From positions 1 through 64,000 of the forward strand of contig JABCYQ010000011.1 in assembly GCA_013290125.1 (NCBI GenBank): 64,000 bases of DNA, read 5' to 3'. A model generated the notes under the pieces. It worked only from the letters and a program-made list of their open reading frames with translations. It had not been told where the DNA came from and did no database searches. The translations under genes and the position numbers were made by a program. This DNA comes from Vulcanimicrobiota bacterium. GTDB taxonomy: Bacteria > Vulcanimicrobiota > Vulcanimicrobiia > Eremiobacterales > Eremiobacteraceae. Positions 1 through 64,000 of this stretch are shown piece by piece. Each line of letters opens with the position of its first letter. The first letter of the stretch is position 1.

Positions 1-614
1 TCGGGCCATCGCGATCTCGTCCAGCGCTGACCGGAAGCCCACGTGAGGATGAGCGGTGCGAAGAGCATGACGCCCATCGCATCGCCGACCCACCAGAGCC
101 GCCAGACCGAACCAAATGAAGACCACGGGATGATCTGCGCGAGCGCGAGGTTGAGGGTGCCGTTGCTTGCCGAGATCGTCATCGCGAAGATAGCGGATAT
201 CAACACGAGGCCGAGCACGTCGCGCAAGCGTTCCAAACGCGTGTCGAAATCGCCAATGCGATTGACGAGCGCGACGCCCGCGACCGGAGCAAGTGTGTTG
301 CCGATAGCGATGCCCGCCGCGGTGAGAAGCGGTTCGTTCATCATCGCGTTGCTGAAAAATGCGCCGAGCAAGATGCCCGGCCATACCCGCAGTCCGAGCA
401 AGAACAAAGCCGCGACGGCGATTCCCGTGGGTGGCCAAAAGGCGGTGACTTCTTTGGTCTGAAACGCGAAGGAGAACCCGAGCTTCGCGCCCGCGACATA
501 CAACAACGCGATGATCGCGATCTGCAGGACATCGCGACCGATGTCCGGCCTGAAGTACCAGATCGACGATCCCGGTTCTTTTTCGAAATCCGGTACGTCA
601 GATTCGCGTTTCAT
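1..614 (-). CDS. MASE1-domain integral membrane sensor (partial, 3' end outside window)
   Basis: The reading frame starts with ATG at 614 on the minus strand and stays open to the window edge, so only the first ~204 residues are present. They form a hydrophobic multi-pass segment with the MASE1 signatures KLGFSF, EVTAFWPPTGIA, LRVWPGILLGAF and WWVGDAMGVM. MASE1 is a membrane-associated sensory domain usually attached to a histidine kinase, GGDEF or EAL output module. That output half lies outside the window, so the output is unknown. The start follows a short charged cytoplasmic head of about 25 residues. The gene is separated by 12 bp from the next minus-strand gene upstream. The domain call is confident; the complete function cannot be given. 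Confidence 0.82.
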   Translation of the reverse strand, partial: MKRESDVPDFEKEPGSSIWYFRPDIGRDVLQIAIIALLYVAGAKLGFSFAFQTKEVTAFWPPTGIAVAALFLLGLRVWPGILLGAFFSNAMMNEPLLTAAGIAIGNTLAPVAGVALVNRIGDFDTRLERLRDVLGLVLISAIFAMTISASNGTLNLALAQIIPWSSFGSVWRLWWVGDAMGVMLFAPLILTWASGQRWTRSRWP

Positions 615-626
615 GGAAACGCGATC

Positions 627-947
627 TTAAAGATCAAGCGGCGCAAACGAAGCCCACTGGTCGCGGCTTTCGGCGACATCGCTGACCTTGACGTAGTCGC
701 ACGCGGCATTGAAGCGCTCCCACATCGCGAGTACCGCGCGATTGCTATGCGCCTTGTCGATGGCCTTGTGCGATTTCCATTCGAAGATCTCGAGGACGGT
801 GCCGTCCTTCGCGCGCACGATGATCGGAGTTCGCTTCGTCGCGAGCGATTCGCGCCGCAACGTCTTGACGTGATCGCGCATCAGCTGCTCTAAAGCGCGT
901 TTCTTGCCGCGCTTAGGCCGGTAACAGGCGATACTGACCACTCCCAC
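627..947 (-). CDS. small ABM-like dimeric alpha/beta-barrel protein
   Basis: 106 residues. The GTG start at 947 is chosen because a GGGAGG ribosome-binding site lies just upstream. The pattern (VVSIACYRPK at the N-terminus, then EQLMRDHV, TPIIVRAKDGTVLEIFEW, and a later AVLAMWERF helix) resembles antibiotic-biosynthesis-monooxygenase-type (ABM/YgiN-like) ferredoxin-fold barrels, which act as small cofactor-free oxygenases or as binding proteins. No catalytic residue can be assigned. It lies just upstream of the MASE1 sensor on the same strand and could be co-transcribed with it. The family call is tentative. Confidence 0.6.
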   Translation of the reverse strand: MGVVSIACYRPKRGKKRALEQLMRDHVKTLRRESLATKRTPIIVRAKDGTVLEIFEWKSHKAIDKAHSNRAVLAMWERFNAACDYVKVSDVAESRDQWASFAPLDL

Positions 948-1034
948 GTCGTCCTCCCAATCCGCTCAGCTGCGGGTACCGGTAGGAATTCGCTGGGAAC
1001 GCTATTGGAACGGTTCGGCTAAAACCCCTACGAG

Positions 1035-1532
1035 TTAGGGATTCGAAGATGGGGCGGGGACGGGTACGCGCGGCTCGTTCGTCAGCGCGGGTACCGGATG
1101 CATCGGCATGCGCATGGCCGCGGAGAGTCCGAGCGCCTGGGCAACGTCATATGCGTCGTTCGTTAGGATGTTCGTGCCGCACGTGAGATCGTATGATCGC
1201 GCACCCTTCCACCAAACGAAGAGGGACGTGCCGAACGACACGCTCTTCATGCAGTGGATCATGGGGTGGACTTTCAGAGGCATCGCCGCTTGCAGGTCGG
1301 TGAAGAACTTCGTCGTCACGGCCATAGGCACGGTCGTGGTGGCGCGCTTGTCGCCCTTGATGTACTCGGCTGCGCCCGATTGCTGGATGACGATCCGATA
1401 GCCAAGCGCGTTCGTCGAGCCTGTGTTCAAGATCACGGCCGCACCCTTGGGCACGGGCAGATACGGAACGGGAGTCGCGGCTAGCGCTGCGACGGGGACG
1501 ACCAAGGCGAGGATGACGAGCAGCTTCTTCAT
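1035..1532 (-). CDS. secreted hypothetical protein
   Basis: 165 residues beginning with a clear Sec signal peptide (MKKLLVILALVVPVAALAA, probable cleavage after ALAA). The mature part is short and has two cysteines (in MIHCMKSVSF and YDLTCGTN) that may form a disulfide. The C-terminal tail is rich in Pro, Val and Ala. I do not recognise the family. It is likely periplasmic or extracellular. The gene follows the sarcosine-oxidase-like gene by about 40 bp on the same strand, so it may be read from the same transcript. Confidence 0.65.
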   Translation of the reverse strand: MKKLLVILALVVPVAALAATPVPYLPVPKGAAVILNTGSTNALGYRIVIQQSGAAEYIKGDKRATTTVPMAVTTKFFTDLQAAMPLKVHPMIHCMKSVSFGTSLFVWWKGARSYDLTCGTNILTNDAYDVAQALGLSAAMRMPMHPVPALTNEPRVPVPAPSSNP

Positions 1533-1573
1533 GTTACTCCGTCAACGATTCGCGCGAACCGGCCGTTTCACCG

Positions 1574-2740
1574 CTACACCATGTATGTCTTGGGCGGATC
1601 GATCTCGCGCAAGATGGGGCGCTCGGCCGAAAACCCAGCGATGTCGCTCGCGGTACCGCCGTCCACCACGAGCTCTCCCAAAATGCGCCCGATCACCGAC
1701 GCGAACTTGAACGCGTGGCCGGCGCCGATCGCGAACGAGACGTTGGGATGACCGGGAATGCGATCGACCACGAAGTCGCGGTCGGGTGTAAGCGTGTAGA
1801 GGCACGTCTTCGTGCGGATCACAGGTCCGAGCGCGGTCGGCAGATAGCGGCGCATGAAGTTCTCGACGCGCGCGAGATTCTCTGTGTCCGGCTCGAACGT
1901 GCGTGAATCCGGATCCACAGGCAGGCCGCCGGCGTCTTGCGCAACTTTCGGACCTGCCTCACCGAACACGGGAAATCCGTAGAACGATGGATCATCCATC
2001 CATATCCAGACCGGAAACCGTTCCGGCGCGAACGCTGCTAAGTGCGGCGACGCGAAATACGTGACTTGTTCTTTTGTGATTTCAAGGGGCAACCGAAGTC
2101 CGAAATTCGCAAGCGCGCTGTTCGACCACGGTCCTGCGGCGATCACGAGCTTCGCGCAGCGATAGGTCGTGCCGCCGGCGCGGACTTCCAACTCACCGTC
2201 TGTGTCGCGGATCCACTCGACGGGCGCGTTGTCGCGGAGAACCGCGCCGTGCGCGCGTGCCATGCGCCGGTGCGCGTCATTGGCGCGCTCCGCCATGACG
2301 AGCCCGCTCTGACTTTGGTAGAGGCCTTCGATATCGTCGGCCAGCGTGAACTGTGGCCAGCGCCGCATGATCTCGTGCGCATCGAGCCGCTCGAAAGAGA
2401 CGTCGCACGCGGTCATAGCGTCGGCGTAGCCCTGCAGCGGAATCGCACTCACGCGCGGACCGAGATCCAACCCTCCGGTCTTGAGGACGACGCGCGTTTT
2501 TGCGTCCGACTCTAGTGCTTCCCACGATTCGTAGGCGCGTTTCGCGAGGCGCACGTAGTTCGGAGCGTGATACGAGAGCCGGATGATCCGCGAGTGGTCC
2601 TGCGATTCGCCGCGCACGTGGCCGAATTCGAACTGCTCTAGGCCGAGCACGCGCGAGCGTCCGCCGCGCGCGAGCCAATAAGCGGCACCGCTTCCGATGC
2701 CGCCGAGTCCGAGCACGATGCAATCATAGTCGCGCGCCAC
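1574..2740 (-). CDS. FAD-dependent sarcosine oxidase / N-methyl-amino-acid oxidase-like protein
   Basis: 388 residues, the usual length of monomeric sarcosine oxidase and N-methyltryptophan oxidase (MSOX/MTOX). The N-terminus has the Rossmann FAD motif GLGGIGSGAAYWLA and the family signature GESQDHSRIIRLSYH. Near the C-terminus, KTCLYTLTPDRDF matches the MSOX/MTOX segment whose cysteine binds FAD covalently, followed by GAGHAFKFA. These enzymes oxidatively demethylate secondary or tertiary amines, giving formaldehyde and hydrogen peroxide. The GTG start at 2740 overlaps the stop of the Rieske oxygenase by one base, so the two are translationally coupled. Together they suggest stepwise removal of N-methyl groups from a betaine-like compound; the actual substrate is unknown. 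Confidence 0.85.
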   Translation of the reverse strand: MARDYDCIVLGLGGIGSGAAYWLARGGRSRVLGLEQFEFGHVRGESQDHSRIIRLSYHAPNYVRLAKRAYESWEALESDAKTRVVLKTGGLDLGPRVSAIPLQGYADAMTACDVSFERLDAHEIMRRWPQFTLADDIEGLYQSQSGLVMAERANDAHRRMARAHGAVLRDNAPVEWIRDTDGELEVRAGGTTYRCAKLVIAAGPWSNSALANFGLRLPLEITKEQVTYFASPHLAAFAPERFPVWIWMDDPSFYGFPVFGEAGPKVAQDAGGLPVDPDSRTFEPDTENLARVENFMRRYLPTALGPVIRTKTCLYTLTPDRDFVVDRIPGHPNVSFAIGAGHAFKFASVIGRILGELVVDGGTASDIAGFSAERPILREIDPPKTYMV

Positions 2741-3864
2741 TACTCCCCCAGCCGGTCGTTGATATAGCGACGCATGTCGAGACTCCAGCTCTCCATCGGC
2801 GCGTAGAAACCGTGCTCCCAGACGCGCGACGTCATGCCGCGCTGGACGCTCTCGCAGATCGCCCAGTCCTGGCGGTTCGTGAGATCCCAGAAATCGCCGG
2901 CATCGGATGGATCGAACGTTGATTTTGCGATCTCGTCAGGATGGAACAAGAAGTCGCACACGATCGTGGTGCGCGCGGGGCCGCGCGGGAAGAGCGCAAA
3001 CGCGACCACGTGGTCTGCGGAGAGACTCAACATGCAGTTCGGATAGATGAGTTCGCCTTTATGCCGCGAGCGCTCGTCTTCGTCGAGCCCCGCGAATTGC
3101 GCCCGCGAAGTCGTGCCGCTGAACGTGAACGTGTTGGCGCCTTCGCGATGCGGGATGCCGCGCTCCCAGTCGAGATCGGCGCCGCCTTTCACGCGAAACG
3201 CAGGCACCACCGCGCACAATTCCGGATGCACGCCAGCGCAATGGTAGCACTCGTTGTAGTTCTCGAGGATGACTTTCCAATTCGCCGCGACGTCGTAGTG
3301 CAGCGTCTTGCCCGTTCGAAGTTGGGCTAGCGGATAGCGCTGTAGCCGCGCCGGCACGCCGTCTAGCTGATCGGCCAAAGATGCGCGCGCCGGTTGCGGA
3401 CTGTGCAGCGAAAGATTGACGAACACGAATCCGCCCCACGTGTCCACGTCGACCGCGTGCAGCGGAAGCTCGTCTTTCAAAACCCCGTCTTCTTCGGTGA
3501 GAAACGGCGCTGTGCGCAGCCGCCCATCGAGCTCGTACGTCCACGAGTGATACGGACAACGGATCGCGCCGGGCAGCGAACCACTCGATTCTTCTGCGAC
3601 GAGTCGGCTGCCGCGATGCCGGCAGACGTTGAAGTGCGCGTGGAGCATGCCGTCTTTAGCACGGGTGATGAAGACGCTTTCGCCGGCGACGTCGATCGCC
3701 ACGTAGTCGCCCGGATTCGTCACGCGCTCTTCACGGCAAGCGAAAAACCATTCGCGCACGAAGATGCGCTCGCGTTCGCGCGCGAACTCGGATTCATCGA
3801 CATACGAAGCGCGCGGAAGCGTTTGCTCGAGACTCGTCTTGACGGGCCGTGACGGGGAACTCAC
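2740..3864 (-). CDS. Rieske non-heme iron oxygenase, alpha subunit
   Basis: 374 residues. The N-terminal Rieske domain has CxH at C81/H83 and CxxH at C103/H106, which bind the [2Fe-2S] cluster. The catalytic domain has NWKVILENYNECYHC..H, with the histidines of the mononuclear iron 2-His-1-carboxylate site. Length and motifs resemble the choline/glycine-betaine/stachydrine-type oxygenases (GbcA, CntA-like) more than aromatic dioxygenases. Such enzymes need a flavin/[2Fe-2S] reductase, and none is encoded nearby. The GTG start is at 3864. The downstream sarcosine-oxidase-like gene overlaps by one base, which supports a role in demethylating quaternary amines. Substrate assignment is inference from family and pairing. 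Confidence 0.85.
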   Translation of the reverse strand: MSSPSRPVKTSLEQTLPRASYVDESEFARERERIFVREWFFACREERVTNPGDYVAIDVAGESVFITRAKDGMLHAHFNVCRHRGSRLVAEESSGSLPGAIRCPYHSWTYELDGRLRTAPFLTEEDGVLKDELPLHAVDVDTWGGFVFVNLSLHSPQPARASLADQLDGVPARLQRYPLAQLRTGKTLHYDVAANWKVILENYNECYHCAGVHPELCAVVPAFRVKGGADLDWERGIPHREGANTFTFSGTTSRAQFAGLDEDERSRHKGELIYPNCMLSLSADHVVAFALFPRGPARTTIVCDFLFHPDEIAKSTFDPSDAGDFWDLTNRQDWAICESVQRGMTSRVWEHGFYAPMESWSLDMRRYINDRLGE

Positions 3865-3957
3865 ATCGAACGCTTACGGGCGGCATACGCAGCGCCCTCC
3901 TGCGTTCGTCAGTGAGGGGAGGAGCGAAGCCTGACCCTTCGAACCTAAACGTTCGGC

Positions 3958-4044
3958 GCCGAAGTGGCGAAATTGGCAGACGCGCAAGTTTCAGGTACTT
4001 GTGTCCGCAAGGATGTGCAGGTTCAAGTCCTGTCTTCGGCACCA
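3958..4044 (+). tRNA. tRNA-Leu (anticodon CAG)
   Basis: The 7-bp acceptor stem GCCGAAG/CTTCGGC closes the molecule, followed by discriminator A and an encoded CCA. The anticodon stem CAAGT/ACTTG encloses the loop TTCAGGT, giving anticodon CAG, which reads CUG leucine codons. The long variable arm (GTGTCCGCAAGGATGTG region) is the class II feature expected of tRNA-Leu. The T arm GTTCAAGTCC is canonical. Length is 87 nt including CCA. It lies between the divergent Rieske gene and glutamate dehydrogenase. Confidence 0.96.
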
Positions 4045-4209
4045 AACCCTTACAAATGCAGGGTCGACGCATTCGCCGTTTGCGTGATCTCGCGCACGCA
4101 TGCTGACGGGAGTTTCGTCCCCTCGCCGCAGAAGCCAAGCAGCCCTGACCCACTAGAGTCTAGGCCGCAACGCACTGTCGTGCTCGTCTAAACACGCGAA
4201 AGGATCTTC

Positions 4210-5487
4210 ATGTCGTCAACGATCGATCGATCCGCAGCGCAAGGTTCGCGCAACGTCTGGGAGATGGCGCAGGCACAGTTGGATGATGTCGCACTGCTGC
4301 TCGAGCTCAACCCGGGCATCCACGCTTTTCTCCGCTCACCCAAGCGCGTGCTCACGGTCTCGGTGCCGTGCGAGATGGACGACAGGTCGTATCGCGTCTT
4401 CGAAGGCTATCGCGTGCAGCACAACATGTCGCGCGGTCCGGCCAAGGGCGGCATCCGTTTCCATCCGGATGTGACGCTCGACGAAGTCAAAGCGCTTGCG
4501 ATGTGGATGTCGTGGAAGTGCGCGCTCGTCGACATCCCATTCGGCGGAGCGAAGGGCGGCATCATCTGCGATCCCAAGAACATGAGCATGCGCGAACTCG
4601 AACACATGACCCGGCGTTACACGAGTGAGATATCGATCATCATCGGGCCCGAACGCGACATCCCTGCCCCCGACGTCTATACGACACCGCAGATCATGGC
4701 GTGGATCATGGACACTTTCTCCATGATGCGCGGCTACTCGATCCCCGGAGTCGTGACGGGCAAGCCGATCGCGATCGGCGGATCGCTCGGTCGCGACAAG
4801 GCCACGGCGCGCGGCTGCATGTTCGTGATCGACGAAGCGTTGCGAGAGCTGGGCATCTCGGCCGATGGCGCTCGCGTCGCGATCCAAGGGTTCGGCAATG
4901 CCGGTCTGCATGCTGCAGAGTTGATGAGCGTGGCCGGCTATAAGATCGTGGCGGTCTCCGACAGCCGAGGCGGCATCGCGAACGCCAAGGGAATCGACGT
5001 GAAGAAACTCATCGCGCACAAATCGGAAACGGGATCGGTAGTCGGCTTCAGCGGCGGCGACGCGATGTCGAACAAGGATGTGCTCGAGTGCGATTGCGAC
5101 GTGCTCATCCCCGCTGCGCTCGAGAAAGTCATCACGGCCGAGAACGCGCCGCGCATCAAAGCGAAGGTCGTGGCCGAAGCGGCCAACGGCCCGACACTCC
5201 CCGAAGCGGACAGCATTCTCTTCGATCGCGGCATCATGGTGCTGCCCGATATCCTCGCGAACGCGGGCGGCGTCACCGTTTCGTATTTCGAGTGGGTGCA
5301 AGATCTTCAGGAGAATTTCTGGGACGAAGAAGAGGTGAACGCGCGCCTCAAACGGACCATGGTGCGCGCATTCAAGGCGACGTACGAAAAGGCCAAGCAG
5401 CACAAGATCAACATGCGCCGAGGCGCTTACGTCCTCGCCGTCGGCCGCGTCGCGGAAGCGACGATGTTGCGCGGTGTCTACCCGTAA
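4210..5487 (+). CDS. gdhA: Glu/Leu/Phe/Val family glutamate dehydrogenase
   Basis: 425 residues, typical of hexameric NAD-type glutamate dehydrogenases (GudB/RocG-like). It interconverts glutamate and 2-oxoglutarate plus ammonia in the cytoplasm. Visible motifs: substrate-binding GPAKGGIRFHP (76-86), catalytic-lysine segment IPFGGAKGGI (109-118), PAPDVYT, GGSLGRDKATARG, the Rossmann dinucleotide motif QGFGNAG, and the late GGVTVSYFEW. The ATG at 4210 is preceded by AAAGGA at normal spacing. It stands alone: upstream is tRNA-Leu and about 165 bp with no gene, downstream a repeat cluster. Confidence 0.95.
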   Translation: MSSTIDRSAAQGSRNVWEMAQAQLDDVALLLELNPGIHAFLRSPKRVLTVSVPCEMDDRSYRVFEGYRVQHNMSRGPAKGGIRFHPDVTLDEVKALAMWMSWKCALVDIPFGGAKGGIICDPKNMSMRELEHMTRRYTSEISIIIGPERDIPAPDVYTTPQIMAWIMDTFSMMRGYSIPGVVTGKPIAIGGSLGRDKATARGCMFVIDEALRELGISADGARVAIQGFGNAGLHAAELMSVAGYKIVAVSDSRGGIANAKGIDVKKLIAHKSETGSVVGFSGGDAMSNKDVLECDCDVLIPAALEKVITAENAPRIKAKVVAEAANGPTLPEADSILFDRGIMVLPDILANAGGVTVSYFEWVQDLQENFWDEEEVNARLKRTMVRAFKATYEKAKQHKINMRRGAYVLAVGRVAEATMLRGVYP

Positions 5488-5491
5488 ATGA

Positions 5492-5597
5492 CTGAAGGGG
5501 CCGACTGAAGGGGCCGACTTCATGTCGGCCCACGGTCAGCCTGAAGGGGCCGACTTCAGGTCGGCCCACGGATCGAAGACGTAGAGGTCCGCCCCGT
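5492..5597. repeat. cluster of GGGCCGAC hairpin repeats plus a half GGTCCGCC element
   Basis: A truncated half unit (GAAGGGGCCGACT) is followed by two full hairpins of the form GGGCCGAC-loop-GTCGGCCC, with 5-nt loops TTCAT and TTCAG. A lone arm GAGGTCCGCCCC of a second element follows at about 5585-5596. The cluster fills the space between gdhA and the next gene. Each hairpin could form a stable RNA stem. The same unit recurs at least eight times in the window. Confidence 0.9.
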
Positions 5598-5644
5598 CGC
5601 CGCTAAGAATCAAAGCGGCCCCCTTGTCAGGAGATAGTTTGCTC

Positions 5645-6550
5645 ATGGCGGCAACTCCCCGTATCGGCATCGTCGGCGTCGGGCGCATGGGCGCGAACAT
5701 CGGCCGGCGTCTGCACGAGACGGGATACCCGGTCGTGGCGCTCTACGACGCAAATCAGTCCGTCGCAGACGAAGTCGCGCGCGAACTTGGAGCGGAATTG
5801 GTCCGCGAGCTCGCTCGCGTAACCGCAGCGTCGGACGTCATCATCACCGTTGTGACCGACGACGCCGCGATGCGTAAAGTGTTCGCGCCGACCGGCGACT
5901 CGCTTCTGACAGGCGCTGCGGGCAAGATCTTCGTCAACTGCGCGACGGTCTCGCCCGGCATCCACGTCGAAGTGGAGCGACTGGCGAAGGCCGCGGGCGC
6001 GCAATCACTCGAAGCGTGTATGGCCAGTTCGATCTCACAGGCACGCGCCGGCACCCTCTATCTCATGTGCGGCGGCGAGAGATCGGCATTCGAGCGCGTC
6101 AAACCCATGCTCGACAAGATGAGTTCTTCGCTGCGCTTCGTCGGTAAAGCCGGCGAAGCCGCGAAGGTCAAAGCTCTAGTCAACATGGTCATGAACATCA
6201 ACACCGCCGGCCTGGCCGAAGGGTTAGGCCTGGGCGAATCGCTCGGGCTGGATCTGACGATGCTGCGCGAGATCTTTGCGCAGACCGGCGCCAACTCGCG
6301 CGTCCTCGAAACCGACGGCGAGGACATGCAGAACCACGATCACGCGTGCTTTTTCTCGGCGGCGCACGCGGCGAAAGATTCCGGCATAGCGCTCGATCTC
6401 GCACACGACGCCGGACTTTCGCTGCCGCTCGCCGAGGCGACGAAGCGCCAGTTCGACGCGATGCGCGCGGCTGGGCTCGGCGAACTCGACAAGTCGGGGA
6501 TCGCCGAACTCACCTTCGCATCTCGCCGGTCAGCGGCTTTAAGAACGTAA
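5645..6550 (+). CDS. NAD(P)-dependent beta-hydroxyacid dehydrogenase (HIBADH/6PGDH-like)
   Basis: 301 residues from the ATG at 5645, chosen because AGGAG lies 11 nt upstream; a TTG at 5639 is a possible alternative. The N-terminal Rossmann motif is GIVGVGRMGANIGRRL. The substrate segment NCATVSPG follows. The catalytic lysine lies in GEAAKVKALVNMVMNIN, the signature of 3-hydroxyisobutyrate, tartronate-semialdehyde and glyoxylate/succinic-semialdehyde reductases. It reversibly oxidises a short beta-hydroxy acid with NAD(P). The exact substrate cannot be told from sequence. It is followed 51 bp downstream by the DUF5069 gene. Confidence 0.88.
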   Translation: MAATPRIGIVGVGRMGANIGRRLHETGYPVVALYDANQSVADEVARELGAELVRELARVTAASDVIITVVTDDAAMRKVFAPTGDSLLTGAAGKIFVNCATVSPGIHVEVERLAKAAGAQSLEACMASSISQARAGTLYLMCGGERSAFERVKPMLDKMSSSLRFVGKAGEAAKVKALVNMVMNINTAGLAEGLGLGESLGLDLTMLREIFAQTGANSRVLETDGEDMQNHDHACFFSAAHAAKDSGIALDLAHDAGLSLPLAEATKRQFDAMRAAGLGELDKSGIAELTFASRRSAALRT

Positions 6551-6601
6551 CTCGGTTTTCTTACTGCACTCTCGCTCGACCACCGGAGGTCACTGTAACC
6601 C

Positions 6602-7048
6602 ATGGCAACTGCAACTTCCACGAAATACATCCCGATCATCAGCTCGTCCACGACGGGACCGCTCGGTGTCGCGCACCTTCCGCGCCTGTGGACAAAACTC
6701 ACGCTCGGCAACGCCGGGCTTTTGCCCGAGGGCCACGACTACTGTGGGCAAGGATTTGACCAGATGACGATAACGGCGCTTGGTCTCGATCGCGGCAAAG
6801 TGATCGAATATGTCAAAGCCAGCAAGCCGACGTATATCCAATTCGAGTCGTGGGTCAAGACGAACGGCAAAACCGATTCAGAGACGATCAAGAAGCACAA
6901 CGCGGCCGTGCTGGGCTACAACCACGGCGACGACACATGCAAGCACATCCGCGAGACGATCGGCCTGGAGAACGCCGGCGTCAAAGACGCGGTGACGTTG
7001 AACATCCTCGAAGATCTGCACGACCTGCATCAACACGCGACGGCCTAG
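6602..7048 (+). CDS. DUF5069 family protein
   Basis: 148 residues from the ATG at 6602, with GGAGGT about 11 nt upstream. It carries the layout of DUF5069 proteins: a proline-rich start, GPLGVAHLPRLWTKLTL, then LPEGHDYC, GFDQMTITALGLD and IQFESWVK, and a histidine-rich end (HDLHQHA). The family is found in several uncultured and Verrucomicrobia-like phyla and has no known function. There is no signal peptide, so it is probably cytoplasmic. Conserved His and Cys residues could bind metal, but that is a guess. Confidence 0.75.
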   Translation: MATATSTKYIPIISSSTTGPLGVAHLPRLWTKLTLGNAGLLPEGHDYCGQGFDQMTITALGLDRGKVIEYVKASKPTYIQFESWVKTNGKTDSETIKKHNAAVLGYNHGDDTCKHIRETIGLENAGVKDAVTLNILEDLHDLHQHATA

Positions 7049-7057
7049 AATCCAAAC

Positions 7058-7102
7058 TGAAGGGGCCCGATTGGAAGGGGCCGACTTTATGTCGGCCCAC
7101 AT
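7058..7102. repeat. GGGCCGAC hairpin repeat
   Basis: A degenerate half unit (GAAGGGGCCCGATT) is followed by a full hairpin GGGCCGAC-TTTAT-GTCGGCCC ending in ACATTTTT. It lies between the ends of the DUF5069 gene and the convergent hydrolase gene, and the following T-run could let it act as a terminator for the plus-strand gene. Confidence 0.85.
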
Positions 7103-7113
7103 TTTTCCCGCTT

Positions 7114-7132
7114 GGGCAAGCGATGCTTGCCC
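7114..7132. repeat. GGGCAAGC inverted repeat (third repeat type)
   Basis: A perfect 8-bp inverted repeat GGGCAAGC-GAT-GCTTGCCC, immediately followed by CTACTACTA. A partial copy (TAGGGCAAGCATCG) is seen near 37174-37188. It sits next to the stop codon of the minus-strand hydrolase and may act as that gene's terminator. Confidence 0.75.
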
Positions 7133-7137
7133 TACTA

Positions 7138-7938
7138 CTACGGTTCGCCTCTCTGCAATAATCTCTCGATATCAGCGGTAAAGCGGTCGAACGCCGTGCG
7201 ATGAAGGTTGTGCCCTTGATCGGGATATTGGCGGATGAACACGTTCGCGCCGCCGCGCGCGCGCAACTCACGTAGGTCATCGGCAGACATCACGGAGTCC
7301 GCCGGCCCGGCGGCCATCACAACGAGCGGCTTCGGATAGGCTGCCGTCCGCGCGAGAAGATTCCAACCGCCCTCATCCACGTTATTGTCGGTCGCAAGCC
7401 GTGCGATCGGCTCGGCGGTCATGTGCCGCACGGCGTGCATCTTGCCTTCCACATCGATCGCCGGCCAGCTGGCGAGACGCTGCCGCAGATCTTTTGCCAG
7501 ATCATCGAATGGCAGTGCGAAGTCGCGCTCGGCGTCCTCGAGATATTCCGCTCGCCACGTGCCGGGCACGACGCGCAACACGGGATCGACTGCGATCACG
7601 GCGCTCGCACGCGACGCCGGACCGGCGAGAATGACGATCGCTCCGCCCCACGAGTGGCCGACGAGCGCCGCGATGTCGCCATCGACGTGCGTCGCCACGG
7701 CATCGAGATCGCGCACGCCGCGTTCGAGGGACATCGGTCTAGTGAACTCGGCAGAGTCGCCGTGACCGCGTTGGTCGTATGCGAAGACGCGATAGGCGCC
7801 GGCGAAGTGCTCTCCCAGTCGGGCCCACGCCTTGCGCGAGCTCGTCATGCCGTGAACGCAGAGCAACGCGGGCCCGCGCGTCCCCCACGACTCAAGCGTG
7901 GTGTACGCACCGTCATCGAACGTGATGCGCTGCTCCAT
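7138..7938 (-). CDS. alpha/beta-hydrolase fold protein
   Basis: 266 residues from the ATG at 7938. The frame is open further upstream, but that part would overlap the divergent EgtD-like gene, and the hydrolase fold begins right after this Met (MEQRITFDDGAYTTLESWG). Seen motifs: oxyanion-hole HGMTSSRKAW, nucleophile elbow GHSWGGAIV, an acid-bearing AAGPADSVMS region and the C-terminal histidine in QYPDQGHNLHR. It hydrolyses an unidentified ester, amide, lactone or similar substrate in the cytoplasm. The divergent methyltransferase begins about 61 bp away, so the two may share a control region. Confidence 0.83.
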   Translation of the reverse strand: MEQRITFDDGAYTTLESWGTRGPALLCVHGMTSSRKAWARLGEHFAGAYRVFAYDQRGHGDSAEFTRPMSLERGVRDLDAVATHVDGDIAALVGHSWGGAIVILAGPASRASAVIAVDPVLRVVPGTWRAEYLEDAERDFALPFDDLAKDLRQRLASWPAIDVEGKMHAVRHMTAEPIARLATDNNVDEGGWNLLARTAAYPKPLVVMAAGPADSVMSADDLRELRARGGANVFIRQYPDQGHNLHRTAFDRFTADIERLLQRGEP

Positions 7939-7999
7939 GCCGAGCGCGGTTCGAGCGCGGCGCGCAGGGACCTCCGCACGGCCCGGGCAACTGGCGGCG

Positions 8000-8932
8000 G
8001 TGAGTTTCGCCAAGGATGCCAGAGCCGGCCTGACCGCTTCGCCGAAAACGCTCCCAGCTAAATATTTCTACGACGAACTCGGATCGGCGCTCTTCGAGGC
8101 GATCTGTCTGTTGCCGGAATACTACCTGACGCGCGCTGAAGACGAGATCCTCAAACAGCATGCCGGCGAGATCGTGAAATCGGTCGGCGGAACGTTCGAC
8201 ATCGTCGAACTCGGAAGCGGCAGTGCGCTGAAGACTCGCCACATCATCGCGGCCGCACTCGCGAATCAACCAACGCTTACGTATCGTCCCATCGATATTT
8301 CGACGACCGCGCTCGAGGCGAGTGCGGAATCGCTTAGCCGCGAGTTTCCTGCGCTCAAGGTAAGCGGCGTCGCCGCCGACTATTTCGAGGGTCTGAAACG
8401 GATCTCGCGCGAGAGCGATGGGCGGCGCCTCGCGTTGTTCTTGGGCTCGAACGTCGGCAACTTCGAACCGCACGTCGCGATCGCCGTGCTGCGCGAACTG
8501 CGCGGCGTGCTTGCGCCCGGCGATGCGCTGCTGCTCGGTGCCGACCTCCGAAAGGATCGCTCGGTGCTTGAAGCAGCGTACGACGATCCGCTCGGCGTCA
8601 CCGCTTCGTTCAACCTCAACGTCCTGGCTCGCATCAACCGGGAATTGGGCGGCGAATTCGACCTCGACCAATTCGATCATCTGGCGCGCTACGATGAGCC
8701 GAACGGAAGAATGGAGATGCACCTCGTGAGCAGGCAGGCGCAGACCGTGCGGGTCAATGCGCTAGAGCTTGAGGTCAAATTCGCAGAGGGTGAGACGATC
8801 CACACGGAGTCATCTTACAAGTACGATAAGCCGACGCTCCGGGCGTTAGCCGCTGGCGGCGGTTTCGACCTCGTCCACACGTGGACCGATTCAGCCAAGC
8901 GCTTCAGCAGCAGCCTCCTCCGCGCGGTGTAG
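8000..8932 (+). CDS. egtD: L-histidine N-alpha-methyltransferase family protein (EgtD-like)
   Basis: 310 residues from a GTG at 8000; EgtD proteins are about 320 residues. The frame is open upstream to 7898, but homologous sequence starts only near TLPAKYFYDELGSALFEAI, typical of this family. SAM-binding motif VELGSGSALKTRHII and the later LFLGSNVGNFEP match EgtD (motif I and the GNF motif). EgtD trimethylates histidine to hercynine with SAM, the first step of ergothioneine synthesis. EgtB, the sulfoxide synthase usually next to it, is not in the window, so the pathway is unproven and another small-molecule methylation is possible. No strong ribosome-binding site is seen. Confidence 0.8.
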   Translation: MSFAKDARAGLTASPKTLPAKYFYDELGSALFEAICLLPEYYLTRAEDEILKQHAGEIVKSVGGTFDIVELGSGSALKTRHIIAAALANQPTLTYRPIDISTTALEASAESLSREFPALKVSGVAADYFEGLKRISRESDGRRLALFLGSNVGNFEPHVAIAVLRELRGVLAPGDALLLGADLRKDRSVLEAAYDDPLGVTASFNLNVLARINRELGGEFDLDQFDHLARYDEPNGRMEMHLVSRQAQTVRVNALELEVKFAEGETIHTESSYKYDKPTLRALAAGGGFDLVHTWTDSAKRFSSSLLRAV

Positions 8933-8970
8933 CGAAAGGGCCCTTCAGCCGGGAAGTGCAATCGGGAAGT

Positions 8971-9032
8971 GCAACCGAGGGGTTGCGTTTGGTTTGGGTT
9001 TGTGTTACACTGATGCGCAACCAGGAGGTTGC
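8971..9032 (+). promoter_or_regulatory. promoter with twin GCAACC-N4-GGTTGC operators
   Basis: Two perfect inverted repeats GCAACC-N4-GGTTGC occur at 8971-8986 and 9017-9032, 46 bp centre to centre. Between them lies a plausible sigma-70 promoter: -35 TTGCGT at 8983-8988, a 17-bp spacer and -10 TACACT at 9006-9011. Operator 1 overlaps the -35; operator 2 covers the AGGAGG ribosome-binding site of the downstream gene. The obvious binder is the ArsR repressor encoded in the same operon. Confidence 0.8.
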
Positions 9033-9034
9033 AC

Positions 9035-9532
9035 ATGACAGTATCTACCGATCGCATCGAAAAACAGTTGGTTTTGAGCGCGCCGCAGGAGCGGGTTTGG
9101 CGCGCGATCAGCGACGCAAAGCAATTTGGCAGCTGGTTCGGCATGGACCTGAACGGCACGTTTGCAACGGGCGCACACGTGACAGGGAAGATCAAACCCA
9201 CGACGGTTGACGCTGAAGTGGCGAAGATGCAAGAGAAATACGCCGGGACGCCTGTCTCCTTTTTCGTCGAACGCGTGGAACCTATGCGCGTGCTGTCGTT
9301 TCGTTGGCATCCCTTCGCGCTCGATCCCGCAGTCGACTACTCAAAGGAACCGATGACTACCGTGACGTTCACGCTTGAGCCGGCCGAAGGCGGCACAAAG
9401 CTGACGGTTGTCGAGTCGGGCTTCGATGCGATTCCGATCGATCGTCGTGTCGACGCGTTCGAAGCCAACGAAGAGGGTTGGAGCATGATCGTGCAGCTCG
9501 TCGAGAAATACATCCTGCTCCCGCAGTCATGA
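9035..9532 (+). CDS. SRPBCC / AHSA1-domain protein
   Basis: 165 residues. The ATG at 9035 is chosen over the TTG at 9029 because AGGAGG (9023-9028) sits 6 nt upstream. The sequence follows the Aha1-like START fold: KQLVLSAPQERVWRAISDAKQFGSWFG, then SFRWHPFALDP, TVTFTLEP and GGTKLTVVESGFD. Such proteins bind a hydrophobic ligand in a deep cavity; no enzyme activity is established. It overlaps the ArsR gene by 4 bases (ATGA). SRPBCC-ArsR pairs are a common arrangement in which the ArsR controls the operon. The ligand is unknown. Confidence 0.88.
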   Translation: MTVSTDRIEKQLVLSAPQERVWRAISDAKQFGSWFGMDLNGTFATGAHVTGKIKPTTVDAEVAKMQEKYAGTPVSFFVERVEPMRVLSFRWHPFALDPAVDYSKEPMTTVTFTLEPAEGGTKLTVVESGFDAIPIDRRVDAFEANEEGWSMIVQLVEKYILLPQS

Positions 9533-9834
9533 GCGTCGCCCCGATCCTTGCGGCGCTTGGTGACGAATCGCGCTTGCAGATCGTCATCAAGCTCTGCAAA
9601 GGCGGCCCGCTCTCCGTAACCAAGCTCGCGGAAGACGCCGATATTTCGCGGCAAGCCGTAACAAAACACATGCAGGCTCTCTTCGAAGCCGGCCTGGTGC
9701 GCAGCCAACGCCACGGCAGGGAGCGGATCTGGCAACTCGAGCCCAAGCGCCTCGAAGAAGTGCGACGCTACTTGGCCAAGATTTCAAAGCAGTGGGATCA
9801 AGCGTTGACCCGTTTGAAATCGTTTGTGGAATGA
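9529..9834 (+). CDS. ArsR-family winged-helix transcriptional regulator
   Basis: 101 residues from the ATG at 9529, which overlaps the SRPBCC stop (ATGA). The winged helix spans most of it: ILAALGDESRLQIV, recognition helix ISRQAVTKHMQAL and wing RHGRERIWQLE. No cysteine metal site of the ArsR/SmtB type is present; the only cysteine lies in IKLCKGG. A non-metal signal is therefore likely, perhaps through the partner SRPBCC protein. It probably represses its own operon through the two palindromes at 8971-9032. Confidence 0.9.
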   Translation: MSVAPILAALGDESRLQIVIKLCKGGPLSVTKLAEDADISRQAVTKHMQALFEAGLVRSQRHGRERIWQLEPKRLEEVRRYLAKISKQWDQALTRLKSFVE

Positions 9835-9843
9835 AGGGCGCCT

Positions 9844-10461
9844 TCAGTCCGCGGTGCGGAGGCGGCGTTCGGTCAGCCGCAACAACCCGTCGACGACGAG
9901 CGCGAGTGCAACGCAGGCAACCGTTCCCGCGATCGCCTTCGGCAGATTGTTCTGATCGATGCCGGCGAGGATCAACGTTCCTAACCCTCCCGCATCCACG
10001 AGCGCTGCTATCGACGCGATGAAGATCACGGCGACTGCCGCGACGCGCAACCCGCCGACGATCACCGGAAGCGCGAGCGGGAACTCGACGCGCCACAGCA
10101 CCTGCGCGCCGTTCATGCCGATGCCGCGCGCGGATTCCACCACCGCGGGGTCGACGCCGACGATGCCCGCGACGACGCTGTTGATGAGGATGACGATCGC
10201 GTATGCGGCGAGACCCGTGACGGCCGGCGCAAATCCGAGACCTAAAGAGGGCACGAGCAGCGCGAACAACGCGAGGCTCGGCACCGCGTAGACCGCACCC
10301 AATAGCGCGAGTGCGGCTGGGCGGACGGTGCGCGCGCGAGCGAGCACGATGCCGATCGGGAGCGCCACCACGACCGCGATCGCAAGCGCAGTTCCAGCAA
10401 GTTCGACGTGCTGCAATAAAGCTTCGAACACGGCGCCAGGATGCGACAGAAGATACGACAT
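9844..10461 (-). CDS. osmoprotectant ABC transporter permease (OpuCB/OpuCD-like)
   Basis: 205 residues from the ATG at 10461. Longer frames would overlap the ATPase gene, and this start lies 4 bp after its stop. The protein has about five hydrophobic segments and the BPD_transp_1 EAA-type loop (ESARGIGMNGAQVLWRVEFPLALPVIVGG), followed by GGLGTLILAGIDQNN, as in ProW/OpuCB permeases for glycine betaine, choline or carnitine. It is the last gene of a four-gene minus-strand operon with two permeases, like opuCA-CB-CC-CD. It would form the membrane channel together with the other permease. Confidence 0.9.
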   Translation of the reverse strand: MSYLLSHPGAVFEALLQHVELAGTALAIAVVVALPIGIVLARARTVRPAALALLGAVYAVPSLALFALLVPSLGLGFAPAVTGLAAYAIVILINSVVAGIVGVDPAVVESARGIGMNGAQVLWRVEFPLALPVIVGGLRVAAVAVIFIASIAALVDAGGLGTLILAGIDQNNLPKAIAGTVACVALALVVDGLLRLTERRLRTAD

Positions 10462-10465
10462 CTGC

Positions 10466-11440
10466 CTACGACGCAGTCGCGCCGCGGCGAGCAGCGCGAA
10501 GAATACCGGCGACCGTGATGACTCCGCGCAGATCGGCGCCGTCGCGCACGGCAAGCCGCGCAGCGCCGTCTAAGAGAAGCGAAAGCGCGTCGCCCAGCGA
10601 CGCATGCGAATCGACGGATGGCTCATCGGCGGCATCAGTTTCGCCGGCCGGTTCCAGCGCGGCGCTGACGTGGATCGCGCGCAGACGTCGCACGACGTCG
10701 TCCGCGCCGATAAGATCCGAGACGAACGCCGTGGCCGGGCGTGCGAGCATCGCAAGCGGCGGCGCGCTCTGTTCGACGCGGCCATCGCGCATGACGATCA
10801 GCAGGTCGGCGAGCCGGAACGCTTCGTCGACATCATGCGTCACGAATAGCACGGTCCGCGCGCGCTGGGCATGCAGCGCCGCGACTTCGTCTTGGAGATG
10901 CGTTCGTTCGATCGCGTCGACAGCGCCGAACGGCTCGTCCATCAAAAGGATCGGCGGATCGGCAGCAAGCGCACGCGCAAGCCCCACTCGCTGTTGTTGC
11001 CCGCCCGAGAGCGCGCGCGGCCGACGTTCCCGGTACTCAGCCGGCGGGAGATGGACGACGTCGATCAGCTCATCGACGCGCCGGCGGATCTGCGCGTCGT
11101 CTTGCCCGACGAGCCGCGGAACGGTCGCGATATTCTCGGAAACGGTCATGTGCGGGAAGAGGCCGACGTTTTGGATCACGTAGCCCATGCCGCGGCGCAA
11201 GCGCACGGGGTCCACGCTCGCGGTATCGACGCCCCCCACAAAGATAAAACCCGACGAAGGCTCGATCAGGCGATTGACGGTCTTGAGCAGCGTCGTCTTC
11301 CCGCAGCCTGACGGACCGAGGATCACCGCGAAGGTGCCGCCCGGAATAGAAAGCGTCACGCCGTTCACCGCCGCCCGCGCAGCGCCGCCAAACGTCTTGA
11401 CGACGTCGTCGAATCGGATCTCCGGCGGAGATGCGCTCAA
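10466..11440 (-). CDS. osmoprotectant ABC transporter ATP-binding protein (OpuCA/ProV-like)
   Basis: 324 residues. Walker A GPSGCGKT (42-49), Q-loop in YVIQNVGLFPHM, signature LSGGQQQR, Walker B ILLMDEPFGAVD and switch histidine in VTHDVDEA are all present, so the ATPase should be active. The C-terminal ~90 residues look like a single degenerate CBS-type module (LRGVITVAGILRA), as in ProV/OpuCA proteins that sense ionic strength. The ATG overlaps the substrate-binding-protein stop by 4 bases. It energises uptake of a compatible solute. Confidence 0.93.
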   Translation of the reverse strand: MSASPPEIRFDDVVKTFGGAARAAVNGVTLSIPGGTFAVILGPSGCGKTTLLKTVNRLIEPSSGFIFVGGVDTASVDPVRLRRGMGYVIQNVGLFPHMTVSENIATVPRLVGQDDAQIRRRVDELIDVVHLPPAEYRERRPRALSGGQQQRVGLARALAADPPILLMDEPFGAVDAIERTHLQDEVAALHAQRARTVLFVTHDVDEAFRLADLLIVMRDGRVEQSAPPLAMLARPATAFVSDLIGADDVVRRLRAIHVSAALEPAGETDAADEPSVDSHASLGDALSLLLDGAARLAVRDGADLRGVITVAGILRAARRGATAS

Positions 11441-12360
11441 CGCGACGGCGATAGCACGACGCGCATGAAGAAATCACGCGCGACGTCTGCGGGGTCCTCG
11501 CCGTTGCCATCCACGCGCCAGTTCATGCGGCGCATGGCAGGGTCGGTCAGCAGCGGCGCGATCGGATCGAGCGCCGGCGCGATATTTGGAAAGCGCTTCA
11601 ACGCGTCGAGCCGTACGACCGGCGCGACTTGATATGGCGGAAAGAACTTGCGATCGTCTGCGAGCACGACGAGCTTGTCAGCGTCGATTTCGCCGTCCGT
11701 CGCAAAGGCGAGCGCGACGTCGACCTGGCCGGCGAGCAGCGCCTTATATTTCAACCCGAGCGCCGTGACCTTGACGTCGGCGAAATGGAAACCGCCGTAC
11801 GCGCGCTGTAATCCCGGCAGCCCGTCGGGCCGCTGCAAGAATTCGACGCCGGCGCCCAAGCGCAAGTGCGGCGCCAGGCGCGCACATTGCGAGAGCGTGC
11901 GCAAACCGCTCTTCTGAGCGAACGCGGAGGTGATCGCAAGTGCTTGCGAGTCGTTCATGCGAGCCGGCGCGAGCCACGTCATCGCGTACTGCGCTTCGTA
12001 CGCCGCTTTCACGGCGTCGAAGACTTTGGACGGGTCGCTCATCGGCGGCCGCTTCAGCTGGACGACAAGCCCAGTGCCCGTGTACTCCGGATACAGATCG
12101 ATGTCGCCGCGCTGCATCGCCTCCATCGCGATCGGCGTGGCGCCGAGATTCAGATGACGTTCGACTGAGTAGCCGGCGTGTTCGAGCGCGATCGCGTAGA
12201 GTTCGCCGAGCACGAGCTCTTCAGTGAAATCCTTTGAGCCGACTTTCACCGACGGCGGGCGAGTCGCGCACGAACCCGCGAACAGCGCCATTCCGGTTAA
12301 CACGGAAAGCGCGGAGCCGCGCGACATGACTGGCACGGAAGACATGAGCTTGCGTATCAC
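11437..12360 (-). CDS. osmoprotectant ABC transporter substrate-binding lipoprotein (OpuCC-like)
   Basis: About 307 residues from a GTG at 12360, 4 bp after the upstream permease stop; an ATG at 12345 is an equal alternative. The N-terminus has a signal peptide ending in a lipobox-like FAGSC. The mature protein has the OpuAC/QAT family motifs VGSKDFTEELVLGELYAIALE, GDIDLYPEYTGTG and VDVALAFATDGEI. The family binds quaternary ammonium solutes through aromatic residues. It is tethered to a membrane and delivers the ligand to the two permeases encoded on either side of the gene set. Confidence 0.9.
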   Translation of the reverse strand: MIRKLMSSVPVMSRGSALSVLTGMALFAGSCATRPPSVKVGSKDFTEELVLGELYAIALEHAGYSVERHLNLGATPIAMEAMQRGDIDLYPEYTGTGLVVQLKRPPMSDPSKVFDAVKAAYEAQYAMTWLAPARMNDSQALAITSAFAQKSGLRTLSQCARLAPHLRLGAGVEFLQRPDGLPGLQRAYGGFHFADVKVTALGLKYKALLAGQVDVALAFATDGEIDADKLVVLADDRKFFPPYQVAPVVRLDALKRFPNIAPALDPIAPLLTDPAMRRMNWRVDGNGEDPADVARDFFMRVVLSPSR

Positions 12361-12364
12361 GACC

Positions 12365-13000
12365 TCACGACCTCGCGACCGCGAGACGCTCGCCCGCGGA
12401 GAAAGCCGCCGCGGCCGCGACCGCAAGCAGTGCAGCTAAGAGAGAGCCGACGAGCAATTCAGCGGGTTGCTCAAGTTCGAGACCGGCCATGATGATATCG
12501 CCCAATCCGCCCGCGCCGATGAGCGTCGCTAGCGTCGCCGACGCGACGACTTCGATGGAAGCCAGCCGTAAGCCCGAAAAGACGACGGGCAACGCGAGCG
12601 GCGTCTGCACGCGCAAGAGGATCTGCGCATCGGACATGCCCATCGCGCGGGCGGCTTCGATCGCGTATTGATCGACGCCGCGAAATGCGATGTCGGTATT
12701 GACGAGGATCGGCGGACATGCAAGCACGATCAGCGCGATCAACGCGCTTGTGAAGCCGAGCCCAAGCCATGGAAGAACGAACGCAAGCAATGCGAGGCTC
12801 GGGATGACGCGCACCGCATTGACTGCGGTGATCACCGATCGCCCCCACGGCCTACGTGACGCGGCGACGCCGAGCGGCAGACAGATGGCCGATGCCGCCG
12901 CGATCGCGGCCGCACTCAATGCGATGTGCTGGCGCAGCGCGACGACGATCTCCGGCCGGTGAGAAAGCGCGAAATCCAACGACTGAGCGACCAGATGCAC
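12365..13000 (-). CDS. osmoprotectant ABC transporter permease (first of two)
   Basis: About 211 residues from the GTG at 13000. Longer in-frame starts exist up to 13177, but they would run into the PilZ gene and lack permease homology; the N-terminal boundary is therefore uncertain. The EAA-type loop is visible (EAARAMGMSDAQILLRVQTPLALPVVF), then GGLGDIIMAGLELEQ. Hydrophobic segments fit a 5-6 helix ProW-like permease. It leads the operon permease, binding protein, ATPase, permease. A PilZ gene ends 50 bp upstream on the same strand. Confidence 0.87.
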   Translation of the reverse strand: MHLVAQSLDFALSHRPEIVVALRQHIALSAAAIAAASAICLPLGVAASRRPWGRSVITAVNAVRVIPSLALLAFVLPWLGLGFTSALIALIVLACPPILVNTDIAFRGVDQYAIEAARAMGMSDAQILLRVQTPLALPVVFSGLRLASIEVVASATLATLIGAGGLGDIIMAGLELEQPAELLVGSLLAALLAVAAAAAFSAGERLAVARS

Positions 13001-13050
13001 GACGCGGCCGTTCTGCGGCGCGGCGGACGCTGCCTGGTTCGCGAGCGGCG

Positions 13051-13482
13051 TTAGGCGGGTTCGGCTCCGTGCGAGAATGGCTGCACGCCGTAGGCTCGGC
13101 CGTGGCGTTCTTGTGCGACGTAGTTGGAGATCTTGATCCGTGTTTCCGGACGCAGATCCATGAAGCGCAGACCGCAACGCGTCTGATAGCTGCTCTGCTG
13201 CTTCAAGACATAGACGACTCTAGCGGCTTGCTCAAAGCGAAGCGTTGGCGCGAGGTTCACGTTAAGCACGACGGATTCGCCGACGTGGAATACCGTAGCG
13301 GTGCGGATGCACGCTCCAGTCGATGAGAGATCTTCGAGCAACGCTGGCTGGTCGGCCGATGTCGAAGCAAGACGCATGCGCACAGGATGGCTGACCATGA
13401 GCCGTATGGCTTGGCGCGGTGTGCCGTTCTGTCCGCCGCGGCGGCCGCCGAAGACCTGGCGAAGGGAATCCATAAGCGACAT
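13051..13482 (-). CDS. PilZ-domain c-di-GMP-binding protein
   Basis: 143 residues. The PilZ fold is recognised from RQAIRLMVSHPVRMRL and the canonical D/NxSxxG motif in DLSSTGACI, followed by the beta-barrel VVLNVNLAP, RVVYVLKQ and CGLRFMDL. The arginine-rich start (GRRGG, RQAIR) can supply the RxxxR c-di-GMP contact. Such stand-alone PilZ proteins act as c-di-GMP effectors of motility, pili or polysaccharide export. The EAL-CBS-GGDEF gene lies about 4 kb away. The gene is divergent from the histidine kinase. Confidence 0.87.
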   Translation of the reverse strand: MSLMDSLRQVFGGRRGGQNGTPRQAIRLMVSHPVRMRLASTSADQPALLEDLSSTGACIRTATVFHVGESVVLNVNLAPTLRFEQAARVVYVLKQQSSYQTRCGLRFMDLRPETRIKISNYVAQERHGRAYGVQPFSHGAEPA

Positions 13483-13648
13483 AATTCGTCAATCCGTTGA
13501 CTGCGCGACTCCGGTAACTGAAAGACTACGAAATACAGCTCCGTGTGACGTGCATCATAGATTTGGGTCCAATGGAGTGTCAATCCTATAGGGCTGGCGG
13601 GGCAGAGTTGTTCCCTCCACGTCCCTACGTTTGCCGATACCCTATACA

Positions 13649-16132
13649 ATGAGCGCGCTTCGACGGGCGGGCATCGCTCGTCCGCCTTCTCATTCTGAAC
13701 GCCTTCAAGCGTCCCGCAATACGAGCATTGCCGGCCTCGCCGAGTCTTTGACCTCGCTTTTCTCACTAGTGACGCACGCGCGCGACGAGCGGGCTGTCTT
13801 GTACGTGCCACAGTCCGATCTCGAGCCGGAGCTGCGCATCGCTGCGCAAGATGGCAAGATCGTCGTCGGCTACGACGCGCTTACGGCTGAAGAGGAACAC
13901 GCGCTCGTCTGTTGCGTCGCCGGGCTCCCGTCGCCTATGCCGGGCGGATCGATCCAGCGTGTGCTTGTCGACGACGTCTGCATCGCCGCCGTTAGCATCT
14001 CGCGCAGGTCGGAGTCCGACGCGGACGACGTCGCGTTCGCCTCGCGCTCCCGCCGCGCCGCAGCCCAAGTAGCCGCGCTGCTCGAACTGGAGCGCGCGCG
14101 CACGGCGTTGCGCAGAACGCAATTGCGAGGACTCGCCGCATCCGTCGAATCGTTGCGCGAATCGGCGCACCTCGAATCCGTCGTCGCCAACAGCGGCAAC
14201 CCGATTTTCGTGGTCGACCGTCGCGGCTTCGTCACCGGGTGGAATACGTCCGCCGAACGGCAATTCGGCTTCAAGGCAGATGAAGCGATCGGCCGAGCGC
14301 TCAACGACCTCGTCGTGCCGCCGCACCTGCATCGCGTCGCGGTCAACGTGCTCAAGCGCGCGCGCGCCGGTGAGAGCATGGAACTCGAGACCGATCTTCG
14401 CTCCAAAAACGGCTCGACGGGCTGCTACATCTTGACGGCCTCGCCCGTGACCGACGAGCACGGCGACGTCGTCGCCGTGAGCGGAGTGCTCAAAGACATC
14501 TCGCTGCGCAAAGACGGCGAGGCGGCCATCAACCGTTTCAATGTCCAACTCAAAGGCGTCAACGACGTCAGCGCCGCGTTGCACGGCGCCGCCAACCTCA
14601 ACGCCGTGCTTCATGACACGCTCGTCTCGACGCTCTCCATCTTAGATGCCGATGGCGCCGTGCTCTGGCGCTTCGACCCTCAGCGCGGCGCTCTCAACGC
14701 CGTGACCAGCGCGGGTATTGCGCCGACGGACATGACGACGGCAGAAAGAACGATTGCCGGCGATTCCGACAGCGCACTTCGGCGCTCGATCGCGCGGGGA
14801 GAAATCGTTGTCATCGACGACATCAAGATGAGCGATCTAGCCGCGGGCGTAAAGCGCGTCGCAGCGGAACTCGAAGTGAACCAAGTCGTCGCATTGCCGT
14901 TGTTGGATCGCGGCCGCGTGGTGGGGGCGCTGGAACTTGTCTCGCGCGTGGCGCGCCGATTCTCGTCCACCGATCTCGAGACGATGCGACTCGTCCAGGG
15001 CCAGCTCGCGCTCGCGTTCGGGCGCGCGAAGATGTTCGACGAGATCCGCGATCAGAAATCGACGCTCGAACAAGTCCTCGCGGGCACAGCGGACGGTGTG
15101 TACGTCACGGCGGCGGACGGTTCGATCATCCTTTGGAACGTCGCAGCCGCCCGAATCGCAGGAGTGCCCGAAGACGAGGCCATGGCGCAGGGGTACAGCG
15201 TCGTCAGCGGCGTCGATCGGCGCGGACGATCGCTCGAAGATCTGGATCGGGCAGCGTTCGACGCGGCTTCAGCCGACAGCGCGTCGCGGCAGACGGTCCA
15301 GAACTACGAAGTCTACTTCGGCAAGACGTCGCGCTGGGTGGCGGTTTCCGCGTCGCCGCTTCGCGACGCCGCTGGCGCGGTGACGGCGATGGTCCACGCG
15401 TTTCGCGACATCACGGCCGCGCGCGAAGTCGAACAGCTGAAAGCGGACTTCATCAGCACGGTGAGCCACGAATTACGCACGCCGCTGACCTCGATCAAAG
15501 GCGCTACCGCGCTGCTCTTCGAGCAAGTGCCCGCCGATGCGAGCGGCGCGCTCGAACTTTTGCAGATGGTCCGCAACAATTCCGAGCGTCTTCTGCGGCT
15601 CATCAACGATCTGTTGGATGCGTCGAAGATCGAAGCTGGCAAGCTGACGATCCGCAAGCAGCCGTGCGACCCGACGCGTTTGCTCGAGCGCGCCGTCGCC
15701 GGCGTCGCGGGTTACGCCGAAGAGTACGGCGTTGCCGTGACGGCGGATTTCGCGCGCGGTCTGGCGCCGGTCGTCGTGGATCCGGATCGCGTCGAGCAGA
15801 TCATGTCGAATTTGATCTCCAACGCGGTGAAGTATTCCCATCGCGGCGACGCCGTCACGGTGCGCGTTCGCTCCGACGGCCCGTTCCTGCGCGTGGACGT
15901 CATCGATACCGGCGTCGGCATACCATCGTCCGCGTTACCGCGGCTTTTCGAGAAGTTTTCGCAAGTCGACCGCGGCGGGCGCAATCGTCCGGGGACAGGT
16001 CTCGGCCTGGTCATCTCAAAGGGATTGATCGAAGCGCACGGTGGCAGCATCTCGGTGTCGAGCACCGAAGGCGAAGGCACGACGTTCACGTTTACGTTAC
16101 CGTTCGCGAAACGCGGCGCAGACCGCGCATGA
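13649..16132 (+). CDS. orphan PAS/GAF sensor histidine kinase
   Basis: 827 residues from the ATG at 13649 (TTG at 13631 is an alternative). Predicted order: an N-terminal region of ~150 residues without clear homology, a PAS domain (~165-290, NPIFVVDRRGFVTGWNTSAERQFGF), a GAF domain (~300-450), a second PAS (~460-585), HisKA with phospho-accepting histidine in STVSHELRTPLTS (about residue 607), and HATPase_c with N box NLISNAVKYS, G1 DTGVGIP and G2 GTGLGLVI. No membrane segment is obvious, so it is probably a cytoplasmic sensor. No response regulator lies next to it. A weak promoter candidate is TTGGGT-18-TATAGG at 13563-13592. Confidence 0.93.
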   Translation: MSALRRAGIARPPSHSERLQASRNTSIAGLAESLTSLFSLVTHARDERAVLYVPQSDLEPELRIAAQDGKIVVGYDALTAEEEHALVCCVAGLPSPMPGGSIQRVLVDDVCIAAVSISRRSESDADDVAFASRSRRAAAQVAALLELERARTALRRTQLRGLAASVESLRESAHLESVVANSGNPIFVVDRRGFVTGWNTSAERQFGFKADEAIGRALNDLVVPPHLHRVAVNVLKRARAGESMELETDLRSKNGSTGCYILTASPVTDEHGDVVAVSGVLKDISLRKDGEAAINRFNVQLKGVNDVSAALHGAANLNAVLHDTLVSTLSILDADGAVLWRFDPQRGALNAVTSAGIAPTDMTTAERTIAGDSDSALRRSIARGEIVVIDDIKMSDLAAGVKRVAAELEVNQVVALPLLDRGRVVGALELVSRVARRFSSTDLETMRLVQGQLALAFGRAKMFDEIRDQKSTLEQVLAGTADGVYVTAADGSIILWNVAAARIAGVPEDEAMAQGYSVVSGVDRRGRSLEDLDRAAFDAASADSASRQTVQNYEVYFGKTSRWVAVSASPLRDAAGAVTAMVHAFRDITAAREVEQLKADFISTVSHELRTPLTSIKGATALLFEQVPADASGALELLQMVRNNSERLLRLINDLLDASKIEAGKLTIRKQPCDPTRLLERAVAGVAGYAEEYGVAVTADFARGLAPVVVDPDRVEQIMSNLISNAVKYSHRGDAVTVRVRSDGPFLRVDVIDTGVGIPSSALPRLFEKFSQVDRGGRNRPGTGLGLVISKGLIEAHGGSISVSSTEGEGTTFTFTLPFAKRGADRA

Positions 16133-16166
16133 GTGCGACCCTCTTTCAGCGTAAGAGGCGGCACTG

Positions 16167-16868
16167 GTGAAAAAGCGACAGATCATCGCGATGGGCGGAG
16201 GTGGCTTCTCGTCGGCACCGGACGATCGCCGTCTCGATCGCTACGTGCTCGAGTCCACCGGATTGCAGCGGCCGAAGATCTGCTTCATCCCGACCGCTAG
16301 CGGCGACGCGTTGACGTATATCGAACGATTCTACAATACGTTCGGCACGCTCGTGTGCGCACCGGCGCACCTCTCGCTCTTCGATCCGCCGAGTGCGGAT
16401 CTGCGCTCGTTCATCTTCGAGCACGACGCCTTGTATGTCGGCGGCGGCAACACGAAGAACATGCTCGCTCTCTGGCGCGAATGGTCGCTCGACGGCATTC
16501 TGCGCGAAGCGTACGATTCGGGAATTGTGCTCGCCGGATTGAGCGCCGGGTCGATCTGCTGGTTCGATTCGGGCGTGACCGATTCAGTGCCCGGTCCGCT
16601 GACGCCGCTCCAGTGCCTCGGATTCTTGCGCGGAAGCAATTGCCCGCACTACGACGTCGAGCCCGAACGCCGTCCGGCGTTTCACCGGATGGTCTCCGAA
16701 GGCGCGCTTCCCGAGGGCATCGCGGCCGACGACGGGGTCGCGCTGCACTACGTCGATGAGGCGCTGCACACGATCGTCAGCGCGACTCCGACCGGTGCGG
16801 CGTATCGCGTCGCACCATCATCGGCCGGCGCGGTCGAAACCCAGCTAGCGGTATCGCGACTCCCGTAA
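16167..16868 (+). CDS. pepE: peptidase E / alpha-aspartyl dipeptidase (S51)
   Basis: 233 residues from a GTG at 16167, 34 bp after the kinase. MAMGGGG-type start (IIAMGGGGFS), YVGGGNTKNMLALWRE and the nucleophile motif GLSAGSICWF are typical of the S51 family (catalytic Ser in SAGS, with partners in NCPHYDVEPER). Dipeptidase E cleaves N-terminal Asp dipeptides in the cytoplasm; related cyanophycinases degrade storage polymer, but this protein has the short PepE length and no signal peptide. It ends in a repeat cluster shared with the convergent EAL gene. Confidence 0.88.
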   Translation: MKKRQIIAMGGGGFSSAPDDRRLDRYVLESTGLQRPKICFIPTASGDALTYIERFYNTFGTLVCAPAHLSLFDPPSADLRSFIFEHDALYVGGGNTKNMLALWREWSLDGILREAYDSGIVLAGLSAGSICWFDSGVTDSVPGPLTPLQCLGFLRGSNCPHYDVEPERRPAFHRMVSEGALPEGIAADDGVALHYVDEALHTIVSATPTGAAYRVAPSSAGAVETQLAVSRLP

Positions 16869-16884
16869 TTTCTTGAAGGACCCA

Positions 16885-16970
16885 ATGAAGGGGCCGACTT
16901 TATGTCGGCCCACGTTTCGTCCCTAGGAATCTGAAGGGGCCGACGCTAGTCGGCCCCTTCCGTTTTGCGC
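16885..16970. terminator. two GGGCCGAC hairpins, the second terminator-like
   Basis: The first unit is GGGCCGAC-TTTAT-GTCGGCCC. The second is a perfect 12-bp inverted repeat GAAGGGGCCGAC-GCTA-GTCGGCCCCTTC at 16933-16960, followed by CGTTTTG. It lies between the ends of convergent genes (peptidase E on plus, EAL protein on minus) and could terminate both. This is the most symmetric copy of the repeat in the window. Confidence 0.7.
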
Positions 16971-17001
16971 GGTGTCAAGGGAATGGTAAAGCGTCGAATA
17001 T

Positions 17002-18930
17002 CTACCCCGCCGTGGGGCGACCGAGCGACGTGATGTTGCCCGCACTGCCTACGATGAATCTGCCGTCCAAAACGAACGAGTCCTGCGCCGTGCCGCGGCC
17101 GATGCGCTTATAGCGCTGCGCGCGGCCGGCAAGACCGGCGTACGACGGCGCGGTCACATTGTTGGCGGTGATGCCGACCAGCGCGAGCGTCACTTCCGTC
17201 GGTCCGGCGAGCGGATCTTCTCCGATCACGGCCAGATCGCGCGAGACGTGCAGCGCGGCGATCTTCCGGTTGAAATTGTCGAGGACGTGGCGGCCGATCT
17301 GCTCGATTCGGTCTTCCGCGCACAACGCGACGAAGTTCACGCCGCCGATGTGGCCCACGAATCCGCTCGCCGCATCGCTATCGCGCGCTGCGGTGACCAG
17401 ACAATCGGCGAGCGCGCGGATGACTTCGTCGCCGCGGCCATAGCCGTGCCGGTCGTTGTACGTGCGGAAATGGTTGATGTCCACGTGGAGCAGCGCGAAC
17501 GGCCGTCCGGATGCGGCGCGCCGCTCGATCTCGGCCTGGACGAGCGCTCGGCCCGGCAGGCCGGTGAGCGAATTCGTGTGGCGCGAGACCGACGCTTGGA
17601 ATTCCGTCATCGTGTGCAAGAGATCGCGTACCGAGACCACGCCGGCGTAGACGTCGTTCTCCAAAACCACGATCTCATCGTAGAGCTCAGTCCGCCGGCG
17701 ATGCACGACCTTGCGCGCGACGTCGTCGATCGAGTCCTTCGCGTCAACCGACAGATACGAGTCGTCCATGACGAGCCGCACCGGCCGCTTCGAATAGATG
17801 GAATAGCCGAACTGATGCGAGAGCCGCTCGTAGAGTTTGGTACGGCTCACGAGGCCGACGGGCGCGCCGAACTCCGTCAGCACGACGCTGTCCAGATCCG
17901 GATGGCGGTCGAATATTTCGAGCACTTCGCTCGTATATGCGCTCGGCGGCAGCGCCGGCGCGCGCCGGGTGATCGTGCCGATCGCAAGCCGTTTGGGAGC
18001 CGGCATCGTGCGGCTCGCGATCGCGCGCTCGCGGATGTATGCGGCGATCTCTTGCTTTGGCTCGACGAATGCCGCCGCGGGGCGCGCCAGAAGATAGCCT
18101 TGACCGTAGTCCACGCCGATCTCGATCAGCGACGACAATTCCTCGACGGTCTCGATCCCTTCCGCCAGCACGCGGGCGTCGATACGCCGCGCGAACATGA
18201 TGATGGCGGAGACGAGCGCGTTCTTCGCGCGATCGCGGTCGATGTCGCGCACGAGCGCCATGTCGAGCTTGATGAAGTGCGGTCGCACTTCGGTGACGGC
18301 GCGCAAGCTGTTATGGCCGGCGCCCGCGTCGTCGATCGCAACTTTGAAGCCTTGGCGGTTGTAGTGCAGCAACGTTCGCTTGAAGAGATCGAAATCGTTG
18401 ATCGCCTCTTTTTCCGTGATCTCCAAGACGATGCGTTCGCGCGCAAGACGGTGCTGGTCCATCACGTCGCGCGACAGACCCGCATTGCGTTCTTCGAGTA
18501 CGCCGGGGCTGATGTTCAGGAATAGATAGCACCCTGCCGGTAAACTCGACGCGCTTGCGATCGCCTTGAAACGGCAAATGCGTTCTAGCTGACGCGTGAG
18601 TTTGCGAGAGCGTGCGGCTTGGAAAAGCGAGTCGGCGCTTTCAAGGTGCGTGCCGATCGGGCCGCGCGAGAGAGCTTCGTAACCGAAGACGGTGCCGTCG
18701 GTAAGCGAGACGATCGGTTGGAAAACGGTGCGGATGCGGTTTTCGTTGAGGAGCGCTTCGAAATCGTCTTCGTGCTCAGTTGTGCCGGATGGTGACGGCG
18801 GCCGTTCTTCGGTCGGACCGAGCGGAAGGGGCCCGAGCTGTTCTTCGCGATCGCGGGCCTGCGGCAATGGAGAAGCGCTGCCCATCAGACGGAGCAGCCA
18901 GCCGAAGCGGTTCTTCACTTCGTCGCGCAC
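17002..18930 (-). CDS. EAL-CBS-GGDEF protein, probable c-di-GMP phosphodiesterase with degenerate GGDEF
   Basis: About 642 residues from a GTG at 18930. The frame is open to a TTG at 19080, and an ATG at 18885 is also possible, so the start is uncertain. The EAL domain has YEALSRGP, NISP, the glutamate in LEITEKEAI, IDDAGAG, FIKLDMALV, LAEGIE and QGYLLARP, so its metal and substrate residues look intact. A CBS pair follows. In the C-terminal GGDEF domain the signature reads GGVNF, losing the Asp/Glu needed for synthase activity, so that domain is probably regulatory (GTP or c-di-GMP sensing). Net activity is likely c-di-GMP hydrolysis. No membrane segment is seen. Confidence 0.88.
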   Translation of the reverse strand: MRDEVKNRFGWLLRLMGSASPLPQARDREEQLGPLPLGPTEERPPSPSGTTEHEDDFEALLNENRIRTVFQPIVSLTDGTVFGYEALSRGPIGTHLESADSLFQAARSRKLTRQLERICRFKAIASASSLPAGCYLFLNISPGVLEERNAGLSRDVMDQHRLARERIVLEITEKEAINDFDLFKRTLLHYNRQGFKVAIDDAGAGHNSLRAVTEVRPHFIKLDMALVRDIDRDRAKNALVSAIIMFARRIDARVLAEGIETVEELSSLIEIGVDYGQGYLLARPAAAFVEPKQEIAAYIRERAIASRTMPAPKRLAIGTITRRAPALPPSAYTSEVLEIFDRHPDLDSVVLTEFGAPVGLVSRTKLYERLSHQFGYSIYSKRPVRLVMDDSYLSVDAKDSIDDVARKVVHRRRTELYDEIVVLENDVYAGVVSVRDLLHTMTEFQASVSRHTNSLTGLPGRALVQAEIERRAASGRPFALLHVDINHFRTYNDRHGYGRGDEVIRALADCLVTAARDSDAASGFVGHIGGVNFVALCAEDRIEQIGRHVLDNFNRKIAALHVSRDLAVIGEDPLAGPTEVTLALVGITANNVTAPSYAGLAGRAQRYKRIGRGTAQDSFVLDGRFIVGSAGNITSLGRPTAG

Positions 18931-19057
18931 GTCGGCAAATCCGAACCCCGTCTCCCGCAACCGGTGGCCGGCGGACTTCCTGTGCGCCCGCCCACTTCTC
19001 CTAAAAGTATCGGCGCTTTTTGAGGCACGCCTTAATCGGCCGGCTGAGTTACCATGC

Positions 19058-19076
19058 CCCACTTCGCCGAAGTGGG
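19058..19076. promoter_or_regulatory. perfect 8-bp inverted repeat between divergent genes
   Basis: CCCACTTC-GCC-GAAGTGGG lies 52 bp upstream of the formate dehydrogenase start and upstream of the likely start of the divergent EAL gene. Its symmetry and place suggest an operator for an unknown regulator; it could also be a chance hairpin. Confidence 0.4.
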
Positions 19077-19127
19077 ACAAGACGCTGCAAGCGCTGAACC
19101 TCGGCCGCCACGGAGGATCGAATAAGC

Positions 19128-21038
19128 GTGAAACAACGAGCGTATCGGCTCACGGACCCGCTGGTCCGTGACGGCGCCGATCTGCGCGTGGCGACGTGGG
19201 ATGAAGCCCTCGATCGAGCGGCCCGCGGGTTCTCGGATGCCCTGAAAGTATCCGGGCCAAAGGCGTTCGGCATGTTCAGCTGCTCCAAGACGACCAACGA
19301 ATTCAACTATTTAGCGCAGAAGTTCGCGCGGTCGGTCGTCGGCAGCAACAACATCGATAGCTGCAACCGCACCTGACACGCCCCTAGCGTCGCCGGTCTG
19401 GCGGCGGTGTTCGGTGCCGGGGGCGGCACCAATTCGTACCAAGAAGTCGAAGACACCGACTGTATTTTCCTATGGGGTTCGAACGCTCGCGAGACCCATC
19501 CGATCTTCTTCCACCGCGTGTTGAAGGCAGTGCGCCGCGGCGCGAAACTTTTCGTCGTTGATCCGCGCAAGACGGTGACTGCCCAGTGGGCGGACTCGTG
19601 GCTTGCGATAAACGTCGGGGCAGACATCGCGCTTGCAAATGCGATGGCAAACGAGATCATCCGGCTCGGTCTGGAGCATCGCGAATTCATCGCCAACGCG
19701 ACGACCGGCTTTGAAGCCTACCGCGCGTGCGTACAATCGTATACGCCAGAGCGCGCCGAGTCCATCACGGGAATTCCCGCAGAGACGATTCGTGCCGCGG
19801 CGCGCGCGTTTGCCAGTTCAGAGAGAGCGGTCATCTGCTGGACGCTCGGCATCACCGAACACCACAACGCCACCGACAACGTCCTCGCGCTTATCAACCT
19901 CGCGCTGCTCACCGGTCATGTCGGCCGCTACGGCAGCGGTTTGAACCCGTTGCGCGGACAGAACAACGTGCAAGGCGGCGGCGACATGGGGGCGATCCCC
20001 GATCGCTTGCCCGGTTTTCAAGCGCTGAGCGATGATGCGGCGCGCACGAAATTCGACAAAGCGTGGGGCGTGACGATCCCGCCGGAGCGCGGCTGGCGTC
20101 TCAACGAGATGTTCGACGCGGCCGAACGCGGCGAATTGCGCACGCTCTACATCGTCGGCGAGAATCCCGCGGTTTCGGAAGCGGATCGCCATCGCGCGGA
20201 GGCGATCCTGAAATCCCTCAACCACCTCGTCGTGCAGGACATCACGCTGACGCGAACGGCCGAAATGGCCCACGTCGTCCTTCCGGCGTCGACCGGCTGG
20301 TGCGAGTCCGAGGGCACGGTCACGAACAGCGAGCGGCGCGTGCAGCGCGTGCGCAAAGCGGTGGATCCGCCGGGCAACGCGCGCGATGACATCGATATCG
20401 TGTGTGACGTGGCGCGCAGGCTCGGCCACGACTTGGGTTCACCCACGGCGCAACAACTCTGGGATGAGCTGCGCACCTTGAGTCCGATGCACGCCGGCAT
20501 GTCGTACGCGCGCTTGGAAGCGCTAGACGGTTTGCGCTGGCCGTGTTACGATGAAAACCATCCGGGCGAGCAATTCTTGCACGCGCGGCTCTGGGAGAAT
20601 CCGGTCCGCGGTCCCCGCGCGCCGTTCAACGTGGTCGAGTTCGAGGCGCCGGTGGACGAGATCACCCACGAGTTTCCGCTGCTTCTGACCACGGGGCGCC
20701 GCTTGGATTCCTTCAACAGCGGCGTGCAGACGGGGCAGTATACGTCGCCGCTGCGGCGCGGCGAATCGCTCGATCTGTGTCCACAAGACGCGCTCCGGTT
20801 CGGCGTTCGCGACGGCGAGCGCGTTCGCGTCCGCTCGCGCCGCGGTTCAGTCGAAGTGCCGGTGCGCATCGACGATACCGTGCGGCCGGGCCTTGCGTTC
20901 ATGACCTTCCACTTCGACGTCCAGACCAACATGCTCACGATCGAAGCGAATGATCCGAAATCGGGCACCGCCGAGTTCAAGGCGACAGCTGTGAGGATAG
21001 ATAAGCTCGAGGTCGGCGCAGCGACCGCCGGGGAGTAA
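19128..21038 (+). CDS. fdhA: formate dehydrogenase catalytic subunit, selenocysteine-containing, lacking the N-terminal Fe4S4 domain
   Basis: The gene reads through an in-frame UGA at 19374-19376 to give 636 residues with selenocysteine at position 83, in the context NNIDSCNRT-U-HAPSVAGL, the site that holds Sec140 in E. coli FdhF (U followed by His). A SECIS hairpin follows the UGA. The rest is a normal bis-MGD oxidoreductase: NAVGTDI-like ADIALANAMANEII, GLNPLRGQNNVQGGGDMG and a C-terminal molybdopterin-binding domain (TTGRRLDSFNSGVQT). It oxidises formate to CO2, or reduces CO2. The usual first ~60 residues with four cysteines are absent. The frame is closed by TGA at 19095, and the missing domain is encoded at 23573-23715. 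GTG start; GGAGG lies 11 nt upstream. Confidence 0.93.
19374..19406 (+). promoter_or_regulatory. bacterial SECIS element directing UGA to selenocysteine
   Basis: The UGA at 19374 is followed after exactly 18 nt by the apical loop GGUCU (19395-19399), closed by the stem GUCGCC/GGCGGC (19389-19394 with 19400-19405, one G-U pair). E. coli fdhF has the same 18-nt spacing and GGUCU loop. Counting from the UGA, U17 (19390) and G23/U24, the SelB contacts in E. coli, are all present at the same positions. selA, selB, selC and selD must lie elsewhere in the genome. Confidence 0.92.
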
Positions 21039-21040
21039 GC

Positions 21041-22879
21041 GTGGATCTCCATCATCTCACGGACGAGCCCACGGCCGAAGAACGAGCGGCTGTGGACGCG
21101 CTGCTCGGACCGTATCTTGAGAACGGCGTGAGCGGCCGCGAGGCGCGAAGCCAGCGCCATCTGCTCTTGCCAGCGCTGCATGCCGTCGCCGATCGGGTCG
21201 GTTGGGTGAGCAGAGGCGCGCTCGGCTACATTTGTCGCCGCCTGACCGTGCCGCCCGCGGATGCGTTCGGCGTCGTCAGTTTCTACGATCTTCTTTCCAC
21301 CGAGCCGCTGCCGCCGCTCACTGTGCGCATCTGCGACGACGTGGCGTGCATGGCGGCCGGCTGCGACGCATTGATCGGCGATGTCGAAAAACGCTTTGGC
21401 CCGGAAGGCGCGTCCAATTCAGGTGCGGCGTGGTTACGTAGCCCGTGTCTGGGTCTTTGCGAGCAAGCGCCGGCGGCGCTGCTCACATCTGCTGGTGTGA
21501 AACCGCGCGTCGCGGCCCTTGCGCCCGCCGCTCTTGCTTCCATAGAAGCCGCGCTCGCGAACTCCGCTGAGGCCGCGCTCGGGAACTCAGCCGGGATCGA
21601 TGTCGACGAACCGTGCTCGCTGCCGCAAGCCGGCGAACCGCAATTGCGGCTGCTACGTCGCATCGGGCGCGGAGATCCGTTGGATCTCGATGCGTATCGC
21701 GGCGCCGGAGGCTATGGCGCGCTTTCTCGCGCGTTCGATCTTGGACCTGACGGCGTGATACGCGAAATTCTCGCTTCGAAATTGATCGGGCGCGGCGGCG
21801 CGGCGTTCCCCACGGGAAGGAAATGGGAAGCCGTCGCGCGCGAGCCGGAGCATCCGCATTACGTGGTCTGCAACGCCGACGAATCTGAGCCGGGCACGTT
21901 CAAAGACCGCGTGCTGATGGAAGAGGATCCGTTCGCGGTCATCGAGGCTATGACGATTGCGGCGTTCGCCGTGGGCAGCGAACAAGGCTACATCTACATC
22001 CGCGGCGAGTACGGACGTGCGCGGGAGCGGATCGTAGCGGCGATCGCGGCCGCGCGCGCCGCCGGTCTGCTCGGCGCCGATGTGATGAAACGCGGCCTGC
22101 GATTTGATATCGAAGTCCGCCGCGGCGCGGGTGCGTATATCTGCGGCGAAGAGACCGCGCTCTTCAATTCTATCGAAGGCTTTCGCGGCGAACCGCGCAA
22201 CAAACCGCCGTTCCCCGTGCGCAAGGGTCTCTTCGGCAAGCCCACTGTCGTCAATAACGTCGAGACGCTGGTCAACGTGCTCGACATCGTGACGAACGGC
22301 GGTGCCACGTATGCCGCGATCGGCACGCCCGACGCGGCGGGCACGAAGCTCTTCTGCGTCTCGGGCCATGTGGCGCAACCGGGATTGTATGAGGTGACGT
22401 TTGGCACCACGCTGCGCGCGCTGCTCGATCGCGCGGGCGGCGTGCGCGGTGGCGCTGCTTTGCAGGCCGTATTGGTCGGCGGTGCGGCTGGCGCGTTCGT
22501 GTTGCCCGACGAGTTAGACGCGCCGCTCACGTTCGCGGGCATGCGCGAGGTGAAGGCTGCGCTCGGTTCGGGTGTCGTGATCGTCTTCGACCAGAGCGTC
22601 GATTTGGCGGCAATCGTGCGCCGCATCGCGAGATTTTTCCGCCACGAATCGTGCGGCCAATGCGTGCCGTGCCGCATCGGCACCGTTCGCCAAGAAGAGT
22701 CGCTCGATCGGCTGGCGCTCGCGCATGGCGCCGGCGTGGATGATGAAATGCGCTTGCTCCACGAAATCGGCCAAGTCATGCGCGACGCGTCGATTTGCGG
22801 CTTAGGCCAGACAGCATCGAGCGCGGTCGAATCTGCGCTTGCAAAACTCCCGGTGTTCGGCGCGGGGAGATCGGCGTGA
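21041..22879 (+). CDS. fdhB: NADH-dependent formate dehydrogenase beta subunit, NuoE-NuoF fusion
   Basis: 612 residues from a GTG 2 bp after the fdhA stop, with GGGGAG upstream. Residues ~15-160 are a NuoE-type thioredoxin-like domain with a [2Fe-2S] site (C98, C103, C136, C140). The rest is NuoF-like: FMN site GRGGAAFPTGRKW, NADH/flavin motifs YVVCNADESEPGTFKDR and GAGAYICGEETAL, and a C-terminal [4Fe-4S] site SCGQCVPCR with a distant cysteine in SICGLG. It passes electrons between formate dehydrogenase and NAD+. A short Ala-rich linker (~160-190) with a repeated AALANSAEAALGNSA pattern joins the two halves. Confidence 0.94.
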   Translation: MDLHHLTDEPTAEERAAVDALLGPYLENGVSGREARSQRHLLLPALHAVADRVGWVSRGALGYICRRLTVPPADAFGVVSFYDLLSTEPLPPLTVRICDDVACMAAGCDALIGDVEKRFGPEGASNSGAAWLRSPCLGLCEQAPAALLTSAGVKPRVAALAPAALASIEAALANSAEAALGNSAGIDVDEPCSLPQAGEPQLRLLRRIGRGDPLDLDAYRGAGGYGALSRAFDLGPDGVIREILASKLIGRGGAAFPTGRKWEAVAREPEHPHYVVCNADESEPGTFKDRVLMEEDPFAVIEAMTIAAFAVGSEQGYIYIRGEYGRARERIVAAIAAARAAGLLGADVMKRGLRFDIEVRRGAGAYICGEETALFNSIEGFRGEPRNKPPFPVRKGLFGKPTVVNNVETLVNVLDIVTNGGATYAAIGTPDAAGTKLFCVSGHVAQPGLYEVTFGTTLRALLDRAGGVRGGAALQAVLVGGAAGAFVLPDELDAPLTFAGMREVKAALGSGVVIVFDQSVDLAAIVRRIARFFRHESCGQCVPCRIGTVRQEESLDRLALAHGAGVDDEMRLLHEIGQVMRDASICGLGQTASSAVESALAKLPVFGAGRSA

Positions 22880-23745
22880 GCATCTCGCTCGATACCGGCG
22901 TGAGATTCTCACTCGAGATCGACGGCGTCGCTACCACGGCGCCGGCCGGCGCCACGATTCTCGACGTCTGCCGCGCAGTCGGTGTCGATACGCCGACGCT
23001 TTGCTACCTGGAGACGCTCACACCGGTGAACGTCTGTCGCGTCTGCGTTGTGGAATTAGAAGGCGCGAGAACATTGGTACCGGCGTGTTCGCGCGTCGTC
23101 GAAGACGGTATGAAGATCCGCACCGATAGCGAGCGCGTTCGCGCGAGCCGGCGCATGGTGCTGGAATTCTTGGCGTCGTCCGTCGATGTCTCGCTGGCGG
23201 ACGATATGCAGCGTCAGATGAAACGTTACGGTGCGAAGCCGGAGCGGTTCGGCGCCGAAGCGCGTACGGTGCGGCAACCCGTCAAGGTCGACAACGAGCT
23301 CTACGTCCGCGATTATTCGAAATGCATCCTCTGCTATAAATGCGTCGAAGCGTGCGGATCCGACGCGCAGAACACGTTTGCAATCGCCACCGCCGGGCGT
23401 GGGTTTGATGCGCACATCTCAACGGAGTTCAACGTCGGCTTGCCCGATTCGGCGTGCGTCTACTGCGGCAATTGCATCGGCGTCTGCCCCACCGGCGCGT
23501 TGATGTTCGTGAGCGAGCACGAGATGCGCGAGGCGGGCACGTGGGATGAAGCACGCCAGACCAAGACTGACACGATCTGCGGCTACTGCGGCGTCGGCTG
23601 CACATTGACCGTGCACGCCCAAGATAACGAGATCGTCAAAGTCTCCTCGCCCGCCGACCACGACGTGACGCACGGCCATCTGTGCATCAAAGGAAGATTC
23701 GGTTGGAAATTCGTCGGCGTCAAAAAACGCCGTTCGGACGGTTAA
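22876..23745 (+). CDS. iron-sulfur subunit carrying the transplanted N-terminal Fe4S4/Mo-bisMGD domain of formate dehydrogenase
   Basis: 289 residues; the GTG at 22876 overlaps the NuoEF stop by 4 bases. Residues 1-80 are a plant-type [2Fe-2S] domain (C43, C54, C57, C71). Residues ~145-210 hold two [4Fe-4S] sites (C150/153/156/160 and C194/197/200/204). Residues 231-280 are the small N-terminal domain of molybdo-formate dehydrogenases: CGYCGVGC (C235, C238, C242) plus C270 in HLCIKGRFGWKFV. In ordinary NAD-linked enzymes this whole block is fused ahead of the catalytic part. Here the protein stops 9 residues later, exactly where the separate catalytic protein begins (RLTDPLVR). The two polypeptides presumably assemble into one subunit. 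Confidence 0.9.
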   Translation: MSISLDTGVRFSLEIDGVATTAPAGATILDVCRAVGVDTPTLCYLETLTPVNVCRVCVVELEGARTLVPACSRVVEDGMKIRTDSERVRASRRMVLEFLASSVDVSLADDMQRQMKRYGAKPERFGAEARTVRQPVKVDNELYVRDYSKCILCYKCVEACGSDAQNTFAIATAGRGFDAHISTEFNVGLPDSACVYCGNCIGVCPTGALMFVSEHEMREAGTWDEARQTKTDTICGYCGVGCTLTVHAQDNEIVKVSSPADHDVTHGHLCIKGRFGWKFVGVKKRRSDG

Positions 23746-23755
23746 CTCTAGTAGC

Positions 23756-23959
23756 CTAGTGAGCGAACAAGACGTAAACCGCGCTCGCGAGTAGAATTAG
23801 TACGATAACCAAGACCATGATTGTCACTATAACGGGGATATTAGGATTCTCGCGTCGCGGCAGACGACGGTTGAGAGCCGCCAACAAGATGTGTATAACA
23901 ATCAACCGGCTATTGATCACCCGGTCGTGATGCCGAGAGCGGGTTACGCTCGATAGCAT
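23756..23959 (-). CDS. small membrane protein, hypothetical
   Basis: 67 residues ending in one strongly hydrophobic helix (IPVIVTIMVLVIVLILLASAVYVLF). The preceding ~40 residues are basic. The region is visibly richer in A and T than its neighbours. No family is recognised and no good ribosome-binding site precedes the start at 23959. It ends 10 bp from the end of the convergent formate dehydrogenase operon. It may be a real single-helix protein or a chance frame. Confidence 0.4.
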   Translation of the reverse strand: MLSSVTRSRHHDRVINSRLIVIHILLAALNRRLPRRENPNIPVIVTIMVLVIVLILLASAVYVLFAH

Positions 23960-23973
23960 CTCGCGAACAAAAA

Positions 23974-24038
23974 CGTGGGCCGACTAGCGTCGGCCCCTTC
24001 AGAAAATCGGAAAGAAAATCGGACCGGAAATCGGACGA
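23974..24038. repeat. GGGCCGAC hairpin followed by short GAAAATCGGA tandem copies
   Basis: A hairpin GGGCCGAC-TAGC-GTCGGCCC in reverse orientation ends in CCTTCAG, followed by three imperfect copies of GAAAATCGGA (24002-24038). It lies between the ferredoxin stop and the small membrane frame, both on the minus strand. Confidence 0.75.
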
Positions 24039-24046
24039 AGCCGCAA

Positions 24047-24292
24047 CTACTTTGGCTCGAAGTAGTCCGCGTTGACCTTCGTATAGTTCGTCCATTGCTC
24101 GGGTACTTCGCTCTCGGCGTAGATCGCCGTGACCGGACACGCGGCGACGCACGCGCCGCAGTCGATGCACGTCGTCGGATCTATGAAGAGCATCTTGTCC
24201 TCTTCGCCGCCGTGGATGCAGTCGACAGGGCACACGTCAACGCACGATTTGTCTTTGACGGTGATGCACGGTTCGCAAATAACGTAGGTCAC
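24047..24292 (-). CDS. 2x[4Fe-4S] / 7Fe-type ferredoxin
   Basis: 81 residues with CEPCITVKDKSCVDVCPVDC in the first half and CIDCGACVAACPVTAIY in the second. The spacing (CxxC...CxxxCP then CxxCxxCxxxCP) is that of the FdxA/7Fe ferredoxin family, carrying one [3Fe-4S] or [4Fe-4S] and one [4Fe-4S] cluster. It is a soluble electron carrier. It lies next to the formate dehydrogenase operon but on the opposite strand, so a direct link is possible, not shown. Confidence 0.92.
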   Translation of the reverse strand: MTYVICEPCITVKDKSCVDVCPVDCIHGGEEDKMLFIDPTTCIDCGACVAACPVTAIYAESEVPEQWTNYTKVNADYFEPK

Positions 24293-24372
24293 GTGGCGCC
24301 GGCCTCCTTCGAGAGCCCGAGCCTCTTCGAGTGCCTGGATAGTGGGCCCTACCGCTTACTCCGACACGTGTC

Positions 24373-25098
24373 TCATACGGCGTCCGAGGCGCGTGCGTCC
24401 TCGGCGCGGATGCGGCGCGAATACAAGAGTCCGGCCACGACATCCTGACCGATGTGTCCGAGCATACACGGCACGACCGACCCGGTGACTAGGAAAACAG
24501 TCGCATACAGCGCGCCGGTGATCGCCGTGCCGATGACGCCGATCCGGCCCTGATAGATGTGCGCGAACCCGAATGCCACACTCGAAAGGATGAAGCCGGC
24601 CGGCAAGCTGCCGGTCAGCGCCGCGACTTGCGTCAGCGCGTAGCCGCGATAGAGGAACTCCTCGCAGATCCCGGCGGTCAACGCGACCGGCACGAACCAG
24701 ACCCAGTCGGACGCATCCACCGGAATCACGCGCCGCACCCGTTGCAAGTATTCGGGCGAGATGCTCGTGCGCCCGACGTTTGCGAGCGCGAACAGCGCCG
24801 GCACCGCGAATCCGAACGCGTACTGCCACGGTTCGTGCGGCGCGCGAACACCGACGTCGGCGATGCCCATACCATACAGTCGTAGGGCATAAAGCGCGAG
24901 CGCCGTGATCGCCCAGATAACAACGAGAGAGCGGGCGTAGCGGGCGTGCTTCACGCGGCGTTCTTCTGCGCGGTTGGGCTCATCGTGTCGCGAGCGCCAA
25001 TACGCGACAATAGGAACAGCGACAAGCAACACAGCGATCATCGCGAAGAGCGCAAGCGTCGCAGGCCGTGATGAAAACCCAAGCGAAATAAAATGCAT
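24373..25098 (-). CDS. CPBP-family intramembrane metalloprotease
   Basis: 241 residues from the ATG at 25098. The frame is open to 25488, but the extra part overlaps the divergent gene and has no hydrophobic or family sequence. Several membrane helices are visible. The three CPBP (Abi/Rce1-like) motifs are present: EEFLYRGY, FGFAHIYQG and the late GHIGQDVVAG. These Glu and His residues form the metal site of Rce1-type proteases. Bacterial members act in protein maturation or bacteriocin immunity; the target here is unknown. It is divergent from the DUF2064 gene. Confidence 0.87.
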   Translation of the reverse strand: MHFISLGFSSRPATLALFAMIAVLLVAVPIVAYWRSRHDEPNRAEERRVKHARYARSLVVIWAITALALYALRLYGMGIADVGVRAPHEPWQYAFGFAVPALFALANVGRTSISPEYLQRVRRVIPVDASDWVWFVPVALTAGICEEFLYRGYALTQVAALTGSLPAGFILSSVAFGFAHIYQGRIGVIGTAITGALYATVFLVTGSVVPCMLGHIGQDVVAGLLYSRRIRAEDARASDAV

Positions 25099-25174
25099 CC
25101 GCGCCCCAACTGCCACGCATTCACCAGGCGGACCTTTCGAAAAGCGCCGCCGCCCGCTCGAGGTTCGTTCGTAC

Positions 25175-25867
25175 GTGACCATCGGAAAACGGCAAGCGGT
25201 GCTCGCGATCGTCGCAGAGCATCCGGACCGCCGCACGCCCTCAGCGCTGCAGATCGAGCTTGGTCGCGCTGACGATGCTCGGTTTGCGCGCGCTGTCATC
25301 GGCGATCTTGCCGAACGATTCGGCCGGCCGGAAGCCGCATGTTCGTTGCTCTGGTGCGTGCCGGACAATGCCGTCGTTGACTTTGCAGCATTTACGTCAG
25401 GCGCGGGTGAGGTCGCGGGCATCGCAGGCGGCACCATAGGAGCGCGTTGGGATAACGCCGCGCTCGCCGCGTTCGCATGCGATTTCACTCACGTGGCCGT
25501 GATGGGGCTCGATGCGCCGCACGTGCCTGCCGACATAGTCTACGGCGCGCTCGGCCAAGTCGATCAATACGGTTTGGCGTTCGGCGCAGGCGATCGCGAC
25601 ACGATCTACGTCGCCGCCGTGAACAAAGCGACGCCGATTTTTGCCAACGTCGCGTTCGAAAGCGATCACGCTGCGACGGATCTGATCGTCGCTGCGGCAC
25701 AGCTCGGACTCTCGTGCGCGCCGCTCGTCGGCAATTTCTCCGTTCGCACGACACAAGATCTGCGCAGGCTGGCGGAATATCTCGATCGCCACGTCCGTGT
25801 GGCCGCGCCGCGCACGCGCGCCGTCGTCGCCGAATTGCTCGCGGCCCGCGCGGACGCGCCGCGATGA
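25175..25867 (+). CDS. DUF2064 / CofC-like nucleotidyltransferase-fold protein
   Basis: 230 residues from a GTG at 25175 (CGAGG lies about 11 nt upstream). The frame extends to 24974, but that part overlaps the promoter of the divergent protease gene. The segment VAVMGLDAPHVPADIVYGAL matches the DUF2064 acid motif, then GLAFGAGDRDTIYVAAVNKATPIFANVAFESDHAATDLI and RTTQDLRRLAEYL. The family has a GT-A-like fold related to CofC and MobA; the function is not settled. The tail overlaps the MFS gene by 4 bases (ATGA), so the two are co-transcribed with polA downstream. Confidence 0.75.
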   Translation: MTIGKRQAVLAIVAEHPDRRTPSALQIELGRADDARFARAVIGDLAERFGRPEAACSLLWCVPDNAVVDFAAFTSGAGEVAGIAGGTIGARWDNAALAAFACDFTHVAVMGLDAPHVPADIVYGALGQVDQYGLAFGAGDRDTIYVAAVNKATPIFANVAFESDHAATDLIVAAAQLGLSCAPLVGNFSVRTTQDLRRLAEYLDRHVRVAAPRTRAVVAELLAARADAPR

Positions 25868-27057
25868 AACGCAGCGCGCTCTCGCTGCTCAGCCTCGGCC
25901 ATCTGACGGTGGACGTCACCGCCGGTGCGCTCACCGCGATGTTGCCGTATCTGCAGTCAGAATTCGCGCTCTCGTACGTGCTGCTCGCGATGATCTCGAC
26001 CACCTATCAAGTCACATCGTCGATCGCGCAGCCGATCTTCGGCGTCGTCTCCGACCGCGGCGCAAAGCGCTACCTCGTGCCGATGGGCGTACTGCTCGCC
26101 GCGGGCGGCTTTGCGATGCTCGGTAAAGCGCCAACCTACAGCCTCGTGCTGGCAGCGGTGGCGCTCGCAGGCATCGGCTCCGCGATCTTCCATCCCGAAG
26201 CTACGAAGGCGGCGCGCTTTGTCTCGGGTACGAGCCGCGCCACGGGCATGTCGTACTTCTCGATCGGCGGCAATATCGGCGTGGCCCTAGGTCCGCTCGT
26301 GGTGACGGCGATCGTCGCATGGGCGGGCACCAGCGGAACGTGGATCTACATCGTGCCAGGCATCATCGCCACCGCGCTCGTGCTGCTCGCCGAACCCGCG
26401 ATCGGGCGAGCCGAGACCGCGCACACCGCTGCGGCACCGCCTGGAAAGGTCTCTTCGGACCGCCGGCCCATGACGCTGCTCATCGCTGTCGTCGCGCTGC
26501 GCTCGATGATCTACAGCGGCATACTCGTCTTCATCCCGTTGTATGCGGTGCACGTGCTGCATCAGCCGAAGTCGTTCACTGGGCCATTGCTCTTCGCGAT
26601 TCTCGGCACCGGCGCGCTCAGCACGATCGTCGGCGGCGCCATCGCCGATCGCGTGGGCAACAAGCGCACGATGCTGACAAGCCTTGCGTGCGTGCCGCTG
26701 CTGCTCGCGACGTACGTCGTTTGGCCCGGCGCCGTCGGAGTCGTGGCGCTGGCGCTCGCCGGTGCGTGCATCATCTCGACCACGTCCATCAGCGTCGTCA
26801 TGGCGCAGGACTTCATGCCCGGACGCCTTGCGCTTGCGGCATCGTTGGTCATCGGCTTCACGTCCGGGCTCGGCGGCCTTGGAGTGGCGCTGCTCGGCGG
26901 ACTCGCCGACCTCGCGGGTTTGTACGTCGTGCTCTGGGTGCTCGTCGGTATCGCGGTGGCCGGCACGGTTCTCACGGCCTTCCTGCCCGCACGCGCTGAT
27001 GGGCGCGTGAGCGCCGGGCAAGCCGCCCCGCTGCCGGAACCGGCGCGCTTGCGCTGA
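25864..27057 (+). CDS. MFS transporter, fosmidomycin-resistance (Fsr)-like
   Basis: 397 residues from the ATG at 25864, which overlaps the previous stop. A longer composite frame starting at 25477 is rejected. About twelve hydrophobic helices are visible. The start HLTVDVTAGALTAMLPYLQ, SSIAQPIFGVVSDRGAKR and GIGSAIFHPEATKAAR are hallmarks of the Fsr family of drug exporters. It probably exports a small molecule using the proton gradient. It sits in an operon-like run with the DUF2064 gene before it and polA after it (one-base overlap TGATG). Confidence 0.87.
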   Translation: MKRSALSLLSLGHLTVDVTAGALTAMLPYLQSEFALSYVLLAMISTTYQVTSSIAQPIFGVVSDRGAKRYLVPMGVLLAAGGFAMLGKAPTYSLVLAAVALAGIGSAIFHPEATKAARFVSGTSRATGMSYFSIGGNIGVALGPLVVTAIVAWAGTSGTWIYIVPGIIATALVLLAEPAIGRAETAHTAAAPPGKVSSDRRPMTLLIAVVALRSMIYSGILVFIPLYAVHVLHQPKSFTGPLLFAILGTGALSTIVGGAIADRVGNKRTMLTSLACVPLLLATYVVWPGAVGVVALALAGACIISTTSISVVMAQDFMPGRLALAASLVIGFTSGLGGLGVALLGGLADLAGLYVVLWVLVGIAVAGTVLTAFLPARADGRVSAGQAAPLPEPARLR

Positions 27058-29765
27058 TGAGCGCGCGTCCGCGTTCGAAGGAATCGCCCACCGAACGCAA
27101 GCTCATGCTTTTGGATGTCTACGCGCTCGTCTATCGCGCGTTTTTCGCCTTGCCGCCGCTGACGCGTTCCGATGGAACAGCGGTGAATGCGGTCTACGGT
27201 TTTGAGCGCATGCTCAATCTCGTCTTCACCAGGGAAAATCCCACGCACGTGGCCGCGTGTTTCGACGCCGGCATCCCGCCCGAGCGTCTGGAAATGATGC
27301 CGACGTACAAAGCGAATCGGCCCGACATGCCAAGCGAGCTCCGCTCGCAGTTTCCGCTCGTGCGCCAAGTGCTTGACGGTTACGGCGTGACGGTGGTCGA
27401 GATCGAAGGCGAAGAGGCCGACGACTGCATCGCCACGATCGCGGATCGCGCATCTAAGGATAGTTTTCAATCGGTCATCGTCTCCGGCGACATGGACCTG
27501 CTGCAACTCGTCGACGAGCACTGCACGGTGCTTGCGCCCAAACGCGGCGTGAGCGATCTCGTCCGCTACGACGAAGCGGCCGTGTTCGAACGCTACGGCC
27601 TGCGTCCGGACCAACTCGCCGATTATCGCGGGCTCAAAGGCGATCCGTCCGACAACCTGTCCGGCGTGCCCGGCATCGGCGAGAAGACCGCCGCAAAGCT
27701 GATAGCGGAATTCGGCACGCTCGATAATCTTCTCGCGCGCACACGTGACGTGAAACCGGAGCGCATCGGACGCCTGCTCGCCGAAAACGCCGACCTCGCG
27801 CGGCGCTGTCGCGACGTCTCATTGGCAAAACGCACGCTGGCGATCGAAGTCGGCTGGGAAAACCTTGTCTACGCACCGCCCGAGCGAACGCGCCTCATCG
27901 AGCTCTATCGTGAAATGGAATTTCGCACGCTGCTCGGTCGGACGGAAGCAATTGAACCCGCGGCGGCTCAATCCGCCGCCGGGCCGCCGCGCGTCTCCGC
28001 AGGACCAGCCTGGCGCACCACACTTACGGCGTCGGCCGAGGAGGCGCGAAGCCATATCGCGCGCGCGGCGCTCGAAACCGAGATCGCGATCGCTTTTGCC
28101 GGCGACGGCAACGAACCCGACGGCATCGCCATCGCGCTGCCAAGTTCTAAAGAGGCGTTCATCGTGCCGACGGACGTGCTGCTGTCGGATGCGCCGACGC
28201 GCGCCGCGTTCGCCGATGTCTTGCTAGCTTCGTCGCCGGCTAAAGTCGCGCTCGACGTCAAACGGCTGTGGCGTTGGGCCGCGGACCTCGATTTCACGCT
28301 GAAGGGGCTGTCGTTCGACGCTTCGCTCGCATACGGTCTGCTCGACGCCGACCGGATCGGCGCCGGCTTGCCCGACATCGCCGCGGCGTACGGCGTCTCC
28401 GGTGCGCAACCCGCCGCCGCGCAAAACACTTCCTTAGAGTTGTTCGGATCGGGCGCATTGGTCACCGCGGCGCAGGCGTCCGAAGCCGCGGCCATCGCTC
28501 AAGTCGCGGTGCCGCTGCGCGAAGATCTCACCAACGCCGGCATGCTGCGCCTGTTCACGGAAGTCGAACTGCCGCTCGCGCCGGTTCTCGGCGCGATGGA
28601 GCGCGCCGGCTTCAGGCTCGACCTCACGGAGCTCGACCGGATTCGCACGAAGCTCGACGCGGTGATCGACGAGACGACGGCGGACATCCATCGGCTCGCG
28701 GGCGAGACGTTCAACATCAACTCGACGAAGGTGCTCGGCGCGATTCTGTTCGACAAACTGGGGCTAGGCGGCGGCGCGAAAAAGAAAACCGGCTGGGGCA
28801 CCGGCATCGAAGTGCTCGGTCCGCTCGCTCTGGAACACGAGATCGTCCGGCGCGTGCTCGATTACCGCGAAGCCACGAAACTGAAATCCACCTACGTCGA
28901 CGCTTTGCCCGCGCAGATCGATCGCGGCGGCCTGCTGCATACCACGTTCGGCCAGCTCGGCGCGGCCACGGGCAGACTCTCGAGCAACAATCCGAACCTG
29001 CAGAACATCCCGGTGCGCAGCGAGATCGGCCGAGGCATCCGGCGCGCGTTCACGGCGCCGACACCCGGCAGGATACTGCTCGCCGCGGACTACTCGCAGA
29101 TCGAACTGCGGCTCTTCGCGCATCTCGCGGACGATGCGACGCTCATCGCCGCGTTCGCGAGCGGCGAGGATATCCACGCGTATACGGCGCGCAAAGTTTT
29201 CGACGTGCCAGCCGGCGAGCCGGTACCTTCCGAATTGCGCCGCCGCGCGAAAGCGGTGAACTTCGGCGTGCTCTACGGCATGGGGTCGTTCGGACTTGCG
29301 CAGGCCGTCGGCATAACGCGCGGCGAGGCTCGCGAATTCATCTCCTCATACTTCGCGCGTTTCCCAATGGTCAAGGACTACATCGCAAACGCGATCAGCA
29401 AGGCGCGCGTGGATGGCTACGTCGCCACGATCCTCGGGCGGCGCCGCTACCTGCCGGGCCTCAAGGCCGCGCACCCGATGATGCGTGCGACGGCAGAGCG
29501 CATCGCGACCAACGCGCCGCTGCAAGGCAGCGCAGCCGATCTCATCAAGCTCGCGATGCTGCGAATCGCACGCACGATCGAAAGCGCCGCGTTGCCGGCG
29601 CAGCTCCTGCTTCAAGTGCACGACGAACTGATCTTCGAAGCCGACCCCGCTGCGTTGAAGACCCTTGAACATGCCGTGCGCGATGCGATGGAAAACGCGC
29701 TCGATCTGCGCGTGCCGCTCGTCGTCGATCTCAAGTCCGGCCCCACCTGGGGCGATATCGCGTAA
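27057..29765 (+). CDS. polA: DNA polymerase I
   Basis: 902 residues; the ATG overlaps the MFS stop by one base. The N-terminal ~300 residues are a 5'-3' nuclease (LLDVYALVYRAFFALPPLT, GEEADDCIATIA, GDMDLLQLV, YRGLKGDPSDNLSGVPGIGEKTA). The middle 3'-5' exonuclease-like domain (~310-490) lacks the Exo III tyrosine/aspartate motif, so proofreading is probably lost, as in Taq. The polymerase domain has motif A AADYSQIELR, motif B RRRAKAVNFGVLYGMG and motif C QVHDELIFE. It fills gaps in repair and removes Okazaki primers. mutM follows after 6 bp, a repair-themed pair. Confidence 0.96.
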   Translation: MSARPRSKESPTERKLMLLDVYALVYRAFFALPPLTRSDGTAVNAVYGFERMLNLVFTRENPTHVAACFDAGIPPERLEMMPTYKANRPDMPSELRSQFPLVRQVLDGYGVTVVEIEGEEADDCIATIADRASKDSFQSVIVSGDMDLLQLVDEHCTVLAPKRGVSDLVRYDEAAVFERYGLRPDQLADYRGLKGDPSDNLSGVPGIGEKTAAKLIAEFGTLDNLLARTRDVKPERIGRLLAENADLARRCRDVSLAKRTLAIEVGWENLVYAPPERTRLIELYREMEFRTLLGRTEAIEPAAAQSAAGPPRVSAGPAWRTTLTASAEEARSHIARAALETEIAIAFAGDGNEPDGIAIALPSSKEAFIVPTDVLLSDAPTRAAFADVLLASSPAKVALDVKRLWRWAADLDFTLKGLSFDASLAYGLLDADRIGAGLPDIAAAYGVSGAQPAAAQNTSLELFGSGALVTAAQASEAAAIAQVAVPLREDLTNAGMLRLFTEVELPLAPVLGAMERAGFRLDLTELDRIRTKLDAVIDETTADIHRLAGETFNINSTKVLGAILFDKLGLGGGAKKKTGWGTGIEVLGPLALEHEIVRRVLDYREATKLKSTYVDALPAQIDRGGLLHTTFGQLGAATGRLSSNNPNLQNIPVRSEIGRGIRRAFTAPTPGRILLAADYSQIELRLFAHLADDATLIAAFASGEDIHAYTARKVFDVPAGEPVPSELRRRAKAVNFGVLYGMGSFGLAQAVGITRGEAREFISSYFARFPMVKDYIANAISKARVDGYVATILGRRRYLPGLKAAHPMMRATAERIATNAPLQGSAADLIKLAMLRIARTIESAALPAQLLLQVHDELIFEADPAALKTLEHAVRDAMENALDLRVPLVVDLKSGPTWGDIA

Positions 29766-29771
29766 CGCGCC

Positions 29772-30599
29772 GTGCCGGAACTTCCCGAAGTAGAGACGAT
29801 CGCCCGAGGCTTGCATGCGCGCGTGCGCGGCAAGCGCATCGCAAAGGTCCACATCGCGTGGCAGCGCACCGTCGATGCGCGCAGCCTTCCCTTGTCCGAG
29901 TTAGTCGGCAAACAGATCACAGGCGTCGGGCGCATCGGGAAATACGTCGCTATCCAGCTGAGCGGCGGCTTCACGCTCGCGGTGCATTTGCGCATGACCG
30001 GGCAGTTGCTCGTCGGATCGTTGGAAAGGCGTTATGATTCGTCGGGTACCGGCGATCGCAAACACGAACGCGCGCGCATCACTTTTGCAGATGCCAGCGT
30101 CCTCGCGTTTTTCGACGCGCGAAAATTCGGGCGCATGCGGCTCCTGCACGGCGATGTGGTCGCGCAACTCGGGGTAGGCCGCGATCCACTCGATCCGCAA
30201 CTCACCGCGGATGATCTCAAAGAAATGCTGGCGGGGCGGCGCACGCCCACTAAAGTCTGGCTGTTGGACCAGCACAGACTATCTGGTATAGGTAATATTT
30301 ATGCGAGCGAAGCGCTCTTTTACGCGGGCATCAGGCCGCGCCGCGCGGCCGGCAAATTGACCGCTATCGAACGCTCTGCCTTACTCAAGAGTTTGCGCCG
30401 TGTGCTTCGACGAGCGATCCGTTTTGGCGGCTCAAGTCTGAACGATTACGTTGATTCTGAAGGAAAGCAGGGCGGTTTTCAGAAGCAATTCGCCGTCTAT
30501 GGGCGTCTCGGCTTGCCTTGTCTGCAATGCCGGGGTCCGGTACGGCGCATCGTTCTGGCGCAACGGAGCACGTTCTACTGCTCCACCTGCCAGCGATAA
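29772..30599 (+). CDS. mutM: formamidopyrimidine-DNA glycosylase (Fpg/MutM)
   Basis: 275 residues from a GTG at 29772. After Met removal the N-terminus is PELPEVE, with the catalytic Pro1 and Glu2. HLRMTGQL, KFGRMRL, the H2TH helix region (LDQHRLSGIGNIYASEALF) and the C-terminal zinc finger with CLQC and CSTC are intact. It removes oxidised purines such as 8-oxoguanine and nicks the strand by beta-delta elimination. It is the last gene of the polA-mutM pair; rpsA begins 102 bp later. Confidence 0.96.
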   Translation: MPELPEVETIARGLHARVRGKRIAKVHIAWQRTVDARSLPLSELVGKQITGVGRIGKYVAIQLSGGFTLAVHLRMTGQLLVGSLERRYDSSGTGDRKHERARITFADASVLAFFDARKFGRMRLLHGDVVAQLGVGRDPLDPQLTADDLKEMLAGRRTPTKVWLLDQHRLSGIGNIYASEALFYAGIRPRRAAGKLTAIERSALLKSLRRVLRRAIRFGGSSLNDYVDSEGKQGGFQKQFAVYGRLGLPCLQCRGPVRRIVLAQRSTFYCSTCQR

Positions 30600-30701
30600 A
30601 CATCGAGATTCACTTCTTGTGTGTGCCGCGCATCGATCCGCTCACGGCGATCGACCGAGTATGTGGTCGAAATATAGCAAAGCATAGGTGAATTCCCCAT
30701 A

Positions 30702-31889
30702 ATGGCCGACACCGAAGTCATCGATCAAGCGCAAGCACCCGACGACGAGTTCGCTCTCGAACAGCGGCTCTACGAAGAAAGCCTCAAGACCCTCGACGAA
30801 GGGCAAGTTCTCCAAGGGCTCATCGTCGCGAAATCCAACGACGAACTCCTCGTCGATATCGGTGGAAAATCCGAAGGCGTGGTGACGTCGCGCGAATTGT
30901 CATCCGGCCTTTCGATCTCCGATCTCAAAGTCGGCGACACGCTTGAAGTGCTCGTCCATCGCATCGACGGCGATGGCGACGGCACGATGTATCTCTCCGA
31001 GAAGCGCGCACGCGCGCTGAAGACGTGGGAGAAAGTTCTCGAAGCACACGAGCGCAACGACGCGATCAACGCCACCGTCACGCAAGTGGTCAAGGGCGGC
31101 GTGCTCGTCGACCTCGGCATGCGCGGCTTCGTGCCCGCATCGCAGATCCGCCGGCATCCGGTCGGCAATCTCGACGAGTTGGTCGGCAAGGAATTGCGGC
31201 TCAAAGTCATCGACCTCGATCACAAGCGCCGCCGCGTCGTGCTCTCGCAGCGCGTCGTGCTCGAAGAAGAGCTCAATCAGAAGAAGCAAGAATTGCTTTC
31301 GACGTTGCAAGCGGGCCAGATCCGCGAAGGCACGGTCGTGCGGCTTGCAGACTTCGGCGCGTTCGTGGACTTGGGCGGCATTGACGGCCTGATCCACAAC
31401 AGCGAACTCTCGTGGTCGCGCATCAAGCATCCGAGCGAAGTCGTGACGATCGGCGACAAAGTCATGGTCGAGGTGATGAAGTTCGACACCGAAGCCAAGA
31501 AGGTCAGCCTGTCCGTCAAGCACTCGCTTGAAGATCCGTGGAAGACGGTGCCGGAACAACTCGTCGAAGGCACGGTTGTGCCCGCCGTTTTGATCAAGGC
31601 CACGCAGAACTACTTGCTGGTCGAAGTGTTGCCTGGCGTCACGGGCATGGTGCCGAAGTCCGAGTTCGATCCGGCTACGGCGCCCGCGCAAGGCGAGACG
31701 GTGCAGGTGCGTCTGCTCTCCATCAACACCGGAACGCGGCGCATAACGGCTAGCCTCGTGAAGGCTGCTGAAGGTGCGGAAAATGCGACGCTACCGGTAC
31801 CTGAACCAGAAGCTGAGGCTGAAGCGCCAACCGGCATGACGATCGGCGACGCCCTCGCCGCACCGAGCGAACCCACCCCCGAATCATAA
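30702..31889 (+). CDS. rpsA: 30S ribosomal protein S1 (four S1 domains)
   Basis: 395 residues, close to the four-domain form found in many Gram-positives and Terrabacteria (E. coli has six). S1 motifs are visible at about 33-100 (GQVLQGLIVAKSNDELLVDIGGKSEG), 117-185 (GVLVDLGMRGFVPASQI), 205-273 (GTVVRLADFGAFVDLGGIDGLIHNSELSW) and 290-355 (LLVEVLPGVTGMVPKSEF). An acidic Pro/Glu tail follows. It binds mRNA on the small ribosomal subunit. AGGTGAA lies upstream of the ATG at 30702. A repeat cluster follows immediately. Confidence 0.94.
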   Translation: MADTEVIDQAQAPDDEFALEQRLYEESLKTLDEGQVLQGLIVAKSNDELLVDIGGKSEGVVTSRELSSGLSISDLKVGDTLEVLVHRIDGDGDGTMYLSEKRARALKTWEKVLEAHERNDAINATVTQVVKGGVLVDLGMRGFVPASQIRRHPVGNLDELVGKELRLKVIDLDHKRRRVVLSQRVVLEEELNQKKQELLSTLQAGQIREGTVVRLADFGAFVDLGGIDGLIHNSELSWSRIKHPSEVVTIGDKVMVEVMKFDTEAKKVSLSVKHSLEDPWKTVPEQLVEGTVVPAVLIKATQNYLLVEVLPGVTGMVPKSEFDPATAPAQGETVQVRLLSINTGTRRITASLVKAAEGAENATLPVPEPEAEAEAPTGMTIGDALAAPSEPTPES

Positions 31890-31891
31890 CT

Positions 31892-31985
31892 CTGAAGGGG
31901 CCGACTTTCTGAACGGGCCGACTTCTGAAGGGGCCGACTTTCTGAACGGGCCGACTTCTGAAGGGGCCGACTTTATGTCGGCCCT
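31892..31985. repeat. tandem GGGCCGAC array with 33-bp period
   Basis: A 33-bp unit made of two half arms, CTGAAGGGGCCGACTTT and CTGAACGGGCCGACTT, occurs twice in tandem. A complete hairpin GGGCCGAC-TTTAT-GTCGGCCC and TCGTTTT follow. Only the last copy has a right arm, so the array looks like 5'-end duplications of the repeat. It fills the rpsA-coaE gap and may terminate rpsA transcription. Confidence 0.88.
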
Positions 31986-32035
31986 CGTTTTAGAATCCGC
32001 CGGGCAAACGAATCCCCGCCGCGAACTCCGTCGCC

Positions 32036-32629
32036 ATGGTCATTGGATTGACCGGCGGTATCGGCGCCGGAAAGAGCACTGTCGCCAATCTCTTCCGCCG
32101 TGAAGGTGCGCTGGTGATCGACACGGACGTCATCGCACGCCAGGTCGTCGCTCCGCCGAGTCCGGTTCTCGACGCACTCGCGGCTGAATTCGGGAAGTCG
32201 ATCATCCAACCGGACGGCACCCTCGATCGTCGACTGCTCGCTGCGATCGTCTTCGGCGATCCCGCGCGTATGGCGCGGCTCAACGCGATCACCCACCCGG
32301 CCATCCGAGCACGCACACTTGAGCTGATCGAAGCCGAACCGGCCGATTCGACGATCATTGTCGTGGTGCCGCTGCTCTTCCAAACCGGTTTCGACAAGCA
32401 TTGCGATCAGACGATCAGCGTCATCGCTCCCGCGGACGAGCGCCGCAGACGTCTGATGGCGCGCGACGGTTCGACAGCGGCGGACGTGGATGCTCGGATG
32501 GCGGCGCAACTTCCCGATGAGGAGTACGCACGCCGCGCCGATCTTGTGATCCGAAATACTGGAGATTTGAACGGACTCGCGCGCGAAGTCGCCGCGGTCT
32601 GGTCGTCGATCGATCGAGGCGGACCATAG
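32036..32629 (+). CDS. coaE: dephospho-CoA kinase
   Basis: 197 residues from the ATG at 32036. P-loop GLTGGIGAGKST (residues 4-15), the acidic DTDVIAR segment, HPAIR and VPLLFQTGFD are diagnostic for CoaE, which phosphorylates dephospho-CoA in the last step of coenzyme A synthesis. The last codons and the TAG stop lie inside a GGACC/GGTCC inverted repeat, so the C-terminal RGGP and the stop are supplied by repeat DNA. The convergent polysaccharide deacetylase also ends in this repeat. Confidence 0.94.
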   Translation: MVIGLTGGIGAGKSTVANLFRREGALVIDTDVIARQVVAPPSPVLDALAAEFGKSIIQPDGTLDRRLLAAIVFGDPARMARLNAITHPAIRARTLELIEAEPADSTIIVVVPLLFQTGFDKHCDQTISVIAPADERRRRLMARDGSTAADVDARMAAQLPDEEYARRADLVIRNTGDLNGLAREVAAVWSSIDRGGP

Positions 32630-32643
32630 AGGTCCGCCCTACA
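32616..32643. repeat. GGCGGACC-ATAGA-GGTCCGCC inverted repeat over two stop codons
   Basis: A perfect 8-bp inverted repeat (GGCGGACC and GGTCCGCC) with a short ATAGA spacer, ending CCTACA. The TAG in the loop is the coaE stop; the CTA at 32639-32641 is the stop of the minus-strand deacetylase. Related copies are at 43251-43267 (GGACCGTTGAGGTCC) and a half copy near 5585-5596. Confidence 0.8.
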
Positions 32644-33379
32644 TTTGTTCGGATGCTAGGAGTTCGTCCACCGTCACAAACGTGTAGCCTTGCGCGCGCA
32701 ACCGATCGATGATCACCGGCAGCGCTTCTATCGTGCGATATTGTCCGCTATGAAGCAGCACGATCGCGCCGGGCCGAGCCTGCTGCATGACGCGTTGAAC
32801 CACAAGCGTCGGCGTGATGTCCTTCGTGTCCTCGGGGCTGTCGCTCCAGAGGATCGTGCGGTAACCCATGGCCGACGCGACCTCGATCACGCGCCGGTCG
32901 TAACGCCCATGCGGCGGACGGAACAGATCGATGCGGTGTCCGACGAACGAAGCGAGTATCACGTCGGCTTCGATGATCTGATCGGCGATCTGCGTGATCG
33001 AAAGCCCGCTCAGCTTGATGTGGTTGAACGTGTGGTTGCCGACGTCGTCGCCAGACTCGATGATGCGGTCCATGAGATCGGGAAACTCTTGCGCCGAGCG
33101 GCCGACACAGAAGAACGTGGCGTGGACGTGCGAGCGATCCAAGACGTGCAGCAACAGCGGCGTGTAAAAAGGATACGGACCGTCGTCAAACGTGAGCGCG
33201 ATGAGGCGGCGTTGCGTGTTCACGCGCCAGACGCGGTCGTCGGCTCCGACGTAAGAATGCAGCGCGGCAGAGCCATCGGATGCCACGGTGCGCTTCGCCA
33301 AACTCGATGCCGGCGCTGGTTGCAGCAGCAACAGCGAAAAGCACGCGATCGCAGCGACCATGCCGACTATGCGTTTCAT
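32639..33379 (-). CDS. secreted polysaccharide deacetylase (NodB fold, CE4)
   Basis: 246 residues from the ATG at 33379, chosen because it overlaps the upstream stop by 4 bases and opens a signal peptide (MKRIVGMVAAIACFSLLLL). The CE4 motifs are present: TFDDGP, metal-binding GNHTFNH, FRPPHGRYD, WSDSPED and LLHSG. The enzyme removes acetyl groups from peptidoglycan or another N-acetylated polysaccharide outside the cytoplasm. It is co-transcribed with the secreted hypothetical upstream. Confidence 0.9.
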   Translation of the reverse strand: MKRIVGMVAAIACFSLLLLQPAPASSLAKRTVASDGSAALHSYVGADDRVWRVNTQRRLIALTFDDGPYPFYTPLLLHVLDRSHVHATFFCVGRSAQEFPDLMDRIIESGDDVGNHTFNHIKLSGLSITQIADQIIEADVILASFVGHRIDLFRPPHGRYDRRVIEVASAMGYRTILWSDSPEDTKDITPTLVVQRVMQQARPGAIVLLHSGQYRTIEALPVIIDRLRAQGYTFVTVDELLASEQM

Positions 33380-33960
33380 CGCGGGACCTGCGGTGCGAAC
33401 CACACCCGGCCGAATGCGCCAAGGAAGAAGTCGTTTCGCAAGCCCCGTTGATTGCGGACCTGCGAGTAGGTATCGCGGTCTGCCGAGATCGAGAACACCG
33501 TGTTCTCGACGGCCGTCATCCTGGAGATCGCGACCGGCACGGTGCCCCAGATGTCCACTTCTTGAACCGATGGGAAATCGTCGAACGTGGTGCGAATGAG
33601 GGTGACCGCTTCGCTCGCTATCTCCGGTTCGGTCAGGTCGCGCGCCTCGTGCGGCACGCGGGCGGAGAAGCGGATTCCGGCGGACTCGTAACCGGTCGCC
33701 GAAAAGGCATAGACTTTCAGCACGTTGTGCGAGGGCAACGCGCGATACGTGGCGGCGAACAACGCGGATTCCAGCGCCGGATCGACGCCTTCAACCCAAG
33801 GAGCGATGTGGACGTGCCGCGGCGCCGCAATCATGGGCTGAACCCCGACGACCGGTCCGGCGGCCGCAGCGGTTGATAGAGCCGTAAGCGCGAGCGCGGC
33901 GGCGGCCGATAGCACAAAACCGGGCGCTGTTCGTACCGGCGAAAGCGGCGACATCATCAC
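33376..33960 (-). CDS. secreted hypothetical protein
   Basis: 194 residues with a signal peptide ending around TALSTAAAAG. The mature part contains VHIAPWVEGVDPALESALFAATYRAL and TFDDFPSVQEVDIWGTVPV, with no family I recognise. Its stop overlaps the start of the polysaccharide deacetylase, so it probably works with it at the cell surface. Two Met codons at the start make the precise N-terminus uncertain by 1-2 residues. Confidence 0.65.
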   Translation of the reverse strand: MMMSPLSPVRTAPGFVLSAAAALALTALSTAAAAGPVVGVQPMIAAPRHVHIAPWVEGVDPALESALFAATYRALPSHNVLKVYAFSATGYESAGIRFSARVPHEARDLTEPEIASEAVTLIRTTFDDFPSVQEVDIWGTVPVAISRMTAVENTVFSISADRDTYSQVRNQRGLRNDFFLGAFGRVWFAPQVPR

Positions 33961-34015
33961 CAGTCATTATACCGCAGCATTACCTACGGTCAAGGCGGCG
34001 GTCGCATACGAAGTC

Positions 34016-35605
34016 TTAGAGGTCTCGGCCGCGGCGCAGCACCTTTCCCGGCCTCAAACCGGTCACCCGGCCGTCACGGACGACCGCCACGCCGTTCACG
34101 AAGACTTGGCGGATGCCGTCCGGATAGCGGTGCGGGTCTTCATAGGTCGCCGTATCGGCGATCGTCGCCGGGTCGAAAACCACGATGTCGGCGAAGAAAC
34201 CTTCTACGATCAGGCCGCGCTCTCGCAATCCGAGCCTGCCGGCGGGGAGCCCGCACGCGCGGCGCACCGCCTCTTCAATCGATAGGACTTTCGCTTCGCG
34301 CACGTAGTGCTTGAAAATCCGCGGAAATGTGCCGAACGCGCGCGGATGCGGCTTGCCGCGGGCCGTCACGCCGTCAACCGCACGAACGCTTGCATCGCTT
34401 CCGATGCATGTCTGCGGATAGCCGAGCACGGTCCGCAGATCATCTTCGCACATCGTGAAGTAGATCGCAGCGACATCTAGCGCTTCGTCGCGCAACAAGC
34501 CGACCGCGGTTTCCGCCGGCGGCAGACCGGTCTCGGCAGCGATCGCAGAAATCGTCATCCCTTCGAAGCGTCGATTCGCATCCGACGCGACCGAAGCGAT
34601 GAGCACTTCGTGCCAGCGCTCGCGGTATTCGGCGTCGACACGCCGCGCGGTGAGCGAGAAGTAGAACGGATCGGAAAGCCGGTCCGCGATCTCCCGATGC
34701 GTGCCGACGTTTACGTCCGCCGGAAGAATGACATCGAGTCCCGTGGATGACGCCTTGTACGGATACTGATCCAACACGACATCCAGACCGAAGCCGCGCG
34801 CCTTCTCGATGTTCGCCAACGTGTCGTGCACCTTGCCCCAGTTGCGCTTCCCCGATGCCTTGTGATGCGAAAGCTGCACCGCGACATCGCTGCGCATGCC
34901 CACGTTCAGCGCCTCGTCGACGGCTTCGACGAGCCGATCGCCTTCGCTGCGGATGTGCGACGCGTACAGCGGTGACCCGGCATGCGCAGCTGCCGTCGCA
35001 AGCGCCGCAAGCTCGCCGATGTCGGCGAAACTGCCGGGTTGATAGATCAGTCCCGACGACACCCCGATCGCTCCGCGTTCACACGCCTCGCGCACGAGAT
35101 CGCATTGCTGCGCCAACGATTCTTTTGTGAGCGGACCGGGCACCACGCCGTCCACCGCCGAGCGCGAACTTCCAAGTCCGACCAGGCACGCGAAATTCAT
35201 CGACGGCGGCGCGGCTTCGAGCGCATCCAAGAATCCGCCGAAATCGTCCCAGGGGGCATCGATATCGAAATGCGTTCGAAGCTCCGCGCGCCGTTCGAGA
35301 AGGGTCGCCGGCGAAAACGGGCCGGGCGACGTGCCGCAATTGCCGCCGATCTCGAGCGTCACGCCTTGCAAGATCTTGCTGTCGGCCGTCGGCAGCGCGA
35401 ACAGCGCCTCGTCGGAATGGCCGTGCATGTCGATGAAGCCCGGCGTCAGCGCCAATCCGCGACAATCGATCCGTTCTTCGGTCTCGCGGCCCGCGCAATC
35501 GCCGATACGCGCGATACGGTCGCCGACGAGCGCAATGTCCGTGGTGAAGCCAGGGCCACCCGTACCATCAAGGACGAGCGCTTGTTCGAAGACGACGTCG
35601 AGCAC
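34016..35605 (-). CDS. D-aminoacylase / N-acyl-D-amino-acid deacylase family amidohydrolase
   Basis: 529 residues from a GTG at 35605. The amidohydrolase metal motif PGFIDMHGHSD and the D-aminoacylase-specific LEIGGNCGTSPGPFSP (the cysteine is a metal ligand in this family) are clear. Further ligands lie in LYASHIRSEGDRL and VQLSHHKASGKRNWGKV, and the C-terminus has the dihydroorotase-like DIVVFDPATIAD. It hydrolyses N-acyl-D-amino acids or a related amide. D-amino acids of peptidoglycan are a likely source of substrate, but that is inference. It is cytoplasmic and monocistronic. Confidence 0.9.
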   Translation of the reverse strand: MLDVVFEQALVLDGTGGPGFTTDIALVGDRIARIGDCAGRETEERIDCRGLALTPGFIDMHGHSDEALFALPTADSKILQGVTLEIGGNCGTSPGPFSPATLLERRAELRTHFDIDAPWDDFGGFLDALEAAPPSMNFACLVGLGSSRSAVDGVVPGPLTKESLAQQCDLVREACERGAIGVSSGLIYQPGSFADIGELAALATAAAHAGSPLYASHIRSEGDRLVEAVDEALNVGMRSDVAVQLSHHKASGKRNWGKVHDTLANIEKARGFGLDVVLDQYPYKASSTGLDVILPADVNVGTHREIADRLSDPFYFSLTARRVDAEYRERWHEVLIASVASDANRRFEGMTISAIAAETGLPPAETAVGLLRDEALDVAAIYFTMCEDDLRTVLGYPQTCIGSDASVRAVDGVTARGKPHPRAFGTFPRIFKHYVREAKVLSIEEAVRRACGLPAGRLGLRERGLIVEGFFADIVVFDPATIADTATYEDPHRYPDGIRQVFVNGVAVVRDGRVTGLRPGKVLRRGRDL

Positions 35606-35797
35606 GATTCAGACTTTCACATCTCGCAAGCGTGCCGCCTTGCGGGGCAGTTCGCAATGTTGTTTAGCATGCGAACAACCGGGTAAAAGACCCCCGGCAG
35701 CGCTTGGGTGGTGCCCGGGTGCCGCTTTGCACGTTCGCCGCAGATCATGGGGTTAATCGTGAGCATGATCCAAAAAACACGAGAGATCAATGGGGAC

Positions 35798-36058
35798 ATG
35801 ACGGTCCGCGAGGCAGGGAAGAAAGGCGGCGACGCGGTCCGCGATAAGTACGGTCCAACGTTTTACGAAGAGATCGGCCGCAAGGGCGGCGAGAAGACAA
35901 AAGAACGGCACGGCCCGGAATTTTACGAGAACATCGGTCAAAAGGGCGGTAACGCGGTCAAGGACAAGTACGGCCAAGGTTTTTATGAAGAGATCGGCCA
36001 CAAGGGCGGTCAGAAAGTCAAACGCCTTATTGAAGAGGCGAAGCGCGCCGAACGCTAG
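35798..36058 (+). CDS. GsiB-like KGG-repeat stress protein
   Basis: 86 residues from the ATG at 35798, where homology to GsiB begins (MTVREAGKKGG); earlier starts at 35765 or 35759 are possible. Three exact-length 20-residue repeats of the type GxKGGxxxxxxxGxxFYEEI and a fourth partial GHKGGQKVKRL are visible. GsiB/Con-10 proteins are hydrophilic, LEA-like and made under general stress, desiccation or glucose starvation. It is very rich in Gly, Lys and Glu and has no hydrophobic core. It precedes the isomerase gene by 16 bp. Confidence 0.85.
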   Translation: MTVREAGKKGGDAVRDKYGPTFYEEIGRKGGEKTKERHGPEFYENIGQKGGNAVKDKYGQGFYEEIGHKGGQKVKRLIEEAKRAER

Positions 36059-36074
36059 GGGGTCCTGACCTTAC

Positions 36075-37163
36075 ATGACGCCGCACACCCTCACGGATCA
36101 TGCGCACCTTAAAGCGCATGATCCGCATGATATGATCGGCGCGATTTTGGGCTTGCCCGAACAGTTCGAGCAAGCAAAACGCGTCGCACTTGCAGCGGAC
36201 CTCGGCGCACTCAAAGGCAAGCGCTTCAGTTCGGTCGTCGTCGCCGGACTCGGCGGCTCTGCGATCGGCGGCGATCTTCTGCGCGCGGTATTCGAACCGA
36301 TCCTCAAATGTCCGGTGGTCGTCGTCCGCGACTACGGACTTCCGGGATTTGTCGGTTCCGAGACGCTCGTCGTCGCGTCCAGCAACTCCGGCAATACCGA
36401 AGAGACGTTGAGCGCGTATGCGCAAGCGCGCAAGGCCGGCGCCTCGATCCTTGCGGCGACGACCGGCGGCAAACTCGATGCGCTCGCCGAGGCCGATAGC
36501 GTGCCGTCCATCACGTTGCCTGTAACGGGGCTGCAGCCGCGAGCGGCAGTCGGCTACTCGTTCGTGCCGCTGGTGGTGGCCTTTGCGCGCATCGGTCTGC
36601 TTCCGGATGCCGTGCTGAGCGATATCGACGAAGCCGTTACGGTGCTGGGAACGGTTCGCACTGAATGCGGTCCCGACGTTCCGGTCGAGAGCAACCTCGC
36701 GAAGGGTCTAGCCAACGGGTGGCTCGGCAAGATCCCGTTCATCTACGGCTCGCAGGCCGAGCGCGGGGTCGTCGCCTACCGCTGGAAGACGCAGATCTCG
36801 GAGAACGCCAAAGCGCTCGCCGTTGCAAACGTCTTCCCTGAACTCAATCACAATGAGACCGTGGGCTGGAGCGGCACGCACGGCCAGGCCGAGATCGAGA
36901 AACAACTGACGGTTACCCTGCTGCGCGACTCAACCGAGCCGTCGCACATCGTTCGACGCGTCGAACTCACCAAGGAATTGCTAGCCGAACGGCACGTGCA
37001 CATCGATGAGGTGTGGGCGAAAGGGAAGAGCGCGCTCGCGCGCATGTTCTCGCTCGTCTACGTCGGCGATTTCGCGTCGTGCTATCTCGCGCTTGCATAC
37101 GGCGAGGACCCCACACCCGTCGCCGCGATCGACTGGCTAAAAAAACAACTCGCGAAGGTCTGA
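36075..37163 (+). CDS. bifunctional phosphoglucose/phosphomannose isomerase (archaeal-type)
   Basis: 362 residues with paired SIS domains. GLGGSAIGGDLLRAV, SNSGNTEETLSAY, ENAKALAVANVFPELNHNE (with the catalytic Glu/His) and the final WLKKQLAKV are typical of the PGI/PMI family of archaea and some bacteria. It interconverts glucose-6-P with fructose-6-P and mannose-6-P with fructose-6-P. The ATG start is at 36075. It follows a stress protein gene at 16 bp, so they may be co-transcribed. Confidence 0.9.
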   Translation: MTPHTLTDHAHLKAHDPHDMIGAILGLPEQFEQAKRVALAADLGALKGKRFSSVVVAGLGGSAIGGDLLRAVFEPILKCPVVVVRDYGLPGFVGSETLVVASSNSGNTEETLSAYAQARKAGASILAATTGGKLDALAEADSVPSITLPVTGLQPRAAVGYSFVPLVVAFARIGLLPDAVLSDIDEAVTVLGTVRTECGPDVPVESNLAKGLANGWLGKIPFIYGSQAERGVVAYRWKTQISENAKALAVANVFPELNHNETVGWSGTHGQAEIEKQLTVTLLRDSTEPSHIVRRVELTKELLAERHVHIDEVWAKGKSALARMFSLVYVGDFASCYLALAYGEDPTPVAAIDWLKKQLAKV

Positions 37164-37245
37164 CCGATTTGTACTAGGGCAAGCATCGTTCCGGAAGATT
37201 TCTCAGCAACTCTTGATACCGAAGCGATTCGCCCAGGCGTAGGTC

Positions 37246-37836
37246 CTATGGTTGCGGGATGTCCGCCCGATCTCTCTCGAAAGCTTCGGCCGTTGCGATC
37301 GACTTTTCATCGCACTTCATCCGGCGCACCCCGGGGGGATAGTAGCCGTCCGAGTTCGCGAGTAGCGACCGTTCGGAGAGGACCGCCAAGTATTCGAAAC
37401 TCGTCCACGTGCCGGGCGAGCTAACCTTGCGCCGGATCAGGACCACGGGTTCGAGCTGCTTCCACGCTTTGAACACCACCCCATCAAATAGATCGCAGAC
37501 GACAGAGCGATCGATGATGCGTAGTTTTACAAAGACACCCATCCTCTCAAAGAAGTTTCCCACGACCCTAACGGGCTCTATTTCGGGCGACCAAACTTTG
37601 GCCCCTAACTTGCTCCTGCCAGCCGGGTCCGCAAGGAGCTTCGGCACTTCTTCGGTCACAAAATGATAGGCCCGCAGGAACTCATCGGATGCCATTGTCT
37701 CGCTCATCGCGGTAATGGCTGCGATCTGGTTGCTCGACCGCATGTGGCGCAATTGCAAGAGCGCCGCGACCGCCGTTGCCGCGATCACGACAAAAGTGCC
37801 GATGGACGCGATGGTGCTCCAGATTTCAAGCGACAT
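37246..37836 (-). CDS. DUF4760-like membrane-anchored protein
   Basis: 196 residues with one N-terminal membrane helix (IASIGTFVVIAATAVAALLQL) and a soluble part with FFERMGVFVKLRIIDRSVVCDLF, a layout shared with DUF4760 proteins of unknown function. It ends with an Ala/Glu/Asp-rich tail. It follows LptC on the same strand by 26 bp, so it may be part of that transcript, though the base composition here looks less GC-rich. Confidence 0.6.
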   Translation of the reverse strand: MSLEIWSTIASIGTFVVIAATAVAALLQLRHMRSSNQIAAITAMSETMASDEFLRAYHFVTEEVPKLLADPAGRSKLGAKVWSPEIEPVRVVGNFFERMGVFVKLRIIDRSVVCDLFDGVVFKAWKQLEPVVLIRRKVSSPGTWTSFEYLAVLSERSLLANSDGYYPPGVRRMKCDEKSIATAEAFERDRADIPQP

Positions 37837-37862
37837 GGCGCTACCTCTTTGCCAATTTCGGT

Positions 37863-38432
37863 TTAGGGGTGGACTTTGACCGTCGATAATCCCGTGCGGA
37901 TCGAGCCGTCGTGAAAATCTACGCTCACGTCGTTGCCCACGAAGTGCGATTTCTTATACAGTATGTCGACGCTGCCCGGACACGTCAATGTCTGCAGCGG
38001 CTGGCTCCAGTTCACATTGTCCGCGCGGATGTCGCGCGGCTGCGCTCCTGAGAGCGCCCAGACGTGCACATCGCCGGTGGCCGAGTAGTTCTGCGAGCGC
38101 GTGTCGAGCGTGACCGAGTTCGCGCTCAACCGATACGCGGGCTTACCCTTCTCGTAGTACGTGGCATTGTGCACGCCGATGTACGTCGTCTGACCACCGT
38201 CCGTGGACGTCTGCGCCGAATCCGCTCCGAACTTCCAGCCGAGTTTCGTGCCTCGCTGTCCCTGCACTTGCAGCAATTGCATCGCGACTTGATTGATGCC
38301 GGATTCCGGCGGTAGCGGCGGCGCGAGAATCGCGCTCACGAAAAGGTAGACGTAGGTCACGGCCGCCAGCGCTATCGCGGTGTACAACCACGTTCGCCAG
38401 GTCGGGCGAAAGCCGCCCGCGCGCGCGCTCAT
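37863..38432 (-). CDS. lptC: LptC-like lipopolysaccharide-transport protein
   Basis: 189 residues from the ATG at 38432, overlapping the lnt stop by 4 bases. It has a single N-terminal membrane anchor (LYTAIALAAVTYVYLFVSAIL) and then a beta-jellyroll OstA/LptC-type fold: TTYIGVHNATYYEKGKPAYRLSANSVTLDTRSQNYSATGDVHVWA and DNVNWSQPLQTLTCPGSVDI. LptC passes lipopolysaccharide from the LptB2FG pump to LptA. The C-terminal DGSIRTGLS motif is typical. Neighbouring lptD and a LptF/G-like gene lie 2-6 kb away. Confidence 0.8.
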   Translation of the reverse strand: MSARAGGFRPTWRTWLYTAIALAAVTYVYLFVSAILAPPLPPESGINQVAMQLLQVQGQRGTKLGWKFGADSAQTSTDGGQTTYIGVHNATYYEKGKPAYRLSANSVTLDTRSQNYSATGDVHVWALSGAQPRDIRADNVNWSQPLQTLTCPGSVDILYKKSHFVGNDVSVDFHDGSIRTGLSTVKVHP

Positions 38433-39970
38433 GCCGGGCCGCGCGCCGAGCGCCATCCCATCGCCTGCACGCGTGCAGGCACGAGGCCGACGAGCAACGC
38501 GACGGCAGCGAGCAGTACGAGCCAGAGCGCTCCGAAGCGATCGTACGGCGTCTCAACGGGCGCGCCGATCGGCGCTACGATGGAGCCGGCGACGTCGAGC
38601 GGCAACTGCGCTACCACGCGACCATCAGGATCGATGATCCCCGAGATCCCTGTCGCGGCCGAGCGCACGACCCAACGGCCGGTCTGCACCGCGTCGATCA
38701 CGGACATGTCGAAGTGCTGATACGGACCGGCAGTGTCGCCCCACCATGCGTCGTCGGTGACGACGACAAGCGTGGAAGCGCCGGCGTTGGCCGTCGCGCG
38801 CGTGTACGCCGCGAAGCCGGACTCGTAGCAGACGAGCAACCCGGCTGACATGCCGCCGGCCGTCAGCAAGTGCGGCCCGGGACCGGGAAAGAAATCCGAA
38901 GCTTGATTCATGAGCGGCAAATGCCGCAGCACGCGATCGAACGGCAAGTATTCGGCGAACGGCACCAAGATGTGCTTGTCGTACACGCCGCCCAGCCGGC
39001 CGGCCGGTGTCAGATCCAAAACCGCGTTGTGATAGCCGCGCGGCGTCAGCTTATCCAGCGTGCCTGCGAGAATGGAGACGTCCGCGGACGCCGCGTCTTG
39101 CTGCAGATCGTGCAGCAACCACGGCTCTTGCAATGGATACGCGGTGACGACCGTCTCCGGCCAAACGACGACGCGCGCGCCCCCGGCGGCGGCTTTGCGC
39201 GTGAGCGACGTGTACAGTTCGAGCGTGTGCGCAAAGATCTCAGGACTCCACTTGACGCGCTGCGAGATGTTGCCTTGCGCCACGCCGACGCGCAGATGTG
39301 GCGCCGGCAGCACGACGTGCGAACGCTGGGCGTCGCCGAGTGCGACGAGCAAGACGAGGGCGCCGAGCACGGCGGCGGACACGCGCTTTGCAGTATCCGT
39401 GCCCCAGACAAGACCGGCGACGGCGGAATTGACGAGCGCGAAAATAGCGGTCAGACCATAGACGCCCGCGTACGCGGCGATCGGCAGCAGCCACGACACG
39501 TGCGCGCCAACAAACCCGAGCGAGCCGAACGGCACGCCCATCGACCCGCGCGTGCGCACGAAGTCGACGAGCAGCCAGGCGGCGGGTGCGGCGAACACCG
39601 CCGCCACGCCATAACCGCGGCGACAGATGAGAGAGACCAACACCGCGACAGCGGCAAATGAGAAACCTTGCCATGCGGCCATGAGCACGAGCGCGAGAAG
39701 CTTCCAAGCGCCGATGAAGTCGCCGAGCGAATTCGGAACCCAGTCCATCGTGATGCCGAAGTAGATCGCGCCGGACAACCAGCCCCACCAGAACGCGGAC
39801 AGCAAGGGCGCTCTGGACCACAGCCAGAACATCGGCGCGGCCGCGACGAACGCAAACAGCCACCAATTCGTTTTAGGAAAAGCTAGCGCAAGCGCGATCG
39901 GGGCGAGCAGCGCTATCACGATCTTCAGCGCCGGCTGCAAGGATTCGGGATTGACTCTACCCACGGGCAT
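38429..39970 (-). CDS. lnt: apolipoprotein N-acyltransferase
   Basis: 513 residues from the ATG at 39970 (the frame is open to 40090; downstream alternatives are a GTG at 39964 and a TTG at 39940). Several N-terminal membrane helices precede a nitrilase domain with the Glu-Lys-Cys triad: Glu in VVWPETVVT, Lys in YDKHILVPFAEY and Cys in LLVCYESGF. Lnt adds the third acyl chain to lipoproteins, which is consistent with a diderm envelope. The gene overlaps lptC by 4 bases. Its 5' end overlaps the divergent lipoprotein gene by about 20 bp if both starts are right. Confidence 0.92.
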   Translation of the reverse strand: MPVGRVNPESLQPALKIVIALLAPIALALAFPKTNWWLFAFVAAAPMFWLWSRAPLLSAFWWGWLSGAIYFGITMDWVPNSLGDFIGAWKLLALVLMAAWQGFSFAAVAVLVSLICRRGYGVAAVFAAPAAWLLVDFVRTRGSMGVPFGSLGFVGAHVSWLLPIAAYAGVYGLTAIFALVNSAVAGLVWGTDTAKRVSAAVLGALVLLVALGDAQRSHVVLPAPHLRVGVAQGNISQRVKWSPEIFAHTLELYTSLTRKAAAGGARVVVWPETVVTAYPLQEPWLLHDLQQDAASADVSILAGTLDKLTPRGYHNAVLDLTPAGRLGGVYDKHILVPFAEYLPFDRVLRHLPLMNQASDFFPGPGPHLLTAGGMSAGLLVCYESGFAAYTRATANAGASTLVVVTDDAWWGDTAGPYQHFDMSVIDAVQTGRWVVRSAATGISGIIDPDGRVVAQLPLDVAGSIVAPIGAPVETPYDRFGALWLVLLAAVALLVGLVPARVQAMGWRSARGPA

Positions 39971-40838
39971 AACTCGTAACTTGCGCTTCGCAGCGGCCGC
40001 GCTGGCTATCGCTGTCACGGCCATCGCTGCGTGCGGCCGGGGTCCGGTCTTCCCGCCCACCATTTCCGGTCCACCCGTCGGATCCATCACGTTTAAGTTC
40101 TACGTCGACCTGACCAACGGCAGCATCACTCCAGGCAGCGGCGCGTACATCATCGGCCTGAACATCAACCAAGGCCTGAACAACGTGTACGGATCGCCCG
40201 AACAGCCCGGCTATCCAACGTTCGCCGAGGCGCAAGGACTGACGTACGCCCACTGGGATCAAGAATTGTTCTACGGCACGTGCCCCTCCGGACAGAACAT
40301 CAACGGCTTTTGCAATCCGACGTTGCCGGCGAACCAATTCCTGTACGCGTACAAAGCGTTCACCGGCGGCGGCTCCAACACGGTGAAGTGGTTGACCATC
40401 ACCCAAGTGCCGCCGAACTCGTATCTTTTCTTTCCGAACAACAGCTTCTCGAACGGCTCCGGTAACGCGATGCAGATCACGATTCCGATCACCGCGCTGA
40501 ACTTGCGGCCATCGCCCACGCCGATACCCGGCTCGTCCGCGTCGCCCACGCCGGCGCCCACCCCGGACAATGTGTACGTTCAGTTCTTCACCGTCGACAC
40601 CAACGGCGTTCCCCAAGACCAGATGTCGTGCGGGCTGAACTCGCAAGACACGATTCCGAACATCAGCCTTTCCGTCCGCAGAGTGTATACGTTCCTTGCC
40701 TGCGCGAACAAGCCCGGCGGCGGTCCCACCGATCCGAATCTGGGGATCTATGGCGGCGAGATCGACGTGAACCCCTTGCCTGGCCCATCTCCGTCGCCAT
40801 CCCAATCCCCGGTTCCATCGCCATCGCCGTCCGCCTGA
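39951..40838 (+). CDS. putative outer-membrane lipoprotein with Pro/Ser-rich linkers
   Basis: 295 residues from a TTG at 39951 with AAGGA 7 nt upstream; a TTG at 39981 would also give a lipoprotein signal and avoid overlap with lnt. The lipobox IAAC places the lipidated Cys at residue 28. The mature region has SITFKFYVDL, many aromatic and Gly/Asn residues and two Pro/Ser/Thr-rich stretches (PSPTPIPGSS... and a PSPSPSQSP tail). No catalytic motif is seen. It is convergent with lptD. Confidence 0.7.
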   Translation: MTLPTGITRNLRFAAAALAIAVTAIAACGRGPVFPPTISGPPVGSITFKFYVDLTNGSITPGSGAYIIGLNINQGLNNVYGSPEQPGYPTFAEAQGLTYAHWDQELFYGTCPSGQNINGFCNPTLPANQFLYAYKAFTGGGSNTVKWLTITQVPPNSYLFFPNNSFSNGSGNAMQITIPITALNLRPSPTPIPGSSASPTPAPTPDNVYVQFFTVDTNGVPQDQMSCGLNSQDTIPNISLSVRRVYTFLACANKPGGGPTDPNLGIYGGEIDVNPLPGPSPSPSQSPVPSPSPSA

Positions 40839-40858
40839 GCGAATCCGCCGCATCGGTC

Positions 40859-43387
40859 TCACTGTCCGAAGCTCTGGTTGACGATCGGCCCTGAGTTGTT
40901 GATGCCGAAGTTCACCGCCTGGTTCGGGAACGCGAGCAGGTTCAGCGAGAAGTCCACTTCTTTCAACGCCTGCCGATACGCGACGCGGATCTGATAGCAA
41001 TTCTCGACCGTATGCGTCAGGAAGTACGACTGGTTTTGCAGACCGTGCAGTTTGAAGTCGTAGTCGCCTTGGAATTCTAAGTAGTCGTTCTTGCCGATGG
41101 GCGTTGCGAGTGAGATGTTGGTGGGCCCGTAGCCCGGACGCTGAACACCAGCCACGCCGTTCGGATCGTAGGTCGTTCCAAGGCTCACGCTCGTGACCGG
41201 AGTGGGTTGCCACAAGAACTGATACGAGACCGGGCTGAGCAGCTTTTGATGGAAGTCGTAGTCCGTGGACGCGCTGAAGCGATACGTGCTTCCGCTGTAG
41301 ACGTTGAGCACCTCGCCGAGTTGGTCTTGGCCGGTCGCGGAATCGAACGACGGCATCGGCGTAAAGCCGCGCACGCTCATCTCGTCGTACGAGAGTGTGT
41401 TGTCCGCGTGCGTGCCGAAAAGCGTGCGCAATTCCAGCGATTCGCCGATCGTGCCGAGCAAGTCGCCGGTGCCGTACATATCCTGGCGGATCGTGCCGGT
41501 CGCAGTGACGTCGGAATTCTGGCCGATCGGGAAAAAGGCGCTGCCGATCTGCGACGTGATGTCCAGCCTCGACGTCTTGATCCCCGTGGGCCGGTAGTCG
41601 AACTGATCGTTGTAGATGCCGTCGGTCACGGTGACGGTCAACGGCAGCCGCAGCGAAGAGATCTGGAACGGCCGCGAGCGGAGCGTCAGCTCCGGCACTT
41701 TCTGAAATCCTTGCGTGTCCGCGACCGTGCCGGGGACTGGCGTCGCGCCGGCGGTCGGGGCCGGCTGCGGATTGGTTATCTGTTCACCGTGCGACGTATC
41801 GATCACGAGATCGCCGTCGAACAGCGGTGCCGTGAAATGCGTGTCGGCCGTGAAGTTGACCTGGCGCGAGTACGAGCCCGGGTTCGTGTTGCCTTGGAAC
41901 TGCAGGCCGATCGCTTGGCTGAACGTGGGCGTGAAGTTGATGATGTGGTTCACGCTCGCGCCAAGGCTGCTCGAAGATCCCGTGGTCGAGACGTTGCCGA
42001 CATACGACGTCGTGCTTCTCGCTCCGGCGTGCGTCAGGTTGATGCCGGCAGTCGTCGTGGACGGGATACTCGACGCCACCACGCTCTGTCCGCTGTAGCT
42101 CAACTGCAGCGCTCCGCTGACGTGATGCCCGAGAATCTGGTCGACGTTGAGGGTGACCTGCTCCGACGACTTCTGTCCGGTCAGATTGCGTTGCGTCGCA
42201 TTGTTCTGCAGCGTGTAGAAACTCGCGTAGCCGCTGCCTTTGCCGTCTTGTCGGGCGAAGTAGACGTCCATACCGAGACCGATGCCGACTTTCTGGAAAT
42301 AGTCGACGTGATACGTGCCGTAGTAGTACGGACTGCGATAAAAACTGATGTACGTCCGTGCGAACACGCCCTCGGTCGTGTTGTAGCCGAGGCGCGGCGC
42401 GATCACCGACTCCCGGTGCGCCGCGACCGCGGACAGCGGCAACACGACGATTCCAAGTGCTGCGACCAAAAAATTGCCGAGGTAGAGCGCAGAGCTATGC
42501 GCGACGACCCGATCACCGGGATGGATATCGATCTCTTTGCCCGAGATATGGTAGGCGACGTGATCGAGCGAGCACGTCGTGACCCAGCCGTGATGAAGCA
42601 CGGAGCTGCCGTTCGCGGCGACGTCGAGTTCCTTACCTTTGAAATAGACGTAGCCTTGGATCGGCTCGCCTTGGAACGTGACGGCCGCCGTCTCGCCGGC
42701 GACATCATAGAGCGCGATCGTGCTCTTGACGGTGTCGAACGCCAGCGACGACGCGGTTGCCGTGTCGCCGTCGGCGCCGACGAAGTGCACGTGGCCGGTC
42801 ATGCGCACGATCTTGTCGCTGGCGGTGTAGACGGCCTGATCGCCGCTGATGTCGACGCTATTCGTCGTGAGGTGCACGTGGCCATCGGCGGTCATGTCGC
42901 TCTTGACGCTGCCGACCACGCGATCCGCGGTGATCAAAACGACGTCGGGCGGCAAGGGAGTCGCGCCCGGCGACGCGTTTGGTGAGACTGCAAACGTCTG
43001 CGTCGGCTGCGGGCCCGACTGCGGCGCGTTGCCGGTGGTCGGATATTCATCGCTGTTCGGAGCCGTTGTAGCAAAGACAGGTGGGGGTGGAGACGGCGTG
43101 GCCATCGGCGATGCCGACGGCGACGGCAGTGGCGACGGCGATGTTGTCACCGCCGGCGTCGGCGAGCTGGCCGGCGTCGGGGAATTGTCTGAAGGGGCCG
43201 ATGCTAGTCGGCCTGACATCGGGCCGACCTTTAAGGTCGGCGGCCGGACCGTTGAGGTCCGCCCTACATTTACATGACCGATGGCGATAGACGGAATTGG
43301 CGGGAACGCCAGCGCAAAGCAGAGCGCCAACGCAAAAGTCTTGCTGGCACCGTGCGCGATCCGGCGCAGCGTGCGGCGACGAGTCAA
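40859..43387 (-). CDS. lptD: LptD/OstA-like outer-membrane assembly protein
   Basis: 842 residues from a TTG at 43387. A signal peptide (ALALCFALAFPPIPSIAIG) is followed by a long Pro/Ser-rich low-complexity linker (~55-145) and then an OstA/LptA-like beta domain (ITADRVVGSVKSDMTADGHVHL... through EIDIHPGD). The C-terminal ~500 residues have the alternating aromatic pattern of a beta-barrel with LptD-like motifs such as RLGYNTTEGVFARTYISFY. LptD inserts lipopolysaccharide into the outer membrane. A GGGCCGAC repeat has entered its linker. The C-terminus ends in SFGQ. It overlaps no neighbour; LptF/G ends 31 bp upstream. Confidence 0.85.
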   Translation of the reverse strand: MTRRRTLRRIAHGASKTFALALCFALAFPPIPSIAIGHVNVGRTSTVRPPTLKVGPMSGRLASAPSDNSPTPASSPTPAVTTSPSPLPSPSASPMATPSPPPPVFATTAPNSDEYPTTGNAPQSGPQPTQTFAVSPNASPGATPLPPDVVLITADRVVGSVKSDMTADGHVHLTTNSVDISGDQAVYTASDKIVRMTGHVHFVGADGDTATASSLAFDTVKSTIALYDVAGETAAVTFQGEPIQGYVYFKGKELDVAANGSSVLHHGWVTTCSLDHVAYHISGKEIDIHPGDRVVAHSSALYLGNFLVAALGIVVLPLSAVAAHRESVIAPRLGYNTTEGVFARTYISFYRSPYYYGTYHVDYFQKVGIGLGMDVYFARQDGKGSGYASFYTLQNNATQRNLTGQKSSEQVTLNVDQILGHHVSGALQLSYSGQSVVASSIPSTTTAGINLTHAGARSTTSYVGNVSTTGSSSSLGASVNHIINFTPTFSQAIGLQFQGNTNPGSYSRQVNFTADTHFTAPLFDGDLVIDTSHGEQITNPQPAPTAGATPVPGTVADTQGFQKVPELTLRSRPFQISSLRLPLTVTVTDGIYNDQFDYRPTGIKTSRLDITSQIGSAFFPIGQNSDVTATGTIRQDMYGTGDLLGTIGESLELRTLFGTHADNTLSYDEMSVRGFTPMPSFDSATGQDQLGEVLNVYSGSTYRFSASTDYDFHQKLLSPVSYQFLWQPTPVTSVSLGTTYDPNGVAGVQRPGYGPTNISLATPIGKNDYLEFQGDYDFKLHGLQNQSYFLTHTVENCYQIRVAYRQALKEVDFSLNLLAFPNQAVNFGINNSGPIVNQSFGQ
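43189..43268. repeat. GGGCCGAC and GGACC repeats inside the lptD coding sequence
   Basis: The plus strand reads GAAGGGGCCGATGCTAGTCGGCC, then GGGCCGACCTTTAAGGTCGGC, then GGACCGTTGAGGTCCGCCCTACA: three elements of two families in a row. They are translated on the minus strand within the lptD linker (for example as GRLASAPS) without a stop. This is a clear repeat invasion of a coding region. Confidence 0.9.
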
Positions 43388-43417
43388 GAATTCGACCCTA
43401 TGCCTGGGCGGCGCGCA

Positions 43418-44662
43418 TCAGCGCCTATCTCTGAAGAGCAGCGTGACCCCCACACCAGCCATGACCGCATTGGGCAGCCATGACCCGACGAAGACCGGAA
43501 TCGCCCCGTTCTTGCCAAGCGCACCGCCGATCGCCATCGCCGCATAGTACAGAAGCACCGCCGCGACCGCGATCAGCGCGCCGACGCCGCGCCCGTAGCG
43601 GCCGAACATCGTCGACAGCGGCAGCGCGATGAGGATGCTTATCAAGCACGCGATCGGCATCGCGTATTTCTGCTCGAGGATCATCTCTTGGTTGCGCGTA
43701 TCCTCACCGCTGGCTTTGAGGTTCTTGATCTCGGTACGCAGCTGGTTCGAGTTTTCCGCGAACGGCGAGAACGCGCCGTCGTAGAGCACGCTCGGATCGC
43801 CGAGCGGAAACTGCATCGACTTGAACTTGCTCTGCGACGCGACGAACCCGTCCGAACCATACTTCGTATAGATGCCGTCTTGCAGCACGATCTTGCCGTC
43901 GACCTGCTTGCCGGTCGCGGCCTGCATCGAATCCGGATTCGGGCTCGTGCCGATCGTTTCTATGACGACGTTGTGCATGACGCCGGTTCCCGAATCGATC
44001 GAGCCGACGTAGATCATGTGCTGACCGTCCGGCGTGCGGATGAACTGATCCGGCTCGATGATCGGCTGGGTCGAGTGGTACATGATCTGCCGGAATGTGT
44101 CTTCGGCGCGGCGGTCTGCGTACGGCGCAAGCGATTCGTTGATGCCGAACGACGCGAGCGAGAGCGCGAGGCCGAGAACGTAGCACGGCAACGCGATACG
44201 GTGCACGCTGATGCCGCTCGTGCGCATCGCCGTGACTTCGTTGTCGCCGGCCAGCCTGCCGAAGCCGAGCAGCACCGCGCACAGGCTCGCGAACGGAAAC
44301 GCGAGATAGAACAAAGCGGGCAACTGCAGCACGAGGTAGCGCATGACGAGCAGCGTCGGCGCACCCTTGTTGATGACGTAGTCGGCCGCGAGGAAAAGTT
44401 GATTGATGAGCAGCAGCAGCGTGATGACGGCAAGCGAGATGAAGAAAGGCCCGAGCATCTCCGCCACGAGATAGCGATCGAGGATCGAGATCCGGCTGAG
44501 GAAATCTAATCCGCGCCGCGGTTGCTCAGGCGAACGGTAGCCATGACCTGCCGAGAGCCAATCCAGACGCTCGCCCGGATCGGCGGCGTCCACTTCCAGC
44601 GGTTTGCGAAGGGCGCGCATCTCGGACCGAGATGGCGCGAGAGAGAGATAGCGTGAAGTCAC
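43418..44662 (-). CDS. lptF: LptF/LptG-family lipopolysaccharide export permease
   Basis: 414 residues from a GTG at 44662 (GGAAG lies 8 nt upstream); the GTG at 44671 and an ATG at 44620 are alternatives. An unusual ~55-residue cytoplasmic head precedes the first helix. The YjgP/YjgQ layout is clear: LDRYLVAEMLGPFF at the first helix, then GFGRLAGDNEVTAMRTSGIS, a periplasmic jellyroll (~200-340) and three C-terminal helices. Only one LptF/G gene is present here, so a homodimer or a second copy elsewhere is expected. The gene lies between the transglycosylase and lptD in one operon. Confidence 0.87.
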   Translation of the reverse strand: MTSRYLSLAPSRSEMRALRKPLEVDAADPGERLDWLSAGHGYRSPEQPRRGLDFLSRISILDRYLVAEMLGPFFISLAVITLLLLINQLFLAADYVINKGAPTLLVMRYLVLQLPALFYLAFPFASLCAVLLGFGRLAGDNEVTAMRTSGISVHRIALPCYVLGLALSLASFGINESLAPYADRRAEDTFRQIMYHSTQPIIEPDQFIRTPDGQHMIYVGSIDSGTGVMHNVVIETIGTSPNPDSMQAATGKQVDGKIVLQDGIYTKYGSDGFVASQSKFKSMQFPLGDPSVLYDGAFSPFAENSNQLRTEIKNLKASGEDTRNQEMILEQKYAMPIACLISILIALPLSTMFGRYGRGVGALIAVAAVLLYYAAMAIGGALGKNGAIPVFVGSWLPNAVMAGVGVTLLFRDRR

Positions 44663-44682
44663 GCGGGCCACTTCCTATGCAG

Positions 44683-45213
44683 TTACCGGAGCGCCCGCGA
44701 CGATCCGATAGCCTCTCGATACAATTCGGTTACGTTTCGAACGTAGTTCTGCGTTTCGGCGTACGGTGGAACGCCGCCATATTTGTCCACTGCGCCCGGC
44801 CCTGCATTATACGCTGCAAGCGAGAGCGTCAGATCACCGTGGTAGCGCCCGAGGAGATCGTGCAGGTACGCGCAACCGCCCGCGACATTCTCCGACGGAT
44901 CGAACGCGTCGGCCACGCCGTACGTCTGCGCGGTGCCCGGCATGAGCTGCATGAGGCCCATCGCGCCGGCATCCGAAACCGCGGACGGATCACCGCCGGA
45001 TTCCACCGCGATGACCGCCCGGACGAGCGCCGGTTCGAGCCGATAGGCTTTGGCATCGGAATTGATGAGTTGTGTAAGCGCAGGCCCGAGCATGGCGTGC
45101 GGCCCGCCGCCATCGGGGAACAGCCCATAACCGCTGCAGCCCGCGAGGCACGAGGCGCTAGCGAGAGTTATCGCAACGATCGCACGGCGCAGCGCGCGCC
45201 CGTTCAAATGCAT
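44683..45213 (-). CDS. SLT-type lytic transglycosylase lipoprotein
   Basis: 176 residues with a lipobox signal (LASASCLAGC). The SLT lysozyme-like domain has the catalytic Glu in AVIAVESGGDPSAVS, then GAMGLMQLMPGTA and LAAYNAGPGAVDKYGG. It cleaves the MurNAc-GlcNAc bond of peptidoglycan with formation of anhydroMurNAc, and is anchored to a membrane by lipid. It heads the minus-strand set transglycosylase, LptF/G, LptD, with 12-21 bp between the first two. Confidence 0.92.
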   Translation of the reverse strand: MHLNGRALRRAIVAITLASASCLAGCSGYGLFPDGGGPHAMLGPALTQLINSDAKAYRLEPALVRAVIAVESGGDPSAVSDAGAMGLMQLMPGTAQTYGVADAFDPSENVAGGCAYLHDLLGRYHGDLTLSLAAYNAGPGAVDKYGGVPPYAETQNYVRNVTELYREAIGSSRALR

Positions 45214-45389
45214 CCGCCGTCCTCGAAGTAGGCGTGTTTCGTCACCCGCGCCTAGCAGTTTCTACCCTATGAATACGTATCGGCTAAAGAGGGGTTTCTC
45301 GCCATGGCCAGGGCGGCCTGCGGACGTGCGTCGGAGCCGGTACCGTTCTCACGTCCGGCTAATGGAATCGTGACGGGAACTACGTCATA

Positions 45390-45695
45390 TCAAGCGCGAG
45401 TGCGGCGGGGCGAGACCTTCTTGTAGCAGTCCGCGCAATAGACGGGCTTGTCCGGCCTTGGCGAAAACGGCACTTGCGCAGCCGCTCCGCACTGCGAGCA
45501 GACGGCGTCATAGAGCGTGCGTTCTGCCCCTTGTGCTCCGTCGTTGCGGCCGCGCTTGCGTGCCTGGCGGCACGCCGGGCAGCGTGTGGGCTCGTGCTCG
45601 AAGCCCTTTTGCGCGTAGAACTCCTGCTCGCCCACGGTGAAGACGAAATCGGTGGAGCAGTCGCGACAGTTTATCGTCCGATCCTGCAGTGCCAA
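45390..45695 (-). CDS. zinc-ribbon protein
   Basis: 101 residues from a TTG at 45695, supported by GAGGA 9 nt upstream. Six CxxC-type pairs lie in NCRDC, RCPAC, VCSQC and YCADC, forming two zinc ribbons. This small family (zf-trcl domain-like) is common in Chloroflexi, Armatimonadota and related groups and has no known function; nucleic-acid binding is likely. It is isolated, with ~175 bp without a gene on each side. Confidence 0.8.
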   Translation of the reverse strand: MALQDRTINCRDCSTDFVFTVGEQEFYAQKGFEHEPTRCPACRQARKRGRNDGAQGAERTLYDAVCSQCGAAAQVPFSPRPDKPVYCADCYKKVSPRRTRA

Positions 45696-45796
45696 TGCTC
45701 GAGATCCTCAGGGTTTTCACCAATCGAAAATAGAAAACAGCGCCTGCGCCATGGTGAACGTGGCGGCATCCGCAAAATGACTCTAACACTTCCACC

Positions 45797-45859
45797 ATGA
45801 AAAAGCAAACGACTCGGCGCTCCTCTGCACTCTTGTCTCTCGTCTGCACCCTAGTCTAA
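45797..45859 (+). CDS. 20-residue possible leader peptide
   Basis: A tiny frame (MKKQTTRRSSALLSLVCTLV) from ATG 45797 to TAA 45859, just before the ribosome-binding site of the thioredoxin-TPR gene. It looks like a truncated signal peptide. No ribosome-binding site is evident, so it may be chance or a remnant of an earlier start. Confidence 0.25.
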   Translation: MKKQTTRRSSALLSLVCTLV

Positions 45860-45874
45860 GGAAGGTTTCGTCTC

Positions 45875-47521
45875 ATGTCGACCAATCGCACCTCGCTCGC
45901 CGCGCTGGCATTCGCGTGTGTCGCCGCGACTGCGCTCTCCGGCCCCGCGAAGGCCTCGGCGCCGGCGCCCGGCGTTTCGGCCCCCGCGTTTTCGTTGCCG
46001 CTCGTCGGCGGCGGAAGCGTCGAACTCGCCGGGCTGCGCGGACATGTCGTCGTCGTGAATTTCTTCGCGACGTGGTGCCCTCCGTGCCGCGCGGAGACGC
46101 CGGATCTCAACGCAGCCGAGAAGCGGTATGGGTCGCAGGGCGTGATCTTCGTCGGCGTCGACGATCGCGAGAGCGCGCAACTCGTCTCGGTATGGGCGAA
46201 GAGCAATGGCGTGCACTATCGCCTGGCGCTCGACGGCGACGGGAAGATCGAAGAGAACTACGACGTGCGCGCGATTCCCACGACCTACGTGCTCGACCGC
46301 AACGGCGTCATCCGCTACAGACAAGTGGATCAACTCGACTCACCCACGATGACGCTCGCGCTGAATGCGATCGTCGCCGGCAACGCTGTGCCCGATTCGA
46401 AGACCGCGACCGCATTCTACACGACCGCCGCGTCGGCGACCGCTATGGTCAGCGCATCGGTGCAGGGCGCAAAATTTGATGACGCCATAGCAGCCGGCAA
46501 GACCGCCAACGACAAGCTGGATAAGCTTTCAAACGCCGACGATTCCGCGACCATCGACTACTTCAAGAGCACGCAACTGCGCGATGCGCTGAATCTTGCG
46601 CTTGCCGACGCCTATGCGGGCCGCGCTGCCGCGACAAATCCGCCCGATCCGAATCTAAAGAAAGACTCGGCGCAGGCAGCGGACCTTCGCGGCCTGGCGT
46701 ATACCGATCAAGAGCGGTTCGCGGACGCGCTCCAGCAATTCGATCTCGAGATCTCATTGGCGCCGGATGTCGCCGACGGCTATGCAAACGCCTATCTGCC
46801 GGCCTATGAATTGAAGCAGTTCTCGCGAGCGATCGGCTACGCGCAGTCCGCGGCGAATATCGCGCCGGATGATCCGGAAAGCTGGCTCACGCTTGCCTCG
46901 GCAAACATGGGTGCGAAGAATTATCCGGCCGCGCTTTCCGCGGAGAGTAAAGCGCTGACGCTCGCAGCCACCGCGTACGCCGCGAATCCGACGAAGAAAA
47001 GCCTGGCGTACGAACTCGGCCGCGTGTGGTTGAAGACCGGTCGCTCGTATCTCGCCGCAGGGAACGTGAGCGCCGCGCGGGCCGTGTTGCAAGATGCGAC
47101 GACCACGGCACCCGGCACGATCGTCGCACAGCAGGCCGAAGAACAGTACGTCGCGCTGAATCCGGTGCCGTGGCGCATGGCGGTGAGCGGCAGCTCGAGC
47201 ACGACGTCCACAGCCACCGTGCCCGCCAAGCTCTACGTCACGATCCGCAATCCGTCGGCCGAGTCGCGCACGGTGCATCTGGCGGCGCTTGGCCTGCCGG
47301 CGCACTGGCTGCTCTCATTCTGCTACGAGAAGGTCTGCGACCCGTTCAAGAGCGCGGTCACGTTGGCGCCGGGCGCCTCGCGGCGGATCGAGCTGCAGAT
47401 GGTGCCGCTGGCCGGAGCCGGCGGAGCGTGGACGATGAGCGTCACGACCCAAGGCTCCACCGCAAGCGTCCACGTGAGCGCCAAGACCACTCGCGCGGCG
47501 GTGACCGTCACCGCCTCGTGA
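45875..47521 (+). CDS. exported TlpA-like thioredoxin with TPR repeats
   Basis: 548 residues from the ATG at 45875 (AAGGAAGG upstream). A signal peptide ends near KASAPAP. A redoxin/TlpA domain (~30-165) has the active-site motif FFATWCPPCRAETPDL (C68, C71) and the cis-proline AIPTTYVLD. TPR-like helices follow (~260-400: ADLRGLAYTDQERFADALQQFDLEISLAPDVADGYAN and more). The last ~110 residues are beta-rich and Ala/Ser/Thr-rich with two cysteines. It is probably a periplasmic thiol-disulfide reductase with a protein-interaction arm. Confidence 0.88.
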   Translation: MSTNRTSLAALAFACVAATALSGPAKASAPAPGVSAPAFSLPLVGGGSVELAGLRGHVVVVNFFATWCPPCRAETPDLNAAEKRYGSQGVIFVGVDDRESAQLVSVWAKSNGVHYRLALDGDGKIEENYDVRAIPTTYVLDRNGVIRYRQVDQLDSPTMTLALNAIVAGNAVPDSKTATAFYTTAASATAMVSASVQGAKFDDAIAAGKTANDKLDKLSNADDSATIDYFKSTQLRDALNLALADAYAGRAAATNPPDPNLKKDSAQAADLRGLAYTDQERFADALQQFDLEISLAPDVADGYANAYLPAYELKQFSRAIGYAQSAANIAPDDPESWLTLASANMGAKNYPAALSAESKALTLAATAYAANPTKKSLAYELGRVWLKTGRSYLAAGNVSAARAVLQDATTTAPGTIVAQQAEEQYVALNPVPWRMAVSGSSSTTSTATVPAKLYVTIRNPSAESRTVHLAALGLPAHWLLSFCYEKVCDPFKSAVTLAPGASRRIELQMVPLAGAGGAWTMSVTTQGSTASVHVSAKTTRAAVTVTAS

Positions 47522-47640
47522 TGAAGGGGCCGACTTCACGTCGGCCCAACGTGGCGAACCCGCCCTGAAGGGGCCGACTTTATGTCGGCCCTCCTTTTTC
47601 GGTCGCGCACCCTGGGCCGACTAGCGTCGGCCCCCTTCAG
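47522..47640. repeat. three GGGCCGAC hairpins before the dcw cluster
   Basis: Copies with loops TTCAC, TTTAT and, in reverse orientation, TAGC. The second is followed by CTCCTTTTTC and resembles a terminator for the thioredoxin gene. The cluster insulates the dcw operon from the upstream gene; it lies 56 bp before the mraZ promoter -35. Confidence 0.88.
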
Positions 47641-47695
47641 CTAAACCAGCCTTCATTAGAAGCGCATCGAACAGGCGTGCTGTCCCTCTTTTCGC

Positions 47696-47757
47696 TTGCC
47701 ATCTAGCCGATATATGGAGTATAGTGGTAAAAAATGGCTCGATGTGGGGCTTGGTGG
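47696..47757 (+). promoter_or_regulatory. mraZ promoter and MraZ-type operator (five TGG boxes)
   Basis: -35 TTGCCA (47696-47701), 18-bp spacer and -10 TATAGT (47720-47725) form a good sigma-70 promoter. TGG triplets start at 47715, 47725, 47735, 47745 and 47755, exactly 10 bp apart, covering the -10 and start of transcription. MraZ in E. coli and Mycoplasma binds TGGGN boxes repeated every 10 bp, so this is the likely autoregulatory operator of the dcw cluster. Confidence 0.82.
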
Positions 47758-47764
47758 CGCATCC

Positions 47765-48205
47765 ATGAGCGGACTCCCGAAATTCACGGGGCGGTTCGAG
47801 CATACCCTCGACGACAAGGGTCGCTTGACCATTCCGGCGCGTTTCCGGGCCCGGCTCGGCGATCATTTCGTGTTGACGATCGCGCCGCCAGAACCATGTC
47901 TTGCCATGTATCCGGAGTCTGCTTGGTCTGAGTTCTGCGCGAAGCTCGAGGCCGCTGCGCGCAAAGACGACCAGTATCGGAGTTTCGTGCGGCATCTCTT
48001 CGCTCATACCGAGGAAGTGTCGCTCGACTCGCAAGGCCGCCTGATCGTGCCCGCCGCGTTGCGCGAGTACGGCAAGGTGGAACGCGATGTGATTCTGGTC
48101 GGCGCCTTGACGCGGATCGAGCTTTGGCCGGCTGAGGGCTGGAAGGCGGCGAGCAAACCGCCGGACGGCATGGCCAAGTTGATGACGGAGCTTGGCCTCT
48201 ACTGA
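47765..48205 (+). CDS. mraZ: transcriptional regulator MraZ
   Basis: 146 residues from the ATG at 47765, chosen because the family starts at KFTGRFEHTLDDKGRL; the frame runs upstream to 47696 but crosses the promoter. Two AbrB-like half-folds are visible, each with the D-x-GR-IP-x-x-R signature (DDKGRLTIPARFR and DSQGRLIVPAALR). MraZ forms an octameric ring that represses the dcw cluster by binding its promoter. It overlaps rsmH by 14 bp. Confidence 0.95.
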   Translation: MSGLPKFTGRFEHTLDDKGRLTIPARFRARLGDHFVLTIAPPEPCLAMYPESAWSEFCAKLEAAARKDDQYRSFVRHLFAHTEEVSLDSQGRLIVPAALREYGKVERDVILVGALTRIELWPAEGWKAASKPPDGMAKLMTELGLY

Positions 48206-49127
48206 TCACGCATCCGTCATGCTCGAAGAGAGCATGGCGATGCTGCTGCCGGCCGGAGAAAGCCGGCGACCAGTGTTCGTCGACGCCACGTTCGGCGGCG
48301 GCGGGCACACAGAAGCGCTTCTACAGCGATCGCGCACGTGTCGCGTGATTGCGCTCGATGCCGATCCGGCGGCGGTCGAGCGAGCGAGAGAACTCGAAAA
48401 GCTATATCCAGGGCGCCTGGATGCGGTGCATGCGAACTTCGGCCGGCTCGGCGACGTCCTCGACGAGCGGGCAGTACGGCAAGCGGACGGTATAGTGTAC
48501 GATCTCGGTCTCTCCTCGATGCAGTTGGCTGATGAAGGCCGCGGATTTTCCTTTTCCGGCACCGAGCCGCTCGATATGCGTCTCGACAGCGCATCGGACG
48601 GCGCGACCGCTGCGCAGATCCTCAACACGACGCCCGAGCCGGAACTCGCCGATCTCATCTTTCAATACGGCGACGAACGCCACGCGCGGCGCATCGCGCG
48701 CCAAGTCGTGCGCCGGCGCGAGCGTTCACCGCTACGCACGACCTCCGATCTCGTCGCCGCCATCCTCTCCGCGCAACCGCGAGACGCCGCCCACGCGCGG
48801 CGCCGCATGCATCCGGCGACGCGAACCTTTCAGGCGTTGCGCATCGCCGTCAACGACGAGCTTGGAAATCTTGAGCGCAGTCTCGACGCGGCCGGAAAAC
48901 GCGTACGCGCGGGCGGCCGCATCGCCGTCATCAGTTTTCATTCGGGCGAAGATCGCATCGTGAAGTCGACGTTCCGCGCGTGGCACAAAGCCGGCCGCTG
49001 CGAGCTGTTGACGCGTAAACCCCTTAGCCCCGGCACAGCGGAGCTCGCCGAGAATCCGCGATCGCGCAGCGCAAAGTTGCGCGGTGTGAGCATGATCGGC
49101 GATGCGCAGGAGGCGCAATCGACATGA
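48192..49127 (+). CDS. rsmH: 16S rRNA (cytosine(1402)-N(4))-methyltransferase
   Basis: 311 residues from a TTG at 48192. This start is preferred over the ATG at 48219 because the family motif HxxVMLEE begins before that Met. SAM motifs FVDATFGGGGHTEALL and IALDADPAA, then GIVYDLGLSSMQL and MHPATRTFQALRIAVNDE, are diagnostic for MraW. It methylates N4 of C1402 in the decoding site of 16S rRNA. It overlaps mraZ and ftsL. Confidence 0.95.
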   Translation: MASTDHASVMLEESMAMLLPAGESRRPVFVDATFGGGGHTEALLQRSRTCRVIALDADPAAVERARELEKLYPGRLDAVHANFGRLGDVLDERAVRQADGIVYDLGLSSMQLADEGRGFSFSGTEPLDMRLDSASDGATAAQILNTTPEPELADLIFQYGDERHARRIARQVVRRRERSPLRTTSDLVAAILSAQPRDAAHARRRMHPATRTFQALRIAVNDELGNLERSLDAAGKRVRAGGRIAVISFHSGEDRIVKSTFRAWHKAGRCELLTRKPLSPGTAELAENPRSRSAKLRGVSMIGDAQEAQST

Positions 49128-49543
49128 GCATGACGGCTCGGGCATACGCGCAGCCGGCGGAAAAGTCTGCAGCACCTGCACCGCGCCGGAGAGCGCGCCG
49201 CAGCGCTAACCGCGCCGTGCCGTCGACACTGCGCATGGGCGTGCTCGTCGGAGTGCCGCTCGCGCTGATCATCGCATACGTCGGATTGACGGCGCAGCTC
49301 GCCGCGCAGACGTACAGATTGTCGACCGACCGCGCGCAAGAAGCCAAACTCATGCTCACCAACAACGAGTTGCGCGCGCAGGTCGGTCAGCTCGAGAGCC
49401 TCGGCCGGCTCGAAGCGGCAGCGGCCAAACTGCACATGACTGTGCCCAGGTCCGTCTCCGTACTCATGATGCCGGGTGCGCCGAAACCGGAGCCGCAGAA
49501 TACGGCGCTCGCCTTCGTGGCGCGCCTCTTGCACGTCAGGTGA
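49124..49543 (+). CDS. ftsL: FtsL-like cell division protein
   Basis: 139 residues with a basic Ala/Arg-rich N-terminus, one membrane helix (MGVLVGVPLALIIAYVGLTAQLAAQ) and a short coiled-coil (TDRAQEAKLMLTNNELRAQVGQLESL) on the far side. This single-pass bitopic layout and its position between rsmH and ftsI mark it as FtsL. FtsL works with FtsB and FtsQ to activate septal FtsWI. The C-terminal tail is Pro-rich. The ATG overlaps the rsmH stop. Confidence 0.82.
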   Translation: MSMTARAYAQPAEKSAAPAPRRRARRSANRAVPSTLRMGVLVGVPLALIIAYVGLTAQLAAQTYRLSTDRAQEAKLMLTNNELRAQVGQLESLGRLEAAAAKLHMTVPRSVSVLMMPGAPKPEPQNTALAFVARLLHVR

Positions 49544-51336
49544 AGGAAAAAGAGCGCCGCCGACTGCGCGTGCGCGCGAGCGTTCTCTTCTGGCTCATCC
49601 TCATCGTAGCCGGGCTGCTCGGCGCGCGCCTTTATAAGGTTCAGATCAGCGAGAGCGCCGCGCTCGCCGCCGATGCAGGCGACGAGCAACGTTCAACATT
49701 TCCCATCAGCGGTCGCCGCGGCGACGTCGTCGATCGTTTCGGCGTTGCATTTGCGACGAGTCTTCCGGCAAGCGCCATCTACGCGCAGCCGGGTCAGGTC
49801 AGAAACCCCATTCACGCCGCGAGGATGCTTGCGCCGCTGCTCGGCTATTCCGTAGCCGACATCGAGTCGGTGCTGCACGAGAACGCGTCTTACGTCTACA
49901 TCGCGCGCAACGTGACGCAGCCGATCGCCGATCGCGTGGACCGGTTAGGGCTGCCCGGGATAGGGCGTTCGGACGAAGCGCTTGGATTGCGCGTCGAACC
50001 GCAAGGCCGCGTGGGCAGCACGCTCGTCGGCTTCACCGGCGTGGACAGCCAAGGACTGGCGGGCGTCGAGGTCGCGTTCAACGACGTGCTCGAAGGCAAG
50101 ACGGGCCAAGTTGTCGAGGCGACCGACAATTCCGGCCGGCCGATCCCGTTTGGCGCGCGCGTCGTCCAACCGGCGGTCGTCGGAGACACGGTCGTTCTCA
50201 CCATCGACCGCATGCTCGAATACGAAGCCGAAGAGATCTTGCGTGCGACCGCCGAGCGCTATCATGCAGCCGACGGTTCGGTCATCATTATGCGCGCCCA
50301 GACGGGCGAAATTCTCGCACTCGCCAACTACCCGAATTTCGATCCGAACAAGTTTGCGAACTCGCCGCCGTCGACATGGCGCGATCGCGCGATCACCGAT
50401 CCGTTCGAACCCGGTTCAACTTTCAAGGCGATCACCGCAGCAGCCGCGCTCGACAGCGGCAAGATGACGGTGGATGACACGTTCCCGGCGCGCGATCAGA
50501 TCGAAGTCGGCAACCGCATCATCCACAACGCCGATGACGGCATGACCGCATCGGGTCACCGCTACGAGACGATCGACGACATCGTGACGTTCTCGCACAA
50601 TGTCGGCGCGGCGCAAATCGCGATGCGCGTCGGGTCGCAGACGATGTACTCGTACATCCAAAAATTCGGCTTGGACGATCCGACGGGAGTCGATCTGCCG
50701 GGCGAGAGCGGCGGCATCCTCGGTTCGCCGGACGACTGGTACGGATCCCGGCTTGCCACGATAGGCTTCGGCCAAGGCGTCTCTGTGACGGCGCTGCAGA
50801 TGACGGCGGCGTATGCCGCGATCGCAAACGGCGGCGTGCTGATGAAGCCGCTTATCGTGCACGCGATCGTGGGACCCGATGGCAGAATTGTGAAGTCGTT
50901 TGCGCCGCAGGTGATCCGCCGCGTGATCAAGCCGGAGACTTCGGCCGCGCTGATGACGATCTTGCGCGACGTGGTTCGGCGCGGCACCGCCACAGCCGCG
51001 CAGATGTCCGGATTTGAACTCGCCGGCAAGACCGGCACTGCACAGATGGTGATCAACGGCTCGTACGTGCCGGGCGCGTACACGGCCTCGTTCGCCGGCA
51101 TCATCCCGGCCGACAAGCCGGAGTATGTCATCTTCGTGAAACTTGACCGGCCGCAAGGCGCATACTATGGAAGCGTCGTCGCGCTTCCGGCGTTTCGCGA
51201 ATTGGCCGGCCGCGTTTTCTGGCGCGAGAGCGTCGTGCCGCGCGGCGACCTCGGCACCATCACAGATCCCATGCGCGCGGGCGGTCAGGCGGTCGGCGCA
51301 CCCGGCCTGCTAGGGAACGACGGAAGGCAGCAGTAA
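49540..51336 (+). CDS. ftsI: septal penicillin-binding protein FtsI (PBP2/3-like transpeptidase)
   Basis: 598 residues from a GTG at 49540 that overlaps ftsL by 4 bases. One N-terminal membrane helix (SVLFWLILIVAGLLGARLYKV) is followed by a dimerisation domain and a transpeptidase domain with the SxxK motif in GSTFKAI, SxN in FSHNVG and KTG in GKTGTAQ. It crosslinks peptidoglycan at the division site with FtsW. No PASTA domains are present. murE starts directly after its stop. Confidence 0.95.
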   Translation: MKEKERRRLRVRASVLFWLILIVAGLLGARLYKVQISESAALAADAGDEQRSTFPISGRRGDVVDRFGVAFATSLPASAIYAQPGQVRNPIHAARMLAPLLGYSVADIESVLHENASYVYIARNVTQPIADRVDRLGLPGIGRSDEALGLRVEPQGRVGSTLVGFTGVDSQGLAGVEVAFNDVLEGKTGQVVEATDNSGRPIPFGARVVQPAVVGDTVVLTIDRMLEYEAEEILRATAERYHAADGSVIIMRAQTGEILALANYPNFDPNKFANSPPSTWRDRAITDPFEPGSTFKAITAAAALDSGKMTVDDTFPARDQIEVGNRIIHNADDGMTASGHRYETIDDIVTFSHNVGAAQIAMRVGSQTMYSYIQKFGLDDPTGVDLPGESGGILGSPDDWYGSRLATIGFGQGVSVTALQMTAAYAAIANGGVLMKPLIVHAIVGPDGRIVKSFAPQVIRRVIKPETSAALMTILRDVVRRGTATAAQMSGFELAGKTGTAQMVINGSYVPGAYTASFAGIIPADKPEYVIFVKLDRPQGAYYGSVVALPAFRELAGRVFWRESVVPRGDLGTITDPMRAGGQAVGAPGLLGNDGRQQ

Positions 51337-52929
51337 ATGGCTCCGGTGATGCCGGTGCCGTTGCGGCAACTGCTGTCCGGAGTGAGCGGCGTCCGGATCC
51401 GCGGCAATGCCGAGATACCTATCTCCTCGATCTCCGTCGACTCCCGGCGCATCGAATCAGGTGCGCTGTTCGTCTGTTTGCAAGGCGCGCACGACGATGG
51501 ACATGCGCACGCCGCGCAAGCCGTCGCCGCCGGCGCCAGCGCCGTTCTCGCGATGTCTGATCACGCTGACATATCTGAAGGGGCCAACCAGCCTGAAGGG
51601 GCCGACGCTAGTCGGCCCGCTATCGCATTTTCTGAAGGGGCCGACGCAAGTCGGCCCGCCATCGCCGTCGCTTCGGATATCCCGCTCGCATTCGTTCCGG
51701 ACACGCTGCGCGCGCTCTCCGTTGCTGCAGCCGAATTGTATGGGCATCCATCGGACGACCTCACCGTCGTCGGCGTCACCGGCACGAACGGCAAAACCAC
51801 GACGACGCGATTTCTCGAAGCGATCATGGCTGCAGCGGGCACACCGTTCGGCCTCATCGGCACGCTCGGCGCTCGGCTCATCGGTGCGTTCGAATCGCCG
51901 TTGCCAAATACGACGCCCTTCGCACACGAACTGCAGCGATTGCTCGCCGCGTTTCGCGACGCCGGCGCGCGCGGCGCGATCATGGAAGTTTCGAGTCACG
52001 CGCTCGTGCAGCATCGCGTGGACGATGTGGATTTCGATGTCGCCGTCCTGACCAATATCACGCAAGATCATCTTGACTTTCACAAGACATTTGATGCGTA
52101 TCGTGCGGCAAAAGCGCGGCTCTTCGAGGACGTGACTCGCGGCGGCCGAAAAAGTCCTGGTGTGCGCGTCATCAACCTCGACGATCCCGAAGGCCGCCGG
52201 CTCGCGATGACGAGCGGCCGGACGCTGACCTATGCCGTGAACAATACCGATGCGGTACTGACCGCGACGGACGTCGTTATCGAGCGCGACGGCTCGACGT
52301 TTTCGGTGCCCGCCTTGCGGCCGGCGCCGTTTTCCGTTAGTCTGCCGGGTCCGTTCAACGTCGCCAATGCGCTTGCGGCGATCGCCGCCGCGTGCGCTTT
52401 GGATGTCGACGTCGAAGCCATCGCCGACGGCATCGAGGCTGTGACGGATGTGCCGGGGCGCATGTCGCGCGTAGCAGCGCGCGATCTCGGCGTGTACGTG
52501 GACTACGCTCACACACCCGACGCATTGCGCAACGTGTTGACGGCTGCACGCGCGCTCACAACAGGTAGGCTCATCTGCGTTTTCGGCTGCGGCGGCGACC
52601 GCGATGCGGCGAAGCGGCCGCTCATGGGTGCTATCGCTCGCGAATTGGCAGATCGCGTCATCGTGACCGACGACAATCCGCGCAGCGAGGATCCGTCTTT
52701 GATCCGAGAGGCGATCGTAGCCGGTATGCGCGATGGCCGCGGCGGCGAGTTCGACGTGATCGCCAATCGTGCCGCGGCGATCGACCGCGCGATCGAATCG
52801 GCCCGCGACGGCGATGCGGTGATCATCGCCGGCAAAGGCCACGAGCCGTATCAGTTGATCGGCGATCAGGTCCTGCCGTTCTCCGACGCCGCAGTCGCGC
52901 GCGAAGCGCTCGATAGGCACGGCCGGTGA
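51337..52929 (+). CDS. murE: UDP-MurNAc-L-Ala-D-Glu: meso-diaminopimelate ligase, with repeat-derived insertion
   Basis: 530 residues, ATG one codon after ftsI. The ATP site is GVTGTNGKTTTTRF (~146-160); later TNITQDHLDFH, DYAHTPDALRNVL and DNPRSEDP. DNPR is the meso-DAP specificity motif, so peptidoglycan here is DAP-type. Residues ~79-110 (ISEGANQPEGADASRPAIA...) are translated from GGGCCGAC repeats and have no counterpart in other MurE; they lie in a loop of the N-terminal UDP-binding domain. The rest of the gene looks complete and functional. Confidence 0.94.
   Translation: MAPVMPVPLRQLLSGVSGVRIRGNAEIPISSISVDSRRIESGALFVCLQGAHDDGHAHAAQAVAAGASAVLAMSDHADISEGANQPEGADASRPAIAFSEGADASRPAIAVASDIPLAFVPDTLRALSVAAAELYGHPSDDLTVVGVTGTNGKTTTTRFLEAIMAAAGTPFGLIGTLGARLIGAFESPLPNTTPFAHELQRLLAAFRDAGARGAIMEVSSHALVQHRVDDVDFDVAVLTNITQDHLDFHKTFDAYRAAKARLFEDVTRGGRKSPGVRVINLDDPEGRRLAMTSGRTLTYAVNNTDAVLTATDVVIERDGSTFSVPALRPAPFSVSLPGPFNVANALAAIAAACALDVDVEAIADGIEAVTDVPGRMSRVAARDLGVYVDYAHTPDALRNVLTAARALTTGRLICVFGCGGDRDAAKRPLMGAIARELADRVIVTDDNPRSEDPSLIREAIVAGMRDGRGGEFDVIANRAAAIDRAIESARDGDAVIIAGKGHEPYQLIGDQVLPFSDAAVAREALDRHGR
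51573..51660. repeat. GGGCCGAC repeats inside murE
   Basis: One half copy (GAAGGGGCCAACC) and two full hairpins with loops GCTA and GCAA lie in frame within murE, read as EGADASRPAIA twice. No stop or frameshift results. They are flanked on both sides by ordinary murE sequence. Confidence 0.93.
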
Positions 52930-54323
52930 GCACGCTTTCGCTCGCGGATTTCGCCAAGGCGGCGCGTTCGACGTGGCGCGGGCCCGAGACCGATCTCGGT
53001 GCGCCGTTTCGTCCAAGCACCGACTCGCGCACGATCGCGCTCGGCGAAGTCTTCGTCGCGCTGCGCGGTCCATCGTTCGACGGCAATGCGTTTGCAAAGG
53101 CGGCGCTTGCGCGCGGCTGCCGTGCACTCGTCCTCGATGATACCGCCGCCGTGCCTGATCCGAGCCCAGTTCCATACATGTTGGTTACGGACGCAAAAGC
53201 TGCATACATCGCCGGCGCCGCGGCCGCGCGGCGCGCGTCCGACGCGCAAGTCGTCGGCATCACCGGCAGCAATGGCAAGACCACGACGAAAGCCATGGCG
53301 ACACAACTGGTCGGTCTGCGTTTCCACACGCTCGCCACGCCGCAGAACGAGAACAACGAGCTCGGCGTGGCGAAGATCTGCTATCTACTTGGCGACGACG
53401 TCGATGTGGCGATCGTGGAGATGGGCGCGCGCCATCCCGGCGAAATCGCGCAATTGGTGGAGATCGCAGCTCCGGATGTCGGCGTGTTGACAAATGTCGG
53501 CGAAGCGCATCTCGAATATTTCGAAGACCGAGAAGATCTCGCGCGCACGAAATTCGCGCTATTCGCGGGCGACGCTCGCGCCGTCTGCAATGCGGGCGAC
53601 GAGTGGTCGCGCATGCTCGCCGCCGAAGAAGGCATCGATAAGGATGCGCTCTGGATCCGTCTGGCGGGCGATCACGCGGTGGCCGGTCGCACGCTGGAAG
53701 CCAGTCAGCCGAAAGATGGTCATGTCGAAGTTACGTACGGCGCACTGCACGCGTGGGTCGAGTGGCATCTCGCGGGCGAGCATCATCTTCGCGACGCGCT
53801 GCTCGCCGCGGGCGCGGCGATCATGTGCGGCGTCTCGTTCGAAGCTGCGGCAGCCGGCTTTGGCGCGCTGCATCTTCCCGAAGGACGCTTCGAATTGCAC
53901 GCGCTGCCGTCCGGCGCGACATGTGTGTACGATGCCTACAACGCGAACCCGACATCTGTTGCGCATGCGTTGCTCGCGTTCGCAGACATTCCGGCGCAGC
54001 GTCGCTTTGCCGTTCTCGGCAGCATGGCAGAACTCGGTCCGGAAGTCGAAGCGATGCATCGCGCGACCGGCGCCGCGGCAGCACGCGCTTCCTTGGACGC
54101 ACTGTACTGCGGCGGGCCATACGCGCGCGCGCTGATCGAGGGCGCGCGCAAAGCGGGCATGCCTGAGGCGTCAGTTAGGCAGTACGAGTCCAATTCGGAG
54201 ATCGCCGCTGTTCTCGCGAACACGCTTCGCTCGGGCGATGCAGTGCTGCTCAAAGGTTCGCGCGTACAACGGATGGAGGAGATACTGCAGGCGCTGCTGG
54301 CCGGCGAGAAGCGCGCGTCATGA
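52926..54323 (+). CDS. murF: UDP-MurNAc-tripeptide: D-Ala-D-Ala ligase
   Basis: 465 residues from a GTG overlapping murE by 4 bases. Mur ligase motifs: GITGSNGKTTTKAM (P-loop), NTVGEAH-like LTNVGEAHLEYF, and YDAYNANPTSVAHALLAF, the MurF-specific NANPxS segment. It adds D-Ala-D-Ala to the UDP-MurNAc tripeptide in the cytoplasm. The next gene, CofE-like, starts 4 bases before its stop. Confidence 0.94.
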   Translation: MSTLSLADFAKAARSTWRGPETDLGAPFRPSTDSRTIALGEVFVALRGPSFDGNAFAKAALARGCRALVLDDTAAVPDPSPVPYMLVTDAKAAYIAGAAAARRASDAQVVGITGSNGKTTTKAMATQLVGLRFHTLATPQNENNELGVAKICYLLGDDVDVAIVEMGARHPGEIAQLVEIAAPDVGVLTNVGEAHLEYFEDREDLARTKFALFAGDARAVCNAGDEWSRMLAAEEGIDKDALWIRLAGDHAVAGRTLEASQPKDGHVEVTYGALHAWVEWHLAGEHHLRDALLAAGAAIMCGVSFEAAAAGFGALHLPEGRFELHALPSGATCVYDAYNANPTSVAHALLAFADIPAQRRFAVLGSMAELGPEVEAMHRATGAAAARASLDALYCGGPYARALIEGARKAGMPEASVRQYESNSEIAAVLANTLRSGDAVLLKGSRVQRMEEILQALLAGEKRAS

Positions 54324-55036
54324 ATCGTCGCACGTTTGTCGTCGCGCCGCCGGGACTTCCGCCGCGCATCGTCGCCATCCCCGTGCGCACGCCGCTCGTG
54401 CGCAAGGGCGACGACCTGCCTGCGCTTATCGCGCAATGCGTTCATGGCATCGCTTCTGCAGAAGACGTCGTCTGCGTTTCAGAGACAGCCGTCGCGATCG
54501 CTCAAGGCCGATCTGTCGCCGCGGAATTCGTGCGGCCGACGCTGCTCGCGCGACTGCTCGCCGAACGCGCCGGCCCGTACGCAACCGTCAATCAACCCGA
54601 ATCCATGCAGCTGGTGATGGACAACGTTGGCGCATGGAAAGTGCTGTATGCATCCGCCGCTTCGGCCGCCGGAAAACTCGTCGGCCGTCACGGAGACTTC
54701 TATCGCATTCTCGGGTCGGCCGTCGCCGAGATCGATGGCTACACCGGCACGATGCCGCCGTATGAGCGGCACATCGTCTTTGGTCCGGAGCGGCCTGGCG
54801 AAGCGGCTGTCGCGATCGCGAACGCATGTGGTGCGCTAGTCGTCATCGTCGACGTCAACGACCTGGCGAAAGTGAATGTCCTCGGGGCAAGTGCGGGCGT
54901 GAATCTCGACGCGGTCATGGCGTGCTTGCGTGAAAATCCGCACGGCAACAGCGATCAGCAGACGCCGATCGTCGTGCTCAAGTATCGACCGCAATCCGGC
55001 TCGCCGCCGCAAAGCCCGTTTAGGGTGCGCTCCTGA
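54320..55036 (+). CDS. CofE-like (F420-0:gamma-glutamyl ligase family) protein in the dcw cluster
   Basis: 238 residues; ATG overlaps murF and its stop overlaps the mraY start. VRTPLVRKGDDLPALIAQCV, EDVVCVSETAVAIAQGRSV and the later DGYTGTMPPYERHIVFGP, then IVDVNDLAKVNVLGAS, match the PF01996 family, which adds glutamate residues to coenzyme F420 with GTP. No other F420 gene is in the window, and translational coupling with murF and mraY points to a peptidoglycan-precursor role instead. It is not an F420 assignment on this evidence; function is open. Confidence 0.78.
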   Translation: MNRRTFVVAPPGLPPRIVAIPVRTPLVRKGDDLPALIAQCVHGIASAEDVVCVSETAVAIAQGRSVAAEFVRPTLLARLLAERAGPYATVNQPESMQLVMDNVGAWKVLYASAASAAGKLVGRHGDFYRILGSAVAEIDGYTGTMPPYERHIVFGPERPGEAAVAIANACGALVVIVDVNDLAKVNVLGASAGVNLDAVMACLRENPHGNSDQQTPIVVLKYRPQSGSPPQSPFRVRS

Positions 55037-56100
55037 TGTGCAACGCGGATCAGTTCGCATCCCACTACGAATTGTGGGGCATCTACTACTCGCAGAACTC
55101 CCCGACGTTCTGGCCTTCATTCGTTTGGCTGGCCATGGTCGGATCGCTCGTCGCTCTTGCAGTGATACCGGCGTTGATAAACGCGCAGCGAGCGGCAGCG
55201 CTAGGCCAACAAGTATATGGACTTGGTCCTGCGGCGCATCTTGCAAAACAGGGTACGCCCACGATGGGCGGCGTGGCCTTCGTCGTCGCCGCAATTGCGG
55301 CATCCGCCTACATAGCCTCCGTTAACCGCGGCTATTTCGGCACTTCGACGCTCGAGGTCGTAGTCGCAACGGCGTTTATCGGGTTTGTTGACGACTACCT
55401 GAAAGTAAGACGCCGGACACCGCTGGGTCTGCGAGCGCGCACTAAAATTCTGCTCCTGACGATCATCGCCGTGTTCCTGGCAGTCAAGTTCCGCGAAAGC
55501 GGCGTTACCGATTGTGTTGGCGCCTTGTTGCAAGGCGCCAATCAGTGGTGGTTTGGGCACTCAGTTCATCTGCCGACCGCGTGGTACTTCATTCTGACTA
55601 TCGCTGCGTTCGTCGGATGTGCTAACGCCGTGAATCTCACCGACGGAGTTGACGGACTTGCAAGTTCGGTCGCGTTGCCTCCACTGATCGCGCTATCGAT
55701 CATAGACTTCAACGGGATCGGAATTGCGGTCGCCGGGGCGATCCTTGTTTTCTTCTTCTTTAATAGGCACCCGGCCAAGATATTTATGGGTGACACCGGG
55801 TCACTGATGATCGGAGCACTCCTCGCATTTCTCGCTCTCCAAACTCACCTATTGCTCTTGCTGCCTTTGCTAGGCATCGTCTTCGTCGCCGAAGCGCTCT
55901 CCGTCATTATCCAAGTAGTCTCGTTCAAACTCACGGGCAAGCGCGTTTTCAAAATGAGCCCGCTGCATCATCACTTCGAGCTTTCGGGGTGGAGTGAGCA
56001 GCAGATCACGCGGACCTTTGCGCTGGTGTCATGGCTTGCCACCGTGATATTTTGCGCCATTCTCTACTTTTCGAATATGAGGGTCGCGGGCGGCCCGTGA
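55036..56100 (+). CDS. mraY: phospho-N-acetylmuramoyl-pentapeptide transferase
   Basis: 354 residues with about ten membrane helices. KQGTPTMGG, FVDDYLKVRR, NAVNLTDGVDGLA and FMGDTGSL hold the catalytic aspartates, and PLHHHFEL is the conserved late loop. MraY transfers phospho-MurNAc-pentapeptide to undecaprenyl phosphate to form lipid I. The ATG overlaps the CofE-like stop by one base, and murD overlaps its stop. Its middle stretch looks somewhat less GC-rich than the flanking mur genes. Confidence 0.96.
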   Translation: MCNADQFASHYELWGIYYSQNSPTFWPSFVWLAMVGSLVALAVIPALINAQRAAALGQQVYGLGPAAHLAKQGTPTMGGVAFVVAAIAASAYIASVNRGYFGTSTLEVVVATAFIGFVDDYLKVRRRTPLGLRARTKILLLTIIAVFLAVKFRESGVTDCVGALLQGANQWWFGHSVHLPTAWYFILTIAAFVGCANAVNLTDGVDGLASSVALPPLIALSIIDFNGIGIAVAGAILVFFFFNRHPAKIFMGDTGSLMIGALLAFLALQTHLLLLLPLLGIVFVAEALSVIIQVVSFKLTGKRVFKMSPLHHHFELSGWSEQQITRTFALVSWLATVIFCAILYFSNMRVAGGP

Positions 56101-57503
56101 CGAACACACGTTCGAGCATGTTCGACGCAACGGATTCCGTCATCGTCATCGGAGTCGGCCGCAGCGGTTTGGCCACGGCCGAGGTCCTGCGTGCCCGCGG
56201 CGCTTCCGTGGTGGCATTCGACGACAAACCGCCGGAGAAGCTGAATAAAGAGCGCGACATCCTGGCCAAGCTGGGCGTGCCTTTGCTCGCCTCGGGCGAG
56301 CTCGCCAAGGCAATCGGCGCCGCCACTGGGGCCGTGCTTTCGCCCGGCGTGCCGCTCAACCACCCTGCCGTTCTCGCGATTTCACGAGCCGGCGTGCCGG
56401 TCTACTCGGAAATCGAAGTCGCGTACCGCCTCTGCGATGCACCGATCATCGCGGTCACCGGCAGCAAGGGCAAGTCAACCACGACCGCGCTCATCGGCCA
56501 TCTGCTCCGCGCCGACGGACGCAAAGTGCACGTGGGCGGCAACATCGGCGATCCGCTGATCAAGAAAACCGTCGCGGCGGGTCACGACGATTGGGTTGTC
56601 GCGGAAGTCTCGAGCTTCCAACTCGAATCCATCCGCGAATTCCGACCGCGCATCAGCGTGCTGCTCAATTTATCGCCCGATCATCTCGATCGCTATCCGT
56701 CCATGGAAGAATACGGCGAAGCCAAGTATCGCATTTTCGCAAATCAGGGCGACGGCGACGTCTTCGTCGGCAACATGGACGACGAGACCGGTGCGCGGCT
56801 GCGCGCCGGAGTGCGGACGATTCCGTGCAAGAGGCTCTGGTTCTCGCTCTCCGGTCAGAAGGGTGCCGACGCGTTCTACCGCGATGGCGTGTTGCACTGG
56901 CGCGGCGATGGCGTGCGGCCCGATGGCGAACTCGTAGCGGCAAACGAACTGCATTTGCGCGGCGCGCACAACGTGGAGAATGCGCTTGCGGCATCGCTTG
57001 CGGCGCTCGCCGCGGGAGCGAGCGTCAAGGCGGTCCGCGATGGCCTGCGCTCGTTTCTTCCTTTACCGCACCGGCTGCAACCGATCGCAAACGCAGACGG
57101 CATCTCCTGGATCGACGACAGCAAGGCCACAAATCCCGACGCGGTCGTGAAAGCGCTCGAAGCGTTCACGGAGCCGATCGTCCTCATTGCCGGCGGCAAA
57201 CCGAAGAACACCGAATTCGGCACGATGTGCAGCGCGATATCCAAACGCGTCAAAGCCGCCGTGCTCATCGGCGAATCGGCGCAGTTGATCGGGCGCGCGC
57301 TGCGCGGCCCGCTCGTGGCCTACGCAAAATCCATGGATGAGGCAGTGGAAGCGGCATTCGGACTCGCAAAATCCGGCGACGTCGTGCTGCTCTCACCCGG
57401 TTGCGCTTCCTTCGACATGTTCGACAGCGCCGAACAGCGCGGCGAAAAATTCGCAGCCGCCGTAAAAGCAAGAGTCGAAGGCAACGGAGTGCACGCCGGA
57501 TGA
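56097..57503 (+). CDS. murD: UDP-MurNAc-L-Ala: D-glutamate ligase
   Basis: 468 residues from a GTG at 56097, overlapping mraY by 4 bases; the longer frame to 56031 is within mraY. The N-terminal Rossmann-like domain begins VIVIGVGRSGLATAEVL. The P-loop is AVTGSKGKSTTTALI, with NLSPDHLDRY and the C-terminal WIDDSKATNPDAV and LSPGCASFDMF. It adds D-Glu to UDP-MurNAc-L-Ala. ftsW overlaps its stop. Confidence 0.95.
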   Translation: MTNTRSSMFDATDSVIVIGVGRSGLATAEVLRARGASVVAFDDKPPEKLNKERDILAKLGVPLLASGELAKAIGAATGAVLSPGVPLNHPAVLAISRAGVPVYSEIEVAYRLCDAPIIAVTGSKGKSTTTALIGHLLRADGRKVHVGGNIGDPLIKKTVAAGHDDWVVAEVSSFQLESIREFRPRISVLLNLSPDHLDRYPSMEEYGEAKYRIFANQGDGDVFVGNMDDETGARLRAGVRTIPCKRLWFSLSGQKGADAFYRDGVLHWRGDGVRPDGELVAANELHLRGAHNVENALAASLAALAAGASVKAVRDGLRSFLPLPHRLQPIANADGISWIDDSKATNPDAVVKALEAFTEPIVLIAGGKPKNTEFGTMCSAISKRVKAAVLIGESAQLIGRALRGPLVAYAKSMDEAVEAAFGLAKSGDVVLLSPGCASFDMFDSAEQRGEKFAAAVKARVEGNGVHAG

Positions 57504-58723
57504 TGCAGCGTCGGCCGGCAGATCCTCTCCTGCTCGCAGTCGTCGGCGCGCTCGTCGCGACCGGCGCAGTCATGGTCTTCTCGGCATCGTCGGTCGAAGG
57601 CATGACGGACTTCCACGACCCGGCCTACTTCCTCAAGCGCGACCTTCTCTGGCTCGCGCTCGGCGGCGCGGCCGCGTGGGTCGGGATGAAAATGGATTAC
57701 GGCAGTCTGCGCAAAGCCGCGCCATGGTTGTTCGGTATCGCCGTCGCGTTACTCGCGCTCGTGCTCGTTCCCGGCATCGGCGCCATGGAGGGCGGCGCGC
57801 AACGTTGGTTCGCGTTCAAGTCGTTCTCGTTCGAGCCGTCCGAGTTCGCAAAGCTTGCCGTCGTGATCATGCTCGCGAAGATATTCGCCGATCGCGAGGA
57901 TGGCGCGCTCTCGTTCAACCGCGCGGGTTTTCCGGCGCTGATCTGCGTTGGGATCTGCTTCGGTCTCGTGATCCGCGAGCCGGACTTCGGAACCGCATCG
58001 CTCTTCGTCATCACCGCCACCGTGATGCTCTACGTCGCCGGCGCGAAGATCACACATCTCTTGACCATGATGGCCGTCGGCATTCCCACGCTGCTGCTCT
58101 TCGTCTACTCAAGTCCATACAGACGCGACCGCTTCACCGCGTTCTTGCATCCGTGGAACGACCCGCAAGGCACGGGCTATCACATCATCCAGTCGCTGCT
58201 CGCGCTGGGATCGGGCGGCTGGCACGGGCTCGGGCTGGGCGAGAGCCGTCAGAAGTTCGGCTACTTGCCCGAACAATATACCGACTTCATCTACGCGATC
58301 ATCGGCGAAGAGCTGGGCTTCATCGGTGCGGCGATCGTGCTCGCGCTCTTCCTCGCGCTTGCGTATCGCGGTGTGCGGATCGCGATGAAGTCGGACGATC
58401 GTTTCGGTTACTATCTCGCCATCGGTATCACCGCGTCGATCGTGCTGCAAGCGCTCGTCAACATCGGCGTCGTCACCTCGACCTGGCCCGTCACCGGCGT
58501 GCCGCTGCCGTTCATCTCTTACGGCGGCACATCGCTCTTCATCAGTCTGTTCGGCGTCGGCATCATCGCCGGCGTTTCGCGCGGTCGGTCGCGGGCGGCA
58601 TTGGCCGCCGACACTCGAGCGCGAGAGGACGACGATGCGTATTTTGCTCGCGGGAGGCGGCACCGGCGGTCATCTGTACCCCGCGTTGTCACTCGCCAGA
58701 GCGCTCTCCGGCGCGCCCGCTGA
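57500..58723 (+). CDS. ftsW: lipid II polymerase / division protein FtsW
   Basis: 407 residues from the ATG at 57500 (overlapping murD by 4 bases). SEDS-family layout with about ten helices: VFSASSVEG, FEPSEFAKLAVVIMLA, REPDFGTASL, and near the C-terminus PVTGVPLPFISYGGTSLF. It polymerises septal peptidoglycan with FtsI. Its last ~28 codons overlap the start of murG by 89 bp; the tail is basic (RGRRHRRSSVPRVV). Confidence 0.94.
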   Translation: MMQRRPADPLLLAVVGALVATGAVMVFSASSVEGMTDFHDPAYFLKRDLLWLALGGAAAWVGMKMDYGSLRKAAPWLFGIAVALLALVLVPGIGAMEGGAQRWFAFKSFSFEPSEFAKLAVVIMLAKIFADREDGALSFNRAGFPALICVGICFGLVIREPDFGTASLFVITATVMLYVAGAKITHLLTMMAVGIPTLLLFVYSSPYRRDRFTAFLHPWNDPQGTGYHIIQSLLALGSGGWHGLGLGESRQKFGYLPEQYTDFIYAIIGEELGFIGAAIVLALFLALAYRGVRIAMKSDDRFGYYLAIGITASIVLQALVNIGVVTSTWPVTGVPLPFISYGGTSLFISLFGVGIIAGVSRGRSRAALAADTRAREDDDAYFARGRRHRRSSVPRVVTRQSALRRAR

Positions 58724-59831
58724 CCCCGGCCGGTGCAAACCCGGCGAGACCATACCGCAGATCGAGCTGCACCTCAACCTCGGACCGCGCGAAGGCGCGC
58801 CGTCGATCCTGCTCGTCTCAAGCCACGCCGAACTTGACGCCGGCGTGCTAGCCGAAACGCGGATCGCCACCGCGCGCGTCGCGAGCGGACCGATCTCGCG
58901 CTCTTCGCTGATCGCAGCGGCGGGCGGTCTGGCCGCAAATTCGGTCGGCGTCATGCAGGCGCTGCCGATCGTGGCGCGTTTCAAACCGGATGTCGTGGTT
59001 GCGACCGGCGGATACGCGAGCGTTCCGGTCGTCACGGCCACGGCGCTGTTGCGCACCGCCCGAAGGCTGCCCAAAGTCAAAATTGCAATCGTCGAACCCA
59101 ACGCCATGCCCGGCTTGGCGAACCGCACGCTGGCCAACATCGCGGACGAAGTCTGGGGTACGTACGTGGAAACCGGTCCGTACTTTCCCGGAAAGTTCGT
59201 GCGCATCGGCACGCCGATCCGGCCCGAGTTCTATGCGCCGCCCGCGAAGCAAGACGCTCGCCGCCGACTCGGCCTGGACCCCGATCGCCACACGCTCCTG
59301 GTCTTCGGCGGCAGTCAGGGATCGCGCCGCATCAACGTGGCCACAAGCGCAATGGCGGCTCGGCGCCGGCTCCCACCGGACTGGCAAGTGCTGCACGTGG
59401 CAGGCAAGCGCGACTTCGAATGGATGGCGGCGGAGCGCAGATCCGAGCCGAACGACAACCGCTACATCCTGTTGCCGTACTTGGACGACATGGCGCTCGG
59501 CTTTGCCGCTGCCGATGCGGTGGTCTCGCGCGCGGGCGCTTCAACGCTTGCGGAGATCGCAGTCTCGGGCATCGCCTCGATCCTCGTGCCGTACCCGCAC
59601 GCGGCCGAAGACCACCAGACCAAGAACGCGGCGGCCTTCGTCTCGCGCGGTGCTGCGCTGGTCGTCGCCGACGAACGGCTCGATTCCGACGCGCTCTATT
59701 GGGCGCTCGTCGAACTGCTCGACGACGACAAACGCGAGATCATGGCGGCGGCCGCGCGAGGTTTGTCGCAGCCGCGTGCCTTGCATCACATGGTCGAACG
59801 CATACTCACGGGAGGCATAGGCAGCCGGTGA
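58635..59831 (+). CDS. murG: UDP-GlcNAc:lipid I N-acetylglucosaminyltransferase
   Basis: 398 residues from the ATG at 58635, inside the ftsW 3' end. The N-terminal GGGTGGHLYPALSLA (residues 7-21), VVATGGYASVPVV and the C-terminal SRAGASTLAEI, LVPYPHAAEDHQTKNA are diagnostic. MurG adds GlcNAc to lipid I on the inner face of the membrane. About 20 residues near position 28-50 (after ALSGAP) look like a small insertion. murC follows after 19 bp. Confidence 0.94.
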   Translation: MRILLAGGGTGGHLYPALSLARALSGAPADPGRCKPGETIPQIELHLNLGPREGAPSILLVSSHAELDAGVLAETRIATARVASGPISRSSLIAAAGGLAANSVGVMQALPIVARFKPDVVVATGGYASVPVVTATALLRTARRLPKVKIAIVEPNAMPGLANRTLANIADEVWGTYVETGPYFPGKFVRIGTPIRPEFYAPPAKQDARRRLGLDPDRHTLLVFGGSQGSRRINVATSAMAARRRLPPDWQVLHVAGKRDFEWMAAERRSEPNDNRYILLPYLDDMALGFAAADAVVSRAGASTLAEIAVSGIASILVPYPHAAEDHQTKNAAAFVSRGAALVVADERLDSDALYWALVELLDDDKREIMAAAARGLSQPRALHHMVERILTGGIGSR

Positions 59832-59850
59832 AACAAACAAAAGTGAGCGG

Positions 59851-61272
59851 ATGAAAGATTACCGGCACGTACATTTCGTAGGCATCGGCGGCGTCGGCAT
59901 GAGCGCCGTCGCCCGTGTGTTGCTGGCGATGGGCATCTCCGTCTCCGGCTCCGACCTCAAGACCAACTCCACGCTCGATAAACTGAAAGCGCTCGGCGCG
60001 CACGTGACGCTCGGTCACGGCTCCGACAACGTCGCCGGCGCCGATGCGGTCGTGATCTCTTCTGCGATCCCGCCGGACAATCCGGAGGTCATCGCAGCGC
60101 AACGCGTCGGCATTCCGGTGATGCAGCGCGCGGAGATGCTCGCGGAGATCATGGCCGACAAGCGCGGCGTGGCCGTCTCCGGCACGCACGGCAAGACGAC
60201 GACCACCTCGATGATCTCGGCGGTGCTCGACGCCGGCGGATTCGCACCGACCGTTTTGATCGGCGGCGAAGTCAACGATCTTGGCGCAAATGCGCGCCTC
60301 GGTTCCGGCGATGTCGTCGTGGCCGAAGCCGATGAGAGCGACGCGTCGTTCTTGCGCTTGACGCCGTGGTGCGCCGTCATCACGAACATCGAGAACGATC
60401 ATCTCGGTTACTATCGCGACATCGAACATCTCATCGAGACGTTTCTCGCGTTCGCGCGGCGCGTGCCGCCCGATGGTCGCATCATCGCATCAGCCGACTG
60501 TACCGTTGTGGCCGAAGTTCTGCGCCGTCTACATGCGGAACCGCAGCTCTACGGCGATCCGAAGATCATCACGGTCGGTTTCGACGTGAGCGCCGACGTA
60601 CGCGCGACCGACGCGCAGTTGGCAGATTTCGGTTCGCGCTTTTCTGTTCAGACTGGCGATTTCGAGTTGGGCGAAGCGGTCATGCGCGTGCCCGGCAGGA
60701 TCAACGTCTTCAACGCGCTATGCGCCGTTGCGGTGGGCCTGGAATTCGACGTGCCGTTCGACAAGATCGCGCTGGCGCTCGGCCGCTTCCGCGGTGTGGC
60801 GCGGCGCTTCCAGGTTCTTTACGAGAGCCCAGACGTGCGGGTCGTGGACGACTACGCTCACCACCCGACTGCGGTGCAAGAGACGATCGCCGCGGCGCGC
60901 GCTTACTGGCCGGGCCGCATCGTCGTGGCATTCCAGCCGCACCGCTACAGCCGGACCGCGTATCTCATCCGCGATTTTGCGCGCGCTCTGACCGGCGCCG
61001 ATCTCGTGATCGTCAGCGACATCTACGCAGCCGGCGAAGTTCCGTTGCCCGGCGTGCGCGCGGAAATGATCGTGGAGTGCGTGCGCGAGATCGATCGCGA
61101 CAAGCCGGTCATGCATCTGCCGAAATGCGCCGACGTGCTCGCGTATCTGCAGCGCTCGGTGCGCAATGGCGATCTCGTTTTGACACTCGGCGCGGGCGAC
61201 ATCGGCGGGGTCGCGCACGAACTTGCAGCCGGCCTCTCCGCTTCCGATGCCGGCGTCGCGCCGTCGCGGTGA
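59851..61272 (+). CDS. murC: UDP-MurNAc: L-alanine ligase
   Basis: 473 residues. FVGIGGVGMSAVARVL at the N-terminus, P-loop VSGTHGKTTTTSMI, ESDASFL, NIENDHLGYY and DDYAHHPTAVQETI are classic MurC motifs. It adds L-Ala to UDP-MurNAc, the first peptide step. The start ATG at 59851 has a moderate upstream purine run. Its stop overlaps the murB start. Confidence 0.96.
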   Translation: MKDYRHVHFVGIGGVGMSAVARVLLAMGISVSGSDLKTNSTLDKLKALGAHVTLGHGSDNVAGADAVVISSAIPPDNPEVIAAQRVGIPVMQRAEMLAEIMADKRGVAVSGTHGKTTTTSMISAVLDAGGFAPTVLIGGEVNDLGANARLGSGDVVVAEADESDASFLRLTPWCAVITNIENDHLGYYRDIEHLIETFLAFARRVPPDGRIIASADCTVVAEVLRRLHAEPQLYGDPKIITVGFDVSADVRATDAQLADFGSRFSVQTGDFELGEAVMRVPGRINVFNALCAVAVGLEFDVPFDKIALALGRFRGVARRFQVLYESPDVRVVDDYAHHPTAVQETIAAARAYWPGRIVVAFQPHRYSRTAYLIRDFARALTGADLVIVSDIYAAGEVPLPGVRAEMIVECVREIDRDKPVMHLPKCADVLAYLQRSVRNGDLVLTLGAGDIGGVAHELAAGLSASDAGVAPSR

Positions 61273-62189
61273 CCACGCGAGCATCGCTGCAGGGCAAAGC
61301 TCCGAACGCAGATCAACGCGGCGCGTTGGCCGCGCTGCTCGACGGCGACATCGCGTTTGACTATCCGCTCGCCGCGCGCACGTCGATGCGCGTCGGCGGC
61401 CCTGCAAGTGTCTACGCCGAGGTCAAACAAGTTGGGCGGCTCGTCGCCGTCTTGAGTTTTTGCGCGAGCGAACGCATCCCGTGGACGGTCATCGGTCTCG
61501 GTTCGAATTTGCTCGTGCCGGACGAGGGCTTCCCTGGCGTGGTCGTGCGCTTGGCCGGCGATTTTGTGCGGATAACTATTGAAGAGACGCGCATCCGCGC
61601 GGGCGGCGCGGTGCCGATCGTCTCGCTTTGCCGCGATGCCGCAAATGCGGGGCTCGCTGGCGCCGAAGCGCTGGTCGGCATACCGGGTACCGTCGGCGGC
61701 GCCGTGCGGATGAATGCCGGCACCGACGTGGAGATCGGCGATCTCATCGATCGTGTTGAGGTTGTGATAGCGGGCGAGAAGGCGCAGACGTTCACGCGGC
61801 CGGAGTTCGCCTATCGCCGCTCTACTTTAGATACGCGCGCCGTGGTCTGTGCCGCCGAACTCGAGCTGACGCGCGGCGACCCCAAAGAACTAAAGGAAGA
61901 ACTGCGCCGGCGCATCGATCGCCGCCGCGCAACGCAACCGATCGAATTGCCCAACTCCGGCAGCATCTTCCGCAATCCGCCCGGCGACTATGCCGCGCGA
62001 CTGATCGAAGCCGCGGGCTGCAAGGGCTGGCGTGAGGGCGGTGCGGTCGTGAGCGAGAAGCACGCGAACTTCATCGTCAACGCGGGCGGCGCGACGTGCG
62101 CCGACGTGCTCGCGCTGATCGAGCGAGTCCGCGCCCATGTGCTCGAATCCCAGGGCGTGTCGCTCGAACTCGAAGTCCATCTTTTGTAG
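61269..62189 (+). CDS. murB: UDP-N-acetylenolpyruvoylglucosamine reductase
   Basis: 306 residues from a GTG overlapping murC by 4 bases; a much longer composite frame from 60366 is rejected as antisense/overlap noise. FAD-binding IGLGSNLLVPDEGFPGVVVRL, GIPGTVGGAVRMNAG, NSGSIFRNPPGDYAARLIEAAG and the catalytic Ser/Glu region fit MurB (type without the extra loop in SIFRNP). It reduces UDP-GlcNAc-enolpyruvate to UDP-MurNAc with NADPH. A repeat and a toxin-antitoxin pair follow before ddl. Confidence 0.95.
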   Translation: MTTRASLQGKAPNADQRGALAALLDGDIAFDYPLAARTSMRVGGPASVYAEVKQVGRLVAVLSFCASERIPWTVIGLGSNLLVPDEGFPGVVVRLAGDFVRITIEETRIRAGGAVPIVSLCRDAANAGLAGAEALVGIPGTVGGAVRMNAGTDVEIGDLIDRVEVVIAGEKAQTFTRPEFAYRRSTLDTRAVVCAAELELTRGDPKELKEELRRRIDRRRATQPIELPNSGSIFRNPPGDYAARLIEAAGCKGWREGGAVVSEKHANFIVNAGGATCADVLALIERVRAHVLESQGVSLELEVHLL

Positions 62190-62198
62190 GGCGGTGCC

Positions 62199-62233
62199 CT
62201 CGAATCGAAGGGGCCGACGTTAGTCGGCCCACG
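62199..62233. repeat. GGGCCGAC hairpin repeat
   Basis: A full copy with loop GTTA, directly after the murB stop and followed by CACGCTACG. It separates the mur genes from the toxin-antitoxin promoter and may terminate the dcw transcript. Confidence 0.85.
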
Positions 62234-62306
62234 CTACGTTCGCTCACGCGCACCGCTTTCCGGGACACCAATCTTGGTGAGGCGCGATACAAAGTCCAAC
62301 AAAGCC

Positions 62307-62335
62307 TTGAGATAATTACGATATCGTAGTATCCT
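62307..62335 (+). promoter_or_regulatory. toxin-antitoxin promoter with palindromic operator
   Basis: -35 TTGAGA (62307-62312), 17-bp spacer and -10 TATCCT (62330-62335). A perfect 12-bp palindrome TACGATATCGTA lies in the spacer (62317-62328), an ideal place for autorepression by the Xre antitoxin. The antitoxin ATG is only 11 bp past the -10, so the message may be nearly leaderless. Confidence 0.8.
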
Positions 62336-62346
62336 AAGCGTGACAC

Positions 62347-62745
62347 ATGGCTATCTACGCACCGTCCCCCGAACTGGAAAACCTGGACATAGAACCGGCG
62401 CTCGTCTTGCCGGCGCTCTTCCGCGTTGTCCAGACATGGGGACTGACGAACGCCGAAACAGCTCGACTATTGGGCTTGGATTCGGCGTCCACGATCTATG
62501 CCTGGCGCAGAGGCGCGACGCGTATCGGCTCCGAGAAGATCGAGCGCATCGGCCACATCTTGTGGATATACGAGATGCTGCACTCGCTCTTCGGTGAAGG
62601 CGCGGCCTCCGACGGCTGGCCGAAGCGGCCCAACGACGGCGCTCCGTTCAACGGACGCAAGCCGGTTGAGCTGTTATGCTCCGGCCGCTTTGCAGACATC
62701 GTGAAGATCTACGAGGCGTTATTTCGAAAAACCCAAGGTTGGTGA
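62347..62745 (+). CDS. Xre/MbcA/ParS-type antitoxin (DUF2384)
   Basis: 132 residues from the ATG at 62347; no Shine-Dalgarno is visible. An N-terminal HTH-like region (LPALFRVVQTWGLTNAETARLLGLDSASTIYAWRRG) is followed by the DUF2384 toxin-binding part ending FNGRKPVELLCSGRFADIVKIYEALF. Such antitoxins bind the active site of RES toxins and repress their own promoter. It overlaps the toxin by 4 bases. Confidence 0.88.
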   Translation: MAIYAPSPELENLDIEPALVLPALFRVVQTWGLTNAETARLLGLDSASTIYAWRRGATRIGSEKIERIGHILWIYEMLHSLFGEGAASDGWPKRPNDGAPFNGRKPVELLCSGRFADIVKIYEALFRKTQGW

Positions 62746-63413
62746 CGCTGCGCCGAATTCGGCGCAGGCTAAAGATAGCGCCGTCGTGGAGAATCATCTC
62801 GCCGCCGCAAAACAGAATTCTATTGGGAATCGTCGGCGAAGAGCGACGCGCCGTCGAGGCGACGCTCGCACGCTTCAGCCCCTACGCGCATCTCGTCGAA
62901 AACCTCGGCCCGAGTGTGAAGGCGATGATCGCAACCCCAGGCATCGACGTGCTGCTGGCGCCATTTGCCTTCCCCGGGCCAAGTCGATTCAGCCGCGGTG
63001 ACTTCGGTGTTTACTACGCAAGCGCGGATCTCAAAACAGCTATCGCCGAGACGCGCTACCATCGCGCCCTCGCCCTTGCTGAATCCCATTCGCCCGACGC
63101 GCGATTGCCCGTAACCGCGTTCACAGCAGTCATCGACGCGATGCTCGAAGACATCCGCGGCATGCAGACGACGTTGCCGGGCTGCTATCATCCGACCGAC
63201 TACCGCGAGAGCCAGGCGTACGGCGCATTGGTCAAGCGTCGCGCTAGCCCCGGCATCGCTTACGACAGCGTCCGGCGTGCGGGCGGCCAATGTTTCGGCA
63301 TATTTGATCCAAGAGCACTGTCAGATTGCGCGCGCGTGCATGACCTGGAATACGAATGGGATGGCGCAACGCAGACGATGACAAAGACTCGCATGGAGAT
63401 ATCTATCGATTAG
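62742..63413 (+). CDS. RES-domain toxin (NAD+ depleting)
   Basis: 223 residues from a GTG overlapping the antitoxin stop; the longer frame from 62676 lies inside the antitoxin. RES signatures: SRFSRGDFGVYYASADLKTAIAETRYH with the key Arg (82 or 85) and Glu (103), and YDSVRRAGGQCFGIFDP with the Ser. RES toxins (for example Res, MbcT) degrade NAD+ and stop growth. The domain begins about 25 residues in, after a basic head. The next gene is ddl, 24 bp downstream. Confidence 0.88.
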   Translation: MTLRRIRRRLKIAPSWRIISPPQNRILLGIVGEERRAVEATLARFSPYAHLVENLGPSVKAMIATPGIDVLLAPFAFPGPSRFSRGDFGVYYASADLKTAIAETRYHRALALAESHSPDARLPVTAFTAVIDAMLEDIRGMQTTLPGCYHPTDYRESQAYGALVKRRASPGIAYDSVRRAGGQCFGIFDPRALSDCARVHDLEYEWDGATQTMTKTRMEISID

Positions 63414-63437
63414 GTCGAATGGGTCCAACGACGTTTG

Positions 63438-64000
63438 ATGAGGCTTGTAGGCTTCAGCACACGTGTTCGCAAATACGCGTATCCGTTGAGCAAGCCGACT
63501 ATCGCGGTGCTTATGGGCGGAATCTCTGCCGAGCGTGAGATCAGTCTTCAAACCGGCATGGGCGTTTCCGCTACGCTCGAGGGCCTCGGGTACATCACCT
63601 ATTCTCTGGAATACGATGATGCGTTTGTCGAACGGTTGCGCGAGCGCCGGCCCGACGCGGTCTTCATCGCGCTGCATGGCGGCTCGGGCGAAGACGGCTC
63701 CGTCCAGGCGATCCTCGATTGGCTACGCCTGCCTTATCAAGGTTCGGGCGTGCGCGCGAGCGCGGTCGCGATGGACAAAGAGATGACCAAAGCGCTCATG
63801 CTTGCCAACGGTATCCCGACTCCTTCGGCCATCGTGCTCGACGCAAAAGCACCGCTTCCAACGTCGCCGCCGTCGGAGATCGGATGTCCGTGCGTGGTGA
63901 AACCGTCGGCGCAGGGTTCGTCGGTCGGCGTTAGCATCGTCAGCGAACACGCCGACTGGCCTGAGGCGATCGCCGACGCCGCGAAGTTCGGCGGCCGGAT
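63438..64000 (+). CDS. ddl: D-alanine-D-alanine ligase (partial, 3' end outside window)
   Basis: The frame runs from an ATG at 63438 (or a TTG at 63486, nearer to the usual start) to the window edge, about 187 residues. IAVLMGGISAEREISLQTG, ALHGGSGEDGSVQAILDWL, SGVRASAVAMDKEMTKAL and CVVKPSAQGSSVGVS are clear Ddl/ATP-grasp motifs. It makes D-Ala-D-Ala for MurF. The 3' half is not present. It continues the dcw cluster after the inserted toxin-antitoxin pair; its own transcription may now depend on the toxin-antitoxin promoter. Confidence 0.94.
   Translation, partial: MRLVGFSTRVRKYAYPLSKPTIAVLMGGISAEREISLQTGMGVSATLEGLGYITYSLEYDDAFVERLRERRPDAVFIALHGGSGEDGSVQAILDWLRLPYQGSGVRASAVAMDKEMTKALMLANGIPTPSAIVLDAKAPLPTSPPSEIGCPCVVKPSAQGSSVGVSIVSEHADWPEAIADAAKFGGR

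Follow-up and report, generated by a model that had tools for sequence, protein, structure and literature searches.

The essential, single-copy gene murE of this Vulcanimicrobiota genome (G000) carries in-frame copies of a short palindromic repeat, and this insert is very probably a RAYT-associated REP copy that entered a loop of the enzyme in an ancestor shared with the sister species (G001) and has been kept as harmless. A sequence-only reading of the region had described an in-frame invasion of essential murE by a repeat that the enzyme tolerates, and this was borne out. Coordinates given without a contig or locus refer to the window, the whole 64,000-nt stretch of DNA that was analysed. 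The gene and its repeat copies are as follows:

51337–52929, + strand: murE, UDP-N-acetylmuramyl-tripeptide synthetase, 530 aa, the sole copy in the genome
51575–51592, + strand: head-only half copy of the REP, CT-GAAGGGGCC..., coding EGANQP
51595–51618, + strand: full REP copy 1, GAAGGGGCCGACGCTAGTCGGCCC, coding EGADASRP, with an 8-bp stem and a 4-nt loop
51619–51631, + strand: 8 bp of duplicated host-type flank (GCTATCGC) and an ATTTT spacer (34-nt direct repeat)
51634–51657, + strand: full REP copy 2, GAAGGGGCCGACGCAAGTCGGCCC, coding EGADASRP

Repeat copies within the murE reading frame

The open reading frame was confirmed as murE by its three Mur ligase domains (N, middle and C; Pfam), a TIGR01085 score of 495 bits and the presence of the conserved catalytic residues, and no second match was found in the genome at E<=1e-60. 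It lies in a mur/fts cell-wall cluster whose genes, named from Pfam families and gene order, are mraW, ftsI, murE, murF, mraY, murD, ftsW, murC and murB. The cluster also includes, at 54320–55036 between murF and mraY, a gene whose product has an F420-0:gamma-glutamyl ligase domain (Pfam), and a likely Xre-RES toxin-antitoxin pair (Xre-like HTH and RES domains, Pfam) lies directly 3' of murB at 62347–63413.

The insert stretch, 51573–51665, consists of a head-only copy (CT-GAAGGGGCCAACCAG) followed by two full copies of the form GAAGGGGCCGACGC(T/A)AGTCGGCCC. The two full hairpins and one half copy described from the sequence are all present (half copy from 51577, where GAAGGGGCCAACCAG begins; 51595–51618; 51634–51657), and the reading frame through them is intact and free of stop codons. 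The full copies differ from each other at two positions, both synonymous, and stand 39 bp apart; the half copy precedes the next head by 18 nt. Both full copies have the same orientation and are singlets, with no inverted doublet. Two measures in the earlier description needed adjustment. Its 28-bp core is a repeat of 24 nt, or 26 nt with the preceding CT, and the 34-nt direct repeat takes in 8 bp of 3' flank; its addition of about 30 residues corresponds to a net gain of 33 relative to family members lacking the insert, versus 19 relative to the sister species.

The repeat is a GAAG-headed REP

The repeat unit is a GC-rich 24-nt palindrome with a short loop, found in high copy number and mostly outside genes, as is typical of REPs. 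A 21-nt core pattern gave 13 matches in the window, where shuffles predicted 0.18, and 112 forward and 108 reverse matches in this genome (counts that overlap, many palindromic sites scoring on both strands); a reversed-pattern control gave 0 and 1. In the sister species the counts are roughly doubled (215 and 202); the congener G002 has none, and no other family member has more than four. A stricter scan was run on 1.19 Mb of the genome (813 kb from complete contigs and the window, the remainder picked around known copies; ~90% coding) and returned 261 copies, 230 of them intergenic, 25 at gene edges and six inside called genes; the reversed pattern matched once. Chance similarity of the murE insert to the repeat was ruled out by the window, genome-wide and strict-scan counts alike.

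Inverted doublets at a fixed spacing are over-represented genome-wide, as in REPINs: 61 head-to-head doublets were counted, with a 15-nt inner spacing in 41 and several loop types mixed within doublets. The murE copies themselves do not form one. Head-only copies preceded another head in 52 of 66 cases, mostly at a spacing of 13–21 nt; since this arrangement is common in the genome, the layout in murE is a usual one for the element. Nearly all copies are headed GAAG and not GT(A/G)G, which is a small variant, and by the features set out in PMC2817692 the element is the REP/REPIN of a RAYT in this GAAG-headed form. A CT directly before GAAG was present in 143 of the 261 full copies (55%) and in 52% of head-only copies, against an intergenic background of 5%.

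Half copies with the head alone (CT-GAAGGGGCC..., in units of 16–20 bp) were also observed in tandem runs directly before another head, always co-oriented; examples are L165 (G000 C2:129366-129426), L166 (G000 C2:150806-150860) and L177 (G000 C5:121801-121833). These runs possibly stem from slippage or from successive rounds of cutting and joining at CT.

A RAYT gene within a REP array

This genome has one Y1 transposase gene, which scores 91.8 bits against the NCBI RAYT model NF047646 (cut-off 80). It is located at a contig start within a REP array, and its open reading frame (L125:229-741) has four REP heads on the left and four inverted heads on the right, the arrangement of a REPtron. The frame runs into the first REPs of the right-hand array, giving a REP-coded C-terminus.

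Published work has linked letters three and four of the head to the choice of CT cleavage site (PMC8266576), and GAAG agrees with the published GT(A/G)G at both of these letters. By analogy, the same link may apply to the GAAG system, and the CT that precedes GAAG in 55% of copies would fit cleavage at CT as described there.

No close homologue of the L125 RAYT was detected in the sister species, despite its roughly twofold number of core matches. Either an assembly gap in a repeat array or loss of the transposase while the REPs survive would account for this. The sole Y1 transposase of the sister species (L133:1201-2010) is a different RAYT, 36% identical to that of L125, flanked by GTAGGGCGGACCTTTATGGTCCGCC arrays and associated with GTAGGGCGGACC repeats; the repeat head of this second family is GTAG, and the gene was rejected as partner of the GAAG REP. 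Sequences related to the L133 repeats (GGTCCGCCCTAC) occur in this genome at about 43220–43274 and at L125:830-840.

The insertion probably predates the split from the sister species

The AVLA-to-DTL segment of MurE has 56 residues here and 37 in G001, against 22–23 in G002 and ten further members of the family. The murE of G001, which lies on a 105-kb contig in the same neighbourhood as here, has a half copy and a single full copy at matching codons. Its net gain, 14 codons, roughly equals this REP DNA in length; the half-copy counterpart there codes EGPNSP. Because the insert is present in the sister at the same codons and absent from eleven relatives, it is derived, and comparison of these sequences indicates that it is most likely older than the split of the two species. 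Relatives sharing the segment in different DNA had been named in advance as the finding that would speak for a true ancestral loop; alignment showed eleven family members without the segment, and the insertion stands. That the segment is an ancestral MurE loop merely resembling the repeat is scarcely credible: the same loop reaches 34 residues, and once 70, in a survey of ~80 diverse bacteria in which nearly all have 21–34, but its 22–23 residues in eleven family members, and DNA that exactly copies a repeat with hundreds of intergenic copies, led us to reject this explanation. An assembly error is hardly more plausible. Both genomes are drafts, repeats break contigs, and the RAYT itself stands at the start of a contig, within a REP array; however, the separately assembled sister has a REP at the same murE codons on its 105-kb contig, and the murE copies here differ from each other.

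Relative to G001, murE is longer by 57 bp here, made up of a 39-bp unit and 18 bp at the 5' side. In the 39-bp unit the hairpin recurs together with 8 bp matching the host flank of G001, where the single-copy downstream flank is CCATTGCGATCGC. As the unit carries these 8 bp of host flank, tandem duplication is favoured, and the extra copy here probably arose by a 39-bp event of this kind. A second REP arrival in this species, or loss of a copy in G001, may be the alternative. It is rather unlikely that the two full copies are separate arrivals or the remnant of an inverted doublet: clustered and tandem REPs are common in this genome, but the shared 8 bp downstream match the host flank, unlike the element's usual spacer, and the murE copies have the same orientation, unlike those of doublets. 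The exact inserted unit was inferred from lengths, since no insert-free murE is available at high DNA identity (MurE of G002 is 73% identical).

A course of events consistent with these comparisons can be proposed for the harmless REP insertion. The RAYT would cut single-stranded DNA at the CT beside the head, and a head with one hairpin would be joined into the murE loop, a net 42 nt or 14 codons. The repeat has a TGA at its left edge that the frame used misses, so that the open reading frame would survive. In this species, slippage or recombination at the locus would then have produced a tandem duplicate of the hairpin and 8 bp of host flank (39 bp, 13 codons), with no second arrival, and the REP peptide in MurE would be tolerated filler, unselected.

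The insert occupies a predicted disordered loop

An AlphaFold2 model of MurE built from 46 sequences had a mean pLDDT of 92, mostly above 90 outside the insert, and matched the solved MurE structures 2wtz, 2xja and 4c13 with TM-scores of 0.85–0.92. In this model the insert lies in the N-terminal domain between strands 67–73 and 117–120, without secondary structure, and residues 81 to 110 form a block with pLDDT of 41–62. The insert is thus predicted to be a disordered loop that leaves the remainder of MurE intact. No invariant or near-invariant alignment column was found at residues 67 to 138. Between this species and G001, murE has a dS of 0.55 and a dN/dS of 0.085; it is under purifying selection, and on this low ratio the gene looks functional in both species. 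Within it, dN/dS is highest in the loop region (0.43), a value taken on the few codons (26) that it contains.

The repeat insertion had been thought to suggest selection for a surface loop. Eight REP loci of the window could be placed on a sister contig, and four of these (31894–31984, 43191, murE and 62207) are shared. The intergenic copies are:

16887–16960, no strand assigned: intergenic REP copies (same family), missing from the matching site in the sister
23977–24000, - strand: intergenic REP copy, absent at the matching site in the sister
31894–31984, + strand: intergenic REP cluster, common to the sister
43191–43214, + strand: intergenic REP copy, common to the sister (four copies there)
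47523–47637, no strand assigned: intergenic REP cluster, absent at the matching site in the sister
62207–62230, + strand: intergenic REP copy, common to the sister

Copy number also varies outside murE, with one full copy at locus 43191 here and four in the sister, and in both its retention and its copy-number change the murE insert resembles the intergenic loci. The sister comparison, dN/dS and the eight window loci gave no sign of selection for the murE loop: this loop was short ancestrally and varies in length, its insert differs between the sisters in length and sequence, and the selection claim was not upheld. We accordingly regard it as improbable that the REP peptide persisted and was later doubled because a longer surface loop is useful, for example in partner binding or regulation. 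The insert has been kept in two species since before a dS of 0.55, has gained an extra copy here, and its two full copies differ at synonymous sites alone. Against this, half of the comparable intergenic loci have also been retained and likewise vary in copy number, the loop has the top dN/dS of the gene, and it is predicted to be disordered and has remained short in the rest of the family.

One weak point speaks the other way: the murE copy of G001 and the first copy here have identical 24-nt cores, which by our arithmetic would be expected ~4% of the time from synonymous divergence. At this single locus, gene conversion or a constraint on the hairpin could have left the core unchanged. A broader proposal cites the same basis, a hairpin core unchanged while synonymous sites stand at dS 0.55: that the MurE REP loop has been taken into use, or the hairpin itself maintained, with the RAYT so supplying in-frame loop modules to a few proteins of the genus. 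We consider this, too, a long shot, and favour the harmless insertion.

Few other genes are touched by the repeat

The further claim, of protein remodelling by the element, was overstated and applies just at the margins, since six of 261 copies in 1.19 Mb (~90% coding) fall in called genes, and just two of the genes are credible. The second credible mid-gene case is a LUD-domain gene (G000 C1:4218-4901) with REP-coded residues in an N-terminal linker; its orthologue in G001, of which 0.39 Mb was read, has different REP copies at the linker, and that of G002 has none. The REP sites of the LUD gene are L242:2027-2089 and L243:2026-2146. Three of the six intragenic matches fall in an open reading frame (C2:236581-237702) judged spurious from its low coding score and lack of a Pfam domain, and many fuzzy intragenic matches, which disappeared under the stricter pattern, were judged to be chance.

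REPs meet the ends of genes more often than their interiors. There, the TGA of TGAAGGGG, the left edge of the REP, serves as the stop codon of about nine genes in the sampled stretches, and about six genes, among them those for type III pantothenate kinase and tRNA-guanine transglycosylase, have an EGADxSRP-type protein tail. The tail of the tRNA-guanine transglycosylase is missing in both congeners. A 760-aa sister gene has a REP-like stretch; its orthologue here runs off a contig end.

Comparison with known intragenic repeats

The murE insertion is real and rare, yet of a kind already described in other bacteria; it extends the published intragenic REPs and opens no new class. As an example it is clean: the REP lies in an essential enzyme with a single gene copy, and the sister, together with eleven further members of the family, provides the controls for before and after insertion. 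Selection filters insertions of this kind: nearly all copies lie outside genes, and survivors are found in disordered loops, N-terminal linkers or C-terminal tails, read in one of the small number of frames without a stop. A literature search returned no relevant paper on palindromic insertions in frame within MurE.

Di Nocera et al. 2013 (PMC3733652) reported REPs within genes, groups of copies that encode 20–30 residues and REP ends that provide stop codons; in their view insertions may be neutral, being in flexible linkers or loops. Those GTAG-tagged REPs are alike in being tagged palindromes in frame within genes for known proteins, with a RAYT in the genome. They differ in that the head here is GAAG, relatives from before and after the insertion are available, and the host gene is murE, which is absent from the main text of that paper. 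REPINs and RAYTs (PMC3116915, PMC2817692) share with this system short palindromes with a tetranucleotide head, many inverted doublets, a mostly extragenic location and a RAYT flanked by inverted REPs; the differences here are the GAAG head, the many head-only half copies 13–21 nt before another head, and the singlets in murE. Rickettsia palindromic elements (RPE; summarised in PMC3733652) are also in-frame palindromic repeats in protein genes that are likely still functional. Their sequences end in CGTC, and CGTC repeats have no dedicated transposase (PMC3733652), whereas the repeat described here has a GAAG head and a RAYT, and its intragenic copies are rare.
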